A stretch of 39,014 nt of DNA, from positions 1 to 39,014 of the forward strand of contig DAHXOO010000021.1 of the NCBI GenBank assembly GCA_027364845.1, given 5' to 3'. Origin of the DNA: Pseudomonadota bacterium (GTDB lineage: Bacteria; Pseudomonadota; Gammaproteobacteria; Acidiferrobacterales; UBA6901). The translations under genes and the position numbers were made by a program. This document shows, in pieces, positions 1-39,014 of this stretch; position 1 is the stretch's first letter, and every line of letters begins with the position of its first letter. Under the pieces are notes generated by a model. That model had not been told where the DNA came from. It did not search any database and worked only from the letters and a program-made list of their open reading frames with translations.

Positions 1-187
1 CCTGCGAAGACTGGACCGATTGGATGCCGCTACAATGGTCAAGGAGATGGACGTGCCGGGCTTTGATTTTCACCCCCTACACGGCAGGCCGCAGCGCTAC
101 TCCGTGCACGTCAATGGACCCTGGTGCCTCACCTTTGAGTTCATTGGGGGAGACGCGTTGCGCGTGGACCTCGAGCAGTACCACTAA
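1..187 (+). CDS. higB: HigB/RelE-type toxin, C-terminal part (cut by window start)
   Basis: An open frame entering from the left edge (codons in phase with base 2) gives 61 residues ending in LRVDLEQYH and a TAA at 185-187. It contains PLHGRPQRYSVHVNGPWCL and TFEFIGGDALRVDL, the conserved end of the HigB family of ribosome-dependent mRNA interferases (killer proteins), which are about 90-100 residues long, so roughly the first third is missing. The antitoxin-like gene begins 13 bases after the stop, the usual toxin-first HigBA order. In known systems the toxin cleaves mRNA on translating ribosomes and is neutralised by HigA. Activity cannot be judged without the N-terminus. Confidence 0.8.
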   Translation, partial: LRRLDRLDAATMVKEMDVPGFDFHPLHGRPQRYSVHVNGPWCLTFEFIGGDALRVDLEQYH

Positions 188-200
188 CTGGAGAATCGCC

Positions 201-509
201 ATGACCGAGTTCGCCGCAAGGCGCAATCCAAAGCGCTGCCCTACCCATCCGGGCGTGCTGCTGCGCGAGGATATTCTGCCGGCGCTGAAACTGAGCAAGA
301 CCGCGGTTGCGGAGGCGCTCGGCATTTCCCGTCAGCACCTGTATGACATCCTGCGCGAACGCAAGCCGGTATCTGCCGAGGTCGCGGTCCGCCTCGGCGC
401 AGCCTTCGGGAATGGCCCCGACGTGTGGCTGCGCATGCAGGCCGCCTATGACGCCTGGCACGCCGAACGCAAGGTCGACGTGAGCAGGGTACCACGTCTC
501 GTGGCATAG
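201..509 (+). CDS. higA: HigA-type antitoxin, XRE-family DNA-binding protein
   Basis: A 102-residue protein beginning MTEFAARRNPKRCPTHPG. It has the HigA signature HPGVLLREDILPALKLS, followed by a helix-turn-helix (AVAEALGISRQHLYDILRER, about residues 34-53) and the typical PVSAEVAVRLGAAFGNGPDVWLRMQ segment. HigA proteins bind and neutralise HigB and repress their own operon. The ATG at 201 is preceded by ggag about 7 bases upstream and follows the toxin stop by 13 bases. An upstream extension of the same frame to base 24 only overlaps the toxin gene and is not credible. The gene is intact. Confidence 0.88.
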   Translation: MTEFAARRNPKRCPTHPGVLLREDILPALKLSKTAVAEALGISRQHLYDILRERKPVSAEVAVRLGAAFGNGPDVWLRMQAAYDAWHAERKVDVSRVPRLVA

Positions 510-532
510 ACGCTGGAAGCGTTTGCCGAGCA

Positions 533-700
533 TTGGCTAAAAGAAGAAGGGGGCAATGGCTCCGTCTGCTACTGGCCTCTGGAACAGACATCCGGGCGCT
601 GCGGTTGTTGCCCGGTCATCGCAGCCTGCAAACGACCATGATTTATAAATGTGATCGAGTAGGCGCAGAACGTCCTGGACCGTTCGACAGCCTCTTAATC
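533..700 (+). pseudogene. Remnant of a tyrosine recombinase (integron-integrase-like C-terminus)
   Basis: The plus frame through 533-700 encodes LLASGTDIRALRLLPGHRSL, then QTTMIYKCDR and GAERPGPFDSLL. This matches the end of tyrosine recombinases, with the catalytic box II GH and the nucleophilic Tyr in TTMIY. The tail resembles integron integrases, whose ends read roughly NRGGRGVRSPxD. Nothing upstream supplies the N-terminal domain, the first catalytic Arg or the HxxR motif; higA occupies that space. The frame runs on to 817 without further similarity. It is a fragment with no expected activity. Identity as IntI rather than a Xer-like or phage integrase is inferred from about 40 residues. 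Confidence 0.6.
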
Positions 701-1078
701 GTGATTTCCGATACTATCCCTGGAAGAAAGAGTCCCTCCGATCTCTGTGTGTGCGGGTCAGCGACCGCTTTTGAACATGAAGCAGGCTCGGCACGTGTAC
801 GTCGCGAATGGCAGTAAAGGCCGAGGAAGCGACGGTTGGGAGCACAGTAGACCGGTTCTCGGCCAACTCGGACCGGAACCCGCTGTCCGCAAAGGCCGAG
901 CTGTGCGCACCGGCCATTTGGCAGCGAGCAGCGCAAACCAGTCCTTCGACTGGCAACACGGGCAGAAAGACAAGGGACAGCGGTTGGCCACGGGCGAACG
1001 CTCACGTATCCTCACTCTAATCGGTCAGTCGGAACCAGATGCCCTGTGCCAAGGCCCGGCCTGTGGCAGCATAGCCCA
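701..1078. other. Region without recognisable gene
   Basis: Several overlapping frames on both strands stay open here, the longest on the minus strand at 643-1005, but all are low-complexity, Arg/Ser/Pro-rich shadow frames with no family motif. No RNA gene or convincing promoter was recognised. It may be decayed sequence between the recombinase remnant and the DUF2127 gene. Confidence 0.4.
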
Positions 1079-1496
1079 ATGCGTGCAACCGCTAATAGAT
1101 TCCTCAGCGAAAGGACGATCCACTTCGCCTTTCGGGTGACCCTCTGGGTCAAGGGCCTTTTCGCGCTCACGGAGATTGCGGGTGGCGTGGCCGCGTTCTT
1201 CGTCAGACGGCAATTCCTCGTGGGTGTCGCGAGCGCGATCACCCAGGGGGAGCTCGCCGAAGACCCGCATGACCTCATCGCGAATTTCCTCCTTCACTCC
1301 GCGGCGCACCTCTCGATCAGCACGCAGCAATTCACGGCGTACTATCTCCTAAGCCATGGTCTCGTGAAGCTCTGGCTCATAGTCGGACTCCTGCGGGAGC
1401 GGCTTTGGTACTACCCCACGGCGCTCGTCGTCTTCGGCCTCTTCATCCTTTATCAACTGTACCGCTTCGACTCGACTCATTCCCCGTGGCTCCTAC
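1079..1496 (+). pseudogene. DUF2127 membrane protein, 5' part, interrupted by the insertion sequence
   Basis: Reading from ATG 1079 (MRATANRFLSERTIHFAFRV) gives a multi-spanning membrane protein with segments WVKGLFALTEIAGGVAAFF, FTAYYLLSHGLVKLWLIVGL and PTALVVFGLFILYQLYRF. The pattern LSHGLVKLWLIVGLLRERLWYYP followed by YQLYRFDSTHSPWLL is that of the DUF2127 family, whose function is unknown and whose proteins are about 160-170 residues. The frame reaches the left inverted repeat of the insertion sequence and then runs 100 bases into it as foreign residues. Deleting the element and one 4-bp target copy rejoins this part to 3504-3589 and restores a 167-residue protein. An upstream in-frame ATG at 1046 is possible but less family-like. 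Confidence 0.82.
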
Positions 1497-1516
1497 CCCA
1501 ACTTAGCGGATTCACC
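1497..1516 (+). repeat. Left terminal inverted repeat of the insertion sequence
   Basis: The 20 bases cccaacttagcggattcacc are the exact reverse complement of 3480-3499. The base before it is the last of the target copy ctac. Confidence 0.93.
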
Positions 1517-1648
1517 TCCCATTTCTCGGATGTGGCGCCAGAATTCTGTTATCGATCAACGATCGGAATGGGGATAAGGGGGCAAAACCCGCTGTAGTGC
1601 AGACCTTGCCTATTTTCTTTGCGGGTGGGGCGCGGATAATGAGGAACC

Positions 1649-3424
1649 ATGTTTCTGCGCGCCACCACACGCAAGAAGGATGGTAAGGAACACCGGTATT
1701 GGAGCATCGTCGAGAATCGACGGCTCGCCGGGGGCCGCGTGCTGCAACGCCATGTGCTCTATCTGGGCGAGATCAATTCCTCGCAGGAGCGGGCATGGCG
1801 CAAATCCATTGAGGTATTCGATGAACACGCTGGGGATACGCGCACGCTGTCGCTGTTCCCGGAGGATCGCTGTGAAGGACTCGTGTCAGACACATCGATC
1901 GTGCGACTGCGGTTGTCGGAGCTTTCTCTGCGGCGCCCGCGACAGTGGGGCGCATGCTGGCTTGCGTTGAAGCTGTGGCAGGAACTGGAACTTGATGACT
2001 TCTGGGCGGCGCGCCTTCCGAAAACCCGCAAGGGTACACGCTTCGATCAGGTGCTGTTCGTGTTGGTGACCTATCGGCTGCTCTCTCCGGGTAGCGAGTG
2101 GCGGTTACATCGGCAATGGTTTGAGCGCAGCGCGTTGTGCGACCTGCTCGGTGCTGACGAGAGCCTCGCCGACATCCACAAACTCTATGCCTGTCATGAC
2201 CTGCTGCTCGCCCACAAGACGGCGCTGTTTGATCACCTGGTGCGGCGCTGGCGCGATCTCTTTCATGTCACGTTCGATGTACTGCTCTACGATCTCACCA
2301 GCACTTACTTCGAATCCCATCCGCCGTTTGGCGAGGACGACAAGCGCCGATACGGCTACTCGCGCGATCACCGCAGTGACTGCGTGCAGATTGTCATTGC
2401 GCTAGTGGTCACGCCCGAAGGTTTGCCGCTGGCCTACGAGGTCCTGCCTGGCAATACGGCCGACAGTACGACATTGCGGGGATTTCTGGACGCCATCGAA
2501 CGTCAGTATGGCAAGGCGCGTCGGGTGTGGTGCATGGACCGTGGAGTGCCCACCGAAGAGACGCTCTCTTACATGCGGGTCGCCGATCCTCCCGTGCACT
2601 ACCTGGTCGGCACACCCAAGGGCCGGCTGTCAAAACTCGAGCAGGATCTGCTCGCGAGACCTTGGCATGAGGTTCGCCCGGGGGTGCAGGTCAAGCTGCT
2701 GCCGCAGGACAACGAGATGTACGTATTCGCACAGAGTCATGACCGCATCGCCAAAGAGCGCGCGATGCGCAAGCGCCAATTGAAGGCGCTCTGGGTGCGG
2801 CTCAAGCAGCTCGGCGCCATGACACTCACCCACAAAGAACTGCTGATGAAGCTCGGTGCCGCACGCAGCCGATATCCCGCGGGCTGGCGCCTGATCGATG
2901 TCGTGGCACATGACAGCGATCCGGCCTTTACCTACCGCCTCGATCGCGACAAGCTCCGACAAGTGCGCCGTCGCGAGGGGCGCTATCTGCTGCGCACCAA
3001 TCTTGTCGGTCATGATCCTGCCGAACTCTGGCGCCACTACATCCAGCTCGTCCAGGTCGAAGAGGCCTTCAAAAACCTCAAAGGGGATCTGGCAATCCGC
3101 CCGATTTACCACCAGGACGCGCAGCGCATCGAGGCGCATGTCTTCATCGCTTTCCTGAGCTATTGCCTGCATACCACGCTGGCGCAAAAGCTGAAACCTC
3201 ACGCGGGCGGCCTGACCCCGCGGAGCGTGCTCGATACCTTTGCGGCCGTGCAGATGCTCGATGTCCATATCCCCACCACCGACGGCCGTCAGATCGTGCT
3301 CACACGTACCACCGAACCCGAATCTAAGCTGCAGCTACTGCTCGATCGGCTGCATCTGCAATGGCCGCCGCAACCGCCACCGAAAATCACCCGCGCCCAG
3401 GCCCAGACCGCAACCGCCGTGTAG
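1649..3424 (+). CDS. IS1634-family DDE transposase
   Basis: A 591-residue protein starting at ATG 1649, with gagg about 6 bases upstream. Family features are the N-terminus MFLRATTRKKDGKEHRYWSI with VENRRLAGGRVLQRHVLYLG, and an acidic-triad layout. The first Asp is in LLYDLTSTYFE (about residue 212), the second in VWCMDRGVPTEE (about 297), and the Glu lies in VEEAFKNLKGDLAIRP (about 475), followed by the long helix HVFIAFLSYCLHTTL. Length is as expected for IS1634-type transposases of the IS4 superfamily. No frameshift or stop was seen, so the enzyme should be able to mobilise the element. It ends 75 bases before the right inverted repeat. Confidence 0.92.
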   Translation: MFLRATTRKKDGKEHRYWSIVENRRLAGGRVLQRHVLYLGEINSSQERAWRKSIEVFDEHAGDTRTLSLFPEDRCEGLVSDTSIVRLRLSELSLRRPRQWGACWLALKLWQELELDDFWAARLPKTRKGTRFDQVLFVLVTYRLLSPGSEWRLHRQWFERSALCDLLGADESLADIHKLYACHDLLLAHKTALFDHLVRRWRDLFHVTFDVLLYDLTSTYFESHPPFGEDDKRRYGYSRDHRSDCVQIVIALVVTPEGLPLAYEVLPGNTADSTTLRGFLDAIERQYGKARRVWCMDRGVPTEETLSYMRVADPPVHYLVGTPKGRLSKLEQDLLARPWHEVRPGVQVKLLPQDNEMYVFAQSHDRIAKERAMRKRQLKALWVRLKQLGAMTLTHKELLMKLGAARSRYPAGWRLIDVVAHDSDPAFTYRLDRDKLRQVRRREGRYLLRTNLVGHDPAELWRHYIQLVQVEEAFKNLKGDLAIRPIYHQDAQRIEAHVFIAFLSYCLHTTLAQKLKPHAGGLTPRSVLDTFAAVQMLDVHIPTTDGRQIVLTRTTEPESKLQLLLDRLHLQWPPQPPPKITRAQAQTATAV

Positions 3425-3479
3425 TGCAGACCTTCGGGGTCGTCATCTTTATAAATCAACAGGTTGTCAGTTTTACAGG

Positions 3480-3499
3480 GGTGAATCCGCTAAGTTGGG
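3480..3499 (-). repeat. Right terminal inverted repeat of the insertion sequence
   Basis: ggtgaatccgctaagttggg is the perfect complement of 1497-1516. It is followed immediately by the second target-site copy ctac at 3500-3503. Confidence 0.93.
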
Positions 3500-3589
3500 C
3501 TACTCATCACCGTGGTCGATCTTGTGGTGATCGCCCTCACGTGGCACGAGTACCGCTTTCTCGGTCGGACGCTTGGCCGTCCGGGATAG
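3500..3589 (+). pseudogene. DUF2127 membrane protein, 3' fragment beyond the insertion sequence
   Basis: Starting after the target duplication, bases 3504-3589 continue the interrupted DUF2127 gene. Base 1496 plus 3504-3505 forms the joining Leu codon. The restored tail reads LLLITVVDLVVIALTW, then HEYRFLGRTLGRPG and a TAG at 3587-3589. A hydrophobic last helix ending in TWHEYR is the standard end of DUF2127 proteins. With no start codon of its own, this piece is probably not translated. Confidence 0.85.
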
Positions 3590-4264
3590 GAACCCCAAGG
3601 GGAGAACGGCGAGAGGACACGGCAACAAAAATCCGGCCGGCGGCTCGGGTCAGCGCAACGGTATGGGAATGTTGCTGAAGCCGCGAGACTTTTCTTGCCC
3701 CAATTGAATATCGATTTTCTCGCCGATAGTGGACTGACTCATGCCATGGCGTGGCCCGGTTGCCAGCTGCGGATCGGTGCTGTCATATGCCGAGGACGAA
3801 CGCAACGGTCGCTCGGATCCCGTGCTGCATCAATGTCCACAACCTGGGTGATACCGGTGATTCGACTGAGTCATCGTCAACGGCAGCACTGGCCGAATTG
3901 CTCGCGTAGACCATGATGTTGAGTTGCGCGGGAATTTGATCCGATGTTTGTAGTGGTTATTGACCCAGAAAATGCTTCTGTAACGTATTGAACCGATGAA
4001 TGGATCAAGCAGGTTGTGTGGTCCGCCCGGGATGCAAAAAGGGTCGAGTTGTGGGGTCATTCCTATCTGCAAATCAACAGTTATGGTTAAGATTGCAAAT
4101 TGGCTGCTCAAAATACTTTATATACCCGATGTCTCGATCAACGTTTGAAGAAAAAATGGGGGCTGAGCGGATATAATGTTCGCGATCGTCTGATCGTGCA
4201 CCCCGAGTCCATGCTTGAGTTCATCGAGCTTGCGCTTAAGCGACATTTCCCCGGTCACAACGCA
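3590..4264. other. Region without recognisable gene
   Basis: This stretch contains only short open frames. One at 4100-4309 (TTG start, 69 residues, containing DRLIVHPESMLEFIELALKR) looks somewhat protein-like but matches no family I know and overlaps the end of the cytochrome gene on the other strand. Local AT content rises around 3930-4150. No RNA gene, repeat or clear terminator was seen. Confidence 0.4.
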
Positions 4265-4783
4265 TCAGTTCTTCACCTGTTGCCACACAGATTCAGCCGA
4301 TGGTGGTAACGTATTCATATTCTTTAGAAAGAGCGCCACCGTCCAAATCTGCTGATCCGTTAGGGCACTCTTGAACGACGGCATCCCAGTTAACCGAATG
4401 CCGTGCTTGATCTTCCAGAAGGAATACCCCGGCGGGTCATCCTCGACGCCATCGCTCGCAAGTTGCGGCGGCCGTGGGTATTCGCCTTTCGCAACTGGAG
4501 AGGCCGATGCGGTGCCCCGCGATGTACCGTGGCATATAGCGCAATGATTCGCAAAAATGTGCACCCCGGCGATCAGATCGGCGGTCGTCAGCGGGACCGG
4601 ATCAGGAACCTTGGGTGCCTCCTTACGTAGTGTTGCGCGCAGAGAGGTACGCGCCATCCACAGCTCAAGCCGACTCGGTGTCCCATCTGCATTTGCCGGT
4701 ATCATCCCGCTCTGCAACACAAAGTAACCGCCGATAAGCAGTACGACGATCGTTGCCAGTACTCCAGCCAGAAAATTTTTCAT
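4265..4783 (-). CDS. Membrane-anchored mono-haem cytochrome c
   Basis: A 172-residue protein starting at the ATG on the minus strand at 4783. It is preceded by gaggaaagg, a good ribosome site, which is why this start is preferred to one 12 codons upstream. An uncleaved signal anchor (NFLAGVLATIVVLLIGGYFV, residues 3-22) leads to a periplasmic domain with one haem site CAICH (Cys81, Cys84, His85). A likely axial Met is Met134 in LTGMPSFKS. The fold resembles small class I cytochromes found as electron carriers or as subunits of oxidases and dehydrogenases. No partner enzyme lies beside it: neighbours are insertion-sequence debris, so its electron donor and acceptor are unknown. Confidence 0.85.
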   Translation of the reverse strand: MKNFLAGVLATIVVLLIGGYFVLQSGMIPANADGTPSRLELWMARTSLRATLRKEAPKVPDPVPLTTADLIAGVHIFANHCAICHGTSRGTASASPVAKGEYPRPPQLASDGVEDDPPGYSFWKIKHGIRLTGMPSFKSALTDQQIWTVALFLKNMNTLPPSAESVWQQVKN

Positions 4784-5300
4784 GCCTTTCCTCGTAGTGG
4801 CTTTTTGTGGACATGACATCAGTTATCAATTTGTCGTTTTGGAGCAGCCAGCATCCAAGGTCCTGACATCGCGAACCTTGGTCGTGGAGAACAGCCTTGA
4901 TCGATCATAATGCCGAGTGTCTATTGCATCAATAGAGAAAGTCCATCGGTCAGTGCGTTCAGGAGATCGATGCGGTGGATTTTTCAAAATGCTTGTTGGC
5001 CCTGAGCTGCTGGAGATGACCGAGGTACAAGTGCCATTGGCACAGATAGCCTATTTCCCCGTGGGCCCAGAAGATAGCTTTATTTCAGCGGCGGGCAAAC
5101 GGCTGGAGCCGATTCTGACCCATTATGTGAGATGTTGCGAATTGGTGGAGACCAACCGGTGTATTGCCACCCGAGTACCAGAATCCGCGCCAACGGTTGG
5201 TCAACACAAGCGGTAGCGCCATAGGTTCCATGTGGAGATTTTACTCATTCATCCTGGCGTCCACGATGCAAAACTGTGCAGGCCAAACTCTTCAATGCGG
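4784..5300. other. Region without recognised gene; one unidentified open frame
   Basis: A plus-strand frame at 4917-5216 (99 codons, MSIASIEKVHRSVRSGDRCG) contains fairly protein-like stretches such as FFKMLVGPELLEMTEVQVPL and KRLEPILTHYVRCCELVE. I recognise no family and saw no good ribosome site. It may be a fragment of a larger gene broken when the neighbouring IS630 copy arrived. The cytochrome promoter should lie near 4784-4870 on the minus strand, but no convincing boxes were found. Confidence 0.35.
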
Positions 5301-6125
5301 CATGATAGCATTTCCGCGCGGCGCACGCGCTGTAGAGTTTGGCAATGCATCGGTCGTATGGATGAGTCAGCACTAGGCGGCGCGCGATGAAGTCGGACTC
5401 GATCTTGGCGAACCACAGTTCAACTTGGTTGAGTCAGGATGAATAGGTCGGCGGACAGTGCATATGAACGTTGGGATGTGCGCTGAGAAGGGCCTCGACC
5501 TGTTGGGTCGAGTGGGCCGACAGGTTGTCGGCGATGACATGGATCTACTTGCGGCGCAGCTGATGGGCCGCGATGTCGGTCAGGAAGGCCGCGAACTCGG
5601 CCGAGGTGCGGTGCGTGGCGGTTTTGCCCAGCGCCTCACCGGTCTTGGTGTTGAAAGCCGCATACAGCGACAGTGTGCCGTGCCGGGCGGACTCGAATCC
5701 GTGACGTTCAGCGTGTCTTCGCGACAGCGGGAGCATGGGTCCTTGCGATCCAGCGCCTGGATCGCCGTCTTTTCGTCCACGCTGAACACCACAACGTTTT
5801 GCGGGGCATTCAGATACAGCCCGATCACGTCCGCAGCCCTGGCTTCGAAATCCGGATCGTTGAAGGCCAGATACCCTTTTGAGGCGATGCGGCTTGATGC
5901 CGTGCTTGGCCCAGATGCGCGCCACCGTCATGTACGAGACCTCTCCACCCGATTCTGCCGCCAGTTTGCGTGACGACCAATCTGTCAGCACGGCTTGTGC
6001 TTGGTGGTGCGGGCCAATACCGGCGCCTCAATCCGGTCGGTCACTTTTATATAGCGTTCGCGGCCGTTGTGACGGGCGAACAGCCCGGCTAATCGGTCCC
6101 TCTCGAAGCGTTTGTTCCAGTTTCT
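5300..6125 (-). pseudogene. Degenerate IS630-family transposase
   Basis: Read on the minus strand from about 6125, the pieces follow IS630 transposase order but lie in different frames. They are NKRFERDRLAGLFARHNGRE with VTDRIEAPVLARTTKHKP, then DWSSRKLAAESGGEVSYMTV and ARIWAKHGIKPHRLKR. Next come DVIGLYLNAPQNVVVFSVDE and KTAIQALDRKDP, then SLYAAFNTKTGEALGKT, IHVIADNLSAHSTQQVEALL, NVHMHCPPTYSS and LNQVELWFAKIESDFIARR. There are frameshifts near 5985, 5875 and 5720. Two in-frame stops occur, one before IHVIADN and one replacing the Trp of SSWLNQ. The N-terminal helix-turn-helix is missing and no terminal repeats were found, so this copy is dead. Confidence 0.85.
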
Positions 6126-6234
6126 ATCGTGGCCCGTGAACCGCTGGATCAGTGCCATGTTCCGTCTATTCCGCCCGCAACTGACGTGGCTGTTGAAGGG
6201 GTGCGATGCCGCGATCGATGTCTGGGCACGCAAT

Positions 6235-6629
6235 CATCAGGGGGCGTGCGCATTCGAGGACCGAGTGCTGAATATCACCAGCCGCATGTCGATCTCGGTA
6301 TCGACGCAGGTTGCCGCAGTGAGTGAGGCGCTTGTGTCACCGGACGGAGACTCGAGACCCCGGGCAGGATGACTGCGACCCAATCCTGACTGTCCTGCTG
6401 TCGAAGATCGAGGCGCCGTGGTTGCCGCGTGACATTGGGAACGCTGCCGGTTCGCTGCGCTTCCGGCTCCTGCCAAAGTGTCTTCCGCCTTTCGAGTCCC
6501 TGGCTCCCGCAGCGCCACTGGGGAGAATGCAAGGGTGAATCGATACCGAACGGTAAGCCGTTGCCGTCGGAGAAGAATCGCTGTGGTCAGCCGTGCGCCG
6601 CATTCGGCAAAAAACACTGCATTGACCAC
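6235..6629. other. Region without recognisable gene
   Basis: Several frames up to 130 codons stay open on both strands, but their translations are Arg/Ser/Pro-rich and match no family. No RNA gene or insertion-sequence end was recognised. The right end of the stretch merges into the regulatory region of the MarR gene. Confidence 0.35.
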
Positions 6630-6654
6630 ATTGTTTGATGTACAATTGTTTGAT
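6630..6654. promoter_or_regulatory. Candidate MarR operator: dyad plus 10-bp direct repeat
   Basis: attgt at 6630-6634 and acaat at 6642-6646 form a dyad with a 7-bp spacer. The 10-mer attgtttgat occurs at 6630-6639 and again at 6645-6654. A good -10-like tacaat lies at 6641-6646, inside the dyad. MarR proteins typically bind such AT-rich palindromes over their own promoter, so autoregulation of the adjacent gene is a reasonable inference. No binding evidence is available. Confidence 0.45.
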
Positions 6655-6689
6655 TACGAACTTGTTTGGCGGATGAAGGGCGGGCGAAG

Positions 6690-7199
6690 ATGGTTAAGAG
6701 ATCGACTCAAAATTCTGAGAGATCGGGTATAGGCCCGGGCAAGGCGGGAGGCCACGAGAACCAGGAACAGTTTATCGGTGTCCTGCGGGGATTGGCAGAG
6801 GCCTTCCATGCGTTTTCCGCCTATTCCGCCAGCCACATCCGGGAGATGAATCTGACACCGGCGCAATTTGACATTATCGCTACGCTCGGCAACACAGCCG
6901 GTATGCCGTTTAACCAGCTTGCCAATAAGACCCTGATTACCAAGGGAACTCTGACCGGCATCATTGATCGACTCGAGGCAAAAGGTCTGGTGCGCCGTGA
7001 GGTACCTGCAGGCGACCGCCGCAGTTTCCGCGCGGTGCTGACACCGGCGGGTGAAGCACTTTTTTCCGAGGTTTTCCCGACCCATGTCGCCTATCTCCGG
7101 CGGGCCTTCGTGGGTGTCCAGCCGGGCGAAATGGAGCTGATCATCCGCCTGCTGCGTCAGCTGCAGAGCCGGTTCCAGGGTGCCCAGAATTCGCAATAG
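6690..7199 (+). CDS. MarR-family transcriptional regulator
   Basis: A protein of about 169 residues with the MarR winged-helix fold. The segment LTPAQFDIIATLGNTAGMPF leads into the helix-turn-helix NQLANKTLITKGTLTGIIDR. The wing follows as LEAKGLVRREVPAGDRRSFR with AVLTPAGEALF, including the conserved DRR. Flanking helices supply the dimer interface. ATG 6690 (MVKRSTQN) is chosen; a TTG at 6666 in the same frame would add eight residues. Such proteins usually act as repressors released by small ligands or oxidants; this one has no Cys, so thiol-based sensing is unlikely. It lies just upstream of, and in the same direction as, the CDGSH-YceI operon and probably controls it. Confidence 0.88.
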   Translation: MVKRSTQNSERSGIGPGKAGGHENQEQFIGVLRGLAEAFHAFSAYSASHIREMNLTPAQFDIIATLGNTAGMPFNQLANKTLITKGTLTGIIDRLEAKGLVRREVPAGDRRSFRAVLTPAGEALFSEVFPTHVAYLRRAFVGVQPGEMELIIRLLRQLQSRFQGAQNSQ

Positions 7200-7202
7200 C
7201 AA

Positions 7203-7255
7203 ATAGTTTGCATAAGAACGAATTCCGTGCTACAACTAGTACGTATTGAAACTAT
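7203..7255. promoter_or_regulatory. Promoter/operator region of the CDGSH-YceI operon
   Basis: A candidate sigma70 promoter is ttgcat (7208-7213), 17 bases, then tacaac (7231-7236). It is bracketed by the inverted arms atagttt (7203-7209) and aaactat (7249-7255). The atagttt arm resembles the attgttt repeats upstream of marR, suggesting the same regulator acts here. All of this is pattern-based. Confidence 0.4.
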
Positions 7256-7296
7256 CCTGAAGCAAATTAACAGAGCGTGATATCGAGGAGGTTGTT

Positions 7297-7524
7297 GTGG
7301 ACACGAAGCCGTATGTGCTGAACCTGGAACCTGGCAGCTATTACTTCTGTGCTTGCGGGCGTTCAACGAATCTGCCGTACTGTGATGGCTCGCACAAGGG
7401 CAGTGCAGTGGAACCCTTCGCCGTTGTTCTGCCGGAATCAAGGAGCGTCGCGATCTGTGCCTGTGGCCAATCGGCCACACGACCGTTTTGCGACGGGAGC
7501 CATAACGCCCAATCGGGCGGGTAA
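7297..7524 (+). CDS. CDGSH-type iron-sulfur protein with two CDGSH motifs
   Basis: A 75-residue protein starting at GTG 7297, with a strong ribosome site gaggagg at 7285-7291. It carries two zinc-finger-CDGSH repeats, FCACGRSTNLPYCDGSHKG (residues 16-34) and ICACGQSATRPFCDGSHNA (residues 53-71). Each has the Cys-x-Cys ... Cys-Asp-Gly-Ser-His set that binds one redox-active, acid-labile [2Fe-2S] cluster through three Cys and one His. Tandem small CDGSH proteins are common in bacteria; roles in redox sensing or cluster transfer are proposed but mostly unproven. It is the first gene after marR, and yceI follows by 35 bases, so they are probably co-transcribed. Confidence 0.9.
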   Translation: MDTKPYVLNLEPGSYYFCACGRSTNLPYCDGSHKGSAVEPFAVVLPESRSVAICACGQSATRPFCDGSHNAQSGG

Positions 7525-7559
7525 TTTTATTTTCCAACCTGGATCATAGGAGGCTTACG

Positions 7560-8204
7560 ATGCTATCCAATAGCGTTTCCTCTGTTTTAAAGATCGCAGT
7601 CCTTGGCTTGGGCCTTTCCGTGCTAATGGCGCCGGCGGCCGAAGCATCCGCCTACCGTATTTCGAACGGCAGTCCGGCGGGCACCTACCGGATCGATCCC
7701 GATCACTCGCTTGCCTGGTTCACCCTAGGCCATGCAGGAGTATCGGTAGTGGTTGGGCGCTTTGACAAGATGTCGGGTACTTACACCGTCGATCCGGCCA
7801 ATGCTGCGAAGGACAACGTGATAGTCCGGATCGAGACGTCGAGCCTGGATACCAATTTTGCCGCGAGGGATCATGACCTGCAGGGCCCGGATTTTTTCAA
7901 TGTCCGGGAATTTCCTGAAATCGACTTCTCCGGAACGCACTTCCGGCCCACGGGCAAGAACACCGGATTGCTGTACGGAAAGCTGACGCTCCGCGGCGTG
8001 ACTCGGCCAGTGGTCTTTCATGTGCGCGAGATCGGTGCCGGACCGGTCACGGCCCTGCCCAAGCCCTGGGGAGGCTATCTGTCCGGCTATGAGGCCACTG
8101 CTACCATTCATCGCAGTGATTTCGGCATGGGTGCTTTCGCCGGCATGATCGGCAATGCAGTGCATCTTCATGTGAACATCGAAGGTGTTCGTACGTCGAA
8201 GTGA
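7560..8204 (+). CDS. YceI-family secreted lipid-binding protein
   Basis: A 214-residue protein from ATG 7560, with aggagg about 7 bases upstream. A Sec signal peptide (IAVLGLGLSVLMAPAAEASA) is followed by the YceI domain. Its hallmarks are YRIDPDHSLAWFTLGHAGVS near the mature N-terminus, then VVVGRFDKMSGTYTVDP, FFNVREFPEIDFSGTHFRP, LTLRGVTRPVVFHVREIG and YEATATIHRSDFGMGAF. YceI proteins are periplasmic lipocalin-like beta-barrels that bind polyisoprenoid lipids such as quinone-type molecules. A downstream membrane protein starts within 20 bases, so the operon couples a periplasmic lipid binder with an inner-membrane partner and an Fe-S protein. Confidence 0.92.
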   Translation: MLSNSVSSVLKIAVLGLGLSVLMAPAAEASAYRISNGSPAGTYRIDPDHSLAWFTLGHAGVSVVVGRFDKMSGTYTVDPANAAKDNVIVRIETSSLDTNFAARDHDLQGPDFFNVREFPEIDFSGTHFRPTGKNTGLLYGKLTLRGVTRPVVFHVREIGAGPVTALPKPWGGYLSGYEATATIHRSDFGMGAFAGMIGNAVHLHVNIEGVRTSK

Positions 8205-8219
8205 CCGTTGCCGGCAGAC

Positions 8220-9101
8220 ATGATGCAGGACCTTTGGCAGTCCGAATTCGTACGTACTCTGATTGAGGGCAGTGTCCTGCTGCCCGGCGCGGTCGCGGTG
8301 CTTTTCGGTACAGTGACTCTGCGGGTGGCCCGTGCCCGCACGCGCTGGAGCGGTGTACTCTGGGCGGTCGGACTACTGGTGGCGTTTCTCGGCGGCTATG
8401 CTGCGGCTTATCGCGACTTTACCTTTCCGCCGCACACCGTCTTGTCGTGGCTACTATGGGTCGTGGTGGTGGGCGGGGCGCTGGTCGCCCTGGCCCACCA
8501 GAGTGGCCGGAAACACGCGGCGCATGGGGCGCGGACATTCGCCTCCGCGGGTTCGACTTTCATTATTCTGTGGCCTATCTTGCGGCAGGAGCGGCTGTCG
8601 ACCGCATTCGTGTCGTGGCTGAGCGTCACGGTTCTGTGGTCCCTGCTTTGGGTCGGACTGACCCCATCGCGCGACGACCAGAAGGCTGCGGGAACCGCGC
8701 TGTTCGTGACCGCTGCGGCGCTGGCGCTCGTGGCACCGTTGTCGGGCAGCATTGAGCTTGCCCGGCTCAGCGGGAGCCTCGCCGTCGCACTGGCGGTCGG
8801 CCTTTTTTTCTCCATCTTTACGACGCGGACTCGTTGGGATCCGCCTACCGCCGACGTACCAATTCTGATCCTGGGTGCTTTGCTGGTGGATCTGCGGTTT
8901 TATGCGGGTGCCCCCCTGGCGTTGATGGCATGGCTGATCGCAGCGCTTGCGGTAGCCTGCGGGACCATAGTATTGGTACGGCGACGCAGTATCACGCAAC
9001 CGTGGAGGTTCGTCGCTCCGGGGCTGAGCGCCCTTCTGCCGATCGCTCTCGCGGTATGGACAGCCCTGCGCATCTATCGGCAGAGTAGCAGCGGATATTG
9101 A
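8220..9101 (+). CDS. Polytopic membrane protein of unknown function
   Basis: A protein of about 293 residues, strongly hydrophobic, with roughly ten predicted membrane spans. Examples are SVLLPGAVAVLFGTVTL, VLWAVGLLVAFLGGYAAAY, LLWVVVVGGALVALA, ALFVTAAALALVAPL and LIALAVACG-type segments near the C-terminus. I recognise no family and saw no Cys pair or His-rich haem pattern. A TTG at 8208 would add four residues; ATG 8220 is preferred by codon, although neither has a strong ribosome site. It begins just after the yceI stop, so it is translated from the same message. Confidence 0.75.
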   Translation: MMQDLWQSEFVRTLIEGSVLLPGAVAVLFGTVTLRVARARTRWSGVLWAVGLLVAFLGGYAAAYRDFTFPPHTVLSWLLWVVVVGGALVALAHQSGRKHAAHGARTFASAGSTFIILWPILRQERLSTAFVSWLSVTVLWSLLWVGLTPSRDDQKAAGTALFVTAAALALVAPLSGSIELARLSGSLAVALAVGLFFSIFTTRTRWDPPTADVPILILGALLVDLRFYAGAPLALMAWLIAALAVACGTIVLVRRRSITQPWRFVAPGLSALLPIALAVWTALRIYRQSSSGY

Positions 9102-9389
9102 TGCTGCCTCAGCCTTCGAGCCGCGTTCGCAGGACGAGCGCATATTAGGACTCAGCGCCTGGGTGTAGTCGCAGGGCTCGATTGGTGTCGGCACCTCTGG
9201 GTGCGCTCATGACTAGCCGGTTTCGCTGCGTAGCGGATTTTTCTGCCATTGCCTCTGACAGTTTACGCTTCTGATGTAGAGCGCGGCGGGCAAACAATCG
9301 ATTCCAGGTCGGCGCGGTTTCGATCCGGGCCGCCGATTCTATCCAGACAACATCCGGGGTCTGGACCTTTTGAACGCAATTTTTTGGAA
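9102..9389. other. Intergenic region, no gene recognised
   Basis: Apart from the weak terminator at 9222-9243, this stretch shows no protein-like frame on the plus strand. The long minus-strand frame crossing it is a shadow of the upstream gene. Confidence 0.4.
9222..9243 (+). terminator. Candidate intrinsic terminator after the YceI operon
   Basis: ttcgct (9222-9227), loop gcgt, and agcgga (9232-9237) make a 6-bp stem with one G-U pair, followed by five T. It lies 120 bases after the last gene of the operon. The short stem makes it a moderate call. Confidence 0.4.
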
Positions 9390-9433
9390 TGACATCGTAA
9401 AGATCTTGTCATGTCAAAATGACAGACCTGTCA
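9390..9433. promoter_or_regulatory. Array of TGTCA half-sites upstream of the DUF3034/sulfur cluster
   Basis: Five copies of TGTCA or its complement lie at 9390-9394, 9407-9411, 9412-9416, 9420-9424 and 9429-9433. The core 9407-9424 is a perfect dyad, tgtcat-N6-atgaca. A TATAAT at 9463-9468 follows, so the core dyad sits roughly 50-70 bases before the expected start of transcription, where an activator would bind. The responsible regulator is not identifiable from sequence. Confidence 0.5.
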
Positions 9434-9462
9434 AATCTTTCCTTGCTGAATAGATAACATTG

Positions 9463-9468
9463 TATAAT
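9463..9468 (+). promoter_or_regulatory. Consensus -10 box for the DUF3034 gene
   Basis: A perfect TATAAT with no good -35 at the normal distance (ttgctg at 9443-9448 leaves only 14 bases). This fits an activator-dependent promoter driven from the TGTCA array just upstream. Confidence 0.45.
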
Positions 9469-9477
9469 TTTATCAAT

Positions 9478-9573
9478 ATGTTACGTAGTGGCATGATGAT
9501 TGCTCTGTGTATGTTGGTTGCGCCATTCGATGGTCCGGCGCAGGCGTCTTATACAAGAACTATTGAGGAGTAA
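9478..9573 (+). CDS. Possible 31-residue secreted peptide upstream of DUF3034
   Basis: ATG 9478 opens a 31-codon frame, MLRSGMMIALCMLVAPFDGP followed by AQASYTRTIEE. The first part looks like a Sec signal peptide with an AQA cleavage site. Its TAA (9571-9573) overlaps the ribosome site aaggagg of the next gene, which suggests translational coupling or a leader role. If the -10 at 9463 is used, the message would start almost at this ATG, making it nearly leaderless; ATG 9493 is an alternative. No family is recognised and it could be chance. Confidence 0.3.
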   Translation: MLRSGMMIALCMLVAPFDGPAQASYTRTIEE

Positions 9574-9586
9574 GGAGGAGCGATCC

Positions 9587-10444
9587 ATGACAACCACATT
9601 CAGAATGACGTGCACGGTAGCAATGTTGGCGGCGGGCATCCTGGCAGGGACCGCCCAGGCGGCGGTGACCGACGTTGAAGGGACGGGAGGAGGGGGAATA
9701 GTGCCATGGGCCCTGCTGTCCGGGGACAACGCGAACAGCAACTTCGGCGCTGTCGCGTCCTATACCTTTATCAACACCGGAAACTTCACTCTGCACAGCA
9801 TCGGTGCTGCTGCAAGCGTCATGCACCGGGTAGAATTTTCGGCCGCCAATTGGTATCTCAGCCTGCCCGGTGATCTGCCTGGGGTGGGCACGAACTATCC
9901 GTTGGGTACCGACAACATCCAGGCAAATGTCCTGGGCATCAAGATCAAGCTTCTGAGCATGACCTCGACCCTGCCGCAGATTGCAGTCGGATTCCAGTAC
10001 AAGAACAACAATGACAAGACACTGGTCGAGAACCTGGGTGCGCAGCACTCGAGCGGTACCGACGGCTATGTGGCGGTGACCAAGGTGTTTCCGGTCGGCG
10101 GAATGAATCTCCTGCTCGATGGTACGTTGCAGGAAACGAAGGCGAACTGGATGGGACTGCTCGGTTTCGGCGGGCCCGGGAGCGACAGCTATAAGACTGA
10201 ATTCGAGGGCTCGGCCGGCCTGTTTCTCAATCCGCAGACCTTGGTGGGCGTCGAGTATCGCGGCATGCCCAACAACCCGCTGGCGGGCGGTGCGGTGCAG
10301 GAGGATAGCAGCATCGGCGATGCCTTCCTCGCCTATTTCCCTAACAAGAATCTGAGCTTCGTGCTGGCGTCGGCCAATCTCGGTCAGATTGCGACGCTGA
10401 AGGATCAGCATGCACTGTATCTGCAGGTGCAGGCGGGCTTCTGA
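9587..10444 (+). CDS. DUF3034 family outer-membrane-type protein
   Basis: A 285-residue protein from ATG 9587, with aggagg at 9573-9578. A signal peptide ends in AGILAGTAQA (residue 25). The mature protein contains the DUF3034 pattern VTDVEGTGGGGIVPWALLSG, later YTFINTGNFTLHSIGAAASV, VEFSAANWYLSLP, LGIKIKLLSM and LPQIAVGFQYKNNNDKTLVE. Alternating hydrophobic strands and a C-terminal Phe (LYLQVQAGF) are typical of outer-membrane beta-barrels. DUF3034 has no known function. It precedes the dsrE-tusA-flavoprotein cluster by 290 bases, with a hairpin between, so shared regulation is possible but a link to sulfur chemistry is only inferred. An in-frame extension to 9500 lacks a ribosome site. Confidence 0.85.
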   Translation: MTTTFRMTCTVAMLAAGILAGTAQAAVTDVEGTGGGGIVPWALLSGDNANSNFGAVASYTFINTGNFTLHSIGAAASVMHRVEFSAANWYLSLPGDLPGVGTNYPLGTDNIQANVLGIKIKLLSMTSTLPQIAVGFQYKNNNDKTLVENLGAQHSSGTDGYVAVTKVFPVGGMNLLLDGTLQETKANWMGLLGFGGPGSDSYKTEFEGSAGLFLNPQTLVGVEYRGMPNNPLAGGAVQEDSSIGDAFLAYFPNKNLSFVLASANLGQIATLKDQHALYLQVQAGF

Positions 10445-10489
10445 TCGCGATCGTATCTTGCACCCGATGCACGCGCGCGGTCGCACTCG

Positions 10490-10533
10490 ACAATACTCGC
10501 TGTTTTGAATTCTCGTTTGAAGACGAGTATTGT
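10490..10533. other. Hairpin between the DUF3034 gene and the sulfur cluster
   Basis: acaatactcg (10490-10499) and cgagtattgt (10524-10533) form a perfect 10-bp stem with a 24-base loop. No T-run follows, so it is not a classic terminator. It could stabilise the 3' end of the upstream message, bind a dimeric protein as DNA, or set the ratio of DUF3034 to the downstream genes. The rest of 10445-10734 shows no gene. Confidence 0.5.
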
Positions 10534-10734
10534 GAATGCGGTGAACTCGGGCCGCGGGCGGGCCTCTAATTTCGGCAGGAAGTACGACAAGCCGGATCGT
10601 CCCAGGAAGCGTCGGGAAGGCGCTTCCTGAAATTGTGAACAAACAGGTCCAGAATAGCCGCCGTGCTCCCGAGTTCGCCCCGCAGGCGCGTGGCTTTCCG
10701 TGCGGCCCGGCGGCGGCCGGCAGGAGACAACGTG

Positions 10735-11127
10735 ATGGAAACAGATCGAATCAGCATCATCCTGATTTCGGAAGATCGCGAGGATCTTCAGATGGCGGGC
10801 ATGATCGCCTCGGTGGGCGCCGTGAGCGGAAACGAGGTGACGGTTCTCGTCTCCATGAATGCCCTGAAATTCTTTCTCAAAGGCGCCGATGACAGGGCGC
10901 CGGCCGCCGGGCAGATGGGCGAGATGTTGCAGCGCAAGAAGGCGCCTTCGTTCAAAACGCTTTTTCAACAGGCGGCGGAACTGGGGGATGCCAAGATCCA
11001 CCCCTGTTCGATGGCCATGGACGTGCTTGGTGTCGAATGGCGCGACCTCGAAACATTCATGAAAGAGCCATTAGGCTTGACGAAATTTCTGAATGATGCG
11101 AAGGGAGGCCAGGTATGGTCTTTCTAG
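10735..11127 (+). CDS. DsrE-like (DsrE2-type) sulfur-trafficking protein
   Basis: A 130-residue protein from ATG 10735, with aggag at 10722-10726. The N-terminus ISIILISEDREDLQMAGMIA leads into a Rossmann-like DsrE fold. The only Cys is Cys91 in IHPCSMAMDVLGVEWRDLE, matching the CSMxMDxxG motif of DsrE2 proteins, where this residue carries persulfide or thiosulfonate sulfur. DsrE2 proteins usually pair with TusA and a rhodanese in sulfur oxidisers; here tusA follows by 28 bases and an SQR-like flavoprotein comes next. The likely role is accepting sulfane sulfur in the cytoplasm. Upstream in-frame codons to 10663 are Arg-rich and lack a ribosome site. Confidence 0.85.
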   Translation: METDRISIILISEDREDLQMAGMIASVGAVSGNEVTVLVSMNALKFFLKGADDRAPAAGQMGEMLQRKKAPSFKTLFQQAAELGDAKIHPCSMAMDVLGVEWRDLETFMKEPLGLTKFLNDAKGGQVWSF

Positions 11128-11155
11128 CGGAACCTATCGTAAGAGGGGCGTAATG

Positions 11156-11386
11156 ATGGCAGAAAAAAGACAAATAGATGCGCGCGGCAGTTTTTGCCCC
11201 GGACCGCTGATGGAGCTCATTGCCGGGATGAAGGCAGCCAATGTGGGTGACGAGCTGGAGGTACTGTCGTCCGACAAGGGATCGGCCGCCGATATTCCGG
11301 AATGGGTGAAAAAGGTCGGACACGAGATGCTTTCCACAAGCGAGGAGAACGGTATTTGGCATATTACGGTGCGCAAGGTGAAGTGA
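11156..11386 (+). CDS. tusA: TusA-family sulfurtransferase
   Basis: A 76-residue protein containing the TusA signature RQIDARGSFCPGPLMELIAG, with the active Cys14 in CPGP and an alpha/beta fold ending in GIWHITVRKVK. TusA proteins pass persulfide sulfur between partners in tRNA thiolation, molybdenum-cofactor synthesis or sulfur oxidation. Position between dsrE2 and an SQR-like gene favours the sulfur-oxidation role. ATG 11156 is 7 bases after gagggg; ATG 11153 directly before it would add one Met. An in-frame start at 11093 would overlap the dsrE gene and is less likely. Confidence 0.92.
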   Translation: MAEKRQIDARGSFCPGPLMELIAGMKAANVGDELEVLSSDKGSAADIPEWVKKVGHEMLSTSEENGIWHITVRKVK

Positions 11387-11450
11387 GGCGCAGAAAAGCC
11401 GGTTAACAAGAACGTTTCACTATCAAGAACTTCAGTACTAGGAGGTTGCC

Positions 11451-12584
11451 ATGAAGATAGTCATTGTAGGCGGGGGTATGGGCGGAACCATTCTGGGCAA
11501 CAATCTGGCGCGTCGTCTCCACCACGAACTCAAGACCGGAAAAGTCCGCATCACCATGCTGTCGGCATCCGAGAAGCATATGTACCAGCCCGGGTTGCTG
11601 TATGTCGCCGTTGGCAGCATGATGCCTGATGAGCTTTACCGGGATCAGGCGAGCCTGCTCGAGCCGGGAATCGGCTTCCACGTGGACCCGGTGGAGAACT
11701 TCATGCTCGACAAGCGCCAGGTCAAGACCAAGAGCGGCGCGGTCCACGACTATGACGTCCTCGTGATCGCCACCGGGTCGCGCGCCATCATGCAAGGAAT
11801 TCCCGGCCTGGCGGAAAATGCCGAGACGTTCTACACCGAGGAAAGTGCGGTGAAAATGCTGAAGCGGCTGCGCGAGTTCCAGGGCGGCCGGGTCGTGATC
11901 ACCGTTGGTGTGCCGCACAAGTGCCCGATGGCGCCGCTGGAAATCACGTTCATGCTGCACGATTTCTTTAAGGAGCGCGGCATACGTGACAAAGTGCAGC
12001 TGCACTACACCTATCCCATCGGCCGCGTCCACAGCCTCGAGAACGTCGCCAAGTGGGCGGCCCCGGAATTTGACCGTCTGGGTATCACCTATGAGACGCT
12101 TTTCAATATGAAGGAGGTAGATGGCAAGAACAAGGTGCTCAAGAGTGAAGAGGGATCGTCGACCAAGTTCGACCTGCTCGTCGCGATTCCTGCACACAAA
12201 GGCATGGAGGTCATCGAAAAGAACGGGCTTGGCCAGAATGGCTGGATTCCTACCAACCGTACGCGGCTCAACATGGAGGGACAGGAGAACGTCTTTGTGC
12301 TCGGTGATACCACGAACATCCCGATCAGCAAGGCCGGATCGACGGCGCATTTCGAGGCCGAGACTCTGGGCGAGAACATTGCCGCCATGATCAAGGTCGG
12401 TTCTGCCGTGCGCGATTACGACGGCAAGGTGTTCTGCTTTATCGAGGCCGGCAAGGACCGGGCGACTTACGCCATGTTCAACTACACCACACCCCCAGAT
12501 CCCAAGGAGCCCACGCGCGCGGTGCATTGGTTCAAGATCGCCTACAACAAGCTTTATTGGGCCTCGGCCCGCGGCTTGTTGTAA
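11451..12584 (+). CDS. Sulfide:quinone-oxidoreductase-like FAD flavoprotein
   Basis: A 377-residue protein from ATG 11451, with aggagg about 8 bases upstream. The FAD-binding Gly motif VIVGGGMGGTILGNNLA is at residues 5-20, the SQR-type HMYQPGLLYVAVG at 43-55, YDVLVIATGSR at 101-111, and the second FAD contact ENVFVLGDTTNIP near 279-291. Only two Cys occur: Cys158 in VPHKCPMAPLEITF, aligning with the conserved central redox Cys of SQR, and Cys329 in VFCFIEAGKDRA, placed like the C-terminal redox Cys. The C-terminus WFKIAYNKLYWA is amphipathic, as in monotopic SQRs. The inferred reaction is oxidation of sulfide or a persulfide with electrons to quinone; a related NAD(P)H-dependent reductase cannot be excluded. 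Confidence 0.82.
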   Translation: MKIVIVGGGMGGTILGNNLARRLHHELKTGKVRITMLSASEKHMYQPGLLYVAVGSMMPDELYRDQASLLEPGIGFHVDPVENFMLDKRQVKTKSGAVHDYDVLVIATGSRAIMQGIPGLAENAETFYTEESAVKMLKRLREFQGGRVVITVGVPHKCPMAPLEITFMLHDFFKERGIRDKVQLHYTYPIGRVHSLENVAKWAAPEFDRLGITYETLFNMKEVDGKNKVLKSEEGSSTKFDLLVAIPAHKGMEVIEKNGLGQNGWIPTNRTRLNMEGQENVFVLGDTTNIPISKAGSTAHFEAETLGENIAAMIKVGSAVRDYDGKVFCFIEAGKDRATYAMFNYTTPPDPKEPTRAVHWFKIAYNKLYWASARGLL

Positions 12585-12597
12585 CCGGAGGCTTCCC

Positions 12598-13392
12598 ATG
12601 GAAACGCAAGCGGGAAGTAACTTGAACACTGGTGGCGAGCTGGAGCATGTCGCACAGGCGGCCCAGGACTCGCTGACTGACGACATGGTTGCGCGGTTCG
12701 CGGCGACCGCAACCGGCGCGATGGACATCATCGATCGTGTCAACCGCACCGGTCTGGCGGACGCCATTCCGGCGCTGGCGCAGCTGGTACAGAACGGAGA
12801 CCTTGAGCGCATTACCCACCTCGCGCGGCTCGTTGGTTCGGCGCAGGACGCCATGACCGACGACATGGTAGGGCGGTTGTCTCAGACGCTGTCCAACGGG
12901 CTCGATCTGCTGGATCAGGTGGGCCGCGCGGGATTCGAGCGCGCGATACCCTCGATCTCGCGCCTGATTGCCGATGGCGATCTCGATCGCATTGTGCAAC
13001 TTGCGCGGCTTGTATGCTCGGCGCAGGACGCCATGACCGACGACATGGTGGGGCGGCTGGCGGAGACCATCGGCGATGGGCTGTCACTGCTCGACCGCCT
13101 CAACCGCGCCGGGGTCGGACAGCTGATCAGCGCACTGGAGCAGATGAACACCAGTGGGGCACTCGAACGCATTGCTGCCATTCTTCCGAGCCTCATGGGG
13201 CGGCTGGAGCGGTTGAATACGATGCTGGAGGCGCTGGAGCACTCGGCCGAGACGCTGTCGAAGGAAACGCCTGCGTCCGGCGGAATCGGCGGCGCGTGGC
13301 GCCTGCTGGCCAATCGTGAGAATCAGGAGGTCATGCGTTTCCTGTTCGGTATCGGCCGGGAGTTGCGCAGTACGATCGTTCAGAAGAAATAA
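12598..13392 (+). CDS. Repeat protein with three 60-residue units, DUF1641-like
   Basis: A 264-residue, almost entirely helical protein from ATG 12598 (ggagg about 7 bases upstream), 13 bases after the flavoprotein gene. Residues 26-200 are three tandem units of 60, 60 and about 55 residues. Each opens with (L/M)TDDMVxR and contains a (L/I)xRxxxx(L/I) pattern ending SAQDA. The tail includes ALEHSAETLSKETP and FLFGIGRELRSTI. DUF1641 proteins, small helical proteins of unknown function, are known neighbours of SQR-like genes; this one looks like an expanded version, which is my inference. There is a single Cys140. It may be a membrane-peripheral partner or scaffold for the flavoprotein. Confidence 0.7.
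   Translation: METQAGSNLNTGGELEHVAQAAQDSLTDDMVARFAATATGAMDIIDRVNRTGLADAIPALAQLVQNGDLERITHLARLVGSAQDAMTDDMVGRLSQTLSNGLDLLDQVGRAGFERAIPSISRLIADGDLDRIVQLARLVCSAQDAMTDDMVGRLAETIGDGLSLLDRLNRAGVGQLISALEQMNTSGALERIAAILPSLMGRLERLNTMLEALEHSAETLSKETPASGGIGGAWRLLANRENQEVMRFLFGIGRELRSTIVQKK
12673..13197 (+). repeat. Tandem 180-bp coding repeat (three copies)
   Basis: Units begin at 12673, 12853 and 13033. The junction segment 12838-12869 is identical over 32 bases to 13018-13049, exactly 180 bases away. This indicates duplication of a coding module without frame loss. The first unit is more diverged than the other two. Confidence 0.85.
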
Positions 13393-13464
13393 CGCCCATG
13401 TGACGTGCCTGCTGTGCGCGAGCGCTGGGGCCCGAAGGCCGCGGCCGGCTCGGGTGGGGGGTTC

Positions 13465-13950
13465 ATGCCGTCGTTTGACGTGGTTTCGAAAGTGGCGATG
13501 CCGGAGGTTCGCAATGCGGTCGACCAGGCCAACCGCGAAATTGGCAACCGTTTCGATTTCAAAGGCTCGGACGCGCGCGTGGAGTTGACGGAATCGAGCC
13601 TGACACTTTTCGCGGACGACGAATTCAAGCTCAAACAGATCAAAGACATTCTGCTGCCACGGCTTGCGAAACGCCAGATCGACCTGGAATGTCTCGACGA
13701 AGGCAAGATCGAGGCTGCCGCAGGTGGCAAGGCTCGCCAGGAAATCCGCGTGCTTGAAGGCATCGATACGGAACTCGCCCGTAGGATCACAAGAGTCATT
13801 AAAGACTCGCATATCAAGGTCCAGGCCGCAATACAGGCTGACCAGGTGCGTGTTACGGGCAAGAAGCGTGACGACCTACAGTCAGTCATCGCTTTGTTGC
13901 GTGCCGAGAAACTGGGTCCGCCGCTGCAGTTCGTCAATTTCCGGGATTAG
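13465..13950 (+). CDS. yajQ: YajQ-family nucleotide-binding protein
   Basis: A 161-residue protein, the normal family length, starting at ATG 13465 with MPSFDVVSKVAMPEVRNAVD and then QANREIGNRFDFKGSDARVE. The middle IDLECLDEGKIEAA and end IKDSHIKVQAAIQADQVRVT with GKKRDDLQSVIALLR are diagnostic. YajQ has two ferredoxin-like domains. In some pathogens homologues bind cyclic-di-GMP and act as transcriptional co-factors; elsewhere nucleic-acid binding was proposed. A G-rich stretch upstream serves as ribosome site. The frame extends to 13405, but the extra residues match no YajQ. A diguanylate cyclase follows in the same direction. Confidence 0.93.
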   Translation: MPSFDVVSKVAMPEVRNAVDQANREIGNRFDFKGSDARVELTESSLTLFADDEFKLKQIKDILLPRLAKRQIDLECLDEGKIEAAAGGKARQEIRVLEGIDTELARRITRVIKDSHIKVQAAIQADQVRVTGKKRDDLQSVIALLRAEKLGPPLQFVNFRD

Positions 13951-14378
13951 CGCTGTCCGGCTCCGACGCGCGGCGCTGTCGCAGCGTCGGTCGGCGTGCG
14001 GTATCGGCGTCGACATTATCAGAAGCGGTCCATTTCGGTTATCCTTAAAAATAACAACTGTGGCCAGCGACCCGGGAGCCATGATCGCATCCGTTCACAA
14101 GCCGTTCTTGTCGGGGTTATCGCAATCACCCTTGCCGTCGCATATTCAATCGAGATGCCTGTTGCCGGCCGGAATCTTCCGGCGGATCCAGATGGATTTT
14201 GGTCGAATCCGCAGGTCACGGGCTCGCCGGATGGAAGCATGCCTCGAGCCCGCTGCGTCACTGTGCCGCAATACCGTGCCGAATGTTGCGGTGTTGACGC
14301 GGTTCAGTACGGACGCCGGCCGAAATGCGCTGGGTGGAATGCTCCCGGCCAAGAGCCCGGGGTAGGCGGGGCGGCACG
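13951..14378. other. Region without confident gene between yajQ and the GGDEF gene
   Basis: Three plus-strand frames overlap here. One contains a membrane-like run VLVGVIAITLAVAYSIEM (about 14107-14160) followed by PVAGRNLPADPDGFWSN, which could be a small secreted protein, but it lacks a clear start and its later part overlaps the GGDEF gene. Another starts at ATG 14081. None has a family match, and no RNA structure was recognised. Confidence 0.35.
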
Positions 14379-15530
14379 GTGGCATCGTCCAGCGACAAGG
14401 AACTCGTCGAACTGCGGCGCACTTTGTCGCGATCGCACCGTCTCATGGAGGCGCAGGTGCGTCACAACGAGCGCATCTGGGCCGGCTTCCGCCAGATCGA
14501 AATCCAGATGATTGGTGCACAGTCGCTGGGTGAGCTGGTCGATACGCTGGTCACCCGGATCCCGGAGTTATTTCCGACAGTGGACTGCGTCAGCCTGGTC
14601 TGCGTGGATCCGGAATACGAATTGTCACGCCTGATGTCCGCATACCCGAAGAGTCAGGTCGGGCGATTTTTCATTCCGGTCGATCGTGAGTGGCTGGAGG
14701 GCCTGGTTCCCATCATGGGTAAGCCCCGGCTGGGTCCCTGCGATGTGCAATTGCAGGCCCGCATGTTTTGCGGTTGCGGTGTGCGCTTGAGCTCCAGTGC
14801 GATCGCGCCACTTACGCTGCATGGCACGCTCATCGGCTGCCTCAATCAGGGAAGCCGCGACGCCAGCCATTTTAACGCAGATGCGGCTACGGACCTGCTT
14901 GAACATCTGGCTGCCGTCACAGCCATGTGTATCGACAATGTCGTCAACCACGAGCGGCTCAAGCGCGATGGGCTGACCGACGCGCTCACCGGCGTTGCCA
15001 ACCGGCGTTTCTTCGAGCGACGCCTGCATGAGGAGCTCATTATGAGGCAGAGGCGCAGCAATTCGCTTGCGCTGCTGCTGGCGGATCTGGACCACTTCAA
15101 GGGTTTGAATGATCGCTTCGGCCATCAGGTCGGAGACGATGCGCTTAGGCAGGTGGCCCGTGCGCTTAGTCAAGGTCTGCGGGCGAGCGACGTGCTCGTC
15201 CGTTATGGAGGAGAGGAGTTTGCTCTGCTTCTGCCGGATACCGAGCTGAACAAGGCGCTCGAGATCGCTCAGCGCCTGCGCATGCAAGTCGCGGGCCTGG
15301 CCATCGACAGCTTGCAGGGCGAGGTTGCGGCGGTGACCGTGTCGATCGGTGTCACCTGTCTCGGGCCTGAGGGTAGTCCGGGGCCGCCGCCGGACAGCGA
15401 TGCCGGAACGTGGTTGTTGCGCCAGGCGGATGACGCACTTTACCGCGCCAAGGCAGCAGGACGAAACCAAGTCATCGTGGCGGACCAGCTGCGTTCCGGC
15501 AGACACGTACAGGATCCCCGGAAGCGCTGA
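14379..15530 (+). CDS. Diguanylate cyclase with N-terminal DUF484/GAF-like sensor
   Basis: A protein of about 383 residues. The N-terminal coiled segment ELRRTLSRSHRLMEAQVRHN leads to a GAF-like DUF484 domain (IQMIGAQSLGELVDTLVTRI through SSSAIAPLTLHGTLIGCLN). The GGDEF domain begins at LTDALTGVANRRFFERRL. Metal ligands lie in LALLLADLDHFKGLNDRFGH, the active site is RYGGEEFALLLPD, and the inhibitory site RASD sits five residues before GGEEF, so product feedback is expected. It makes cyclic-di-GMP from two GTP in response to an unknown cytoplasmic signal. GTG 14379 is chosen; ATG 14325 would add 18 Arg-rich residues. Confidence 0.9.
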   Translation: MASSSDKELVELRRTLSRSHRLMEAQVRHNERIWAGFRQIEIQMIGAQSLGELVDTLVTRIPELFPTVDCVSLVCVDPEYELSRLMSAYPKSQVGRFFIPVDREWLEGLVPIMGKPRLGPCDVQLQARMFCGCGVRLSSSAIAPLTLHGTLIGCLNQGSRDASHFNADAATDLLEHLAAVTAMCIDNVVNHERLKRDGLTDALTGVANRRFFERRLHEELIMRQRRSNSLALLLADLDHFKGLNDRFGHQVGDDALRQVARALSQGLRASDVLVRYGGEEFALLLPDTELNKALEIAQRLRMQVAGLAIDSLQGEVAAVTVSIGVTCLGPEGSPGPPPDSDAGTWLLRQADDALYRAKAAGRNQVIVADQLRSGRHVQDPRKR

Positions 15531-15639
15531 CCGGGACCACCAAGCGCCCCCAGTACAGCCGGACCTTTCGGTGTCAGGTCATATGCGCGAGAGGGAATAG
15601 GGGGTAGGTTGCCGCAGGGGAACCAATAAACCGAGGCGG

Positions 15640-15830
15640 AAGATCGTTTACATATAAAAATAAAATTTATAATGTGCGCAAAAGGCCATGTTTCGTTTTG
15701 GCGCCAGGTCGGCGAAAACCGAAAATCATTCAGTTTTTTGAAAATGGTAAATGACAAATAAAATGTTGATTTATAATGTACAAATGTAATTATTGAAAAT
15801 TTTTCGCAGGAATCCCTATTGATTTTTCGC
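15640..15830. other. AT-rich intergenic block
   Basis: This stretch is strikingly AT-rich for the window and contains the 11-mer atttataatgt twice, at 15665-15675 and 15769-15779, each with a TATAAT. It has no protein-like frame and no good -35 for those boxes. It may be horizontally acquired or a binding region for nucleoid proteins upstream of the small RNA. Confidence 0.5.
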
Positions 15831-15846
15831 TGGCAATGGTTAATAG
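15819..15846 (+). promoter_or_regulatory. Candidate promoter of the small RNA
   Basis: ttgatt (15819-15824), a 16-base spacer and taatag (15841-15846) predict a start near 15853, just before the first hairpin of the RNA. Confidence 0.45.
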
Positions 15847-15852
15847 TTATGA

Positions 15853-15988
15853 CACACGGTAAGGAAGCTGTAGCCGAAGGAGCGACGTAATACCGGAGGT
15901 TTTCTATTAGGGACGACGCCGGTGCATGGAAGCACTGGCGAGTAGTGATCCATACTCCGCAGGCGGCCGAGAGGCCGCCTCTTTTTTT
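15853..15988 (+). ncRNA. Probable structured small RNA of about 136 nt, unidentified family
   Basis: No protein frame covers this segment, yet it has three nested structures. A cggta/taccg closing pair (15857-15861 with 15891-15895) encloses a 29-base region. A perfect 9-bp hairpin cgccggtgc-atggaa-gcactggcg spans 15917-15940. A terminator hairpin follows at 15961-15980 with seven T. A promoter-like pair at 15819-15846 would start transcription at about 15853. I do not recognise it as a known riboswitch, 6S, SRP or tmRNA. The next gene on the same strand is more than 900 bases away, favouring a free-standing RNA over a leader. Start, end and function are inferred. Confidence 0.6.
15961..15988 (+). 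terminator. Strong intrinsic terminator
   Basis: aggcggcc (15961-15968), tetraloop gaga, and ggccgcct (15973-15980) form a perfect 8-bp GC-rich stem followed by C and seven T (15982-15988). It ends the small RNA; the DGC gene ends 430 bases upstream. Confidence 0.9.
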
Positions 15989-16308
15989 GTCGATTTACCC
16001 CCTTGCCTGACCCAAATGTGATCACAAAAACGGCGTTTGGGATATTTTCGGCATCACCGCCCTCGGGTTCGTCTCGGTTCCTGGATTGGATGTCGAAATG
16101 ATTGCCACCGAGCGGATGCCTGGTTTCGACAGGGACTGGATGTTGCCCTCACCGCGAAGCAAAGAGATTCCAGCCGCGGACGGTCTCGCCGCGAGGGTCA
16201 CGGCACCGGCGATCGCTAACTTTAGACACCCTCCACACGGGCATGACGATCAGGGGATTCGGCCGAACCCCCGGCAGACTGCCCCGCAAAACGGGCTACA
16301 GCGGCGGG
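15989..16308. other. Region without confident gene
   Basis: A plus-strand frame open from 16011 reads GITALGFVSVPGLDVEMIAT, which is somewhat protein-like, but it has no ATG before 16098 and no ribosome site. It could be a gene relic. It overlaps the 3' end of fdxA on the other strand. Confidence 0.35.
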
Positions 16309-16632
16309 TCAGCGCTCGAGGTATTTGAGCTTGCCAGGCACATCATCCCATTCTTTGGCATCGGGAGGCGCTGGCTTTTTTTCTGTCAAAACCGGCCAAT
16401 TGCGAGCCAGTTCGGCATTGATCGCGGTGAATTGTTCCTGGTCCAGCGGCAGATCGTCTTCCGCGAAAATCGCGTTGACCGGACATTCGGGAACACAAAG
16501 CGTGCAGTCGATGCACTCATCGGGGTCGATGACGAGGAAGTTGGGACCCTCATGGAAGCAATCGACCGGGCATACCTCGACGCAATCGGTATATTTGCAT
16601 TTGATGCAGCTTTCAGTGACCACGTAGGTCAT
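16309..16632 (-). CDS. fdxA: Seven-iron ferredoxin FdxA ([3Fe-4S] plus [4Fe-4S])
   Basis: A 107-residue protein on the minus strand, starting [20 protein letters not shown]. Cys9, Cys17, Cys21 and Cys50 correspond to the ligands of the [3Fe-4S]/[4Fe-4S] Azotobacter-type ferredoxin I. Cys25, Cys40, Cys43 and Cys46 ([12 protein letters not shown]) form the second cluster site, and Cys12 matches the extra Cys of that family. A C-terminal tail ([20 protein letters not shown]) is typical of FdxA. It is a cytoplasmic low-potential electron carrier. It stands alone, about 4.7 kb from the isc operon. Confidence 0.95.
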
Positions 16633-16954
16633 TTTCAGGTTCTCCCGCAGATCGTTTCGGCGCGGCCACCCGCGGCGGATCGCAGTCCTGGTTCTGTTCG
16701 GCAGGAGGCTACGGGCGCACCGAGGGCGCTTTGATGGCGGAATTCAGGGTCGGCGCCGGCTGCCGGATAATACACGTACCTTGGTGCGTAATGGAATCCG
16801 TGAGAGTACGAACCGATGCTGGATCCTGGCATCCCGTCGCGCGGAGCGCCGGCGGCAATGACTGATTCCGGGTATAGGGCTATGAACCGGGTCGTGCATG
16901 GGTTAAATTAACTGCCATGCCCAGAGGGTGTTCACACCGTTCCGGAGCCTACTC
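16633..16954. other. Divergent intergenic region between fdxA and the FimW-like gene
   Basis: Promoters for both flanking genes should lie here. A minus-strand tattat near 16765-16770 could be the fdxA -10. The palindrome gttaaattaac at about 16903-16913 lies 40 bases before the plus-strand gene. A 65-codon minus frame (16635-16832) shows no family features. Confidence 0.35.
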
Positions 16955-18676
16955 ATGAGCCATGTCGCTTCCGCTGATCCCGGCGCAGCCCCCGGTGTTG
17001 GCAACACGCAAGTCCGCATCAGGGACACCCGTTCCTGGATCGCATCGTTGCCGCTGGCCGACAGCGTCACAAGTGCTGAGCGCCTCTATCGGGCCCTGTC
17101 CGACCTCAACCGGCCAGAGCTCGAGCCCGGACATCGTCTGGATCTAATGGAGCTCTATGCGCAGCCGGTCGTGGGGGTATCGACCGCGCTGCAGGCGCCG
17201 TGGGCGTATCTGCGGCTGCCGATGGCTCCCAAGGCGCGCCAGCGTGCGGAATTCCTGCGAAATCTGCATGGTGAAATGGCCTGCGGTTACCAGTATGCGC
17301 TGCGGGACCTGTTCAAGGCACACCATCCCTGGGACAGAAAGGCAGCCGTGTGTCTCGCTGCGGAACGGGCGATGCACCAGTTGGGTGAGGTGCTGCTGCG
17401 TTCCTATCAGGTATACATGCCGGGTCCGGCTGGTGTGTGGCGTGAGATCCACGCGCTTTACCGCCTCGTCGAAGAACGTGGCTTGCTCGATCATCCGCTG
17501 ACTCGAGTGTGGGAGGACGCAGGCGCCAGGGTGACGGTGCGAAACACCTATCTGCGGGTGCTGCTGCTGGGTCTGTGCGGACCTTACCAAGCGCCGCAGA
17601 AGGACTGCTTGCGGATCAACGCCTTCCTGTGGAATTGGGCGGACAAGGCGTCCATCGGGTCGCGCCCGGGAGTCATGAATCCCGCGGGCCTTTTTCTGGT
17701 CGATCTCTCGGCCGATGTTCCAGCCCGGCCTGTTCCCAGGGAGACGACGCCTGCGGCCGGGCCCAATTTGCGGGTACTGGCCACGTTCGGGCTTGCGCGC
17801 GCCGTACATGAGCTCATTCAGCAGCTGCGGGGCAGGGAGCCCGTGCGTCGGCTCGCAATCGGGTTTGACTGCGGCGACAGCGGCTGCATCGATGTGCTGC
17901 GGCACATGGTCCGTTTCTGGGGAGTTGGAGCGTACCGCCAGTATCCGCGGCGCAGCGCGCGCGATTCGGAGCTGTCTTTGTGCGTAGGGCTCAAAGCGCT
18001 GCATTTCTTCAGCAGTGGACGGAAACTCTTCACGTCGCCATTGGCGGTTCCGACGGACCACGGTTTCGGGTACCGGGCCGTGCCGAAGCCGCAATCGCAT
18101 GCCGGAGAACGCAATGTCGATGAAGCGTTCATTGACCTTGATGGCGGTAACGTTTTCCCCGAACCAGGCGCATCGAACCCGGCGCAGCGGCAACCTGCCG
18201 AGGAACGGTTTCATACCCATCAATGGGATATTGGTGACGAAAGCGCCAGCGGATTAGCGCTCGCGCATCGCGGCGGCGGTGTATCGGTGCGCGTTGGAGA
18301 CCTGGTTGGGATCCGCGGGCTGGGTGCTGGTGGCTGGAGTGTGGGCGTGGTGCGTCGGCTCACGAGTCCGGATACCGCCCGCGTTGACATTGGCGTGAAG
18401 ATGCTTGCCCCCGGCGCATTGCCGGTCGCGGTGAAGCCAACCGATGACGCCACGCTTGCGGGCTATGTTCCGGCGTTGCGGCTGGCGGAGATCCCGGCTG
18501 TATGCCAGCCGCCGACGCTGCTTCTGGATCGCGGGCTGGCGTCTCCAGGGAAGGACCTCGAACTGCTGGACGAAGAGAATGGCAGCGGGCCGCCGTGCCG
18601 CGTGCGTGTCCTGAAGGTGATCCGGTGCACTGCCTCGTTCGAGCAAGTGGTCTTTACACCGGTGTGCCAGCCGTGA
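16955..18676 (+). CDS. FimW/PilZ-like protein, possible cyclic-di-GMP receptor
   Basis: A 573-residue cytoplasmic protein from ATG 16955, with ggag 7 bases upstream. The N-terminal half is helical: SWIASLPLADSVTSAERLYR, ALSDLNRPELEPGHRLDLME, then MACGYQYALRDLF and LHRSYQVYMP-like helices. The C-terminal part (about 440-570) resembles a PilZ barrel, with VRVGDLVGIRGLGAGGWSVG, VVRRLTSP and VDIGVKMLAPGALPVAV. The layout matches long proteins annotated as the cyclic-di-GMP receptor FimW, which influences type IV pili. Canonical PilZ RxxxR and (D/N)xSxxG are not evident, so ligand binding is uncertain. It is a single gene with suhB convergent just beyond its end. Confidence 0.6.
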   Translation: MSHVASADPGAAPGVGNTQVRIRDTRSWIASLPLADSVTSAERLYRALSDLNRPELEPGHRLDLMELYAQPVVGVSTALQAPWAYLRLPMAPKARQRAEFLRNLHGEMACGYQYALRDLFKAHHPWDRKAAVCLAAERAMHQLGEVLLRSYQVYMPGPAGVWREIHALYRLVEERGLLDHPLTRVWEDAGARVTVRNTYLRVLLLGLCGPYQAPQKDCLRINAFLWNWADKASIGSRPGVMNPAGLFLVDLSADVPARPVPRETTPAAGPNLRVLATFGLARAVHELIQQLRGREPVRRLAIGFDCGDSGCIDVLRHMVRFWGVGAYRQYPRRSARDSELSLCVGLKALHFFSSGRKLFTSPLAVPTDHGFGYRAVPKPQSHAGERNVDEAFIDLDGGNVFPEPGASNPAQRQPAEERFHTHQWDIGDESASGLALAHRGGGVSVRVGDLVGIRGLGAGGWSVGVVRRLTSPDTARVDIGVKMLAPGALPVAVKPTDDATLAGYVPALRLAEIPAVCQPPTLLLDRGLASPGKDLELLDEENGSGPPCRVRVLKVIRCTASFEQVVFTPVCQP

Positions 18677-18677
18677 A

Positions 18678-19475
18678 TCAGCGACGCAATTCGTCCGGAA
18701 TGCTCTGCTGAATCAGGCGCAGCAACTCTGGAAAAATCTTTGGGTTGCCGGCGATCAGATTGCCGCTTTCGAGGTGGTTCTGTTCTCCCCGGAAATCGCT
18801 TATCAGTCCGCCCCCCTCCTGGATTAGCAGGCAGCCAGCGGCCATGTCCCAGGGGCTTAATCCGAACTCCCAGAATCCGTCGAGGCGGCCACATGCGACA
18901 TGTGCCAGATCGAGCGCTGCCGAACCAGCGCGACGTACGCCGCTGGTTTGGGGGAGCAGGACGCGGAATGTGTTGATCCAGGATTCAATGTGGGCCATTG
19001 ATTTGAACGGAAATCCCGTTCCTAGCAGGCTGTGCTCCATCCGGTTCGTAGTGCTGACGCGGATGCGCCGGTCATTGAGCTGCGCGCCGACGCCGCGGCT
19101 GGCGGTAAACAATTCGTTGTGCAGGGGATCGAACACCACCGCCTGGCTGGGTTTGTTCTGGTAATGCAGGGCGATGGACACGGCGAACTGGGGATAGCCG
19201 TGCAGGTAGTTGGTCGTGCCGTCGAGCGGATCGATGATCCAGAGATAATCATTTCCGACGCTCTGCCCGCTTTCCTCGGCCAGTATCGCGTGATCGGGAT
19301 ACGCGCTGCGCAGGACGCCGATGATCTCGGCCTCCGCCATGCGGTCGACTTCGGTCACGTAGTCGTTGCGTCCCTTGCTCTCGACCGCAATCCGTTCGAG
19401 CCGCTCGTAGTGGCGCATGATGATCTTGCCGGCGCGACGTGCTGCCTTGATCGCAGTGTTGAGCATCGGGTGCAT
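18678..19475 (-). CDS. suhB: Inositol-1-monophosphatase SuhB
   Basis: A 265-residue protein starting MHPMLNTAIKAARRAGKIIM, close to E. coli SuhB from the first residue, which fixes the start at 19475. Metal-site motifs of the family are present: NDYVTEVDRMAE, AILAEESG, WIIDPLDGTTNYLHGYPQF and GLSPWDMAAGCLLIQEGGG. The enzyme dephosphorylates inositol-1-phosphate. In E. coli SuhB also joins the rRNA antitermination complex. The stop codon lies one base past the end of the convergent FimW-like gene, so the two transcripts probably run into each other. Confidence 0.95.
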   Translation of the reverse strand: MHPMLNTAIKAARRAGKIIMRHYERLERIAVESKGRNDYVTEVDRMAEAEIIGVLRSAYPDHAILAEESGQSVGNDYLWIIDPLDGTTNYLHGYPQFAVSIALHYQNKPSQAVVFDPLHNELFTASRGVGAQLNDRRIRVSTTNRMEHSLLGTGFPFKSMAHIESWINTFRVLLPQTSGVRRAGSAALDLAHVACGRLDGFWEFGLSPWDMAAGCLLIQEGGGLISDFRGEQNHLESGNLIAGNPKIFPELLRLIQQSIPDELRR

Positions 19476-19715
19476 GGAGGTCCCGCCATTGCCTGCCGCT
19501 GAAGGGCCGCGAATTTTAACCGTTCCCAGCGCATCTACAAAGCAAATTCCGGATTTGGGCGCTGACGTTGCCGATACCACCGCGATCCGGGGAAGGGAAA
19601 GTCGCGGGTTATGGTGGTAGGCTTAGACTTAAGTCCGTTGCCACCTGCGTGTGGGTTGCGCCGTTCGGTGTCGGATCGTTCTAGAATGTTCTAGGAAAAC
19701 CGCACGGGATTTCGC
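19476..19715. other. Divergent intergenic region suhB/trmJ
   Basis: This stretch holds the promoters of suhB and of the trmJ-cysE unit. Two palindromes stand out: gacttaagtc at 19626-19635, and the ctagaa/ttctag dyad at 19681-19694 listed separately. No protein-like frame was seen. Confidence 0.5.
19681..19694. promoter_or_regulatory. Dyad overlapping the trmJ promoter region
   Basis: ctagaa-tg-ttctag is a perfect 6-bp inverted repeat ending 21 bases before the trmJ ATG. It contains a -10-like tagaat. It could be an operator; no known regulator consensus was matched. Confidence 0.4.
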
Positions 19716-20489
19716 ATGGATCTTTCCAATATCAGGGTGGTCCTGGTTCGCCCGACGCATCCGGGCAATGTCGGCGCAGCCGCCCGCGCCATGAAGAACA
19801 TGGGCTTGCGGCAGTACTGTCTCGTGTCCCCATCTGGTTTTCAGCACGCCGAAGCGCACGCCCGCGCCGCCGGTGCCGACGATGTGCTTGATGGTGCCCG
19901 CGTGTTCGCGTCGCTCGAGCAGGCGCTTGCCGGTTCCCGGCTAGTTGTCGGAACCAGCGCCCGTCCGCGTTCGATCGTCTGGCCGTCGCTCGATCCGCGG
20001 GCGGCTGCGGCAAAGATTGTCGAGGAGTCACTGCAGGGCGAGGTTGCGCTGGTTTTCGGCGCCGAGCGTACCGGCCTGACCAATGAGCAACTCGACCACT
20101 GCCATTATACGGTCTCGATTCCCGCTGATCCGGAGTTCTCATCGCTGAATCTCGCGTGTGCCGTCCAGGTTATGGCGTATGAAATATGGTGTGCCGCGTC
20201 GCAGTTCGTGCCCAGCGTATCCCCGGTTTCCATGGAATCGGGACCCGGTACGCGCCTTGCAAGCAGCGAGGAACTTGAGCGCTTTTACGCCCACCTGGAA
20301 GAGGTGCTGGTGCAGATCCGTTTCCTCGATCCAGCAAATCCGCGCAAGCTGATGCGGCGCCTGATGCGGCTTTTCAATCGCAGCCGGCCTGACGACAATG
20401 AGATCAATATCCTGCGTGGCATACTGACTGCCGTGCAGCAGTCGCAGAGGGGAATATTTGACAAAACCCGTCGGGAATCTCAAAATTAG
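19716..20489 (+). CDS. trmJ: tRNA (cytidine/uridine-2'-O-)-methyltransferase TrmJ
   Basis: A 257-residue SPOUT methyltransferase. It begins IRVVLVRPTHPGNVGAAARA (motif 1), then MKNMGLRQYCLV. Motif 2 is VALVFGAERTGLTNEQLDHC and motif 3 is PADPEFSSLNLACAVQVMAY, which forms the SAM-binding trefoil knot. It methylates the ribose at position 32 of several tRNAs. The C-terminal helical extension (LMRRLMRLFNRSRPDDNEIN) is typical. It leads the trmJ-cysE pair; cysE starts 9 bases after its stop. Adjacency of trmJ to the isc operon is common in gammaproteobacteria. Confidence 0.96.
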   Translation: MDLSNIRVVLVRPTHPGNVGAAARAMKNMGLRQYCLVSPSGFQHAEAHARAAGADDVLDGARVFASLEQALAGSRLVVGTSARPRSIVWPSLDPRAAAAKIVEESLQGEVALVFGAERTGLTNEQLDHCHYTVSIPADPEFSSLNLACAVQVMAYEIWCAASQFVPSVSPVSMESGPGTRLASSEELERFYAHLEEVLVQIRFLDPANPRKLMRRLMRLFNRSRPDDNEINILRGILTAVQQSQRGIFDKTRRESQN

Positions 20490-20498
20490 GATGTTCTA

Positions 20499-21296
20499 AT
20501 GTTCGATCGTTTACGAGAAGATATCAGTAGTGTGTTTGAGCGCGACCCGGCCGCGCGCTCCACGCTGGAAGTGTTGACCACCTATCCCGGGATGCATGCC
20601 GTGTGGGCGCACCGGCTGACGCATCGGCTGTGGAAATGGCGGCTGCACTGGCTGGCGCGGGTGATTTCGCATTTAGCCCGCTGGTTTACGGGCGTGGAAA
20701 TTCATCCGGGGGCTAAGATTGGGCGGCGGTTTTTCATCGACCACGGTATGGGTGTCGTGATCGGCGAGACCGCGGAAATCGACGATGACTGCACGCTTTA
20801 CCACGAAGTCACGCTTGGCGGGACCTCATGGCTGAAGGAAAAGCGCCATCCGACTCTGGGCAAGAACGTGGTGGTCGGTGCGGGTGCGAAGATTCTGGGC
20901 CCGATCCTGATCGGGGACAATGCCCGCGTTGGATCCAATTCAGTGGTGGTCAAGGACGTACCGCCGGGGGCCACGGTGGTCGGCATACCCGGTCACATCA
21001 TAGCCACCCGCAGCGATGAGACGGTGCGGCGGCGCGAAGCCATCGCTAAGAAGATGGGCTTTGATGCCTATGGCCAGCGAGGCCAGATGCCAGACCCTGT
21101 GGCGCACGCGATCGACTGCATCCTGGATCATTTGCACCAGATCGACGAAAAAATGGAGCGCGTAAGCACCGCGCTGCACGAAGCCGGGGTGAAAGTGGAA
21201 GGCGCGAACCTGCCGGCAATCGAAGCATGCCGCCTCGAAGACAGTGAACCGGACGAAAAAGTGGCCAAGGCAGGCGGCACAAAAGTAGTTGACTAG
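20499..21296 (+). CDS. cysE: Serine O-acetyltransferase CysE
   Basis: A 265-residue enzyme with an N-terminal helical cap ([20 protein letters not shown]) and a left-handed beta-helix built of hexapeptide repeats. Active-site segments are [20 protein letters not shown] and [13 protein letters not shown]; ending coils are [20 protein letters not shown] and [20 protein letters not shown]. It makes O-acetylserine from serine and acetyl-CoA, the carbon acceptor for cysteine synthesis, thereby feeding IscS. The tail beyond 190 has a helical acidic segment ([20 protein letters not shown]). Its stop codon lies inside the iscR promoter. Confidence 0.95.
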
Positions 21297-21309
21297 TTTC
21301 GTCGGGTAT
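21285..21309 (+). promoter_or_regulatory. IscR type-1 binding site over the iscR promoter
   Basis: The 25-base segment matches the published E. coli IscR type-1 consensus (as I remember it) at 22 of 25 positions, including GACT at 21291-21294, GTC at 21301-21303 and the terminal TAT. It covers the -35 and spacer, so [2Fe-2S]-IscR should block RNA polymerase. It also spans the cysE stop codon. Confidence 0.8.
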
Positions 21310-21316
21310 GTAAAAT
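21289..21316 (+). promoter_or_regulatory. Sigma70 promoter of iscR-iscSUA
   Basis: TTGACT (21289-21294), a 16-base spacer and TAAAAT (21311-21316) place the start near 21323, about 27 bases before the iscR ATG. The promoter begins inside the last codons of cysE. Confidence 0.8.
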
Positions 21317-21349
21317 GCTCGTACATTTTTAGATGAATGGGGTAGCCCA

Positions 21350-21808
21350 ATGAAACTGACTACGAAGGGACGCTACGCGGTGACGGCGATGCTGGATTTG
21401 GCCCTGCATTACGAGCAGGGAGCAGTGACTCTGTCGGATATCGCTGGCCGCCAAGGCATCTCGTTGTCGTACCTGGAACAGTTATTCGCGCGGCTGCGTC
21501 GCAGCGGACTGGTGGAAAGCGTTCGAGGTCCGGGCGGTGGCTATAATCTGGCCACGGCGCCGAGTGAGATCTCGGTTGCCGAGATCGTCATTGCCATCAA
21601 CGAAAACATCGATGCCACACGCTGCGGCGGGGACAAGAACTGCGCCGGCGAGGAGCGGTGCCTGACCCACTATCTATGGGAAGGCTTGAGCGAACGCATC
21701 CATGAGTTCCTCAGCGGGATCACGCTAGCGGACCTGGTCAACAGACCTACTGTCCAGGAGGTCGCTCGCCGTCAGGATGACCGCAGCAGGGTAACTGCGT
21801 CGCAGTGA
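21350..21808 (+). CDS. iscR: Iron-sulfur cluster regulator IscR
   Basis: A 152-residue Rrf2-family regulator. The winged helix spans [40 protein letters not shown] and [20 protein letters not shown]. The cluster ligands sit in [18 protein letters not shown]: three Cys spaced by five residues (92, 98, 104) plus His107, exactly as in E. coli IscR. With [2Fe-2S] it represses isc; apo-IscR acts at other sites. A matching type-1 site lies in its own promoter, so feedback control is expected. iscS follows after 85 bases. Confidence 0.97.
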
Positions 21809-21893
21809 TCCGACAGTTCCGCCAGTCACGAGTGCCGGTAGCGCGGAGCAGCATGGGATGCGAGGCGGCGCTAACGTGGGTTCGGAGAATAAG

Positions 21894-23108
21894 ATGAGAA
21901 AGCCGATTTACTTGGATTATTCAGCAACGACTCCGGTCGATCCGCGGGTCGCGGAAAAGCTGTGTCGCTATCTGACGGCCGATGGAGAGTTCGGTAATCC
22001 GGCGTCGCGCTCGCACCAGTACGGCTGGCATGCCGAGGAAGCGGTGGAAGAGGCGCGCGCCCACGTGGCGGCGCTGATTGGTGCTGACTCGAAAGAGATC
22101 GTATGGACCTCGGGTGCCACCGAGTCCGACAATCTTGCGATAAAAGGGGCGGCGCATTTCTACCAGGGCAAGGGCAAGCACATTATCACCTGCAAGACCG
22201 AGCACAAGGCGGTTCTCGATACTTGCCGCCAGCTCGAGCGCGAGGGTTTCGAGGTGAGCTACCTGGACCCGGAGCCGAACGTCATGCTCGATCTGGCAAA
22301 GCTCGAAGCGGCGATGCGGCCCGACACGACTGTGGTGTCGGTAATGCACGTCAACAACGAAATCGGAGTCATTCAGGACATCGCCGCGATCGGCAAGCTG
22401 TGCCGGGCGCGCGGTATCGTATTCCACAGCGACGCGGCTCAAAGTGCTGGCAAGGTGCCAATCGACGTCAATGCAATGACCGTCGACCTATTGGCGCTGT
22501 CGGCGCACAAGGTATACGGTCCGAAGGGGATCGGGGCGCTGTATGTGCGCCGCAAGCCGCGCATACGCATCGAGGCGCAGATGCACGGTGGTGGTCACGA
22601 GCGCGGCATGCGATCCGGTACCCTGCCCACGCACCAGATCGTCGGTATGGGCGAAGCGTTCCGGTTAGCCAAGGAAGAGATGGCCGCCGAGACCAGGCGT
22701 ATCCGTAAGCTGCGCGACCGTCTGCTCGATGGATTCAAGAACATCGAAGAGGTTTACGTAAACGGGGATCTGGATCAGCGGGTTGCCGGCAACCTCAATA
22801 TCAGTTTCAACTTTGTCGAAGGCGAGTCGCTGATCATGGCGCTGAAGGACCTCGCGGTGTCATCGGGCTCGGCCTGCACTTCGGCAAGCCTTGAGCCTTC
22901 CTATGTCCTGCGGGCGCTGGGGCGCAATGATGAGCTTGCGCACAGTTCCATCCGTTTCACCCTCGGCCGTTTTACGACCGAGGAGGATGTTGACTACACG
23001 ATCAAGCTCGTGAAAGAGAAAATTGGTAAACTGCGCGAGCTTTCGCCGCTGTGGGAGATGCACAAGGATGGTATCGACCTGAGCACGGTGCAGTGGGCCG
23101 CCCACTGA
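21894..23108 (+). CDS. iscS: Cysteine desulfurase IscS
   Basis: A 404-residue PLP enzyme, the same length as E. coli IscS, starting [20 protein letters not shown] at ATG 21894 with ggag upstream. PLP-site features are [29 protein letters not shown] and the Schiff-base Lys in [14 protein letters not shown] (about residue 206). The mobile catalytic Cys is in [18 protein letters not shown] (about 328). It removes sulfur from cysteine and hands persulfide to IscU and to TusA-type carriers, so the TusA encoded elsewhere in this window could be a client. An upstream in-frame start at 21858 is not conserved. Confidence 0.97.
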
Positions 23109-23165
23109 CCACGGATAAGGCGGATGACTGCGAAATACGGGTTGTTTTGACGAGGAGCAACGAAA

Positions 23166-23579
23166 ATGGCTTACAGCAACAAAGTATTGGATCACTATGA
23201 GAATCCACGTAACGTGGGTTCCTTTGACAAGTCCGACGATTCAGTGGGCACCGGCATGGTTGGCGCTCCGGCCTGCGGCGATGTCATGAAGCTCCAGATC
23301 AAGGTCAATGAGCAGGGAATCATCGAGGACGCGAAATTCAAGACCTACGGGTGCGGTTCAGCGATCGCCTCGAGCTCGCTGCTCACGGAATGGGTCAAAG
23401 GCAAGAGCCTGGAAGATGCCGGCAAGATCAAGAATACGCAGATTGCTGAGGAGCTGGCTCTGCCGCCCGTGAAGATCCACTGCTCGGTGCTCGCGGAAGA
23501 TGCAATCAAGGCGGCTATTGCGGATTACCGCAAGAAGAGCACCTCCCGGGACGGCAGCCGGGAAGCGTCGGCCGCCTAG
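23166..23579 (+). CDS. iscU: Iron-sulfur scaffold IscU
   Basis: A 137-residue scaffold beginning [20 protein letters not shown]. Cluster-assembly residues are Cys37 and Asp39 (GAPACGDVM), Cys63 (TYGCGSAIA), His105 and Cys106 ([10 protein letters not shown]). The HscA recognition motif LPPVK is at 99-103. It builds [2Fe-2S] clusters on IscS-derived sulfur and releases them through HscA-HscB. The C-terminal tail ([15 protein letters not shown]) is slightly longer and more polar than in E. coli. The ribosome site gagg lies close upstream. Confidence 0.97.
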
Positions 23580-23608
23580 GCAGTCAAAGACGGAGGCTTG
23601 ATCGAACT

Positions 23609-23932
23609 ATGTCTATTACCATGACTGAACGGGCCGCCGAACACGTGCGCAAGTCGCTCGTGCACCGCGGCAAGGGCGAGGGGCTGCGCCTAGGCGTGCG
23701 CACCTCGGGCTGTTCCGGCAAGGCCTATGTGCTGGAGTTCGCGGATTCCATACAGCCGGATGACCAGGTGTTCGAGCATCACGGCGTGAAGGTCATCGTT
23801 GACCAGAAGAGCCTAGCGTTTCTCGATGGAACCGAGCTTGATTACGGCAAGGAAGGTCTGAACGAGGGGTTCAAGTTCACCAACCCGAACGTCAAGGGTG
23901 AGTGTGGCTGCGGGGAAAGTTTCACGGTCTGA
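23609..23932 (+). CDS. iscA: A-type iron-sulfur carrier IscA
   Basis: A 107-residue protein with the three invariant Cys of A-type carriers: Cys35 in [14 protein letters not shown], and Cys99 and Cys101 in [12 protein letters not shown]. It accepts clusters from the IscU machinery and passes them to [4Fe-4S] target proteins such as IspG. Placement between iscU and hscB in the isc order supports IscA over ErpA. Confidence 0.96.
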
Positions 23933-23956
23933 CGCCGGCGGGAGCGGTGCAAGGCG

Positions 23957-24484
23957 ATGCAGGCCAATGTGGAGAAAAATTTTTTCGAGCTTTTTGGTTT
24001 GCCGGTAGGTTTCGATGTGGACGCGGCGGATCTTGCCACCCGCTACCGCGATCTGCAGCGCCGCTTCCATCCTGACCGGTATGCGAACGCGACCGACGCA
24101 GAGCGCCGGCTGTCGCTGCAAATCGCTGCCCAGATCAACCAGGGTTTTCAGACATTGAAGGAGCCGCTGTCGCGCGGGCGCTACCTGCTTGCGCTGCGCG
24201 GCGTGAGCACCGACGAGGAGACCGATACCAGCATGGATCCGGAATTCCTGGTCGAGCAGATGGAATTGCGCGAGAGCCTGGATGAAGCACGCCATTCGCC
24301 GCCGCGCCGCGAGCAGTTGGCGCGGGAGGTCGATGCACTGCTGCGTACCCGGACCGAGTTCTTGGGACGCAGCTTCGCTGGCGGCGACTCCGAGGCGCTG
24401 TTGCGCGCGCGAGAGCTGGTGAGGGAAATGCAGTTTCTCAAGAAACTTGCGCGTGCAATCGAAGATCTGGAGGAGGCTGATTAG
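23957..24484 (+). CDS. hscB: Co-chaperone HscB
   Basis: A 175-residue J-domain protein. The N-terminal J-domain (FFELFGLPVGFDVDAADLAT) carries the HPD motif at 38-40 (RRFHPDRYAN). The C-terminal three-helix domain (DPEFLVEQMELRESLDEARH onward) binds IscU. It delivers IscU to HscA and stimulates its ATPase. hscA starts 61 bases after its stop. Confidence 0.96.
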   Translation: MQANVEKNFFELFGLPVGFDVDAADLATRYRDLQRRFHPDRYANATDAERRLSLQIAAQINQGFQTLKEPLSRGRYLLALRGVSTDEETDTSMDPEFLVEQMELRESLDEARHSPPRREQLAREVDALLRTRTEFLGRSFAGGDSEALLRARELVREMQFLKKLARAIEDLEEAD

Positions 24485-24545
24485 GATCGTTTGCCCCGGC
24501 CCCTGGCTTGTGAACGGCGACCTCAGCCCCATTTGAAGAGTCACT

Positions 24546-26420
24546 ATGGCATTACTCCAGATCAGCGAACCCGGCCAATCCACGGCACCGCACCTGCATC
24601 GCCTCGCAGTGGGCATAGACCTTGGTACGACCAACTCTCTCGTCGCCTCCGTCCGCAGTGGCATTGCCGATACGCTAGCGGACGGTGAAGGTCGCCACCT
24701 CCTGCCATCGGTGGTGCGCTACTTGAAGGGTGCCGATCCTGTCGTCGGGGATGTGGCCCTCGCGGCTGCCGCCGACGATCCGCTCAACACCATCGCATCA
24801 GTGAAGCGCATCATGGGGCGGGGGATCGATGACGTGAAAACACTGGGTGGGACACTGCCTTACGAGTTTGCGCCAGGCGAGAGCGGGATGCCGCGCATTT
24901 GCACTGCCGCAGGTCTCTACAGTCCGGTGGAAGTTTCCGCCGAGATCCTCAGGTCCCTGAAGCGGCGCGCCGAGGCCAGCCTTGGGGGAGACCTGAGCGG
25001 TGTGGTCATCACCGTTCCGGCATATTTCGACGACTCTCAGCGCCAGGCGACCAAGGATGCGGGCCGGCTTGCGGGATTGCCGGTACTGCGACTGTTGAAC
25101 GAACCAACTGCTGCGGCCGTCGCCTATGGTCTGGACAGGAAGGCCGAAGGGGTCTTCGCAATCTATGATCTCGGCGGTGGTACCTTCGACATATCCATTT
25201 TGCGGCTCAATCGTGGGGTTTTCGAGGTGCTTGCCACTGCCGGCGACTCAGCGCTGGGCGGCGACGACATGGACCATGCAATCGCCGACTGGATGCTGCG
25301 GCAGGCGGGCGTGGGAGTCTCCGGCGACCCGCACGGTGCACGCCGTGCGCTGCGCGATGCGCGTGCGGCGAAACATGTGCTTTCGCAGAGTGCGCAAGCC
25401 GCGGTGTGTGTGACGCGTCCGGATGGCTCGGTATGGCACGGCACGCTGGCGCGTGCTGAGTTCGACGCGCTGGTCAACCCGATCATCGAGCGCACCGTAG
25501 CTCCCTGCCGGCGGGTCATGCGCGATGCCGCTATCACCGCCGCCGACATATCGGAAGTCGTCCTGGTCGGCGGTTCTACCCGCATGCCGCGCGTGCGCGA
25601 GCGTGCGGCCACAATTTTCTGTCGCACACCGCTCACCGATATCGACCCGGACAGGGTGGTAGCGATCGGCGCAGCGATCCAGGCCGATATCCTGATCGGC
25701 AACAAGCCGTCGGACGAGATGCTGTTGCTCGACGTCATTCCCCTGTCCCTCGGCATCGAAATTATGGGGGGTATGGTCGAAAAGATCATCGCACGCAACT
25801 CGACCATTCCGATCGCGAAAGCCCAGGACTTCACGACGTTCAAGGACGGGCAGACCGCCATGGCAATCCATGTGGTGCAGGGCGACCGCGAGCTGGTTTC
25901 GGACTGTCGGTCGCTCGCGCGCTTCGAGTTACGCGGCATTCCTCCGATGGTCGCTGGAGCCGGGCGCATACGTGTGACTTTTCAGATTGATGCCGACGGG
26001 CTGCTGAGCGTGTCAGCCCAGGAGCAGACCAGCGGTGCGGCGAGCAGCGTGGTCGTCAAGCCCTCGTACGGCCTGTCGGACGCGGAGATCGAGCGTATGC
26101 TGCGCGATTCCATCGTGCACGCACGCGAAGACAACGATGCGCGCAATCTGCGTGAACAGCAGGTTGATGCCGACCGTGTTGTCGCTGCCTTGGAGAGCGC
26201 TCTTGCGGCCGACGGTGATGCGCTGTTGTCGGCGGCAGAGCGTCTGGAGATAGAACACAAACTTTCTCTGCTCAGATCGGTGCGTGACGGCACCGATGTC
26301 GCGTGCATACGGGACGGCATCGACACGCTCGACCGTGCAACCCGCGAGTTCGCGGCGCGGCGCATGGATGCCGGAATACGCAAGGCGCTGTCGGGACACC
26401 GGCTGGATGAGTTCGGTTAG
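24546..26420 (+). CDS. hscA: Hsp70-type chaperone HscA
   Basis: A 624-residue Hsp70 homologue. ATPase motifs are [19 protein letters not shown] near residue 22, [54 protein letters not shown] and [15 protein letters not shown]. The linker [20 protein letters not shown] leads into the peptide-binding domain. HscA recognises LPPVK on IscU and drives cluster transfer using ATP. Length agrees with E. coli HscA (616). The fdx start lies 10 bases after its stop. Confidence 0.97.
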
Positions 26421-26430
26421 GCCGCGCCCG

Positions 26431-26769
26431 ATGCCCAGGATCATTTTCCTGCCTCATGCGGAGATCTGCCCGCAGGGAGCTACCATTGAGGCGGTCCCCG
26501 GAACCAGTATCTGCGACGCGGCGCTCAATGCCGGCATCCATATCGAACATGCCTGCGAAAAGGCTTGCGCCTGCACCACCTGTCACGTGATCGTGCGCCG
26601 CGGTTTCGACTCGCTGGAGCCGGCCGAGGACAAGGAGGAGGATCTTCTGGACAAGGCCTGGGGTCTGGAGCCGCAGTCGAGGCTCAGCTGCCAGGCGAAG
26701 GTTGCCGATGAAGAAATGGTGATCGAAATTCCCAAATACACCATTAATATGGTGGCCGAAAAGTCTTGA
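26431..26769 (+). CDS. fdx: [2Fe-2S] ferredoxin of the isc operon
   Basis: A 112-residue adrenodoxin-type ferredoxin from ATG 26431. Ligands are Cys42, Cys48 and Cys51 in HACEKACACTTCHVIV, and Cys87 in SRLSCQAKV. The C-terminus VIEIPKYTINMVAEK is characteristic of isc ferredoxins. It supplies electrons for cluster formation on IscU, for example to reduce persulfide. The longer open frame starting at 26284 overlaps hscA and is rejected. Confidence 0.97.
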   Translation: MPRIIFLPHAEICPQGATIEAVPGTSICDAALNAGIHIEHACEKACACTTCHVIVRRGFDSLEPAEDKEEDLLDKAWGLEPQSRLSCQAKVADEEMVIEIPKYTINMVAEKS

Positions 26770-26781
26770 GCGAGGGCGACC

Positions 26782-26985
26782 ATGAGCCTTAAGTGGACGG
26801 ACAGCCGGGAAATTGCCATGGCCTTGAGTGACAAATACCCGGACGTGGATCCGAGGCATGTCCGGTTTACGGATCTGATGACCTGGATCCAGGGGCTTGA
26901 GGAGTTTGACGATGCCGCTGAGCGCTGCGGCGAGCGCATCCTCGAAGCCATACAGATGGCCTGGATCGAGGAAACCAGCAGCTGA
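26782..26985 (+). CDS. iscX: IscX, small acidic isc accessory protein
   Basis: A 67-residue protein, MSLKWTDSREIAMALSDKYP followed by DVDPRHVRFTDLMTWIQGLE, with the family motif. It binds IscS and iron and tunes the rate of cluster assembly. It ends the isc operon, 12 bases after fdx. A gap of 130 bases to ndk probably includes a new promoter. Confidence 0.95.
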   Translation: MSLKWTDSREIAMALSDKYPDVDPRHVRFTDLMTWIQGLEEFDDAAERCGERILEAIQMAWIEETSS

Positions 26986-27115
26986 GCCAGGTTTCGTTGT
27001 GCGTGCGGCGGCAAACCGTTAAACTACGAAATTCAAACGCTTAAGGGTGGAGGAGTGTGCCGCTTTCGGCATCGCGCCAGCCTTTGGGCGGCAACCTAAC
27101 CGGATGGATTGTTAG

Positions 27116-27547
27116 ATGGTTCTCGAACGCACCCTTTCAATAGTCAAACCCGACGCAGTCGCGAAAAACTTCATCGGCGAAATCTACGCCCGTTTTGAGA
27201 AAGCGGGCCTGCGGATTGTGGCGGCAAAGATGCTGCATCTTACCCGCAGCCAAGCTGAAGGCTTTTATGCAGTCCACAGGGAACGTCCCTTTTTCAAGGA
27301 CCTCGTGCATTTCATGATTTCCGGCCCCGTCATGGTGCAGGTTTTGGAAGGGGAGGGCGCAATTCAGAAGAACCGCGACATCATGGGTGCCACCAACCCC
27401 AAGAACGCTGCCTCCGGAACCGTGCGCGCCGATTTCGCCACGAGTGTCGAGGAAAATGCCGTTCACGGTTCGGACGGTCCGGATACCGCCCGGGCGGAAA
27501 TCGGCTATTTTTTCAGCGCCATGGAGCTGTGCGTGCGCACCCGCTGA
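27116..27547 (+). CDS. ndk: Nucleoside diphosphate kinase
   Basis: A 143-residue enzyme. It begins [20 protein letters not shown], and the phospho-accepting His is in [20 protein letters not shown] (about residue 117). ATP-site residues lie in [18 protein letters not shown]. It balances NTP and dNTP pools by transferring the gamma phosphate through a phosphohistidine. No strong ribosome site precedes ATG 27116. rlmN begins 8 bases after the stop, the usual gammaproteobacterial pairing. Confidence 0.97.
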
Positions 27548-27555
27548 GAAGGATC

Positions 27556-28659
27556 GTGGCGACCCAGGCAAAAACCAACCTCTTCGGGCTCGATCCGCGA
27601 GCGATGCGCGAGTTTTTCGTGGGAATGGGCGAAAAGCCGTTCCGGGCCGCGCAGGTGCTGCAGTGGATCCATCACTACGGTGTCGACAATTTCGATGCCA
27701 TGACTAACGTCGGCCGCACGCTGCGCCAGCGTCTTGCCGATGTTGCTCAGGTCGTGGCACCGCAGATCGTGCTCGATCGCGAGGCGGCGGACGGCACTCG
27801 CAAGTGGTTGCTGCGGCTGGCTGATGGCAACTGCATCGAAACCGTGTTCATTCCCGAGGAGGGGCGCGGCACTCTGTGTGTATCGTCCCAGGTCGGTTGC
27901 ATTCTGAACTGTACCTTCTGCGCCACAGGGCATCAGGGTTTCAACCGCAATCTCGAGGCCGACGAGATCATCGCCCAGCTTTGGGTGGCCAACCGTGCGC
28001 TCGGCCGCGATCCCAAGGGACAGCGGCTTATCACGAACGTCGTCATGATGGGAATGGGCGAACCGCTGCTCAATTTCGACAACGTCGTGGCAGCCATGCA
28101 CCTCATGCTCGACGATATGGCCTACGGGTTGTCCAAGCGCCGAGTTACGCTCAGCACTGCAGGCGTGGTGCCAGCCATCGATCGGCTGCGGGAAACATGT
28201 CATGTAAGCCTGGCGGTATCGCTGCATGCCCCGAACGACGTACTGCGTGACGAACTCGTACCGCTTAACCGCAAGTACCCGATAGCCGGGCTGCTCGACG
28301 CCTGTCGGCGGTATGTTGCCGGGGAGGGTCGACGACGCGTGACCTTCGAGTACGTGATGCTCGCCGGTGTTAATGACAGCGCCCAGCAGGCGCGCGAGCT
28401 AGCGCGGCTGCTGGCAGATGTCCCGTCGAAAATCAATCTGATACCCTTCAACCCGTTCCCAGCGAGCACCTATGCGCGATCCGATCGGCCGACCATAGAC
28501 CGCTTCCGCGACATACTGATGAACGCAGGTCTGATGACGGTAACGCGCAGGACCCGGGGCGAGGACATCGATGCCGCCTGCGGCCAGCTTGCCGGTCGCA
28601 TCGAGGACCGCACGCGGCGTTCGCTGCGTCCTAGACAAAGTAGCGAGTACAGCCAATGA
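27556..28659 (+). CDS. rlmN: Dual-specificity RNA methyltransferase RlmN
   Basis: A 367-residue radical-SAM enzyme starting at GTG 27556, with gagaagga just upstream. An ATG at 27529 would overlap ndk. The [4Fe-4S]-SAM motif is CxxxCxxC in [20 protein letters not shown]; other family marks are [31 protein letters not shown] and the C-terminal Cys in [13 protein letters not shown] used to form the protein-RNA intermediate. It methylates C2 of A2503 in 23S rRNA and A37 in some tRNAs. As an Fe-S enzyme it benefits from the isc genes upstream. Its stop overlaps the pilW start by four bases. Confidence 0.96.
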
Positions 28660-29417
28660 AGCCGGTAACGCGAGGTATCGCCGCAGTTGCGTTCAGCCTC
28701 TTGCTGGGCGCATGTGTTACGGTCCAGCCCAACGGTGCGACCAAGAACAACAAGCAGCTCGTTGCAACCCTCACGCAGCTGGGGGCGGGCTATATGGCGC
28801 GCGGCGAGCTCGATGTGGCGCATCACGAACTGACACACGCGCTGGAGATCGATCCGGACGACTCCCAGGCTAACAACATCATGGGTCTTCTGTATGCACG
28901 GCTGAAAGATGACCGCAAGGCGGAGCAGCATTTCCGCAGGGCGATCTCGTCGCAGCCAGGCAACTCCGACGCCCAGAACAATTATGGTGTTTTCCTGTGC
29001 AACCGTGGGCGGCTCAAGGCCGCCGAGAAGCACTTCAGCCTGGCGCTGGAAAATCCGCTTTATAAGACCCCAGAGCTGGCCAACATGAACGCCGGCATCT
29101 GCTACATGAAAATGCCCGATCCACTGGGTGCCGAGAAGCACTTCCGCGCCGCTCTGGGAATCAAACCCAAACTCCCGCTGGCGTTGTACTATATGGCCAA
29201 AATCACTTTCGACCAGGGGCAGCCGCTACCAGCGCGCGGGTACATCCGGCGCTATTTCAAGGTGGCGCATGATGAGCCCCAGCCGCTGCTGCTGGCAGTT
29301 CGGATTGAGCGTGCCCTCGGCGCACGCAACGCGGCGGCGAGCTACGCACTCAGGCTGCGGAGCCTGTTCCCCGACTCGCCTGAGGCGACGCAGTTGCGTA
29401 CCTTGACCGGGGGATAG
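28656..29417 (+). CDS. pilW: Type IV pilus assembly lipoprotein PilW/PilF
   Basis: A 253-residue lipoprotein. The signal peptide ends in the lipobox LLGAC (Cys20), followed by tandem TPR repeats, e.g. [40 protein letters not shown] and [20 protein letters not shown]. PilW/PilF helps multimerise and localise the secretin PilQ at the outer membrane. ATGA overlap with rlmN indicates translational coupling. A pilus role fits a FimW-like gene elsewhere in the window, although the two are not adjacent. Confidence 0.92.
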
Positions 29418-29433
29418 GTTAAAATAGCGCCTT

Positions 29434-30369
29434 ATGGAAACAGAAACGCCTCAGAAGAAATTATCCTCCGGTTTCGGGCCGGGCCCTACGCTTGCCAAGG
29501 CGCGCGAAGGCCTCGGGTTGACGCACGAAGAGGTTGCCGAGCACCTGCGTCTGGCGCCTCGCCAGGTCCAGGCGCTGGAGTCCGATGATTATGATCACCT
29601 GCCGGGACCGACCTACGTTCGCGGCTACCTGCGCAGCTACGCCGAACTTGTCGGTCTTGCCTCCGGTCCGATTCTGGAGGCCTTTGGGCACGTGCCGGCT
29701 GCCAGCAAGGCAGCCGATCTGGGCAGTCTTGCGTCCAAGGAAGAGATCACCAGTCAGCACCGGCACGTCAGGCTGGCGACTTACTTCATGGTTGCGCTTA
29801 TCGTCGCACTCGCGGTGAGCTGGTGGCAGGGGCGTGCGCCTGAACCCAAGCTCAGCCTGGCGCCGGCGCCGGCCTCAGTCCCATCGGCGAATACGGCCGC
29901 TTTGCCGGTTGCCCCCAGTGAAGGGTTGGTGGCGCCGAAGCCGGCGTTCACGGCACTTTCCCCACAAGTTCCGACCGTGACTCCGAAGCCGGCTCACGCC
30001 GGGCCGGTCATCCCAGCCCGCTCCGGCGTCGCGGCCAAGACCGCGCCCCCGGCGACGGCGCTCAAGCCGCTGCAGGTAGTTGTCGCGATGAAGTCCGCAG
30101 CAGGCGCGGTTTCACAGCGGGCGCTGCTGGTACTGCACACGGAGCAAGACTCGTGGGTGGACGTGCGCGATGCGCAGGGCAACAAGCTGCTGTACGAGAC
30201 CGTGCCGGCCGGACGGGTCGTTACGCTCGATGGGGATGCGCCGCTCAAAGTTTTCCTCGGTAATGCCGCCGGTGTGAAGGTTGAGTTCGACGGCAAACCG
30301 TTTGACGTCAGCTCCTATATGCACGGACAGATCGCGCGTTTCACCCTGGGCGTGGCCCGAACCCACTGA
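29434..30369 (+). CDS. rodZ: Cytoskeleton protein RodZ
   Basis: A 311-residue bitopic protein. The N-terminal Xre-type helix-turn-helix is [40 protein letters not shown] and [16 protein letters not shown]. One membrane span ([19 protein letters not shown], about residues 114-132) is followed by a Pro/Ala-rich periplasmic linker and a DUF4115 beta domain ([20 protein letters not shown]). It ties MreB to the membrane and shapes rod cells. ispG begins one base after its stop. Confidence 0.94.
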
Positions 30370-30370
30370 T

Positions 30371-31504
30371 ATGGACAGCCACAACGCGATCGTGCGGCGC
30401 CAGACACGCCGGATCATGGTAGGCAAGGTGCCGGTGGGCGGCGGTGCTCCGGTCAGCGTTCAGAGCATGACCAACACCGAGACCTGTGACGTCGACGCCA
30501 CGGTTGCCCAGATCCGTGCCCTGGCGCGCGCCGGCGCCGACATCGTGCGTGTCTCGGTTCCGACCATGGATGCCGCCGAGGCATTCGGCCGGATCCGGGC
30601 GCAGGTGGATGTGCCGCTGGTGACAGACATCCATTTTGACTATCGGATCGCGCTGCGGGTGGCGGAACTCGGCGCCGACTGCCTGCGGATCAACCCAGGC
30701 AATATAGGACGCGAAGACCGCGTGCGCCAGGTCGTGGATGCGGCCAGGGCGCGGGGCATCCCGATACGGATCGGGGTCAATGCCGGATCGCTGGAGAAGG
30801 ATCTGCAGAAGAAATACAGTGAGCCAAATTCTGACGCGCTGGTCGAGTCGGCGCTGCGGCACATCGATATCCTGGAGCATCTCGATTTTCACGACTACAA
30901 AGTGAGTGTCAAAGCTTCGGACGTGTTCATGGCCGTACAGGCCTACCGCAAACTTTCCACCCAAACGGAAAATCCCCTGCACTTGGGCATCACCGAGGCC
31001 GGCAGTCTGCGCTCGGGGGCGGTGAAATCCGCTATCGGTCTAGGGATGCTTCTGTCCGAGGGCATTGGGGACACGATACGCGTTTCGCTCGCGGCCGATC
31101 CGGTCGAAGAAGTGAAGGTCGGTTTCGATATCCTGAAAAGCCTCCGCGTCCGCAGTAAGGGCATCAACCTGATAGCTTGTCCGTCCTGTTCGCGCCAGGA
31201 GTTCGACGTCATCGCCACGGTGAACGCGCTGGAGACCCGCCTGGAGGACATTACCGAGCCCATGGACGTCGCCGTCATTGGTTGCGTGGTCAACGGACCG
31301 GGAGAGGCGCGCGAGGCACATGTCGGCCTGGCCGGGGGATCACCGTGCCTGCTATACGTGGATGGCCGGCCCGATCACAAGGTCACGAAGGAGCAGCTTG
31401 TGGACGATCTGGAGCGGGTGATCCGCGCACAGCTGCGCCTGCGTCGTGAATCGGCTGGTGGCGCTGCGGCCGGTCAAGTCCATCCCATCAAGCAAATCGG
31501 CTGA
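30371..31504 (+). CDS. ispG: 4-hydroxy-3-methylbut-2-enyl diphosphate synthase IspG
   Basis: A 377-residue [4Fe-4S] enzyme of the MEP isoprenoid pathway. The N-terminal TIM barrel has [20 protein letters not shown] and [13 protein letters not shown]. Cluster ligands are [10 protein letters not shown] and [16 protein letters not shown], with a Glu in the following helix. It converts methylerythritol cyclodiphosphate to HMBPP with electrons from ferredoxin or flavodoxin; fdxA or fdx here could be the donor. ATG 30371 is chosen because longer frames overlap rodZ. Confidence 0.97.
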
Positions 31505-31515
31505 GGCGCGTCCCG

Positions 31516-32784
31516 GTGAGTCGGGCCATACAGGCCATTCGCGGGATGAATGATCTTCTGCCCGATGTCCTGGGGCTCTGGCAGCGTGTGGAACAGTGTG
31601 CTGCCGGTACGTTGCGGGCCTACGGCTATCGCGAGATCCGTCTGCCCTTGCTTGAAAAGACCGAACTGTATGTCCGTTCGATCGGCCAGGTCACCGACAT
31701 TGTTGAAAAGGAGATGTACACCTTCGATGACCGCAACGGCGAAAGCCTGAGTCTGCGGCCCGAGGGCACTGCCGGCTGCGTTCGGGCCGGGATCGAAAAC
31801 GGCCTGCTGCACAACCAGATTCAGCGTCTCTGGTATGCCGGACCGATGTTCCGCCATGAGCGCCCGCAGCGCGGCCGCTACCGCCAGTTCCATCAGATCG
31901 GCGTGGAGGCGTTCGGTATGTCGGGGCCGGAACTGGATGCGGAGTTGATCCTGATGAGCGCGCGCCTGTGGCGTGAGCTTGATGTGCACGACGTTGCGTT
32001 GCAGATCAATTCCCTCGGCACGCCGGACTGCCGCGCGCGCTACCGGAAGCTGCTCGTGGACTACTTTGAGGCGCATCGCTCGGTGCTGGACGAGGACAGC
32101 CTGCGCCGTCTGCAAACCAATCCCTTGCGGATTCTCGACAGCAAGAACCCGGCGTTGCAGGGTGTCATCGAGCACGCTCCGAGCCTGGTCGATCACCTCG
32201 ATGCGGAGTCGGCCGGGCATTTCGCGCGTCTGTGTGCGTTGCTGGACGACGCTGGCGTGAAGTACGCCGTCAACCCGCGCCTGGTGCGGGGGCTCGACTA
32301 TTACACGCGCACGGTGTTCGAATGGGTCAGCGCCGCACTCGGTGCGCAGGCGACAGTCTGTGCTGGCGGCCGCTATGACGGCTTGGTGGAGCAGCTCGGG
32401 GGGCGGGCGACGCCCGCGGCAGGTTTCGCGCTCGGCATGGAGCGGCTGGTCGAAATACTGGTAGAGCAGAAGTCGCTGGCGTGCACTGGTGTGCCCCAGC
32501 TCTATCTGGTGCTGCTCGGGGAGGTCGCGCAGCGGCGCGGAGCGCTGCTCGCGGAGCGCTTGCGAGACGATGGGCTTTTTGTCGAATGCGATGCCGCTGG
32601 CGGTTCGCTCAAGAGCCAGTTGAGACGCGCGGATCGCAGTGGGGCGGCCTATGCCGTGCTTATCGGCGATGCTGAACTGAGCGCGGGTCTGGTCAGTATC
32701 AAGGCGTTGCGGGTGGATGAAGTGCAGGAACAGATTTCCGAGCTCAACTTGGCACAGGTACTCAAACAAAGACTGGCGCGCTGA
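31516..32784 (+). CDS. hisS: Histidyl-tRNA synthetase
   Basis: A 422-residue class II aminoacyl-tRNA synthetase starting at GTG 31516 ([16 protein letters not shown]). Motif 2 is [20 protein letters not shown]. Histidine-specific motifs are [15 protein letters not shown] and [14 protein letters not shown]. The C-terminal anticodon domain includes [20 protein letters not shown] and [20 protein letters not shown]. It sits 11 bases after ispG, the conserved ispG-hisS pair. The ribosome site is weak, suggesting coupling. Confidence 0.96.
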
Positions 32785-32834
32785 CGCAGCTGCGCCACGC
32801 GCATCCCTATCTAGAGAGACGGACGGAGAACAAC

Positions 32835-33473
32835 TTGGAAGCATACGACTCGGACGACCAACTTGAACGGCTCAAGGCCTGGTGGAACAAATACGGCAAC
32901 GCCCTGATTCTCGGGGTGGCGTTCGGCATGGTAGCGCTTGTCGGCACCAGCTACTGGCTGCGCCATCGCACGCTGCGCTCAGATGCGGCCTCGTCGATCT
33001 ATAATGCGATGCTGCAGGAGCTTGCGCAGAAGAATACCACGGCGGCAACCGAGGACGGGCAGCTGATCATCAGCCGATACAGCGCGACGCCCTATGCCGG
33101 CGATGCGGCGTTGGTCCTTGCGCGCCTCAGCCTGGACTCAGGGGATATGAAGGGTGCGCGAGGACACCTGCGATGGGCGATGAGCCATGCGACCACCAGC
33201 GGCGTGCGCAATGCCGCGCGCCTGCGCCTCGCGCGCATTCTGATGCAGAGTGGTGACTTGAGTGCGGCGCTGGTACTGGCGGATAGCAAGGAGCGTGACG
33301 GCTTCGCCTCGGATTACGACGAACTGCGTGGCGACATTTTCGTGGCGCAAGGTCAGAAAAGCGAAGCGCGCCAGGCCTACACGGCGGCGCTCGCCGAGCT
33401 CAGTCCCGCTTCGCCGTATGTGCGCGTCCTCGTGATGAAACTGGATGATCTTGGTCGGGGGGCCGGAAAATGA
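32835..33473 (+). CDS. yfgM: YfgM-type ancillary SecYEG translocon protein
   Basis: A 212-residue protein starting at TTG 32835 after acggaga. It has a short cytoplasmic N-terminus (EAYDSDDQLERLKAWWNKYG), one membrane span (NALILGVAFGMVALVGTSYW) and a periplasmic TPR-like domain. YfgM assists periplasmic chaperone traffic at the Sec translocon. Its end overlaps the bamB start by four bases. Confidence 0.93.
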   Translation: MEAYDSDDQLERLKAWWNKYGNALILGVAFGMVALVGTSYWLRHRTLRSDAASSIYNAMLQELAQKNTTAATEDGQLIISRYSATPYAGDAALVLARLSLDSGDMKGARGHLRWAMSHATTSGVRNAARLRLARILMQSGDLSAALVLADSKERDGFASDYDELRGDIFVAQGQKSEARQAYTAALAELSPASPYVRVLVMKLDDLGRGAGK

Positions 33474-34672
33474 CTGGCCGGGTGCCGCGGCGCGGTGTGC
33501 GCCTCGTGTCGATTCTCGGCTTGGTGCTTGGCCTGGGTGGCTGCAGTATTGTCAACTGGATGCACGGTGGAGCAAGCAATCTTGCGCCGCCGGCGAAGCT
33601 CAAGAGTTTTGCCGCTGCGTACCGGGTCAGGCGTGTCTGGAGCGCTGATATGGGCGGCGGCGCCGACGGAAAATACATCAGGCTTTCCCCGGCCTTACGT
33701 AACAACGTGCTTTACGTAGCGGAACCGCAGGGGCGGGTTCGCGCGTACAACGTAGCCTCGGGCAAGCGGCTATGGGGCACACAGCTCAAACACGCCGAGA
33801 TTGAGGGTGGCACGGGATTCGCCGACGGCATGGTGCTTCTCGGCACTAAGGATGGGAGAGTACTTGCGCTCAAGGCATCTAATGGCGCACTTCTGTGGTC
33901 GGCCGTTGTCTCCAGCGAGATTCTCGCCCCGCCGCGTGGCTCCGCCGGAATCGTGGTCGTCCAGACCGTAGACGGCAGCATTTTCGGGTTAGCCGCGGAT
34001 ACCGGCAAACGGCTGTGGATGCAGGAGCATGCAGTCCCGTCCCTTAGTCTGCGCGGTACCAGCACGCCGCTGGTTGTGGACAATGTCGTCGTTACTGGGC
34101 TGGCTAACGGGAAACTCGCGGCCTACCGTCTGGCCAATGGCCGACAGCTGTGGGATATCCCTGTTTCGGAGCCTCATGGACGCAACGAGATCGCACGTCT
34201 GATCGACGTCGATTCTCCGCCGGTGGTTGTGGGGAATACGCTGTATGCTGACGCCTATCATGGCAAGCTCGTCGCCTTCAACCTTGAGACCGGACACATC
34301 CAGTGGTCGCGCGATGTATCGGGCTATTCGGGCATGGCAGTTGACGCCAACAATATCTACATTTCCGACGCGCGTGGCTACGTGATGGCCTACGACCTGG
34401 CGACCGGTGCTAGTGTGTGGCAGCAGACCGGCCTGCATGACCGCTGGCCCACCGGGCCGGTGGTGATCGGAGACACCGTTGCAGTGGGCGATTTCAAGGG
34501 ATATGTCCACTTTCTGTCGGTGGATGATGGACGATTCGTGGCGCGCTACCGGATCAGCAGCGAGCCGATCCTGGCCACGCCGGTAGCCGGTACTGAGACC
34601 CTGTATGTTGCAGACCAGGATGGGGATGTCGCGGCTCTGCGTCTGCACGCGAAGAAACAGCCGGCCCGGTAA
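33470..34672 (+). CDS. bamB: Outer-membrane assembly lipoprotein BamB
   Basis: A 400-residue lipoprotein. The lipobox is LGGC (Cys25), followed by an eight-bladed beta-propeller of PQQ-like repeats, e.g. GRVRAYNVASGKRLWGTQLK, GRVLALKASNGALLWSAVVS, GKLAAYRLANGRQLWDIPVS and GKLVAFNLETGHIQWSRDVS. BamB binds the POTRA domains of BamA and speeds beta-barrel insertion. It is translationally coupled to yfgM and followed by der after 30 bases, the conserved order. Confidence 0.96.
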   Translation: MTGRVPRRGVRLVSILGLVLGLGGCSIVNWMHGGASNLAPPAKLKSFAAAYRVRRVWSADMGGGADGKYIRLSPALRNNVLYVAEPQGRVRAYNVASGKRLWGTQLKHAEIEGGTGFADGMVLLGTKDGRVLALKASNGALLWSAVVSSEILAPPRGSAGIVVVQTVDGSIFGLAADTGKRLWMQEHAVPSLSLRGTSTPLVVDNVVVTGLANGKLAAYRLANGRQLWDIPVSEPHGRNEIARLIDVDSPPVVVGNTLYADAYHGKLVAFNLETGHIQWSRDVSGYSGMAVDANNIYISDARGYVMAYDLATGASVWQQTGLHDRWPTGPVVIGDTVAVGDFKGYVHFLSVDDGRFVARYRISSEPILATPVAGTETLYVADQDGDVAALRLHAKKQPAR

Positions 34673-34702
34673 ACGTGTTGCCCGGCGGCAGGAAGCTAAA
34701 CC

Positions 34703-36094
34703 ATGAAACCGGTAGTTGTTCTGGTCGGTCGGCCGAATGTCGGCAAATCCACGCTGTTCAATGCGCTAACGCGCAGTCGTGATGCGCTGGTCGCCGACGT
34801 TCCAGGACTGACGCGCGACCGCCTGTATGGAAACGGCCGGGTGGGAGACCGGCCGTACCTGGTGGTCGACACCGGCGGCATTACCGATGACCGTAGCGTG
34901 TTGGGCGCGCTGATGTCGGCACAGGTGCGTCAGGCGATCGCGGAGGCCGACGTCGTCGTGCTGCTGGTCGACGGGCGCGCGGGCCCGAACTCGGCCGACC
35001 GCGCGATTGCCGACGATATCCGGCGCCTGGGCAAAACCGCGGTGCTTGCCGTCAATAAGACCGAAGGCATCGATTCGGCGCTGGCGGTCGCGGAGTTCCA
35101 TGACCTGGCAAGCGGCCAGCCGGTTGCCATCTCCGCGTCTCACGGCGACGGCGTCGAGGAACTGATGCGTCGTGTCCTCGGGCCGCTCGCACGCGTCGAT
35201 GAAGAGCCCGCGGCCGGCGATGTGCCGCGGATAGCAGTCGTGGGGCGGCCCAACGTCGGCAAGTCTACGCTGGTCAATGCGATGCTCGGCGAGGAGCGCG
35301 TAGTGGTTTTCGATGAGCCCGGCACCACCCGCGACAGTATATATATCCCGCTGGAGCGAGCGGACCGGAACTACGTGCTGATCGACACGGCCGGCGTACG
35401 CCGGCGCGGCCGTATCGACGACGCGATCGAGAAATTTACGGTCGTCAAGACGTTGCAGGCCATTGAGGCGGCCAACGTCGTGCTGCTCGTGCTCGATGCC
35501 AGGCAGGAGGTCAGCGAACAGGACGTCAGTCTCGCTGGCCACATCCTGGAAGAGGGCCGTTCTCTTGTGCTCGCCGTTAACAAATGGGACGGGCTTGATG
35601 ACAGCCGGCGCGACTGGATAAAACGCGAGCTCGAGCGCAAGCTCCCGTTCCTCACGTTCTGTCCACTGCATTTCATCTCCGCGCTGCATGGCACCGGCGT
35701 TGGTGCACTGTTCCCAGCTATTGATCGCGCCTACGCGTCGGCACGGTGCACGCTTCCAACCCCACGGCTGAACCGGATCCTGCAGAAGGCGGTGCAGGTG
35801 ACTGCGCCGCCGATGGTGCATGGCCGGCGTATCAAGCTGAAATTCGCTCACCAGGGAGGAAAGAATCCTCCACTGTTGGTGATCCACGGAAACCAGACCG
35901 ACGCGGTGCCAGGTTACTATGTCCGCTACCTGTCCAATAGTTTCCGCGAGGCGTTCGGGCTTGAGGGAACGCCGGTGCGTATCGAATTCGTGCAGGGTCT
36001 GAACCCCTACCAAGGCAGGAAGAACCGTCTTACGCCGCGGCAGTTCGAAAAGCGCCAGCGCCTGCGGCGCATTGCCCGCAAGAAATACGGGTAA
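34703..36094 (+). CDS. der: GTPase Der (EngA)
   Basis: A 463-residue double GTPase. The two P-loops are [18 protein letters not shown] (residues 6-23) and [18 protein letters not shown] (about 176-193); DTGGI and DTAGV serve as G3. G4 of the second domain is NKWD, while the first reads NKTE in place of the usual NKxD, a conservative change. A KH-like domain closes the protein ([20 protein letters not shown]). Der is essential for 50S ribosome maturation. The following gene is on the opposite strand, 28 bases away. Confidence 0.97.
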
Positions 36095-36122
36095 AAGGCG
36101 CTTTGGTCGGCGCCCGTGGGAT

Positions 36123-37217
36123 TCATTCCCTGGCTTCGAGCGTCCCAGGCAGCCACTGTGCCAGATGCAGTGCCGCCTGCTCGATCCCGAGCGGCACGAC
36201 CGGCGATGGACGTGCCGCTGACCACAGTGCTGCGAGGGCGTCGCCGATATCGCCACACTCGAACCGCCTGCGGCTGATTTCGAGGCAGCAGGCATGCTGC
36301 TCCAGCCAGTGCACGAGAAAGGGTTCTTCCGGCCAGCCCGGGCGCCGGATGTAGAGCACTGGAGTGCCATTGCAGGCCGCCTCTGCGAAGATTCCGTAGC
36401 CTGGCTTGGTGACGAGCGCGTCGCAGCTGCTCAGAAGATCCGGGAAAGACACCCGTAGCGTATCGATGCTGACAAAATCCGGGTGACACCGGGCCGCGTC
36501 CCGATCTGCCACCCAGCGGACCTTCGGCAAGCGCGGCCAACGGTCGAGGTCGACAGGCAGGGGCATGCCTCCCGGGGTGACGACGACGAGGCGGTCGTCC
36601 CGGCCGAGCTGCAGGCGCAAATCGATCTCCGCGCGCCGACTCATTCCGCACTGTGCAACCATGCCTGTGGGCCGGCCATTGCGGATCCCTGGCATCGGCA
36701 TGCTGGGTTCGACCTGGAGAAATGTGGCGGCGCTGTTGTAGGCGGCGAGCATCTGCTCGATGATCCGTGGCGCCTCAGGCCGTTCTCCGCAGTAGTGCTG
36801 GTAGATGTCTGCCCAGTTTAAACAACACAGCGCCACCGCCGGGATGCCGGCGGTGGCGGCACCCGCCAAAGGCAGATAGGGAACGTCGGCCAGCACCAGG
36901 TCGGGTGCCAGGGCGCGCAGTTTCTGCGCCTCGTCCGCCACTTTGTGCTCCCAGTCGCGATGGAAGGCGCAATAGGCTGCCGCACTTTCGTCCACGCGTA
37001 CGTCCATTGCCGACGCCATAATCATGCCGAAATCGCCCGCTTCCGGCAGGTATTCCCATCCACCCCCGAGCCTGGCATCGAGCAGTCGCCGGGGAAGTGT
37101 CGTGTGCAGGCTGACGCGAAGCTGCGGATTGCGCCGGCGCAGCAGGTCGATGACAGGAAAGACCTGTGCGGCGTGCCCGTAGCCGTGTGCTGAGATGGCC
37201 ACCAAAAGGTGCGGCAT
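36123..37217 (-). CDS. Glycosyltransferase-like protein (MGT/family 28 type)
   Basis: A 364-residue protein on the minus strand. The N-terminus MPHLLVAISAHGYGHAAQVF contains the HGYGHAAQ-type donor-site motif seen at the start of GT28/MurG-like and related glycosyltransferases. Rossmann-like halves follow, with RLVVVTPGGMPLPVDLDRWP beginning the second. The donor-binding region is CDALVTKPGYGIFAEAACNG with TPVLYIRRPGWPEEPFLVHW; the KPGYG...E pattern is typical of this fold. The substrate is unknown. Its start overlaps nothing and its ribosome site is weak. It lies between der and xseA and points the same way as xseA, 119 bases after that gene's end. It is an unusual insertion in an otherwise conserved neighbourhood. 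Confidence 0.72.
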   Translation of the reverse strand: MPHLLVAISAHGYGHAAQVFPVIDLLRRRNPQLRVSLHTTLPRRLLDARLGGGWEYLPEAGDFGMIMASAMDVRVDESAAAYCAFHRDWEHKVADEAQKLRALAPDLVLADVPYLPLAGAATAGIPAVALCCLNWADIYQHYCGERPEAPRIIEQMLAAYNSAATFLQVEPSMPMPGIRNGRPTGMVAQCGMSRRAEIDLRLQLGRDDRLVVVTPGGMPLPVDLDRWPRLPKVRWVADRDAARCHPDFVSIDTLRVSFPDLLSSCDALVTKPGYGIFAEAACNGTPVLYIRRPGWPEEPFLVHWLEQHACCLEISRRRFECGDIGDALAALWSAARPSPVVPLGIEQAALHLAQWLPGTLEARE

Positions 37218-37336
37218 GGTGGGTTGTCGCCCGGGTTCGCGACTTCAGTGCCACTTCGTGGAGAAGTTGCACGCTGATGTACCAGCGGGACACTGTACAT
37301 CTGTGCTGGGGTATGGCCTGCCCGAACGACCCTTTC

Positions 37337-38707
37337 TCACTCCTGCTTCTCCTCCACCAATGCCTTCAGACGTCCCCGGGCCAGCAGTACGCGGATCCGC
37401 TGGCCGGGTCGGAGCTGCGCGGCATCCTGAACCAGCGCTCCGGTGTCGTCGCGTTCGACGATGGCGTAGCCGCGGGCCAGAGTTGCGAGCGGACTCAATG
37501 CGTCCAATTGGCCCGAGGAGATGCTCAGGCGATGTGCGCCCCGCTCCAGTGCCTGGCGCATCGCGAGCGTGAGTCGCTCCTGCCCGTGCGCAAAACGCAG
37601 TTGCACCTGGCGGATGGTTGCGGCAGGCGAAAGGCGATGGAGACGTCCGGTCGCGGCCAGCACGGCGGTCGCGGCGGCGTTGTGCCGTGCGGTCTGTGCC
37701 AGGATCAGGCGCCGGGAGAGGTCTATAAGGCGCTGACGCAGGTGCTGGATCCGGTCCGCGGGATGAACCAGACGGGTGGCCAGCCAATCCAGCCGCTGCT
37801 GTGCGCTGGCCAGCCGGTCGTTCATGCGTCGACGCAACTGCTGCTCGGCCGCTGCGAACTCCGCCAGCCACTCGCGCAAGTCGGGACTGAGCATGACTGC
37901 GGCTGCCGTCGGGGTGGGTGCGCGTGCATCGGCCACCAGATCGGCGATCGTAAAGTCGGTTTCGTGGCCGACGCCGGACACGACCGGCAGCGGGCATTGG
38001 TACAATGCCCGGGCCACGACCTCCTCGTTGAAGGCCCACAGGTCTTCAAGCGATCCGCCACCACGGGCAATGATGAGCGCGTCGCAGTCACGGCGCTCGC
38101 CAGCTAACCGGATTGCAGCGGCGATTTTCTCGGCAGCTCCTTCCCCTTGTACGGGCACTGGGTAGATCAGTACTGATATCGGGGGAAAGCGGCGGGCGAG
38201 CGTGGTGATAATGTCACGGATGACGGCACCGCCGGGTGAGGTGATGACGCCAATACGCCGCGGTAGCCGCGGCAATGGCTTCTTGCGGGCGGGATCAAAC
38301 AGGCCTTCCAGGGCGAGCCGGTTTTTCAGCTCCTCGAAGGCACGCCGCAGTGCCCCTTCACCGGCTTCTTCGAGGTGCTCGATAACAAGCTGAAATTCGC
38401 CGCGGCCCTCGTAGAAGCTGACCCGTGCGCGCACCACCACATGCATGCCGTCCTTGGGTACGCACGCGAGAGTTCGCTGGCTGCCACGGAACAATGCGCA
38501 GCGGACCTGCGCCTGGCTGTCTTTGAGCGTGAAGTAGCAATGTCCGGAGGCGGGTCGCGCGAAGTTCGATATTTCCCCCTCGATCCAGAGTAGCGGAAAG
38601 CTGCCTTCGAGGAGCGCTTTGGCTTCCCGCGCCAGACGCGATACCGAATAGATATCGCGCAGCGGCGTGGAGCCAGGCGCGGCAGTCACGAGATCGCGGC
38701 TGATCAT
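37337..38707 (-). CDS. xseA: Exodeoxyribonuclease VII large subunit
   Basis: A 456-residue protein, the same length as E. coli XseA. It has an N-terminal OB-fold (IYSVSRLAREAKALLEGSFP, LLWIEGEISNFARPASGHCY, FTLKDSQAQVRCALFRGSQR) and the catalytic domain with RIGVITSPGGAVIRDIITTL. Further marks are CDALIIARGGGSLEDLWAFN and VSGVGHETDFTIADLVADAR, ending in a long coiled coil. With XseB it degrades single-stranded DNA into oligonucleotides. xseB is not in the window. It is transcribed leftward, opposite to der. Confidence 0.96.
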   Translation of the reverse strand: MISRDLVTAAPGSTPLRDIYSVSRLAREAKALLEGSFPLLWIEGEISNFARPASGHCYFTLKDSQAQVRCALFRGSQRTLACVPKDGMHVVVRARVSFYEGRGEFQLVIEHLEEAGEGALRRAFEELKNRLALEGLFDPARKKPLPRLPRRIGVITSPGGAVIRDIITTLARRFPPISVLIYPVPVQGEGAAEKIAAAIRLAGERRDCDALIIARGGGSLEDLWAFNEEVVARALYQCPLPVVSGVGHETDFTIADLVADARAPTPTAAAVMLSPDLREWLAEFAAAEQQLRRRMNDRLASAQQRLDWLATRLVHPADRIQHLRQRLIDLSRRLILAQTARHNAAATAVLAATGRLHRLSPAATIRQVQLRFAHGQERLTLAMRQALERGAHRLSISSGQLDALSPLATLARGYAIVERDDTGALVQDAAQLRPGQRIRVLLARGRLKALVEEKQE

Positions 38708-39014
38708 TTCGCAAACATAGCCCTCATGCCCGAAATAAAGAAGACCCGTGCAGCGGGCGCTTTGTACGTTCGCCTGAATAATTCATAAGCAACTGAAAAC
38801 CCGGGGTAATGTTTCTCGCCTGAGATTTCCGAAGGGCGCCCATATTGCGGCGGGCCTGGTCCTGCCGCCGCGTTTGCCCCGGATCATAGACCGGGTGACA
38901 TGGGGCGGTGCGCAAAAATCATGACACTCGACGCCAGAAACGACTGCAACCTGTTTTCGATCTGCTTGCGGTTGGATTCATGGCACCTTCCGAGCAGACG
39001 GTGCAGTTCAAGCT
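38708..39014. other. Right-edge region; possible 5' end of a plus-strand gene
   Basis: This stretch contains the xseA promoter region and a GC-rich hairpin (gcggcgg / ccgccgc near 38850). A plus frame from GTG 38908, after a G-rich stretch, stays open to the window end and reads RQKRLQPVFDLLAVGFMAPS. It may be the start of a gene, but 36 codons are too few to classify it. guaB, the usual divergent neighbour of xseA in E. coli, is not seen. Confidence 0.3.

Follow-up and report, generated by a model that had tools for sequence, protein, structure and literature searches.

Sponge RNAs of the Csr/Rsm kind, among them PrrB/RsmZ of Pseudomonas and CsrB/CsrC of enterobacteria, are already known. 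The ANGGAN hexaloop has been described as a high-affinity CsrA/RsmE site, and the SELEX consensus for CsrA is RUACARGGAUGU (PMC7652899). According to a figure legend in one report, Pseudomonas rsmZ regions carry fdxA, mutS, nlpD, and rpoS (PMC4353343). For the acidophile Acidithiobacillus caldus, work published in 2026 states that Csr-family sRNAs have yet to be found (PMC13029372). We analyzed a window of 39,014 nucleotides (positions 1 to 39,014 of contig DAHXOO010000021.1, assembly GCA_027364845.1) from a gammaproteobacterium of the order Acidiferrobacterales. The window contains a conserved gene that very probably encodes a stand-alone sRNA of ~135 to 140 nt predicted to sequester CsrA/RsmA, most likely the equivalent of RsmZ in this lineage at the fdxA locus. 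The locus comprises the following features.

14325 to 15530, + strand: diguanylate cyclase (DUF484/GAF-like plus GGDEF), upstream of the RNA on the same strand; the same neighbor is found in relatives

15729 to 15742, no strand assigned: palindrome TTCA-GTTTTT-TGAA, candidate upstream activating site, conserved upstream of the loci that have hairpin 1

15819 to 15824 and 15842 to 15847, + strand: candidate promoter, -35 box TTGATT and -10 box AATAGT with a 17-nt spacer, recognized in the sequence and kept in relatives

15850 to 15988, + strand: small RNA, with a 5' end predicted to within a few nucleotides; a block conserved in the genus and beyond, with covariance-model matches

15856 to 15871, + strand: hairpin 1, ACGGU-AAGGAA-GCUGU, with an ARGGAN hexaloop, candidate CsrA site 1, showing covariation

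15877 to 15881, + strand: AAGGA, candidate CsrA site 2, conserved in five full-length group A sequences

15892 to 15898, + strand: ACCGGAG, part of a weak 3-bp hairpin, candidate CsrA site 3; GGAGG is invariant in six sequences

15907 to 15913, + strand: UUAGGGA, candidate CsrA site 4; in relatives GUACARGGAUGA, near the SELEX consensus

15917 to 15940, + strand: hairpin 2, 9 bp, with hexaloop AUGGAA (ANGGAN), candidate CsrA site 5, 100% paired; the hairpin of the earlier note on this DNA

15961 to 15988, + strand: intrinsic terminator, an 8-bp stem at 15961 to 15980 with a GAGA loop, then CTTTTTTT to 15988; conserved in homologues

16309 to 16632, - strand: fdxA ferredoxin (NF045490, above the cut-off), the convergent neighbor, an arrangement kept in several families

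The earlier note had proposed a small RNA gene carrying a promoter and a terminator of its own, a reading now well backed by conservation, covariation, and synteny; the promoter, hairpin, and terminator are all present in the order that it gave, and its transcript of ~136 nt agrees with the length predicted here. In homologues, the -35/-10 pair is conserved just before hairpin 1, mostly as TTGATT-N16-TATAGT (16-nt spacer), and an automatic sigma-70 scan did not pick up the promoter at 15819 to 15847 at its threshold. Like Csr/Rsm RNA genes, the locus appears to be an independent unit with an intrinsic terminator, the promoter being assigned by conservation only. The terminator is GC-rich across homologues. 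The predicted fold of the RNA had a stability z score of -2.26 relative to shuffled sequences, of which 2 in 200 were as good. The 5' closing stem of the earlier note is less certain than the covarying local hairpin at 15856 to 15871, and its 9-bp hairpin, at 15917 to 15940, falls just short of perfect, one of the pairs being a G-U wobble. That note passed over the features that proved most informative, namely, the GGA motifs and the palindrome upstream. A covariance-model search for a second copy of the RNA in the same genome returned only short terminator-like matches. The stretch from 15640 to 15815, upstream of the sRNA promoter, is strongly AT-rich.

When 60 related genomes were searched with the DNA, clear homologues with 77 to 82% identity appeared within the genus and in G033, four genomes in all (G033, G003, G002, and G004), and a partial homologue, adjoining an assembly gap, appeared in G001. 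A second, more diverged set is present in the genus Sulfuricaulis (g9) and has the terminator and GGA motifs in common with the first, the alignment of group A with the Sulfuricaulis group being reliable only at the 3' end. Further loci were sought with the cyclase as bait in named genome contigs and with fdxA as bait in the order. These searches identified RNAs at the same position in L063/L093, L088, L097, L113, L108, and L111, all of them convergent with fdxA. A covariance model built from only the six group A sequences recovered the same loci with E values of 2e-6 to 0.0015, the scores deriving partly from the terminator. Homologues are spread across the order of the source genome, and those adjoining fdxA contain several GGA motifs while their sequence diverges. 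In the Sulfuricaulis-type loci (L036 to L042), the RNA carries 7 to 10 GGA motifs and lies between addA/addB-type (helicase/nuclease) genes, with fdxA at a distance of ~3 to 7 kb.

Two further observations concern the neighborhood. In L062 (5104 to 5200), the cyclase gene is followed directly by fdxA with no RNA in the gap, an apparent loss or relocation. Positions 16928 to 18676 of the window encode a 582-residue protein without a Pfam match; it also follows fdxA in L113/L049 (G018) and is therefore part of the conserved neighborhood.

In 13 loci, the stem of hairpin 1 has 5 bp and closes an ARGGAN hexaloop. Standard pairs accounted for 94.5% of the cells counted, and double changes affected four of the five pairs. 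The covariation score was 0.676, versus 0.375 ± 0.063 in shuffles and at most 0.336 in slid controls; none of 500 shuffles reached the observed score, a count that is not a probability because the loci are modest in number and related. In hairpin 2, all pairs are kept in six sequences and two pairs have changed on both sides; the terminator stem is invariant. The hairpin 2 loop is ANGGAN or a close variant across homologues, and its GGA is predicted to be unpaired with a probability of 0.99 in the RNA of the window and of 0.90 to 1.0 across all six group A RNAs. Candidate site 4 reads GUACAGGGAUGA in G033 and G003.

The RNA contains five GGA motifs, a bare count that is not above that of dinucleotide shuffles (P = 0.28), and three of the five are predicted to be mostly or partly paired. 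The more specific ANGGA motif is present four times, versus 0.87 in dinucleotide shuffles (P = 0.006). In the two aligned groups, the full-length homologues carry 6 to 10 GGA motifs, with ANGGA P values from <0.001 to 0.06, and ANGGA exceeds dinucleotide shuffles in most homologues. Two conserved hexaloops and three further GGA sites thus provide the several GGA motifs, some of them in loops, that characterize Csr/Rsm RNAs. The genome also encodes CsrA (90.3 bits), with the canonical sequence MLILTRR...VHREEIY.

Comparison of the RNA with Rfam, as suggested in the earlier note, gave nothing meaningful and no Csr/Rsm family match at either the gathering cut-offs or a relaxed E value; for RF00166 (PrrB_RsmZ), the gathering cut-off is 44 bits, and relatives score 25 to 29 bits. 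The link to the Csr/Rsm class runs via these diverged relatives, which score below gathering cut-offs. In unbiased scans against all 4,227 Rfam families, L038 gave a full-length match to PrrB_RsmZ (25.7 bits; E = 2.4e-4), and two loci convergent to fdxA, L113 and L097, matched CsrC (28.6 bits; E = 2.6e-5) and PrrB_RsmZ (25.2 bits; E = 0.023), respectively. The best families of all three belong to clan CL00106; the three RNAs are not members by the rule of Rfam, because their scores are below the curated cut-offs. For L063 and L042, the best match in the Rfam scans was not a Csr/Rsm family. The earlier note had been unable to match the RNA to a known class; this stands at the Rfam gathering thresholds, but the relatives place the RNA in the Csr/Rsm class.

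The RF00166 search also yielded false positives within genes and at terminators. A weak match in G006 was dismissed as driven by a terminator, and a match at 763178 in G017 was dismissed because it lies inside a long open reading frame with simple repeats; the real copy in G017 is located by fdxA. As a positive control, the RsmZ model identified the RNA of G217 with 84 bits, rpoS upstream, and GacA box TGTAAGCATTTGCTTACG.

The palindrome ends 76 bp upstream of the -35 box. All 13 loci with hairpin 1 carry TTCA-N6-TGAA 111 to 131 bases upstream of that hairpin (eight perfect copies and five with one mismatch), and a perfect copy occurred in 0 to 1.7% of shuffled upstream regions. Since the palindrome had first been noticed by eye, the proper control was a ranking over all alternatives, for which 256 four-base arms were combined with 15 spacers. 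TTCA-N6-TGAA ranked first of the 3,840 combinations, being present at a common offset in 8 of 10 representative loci; the next best combination reached 3 of 10. Its distance upstream of the sRNA promoter is nearly fixed in the window and in L063, L068, L076, L088, L097, L108, L111, and L113. It is absent upstream of the RNAs of the Sulfuricaulis set (L036 to L042). Among the 12 WTTCA-N6-TGAAW sites of the source genome, most are inside open reading frames, and no other precedes an Rsm-like RNA. Judged by eye against the Fis motif, a Fis site was set aside, the spacing being off by one and the spacer always 6.

Upstream of the RNA and its relatives, the best matches to the GacA box TGTAAG-N6-CTTACA had 3 to 5 mismatches and the count in the window equaled chance, and the GacA box was dismissed as the control site on these grounds. 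The best GacA/UvrY score in the genome, which is 96% complete, was 104.5 bits, under half of the cut-off of 280. The best NarL-type response regulator of this genome (L117; G000:C120:8417-9055), only 29% identical to UvrY, is a possible candidate for acting at the palindrome. In G017 and G025, in which the palindrome is present, a response regulator scores higher with the GacA model, yet under the cut-off, and a diverged relative of GacA may therefore exist in these genomes.

The strong terminator with its long U-run and the conserved GGAGGU would fit a base-pairing, trans-acting sRNA of the Hfq or ProQ type, in which the GGA motifs would be incidental, for example as purine-rich seeds. However, the GGA motifs are in hexaloops under covarying stems, GGA recurs in diverged relatives with unconserved intervening sequence, and comparison across groups revealed no single-stranded seed conserved over more than the GGA sites. 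Together with the matches of relatives to the Csr/Rsm clan in unbiased scans, these observations make a base-pairing sRNA improbable.

Two other explanations would deny the RNA a gene of its own. The conserved cyclase gene upstream on the same strand would be accounted for if the RNA were a leader or attenuator, or if it arose from the diguanylate cyclase operon as a 3' untranslated region or by readthrough, but such an origin is difficult to reconcile with the conserved -35/-10 pair just before hairpin 1 and with the ~290 bp, much of it AT-rich, that separate the cyclase stop codon from the promoter. It also fits poorly with the Sulfuricaulis loci, in which the RNA lies between addA/addB-type genes and the cyclase is not immediately upstream, and with the next downstream gene, which is on the opposite strand; we consider it very improbable. 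The convergent layout with fdxA could reflect a bidirectional terminator serving fdxA and the cyclase gene, with chance structure upstream and no functional RNA. This is scarcely credible, as it leaves unexplained the covariation, the conservation of the promoter, and the distant conserved palindrome, and since the GGA loops are kept in relatives despite sequence divergence.

A CsrA-sequestering sRNA remains the preferred reading, drawn from the observed gene architecture, conservation, covariation of hairpin 1, GGA loops, synteny, CsrA gene, and conserved palindrome. A regulator bound at the palindrome would drive transcription from the promoter of the sRNA gene, with control probably exerted from TTCA-N6-TGAA rather than by GacA. 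The RNA would then fold so that GGA is exposed in the loops of hairpins and in single-stranded linkers, and it would bind one or more CsrA dimers; the resulting sequestration of CsrA would free CsrA-repressed target mRNAs. A CsrA dimer has two RNA-binding surfaces, on which basis the five sites could hold about two dimers. More tentatively, and with the balance tilted slightly against it, we suggest that an RsmZ-type sponge has been kept in a deep gammaproteobacterial lineage in which GacS/GacA is missing or replaced. Another regulator at TTCA-N6-TGAA would then set CsrA activity, possibly with coupling to the neighboring diguanylate cyclase and hence to c-di-GMP.

In the literature searched, which left most subscription papers outside, we found no published report of this RNA; in the literature searched, we likewise found no published Csr sRNA for Acidiferrobacterales, Sulfuricaulis, or Candidatus Muproteobacteria. 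The analysis extends the Csr/Rsm sponge sRNAs to these mostly uncultured relatives. The novelty lies in the lineage, in the absence of a match in Rfam, and most of all in what appears to be a swap of the GacA input for another conserved palindrome, which offers a direct handle on the control of a CsrA sponge without GacA.

Among known systems, CsrB and CsrC of enterobacteria (RF00018 and RF00084) sequester CsrA via GGA loops, as is proposed for this RNA, and L113 weakly matches CsrC, whereas the RNA described here is shorter, has fewer sites, and itself has no match. It resembles PrrB/RsmZ of Pseudomonas (RF00166) in size, in its several hairpins with GGA loops, in its terminator, and in the proximity of fdxA (PMC4353343), and relatives give weak full-length matches to the model. 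Unlike PrrB/RsmZ, the RNA is itself below detection by the Rfam model, and the upstream gene is a diguanylate cyclase gene instead of rpoS. In position, fdxA adjoins the RNA and rpoS does not; the sole Pseudomonas-type control, G217, has rpoS and no fdxA within 3.1 kb. The rsmX/Y/Z genes carry a GacA box, whereas a different palindrome is found here in its place. Both elements are inverted repeats with a 6-bp spacer located upstream of an sRNA promoter, and the arms of the palindrome in this lineage are TTCA and TGAA.
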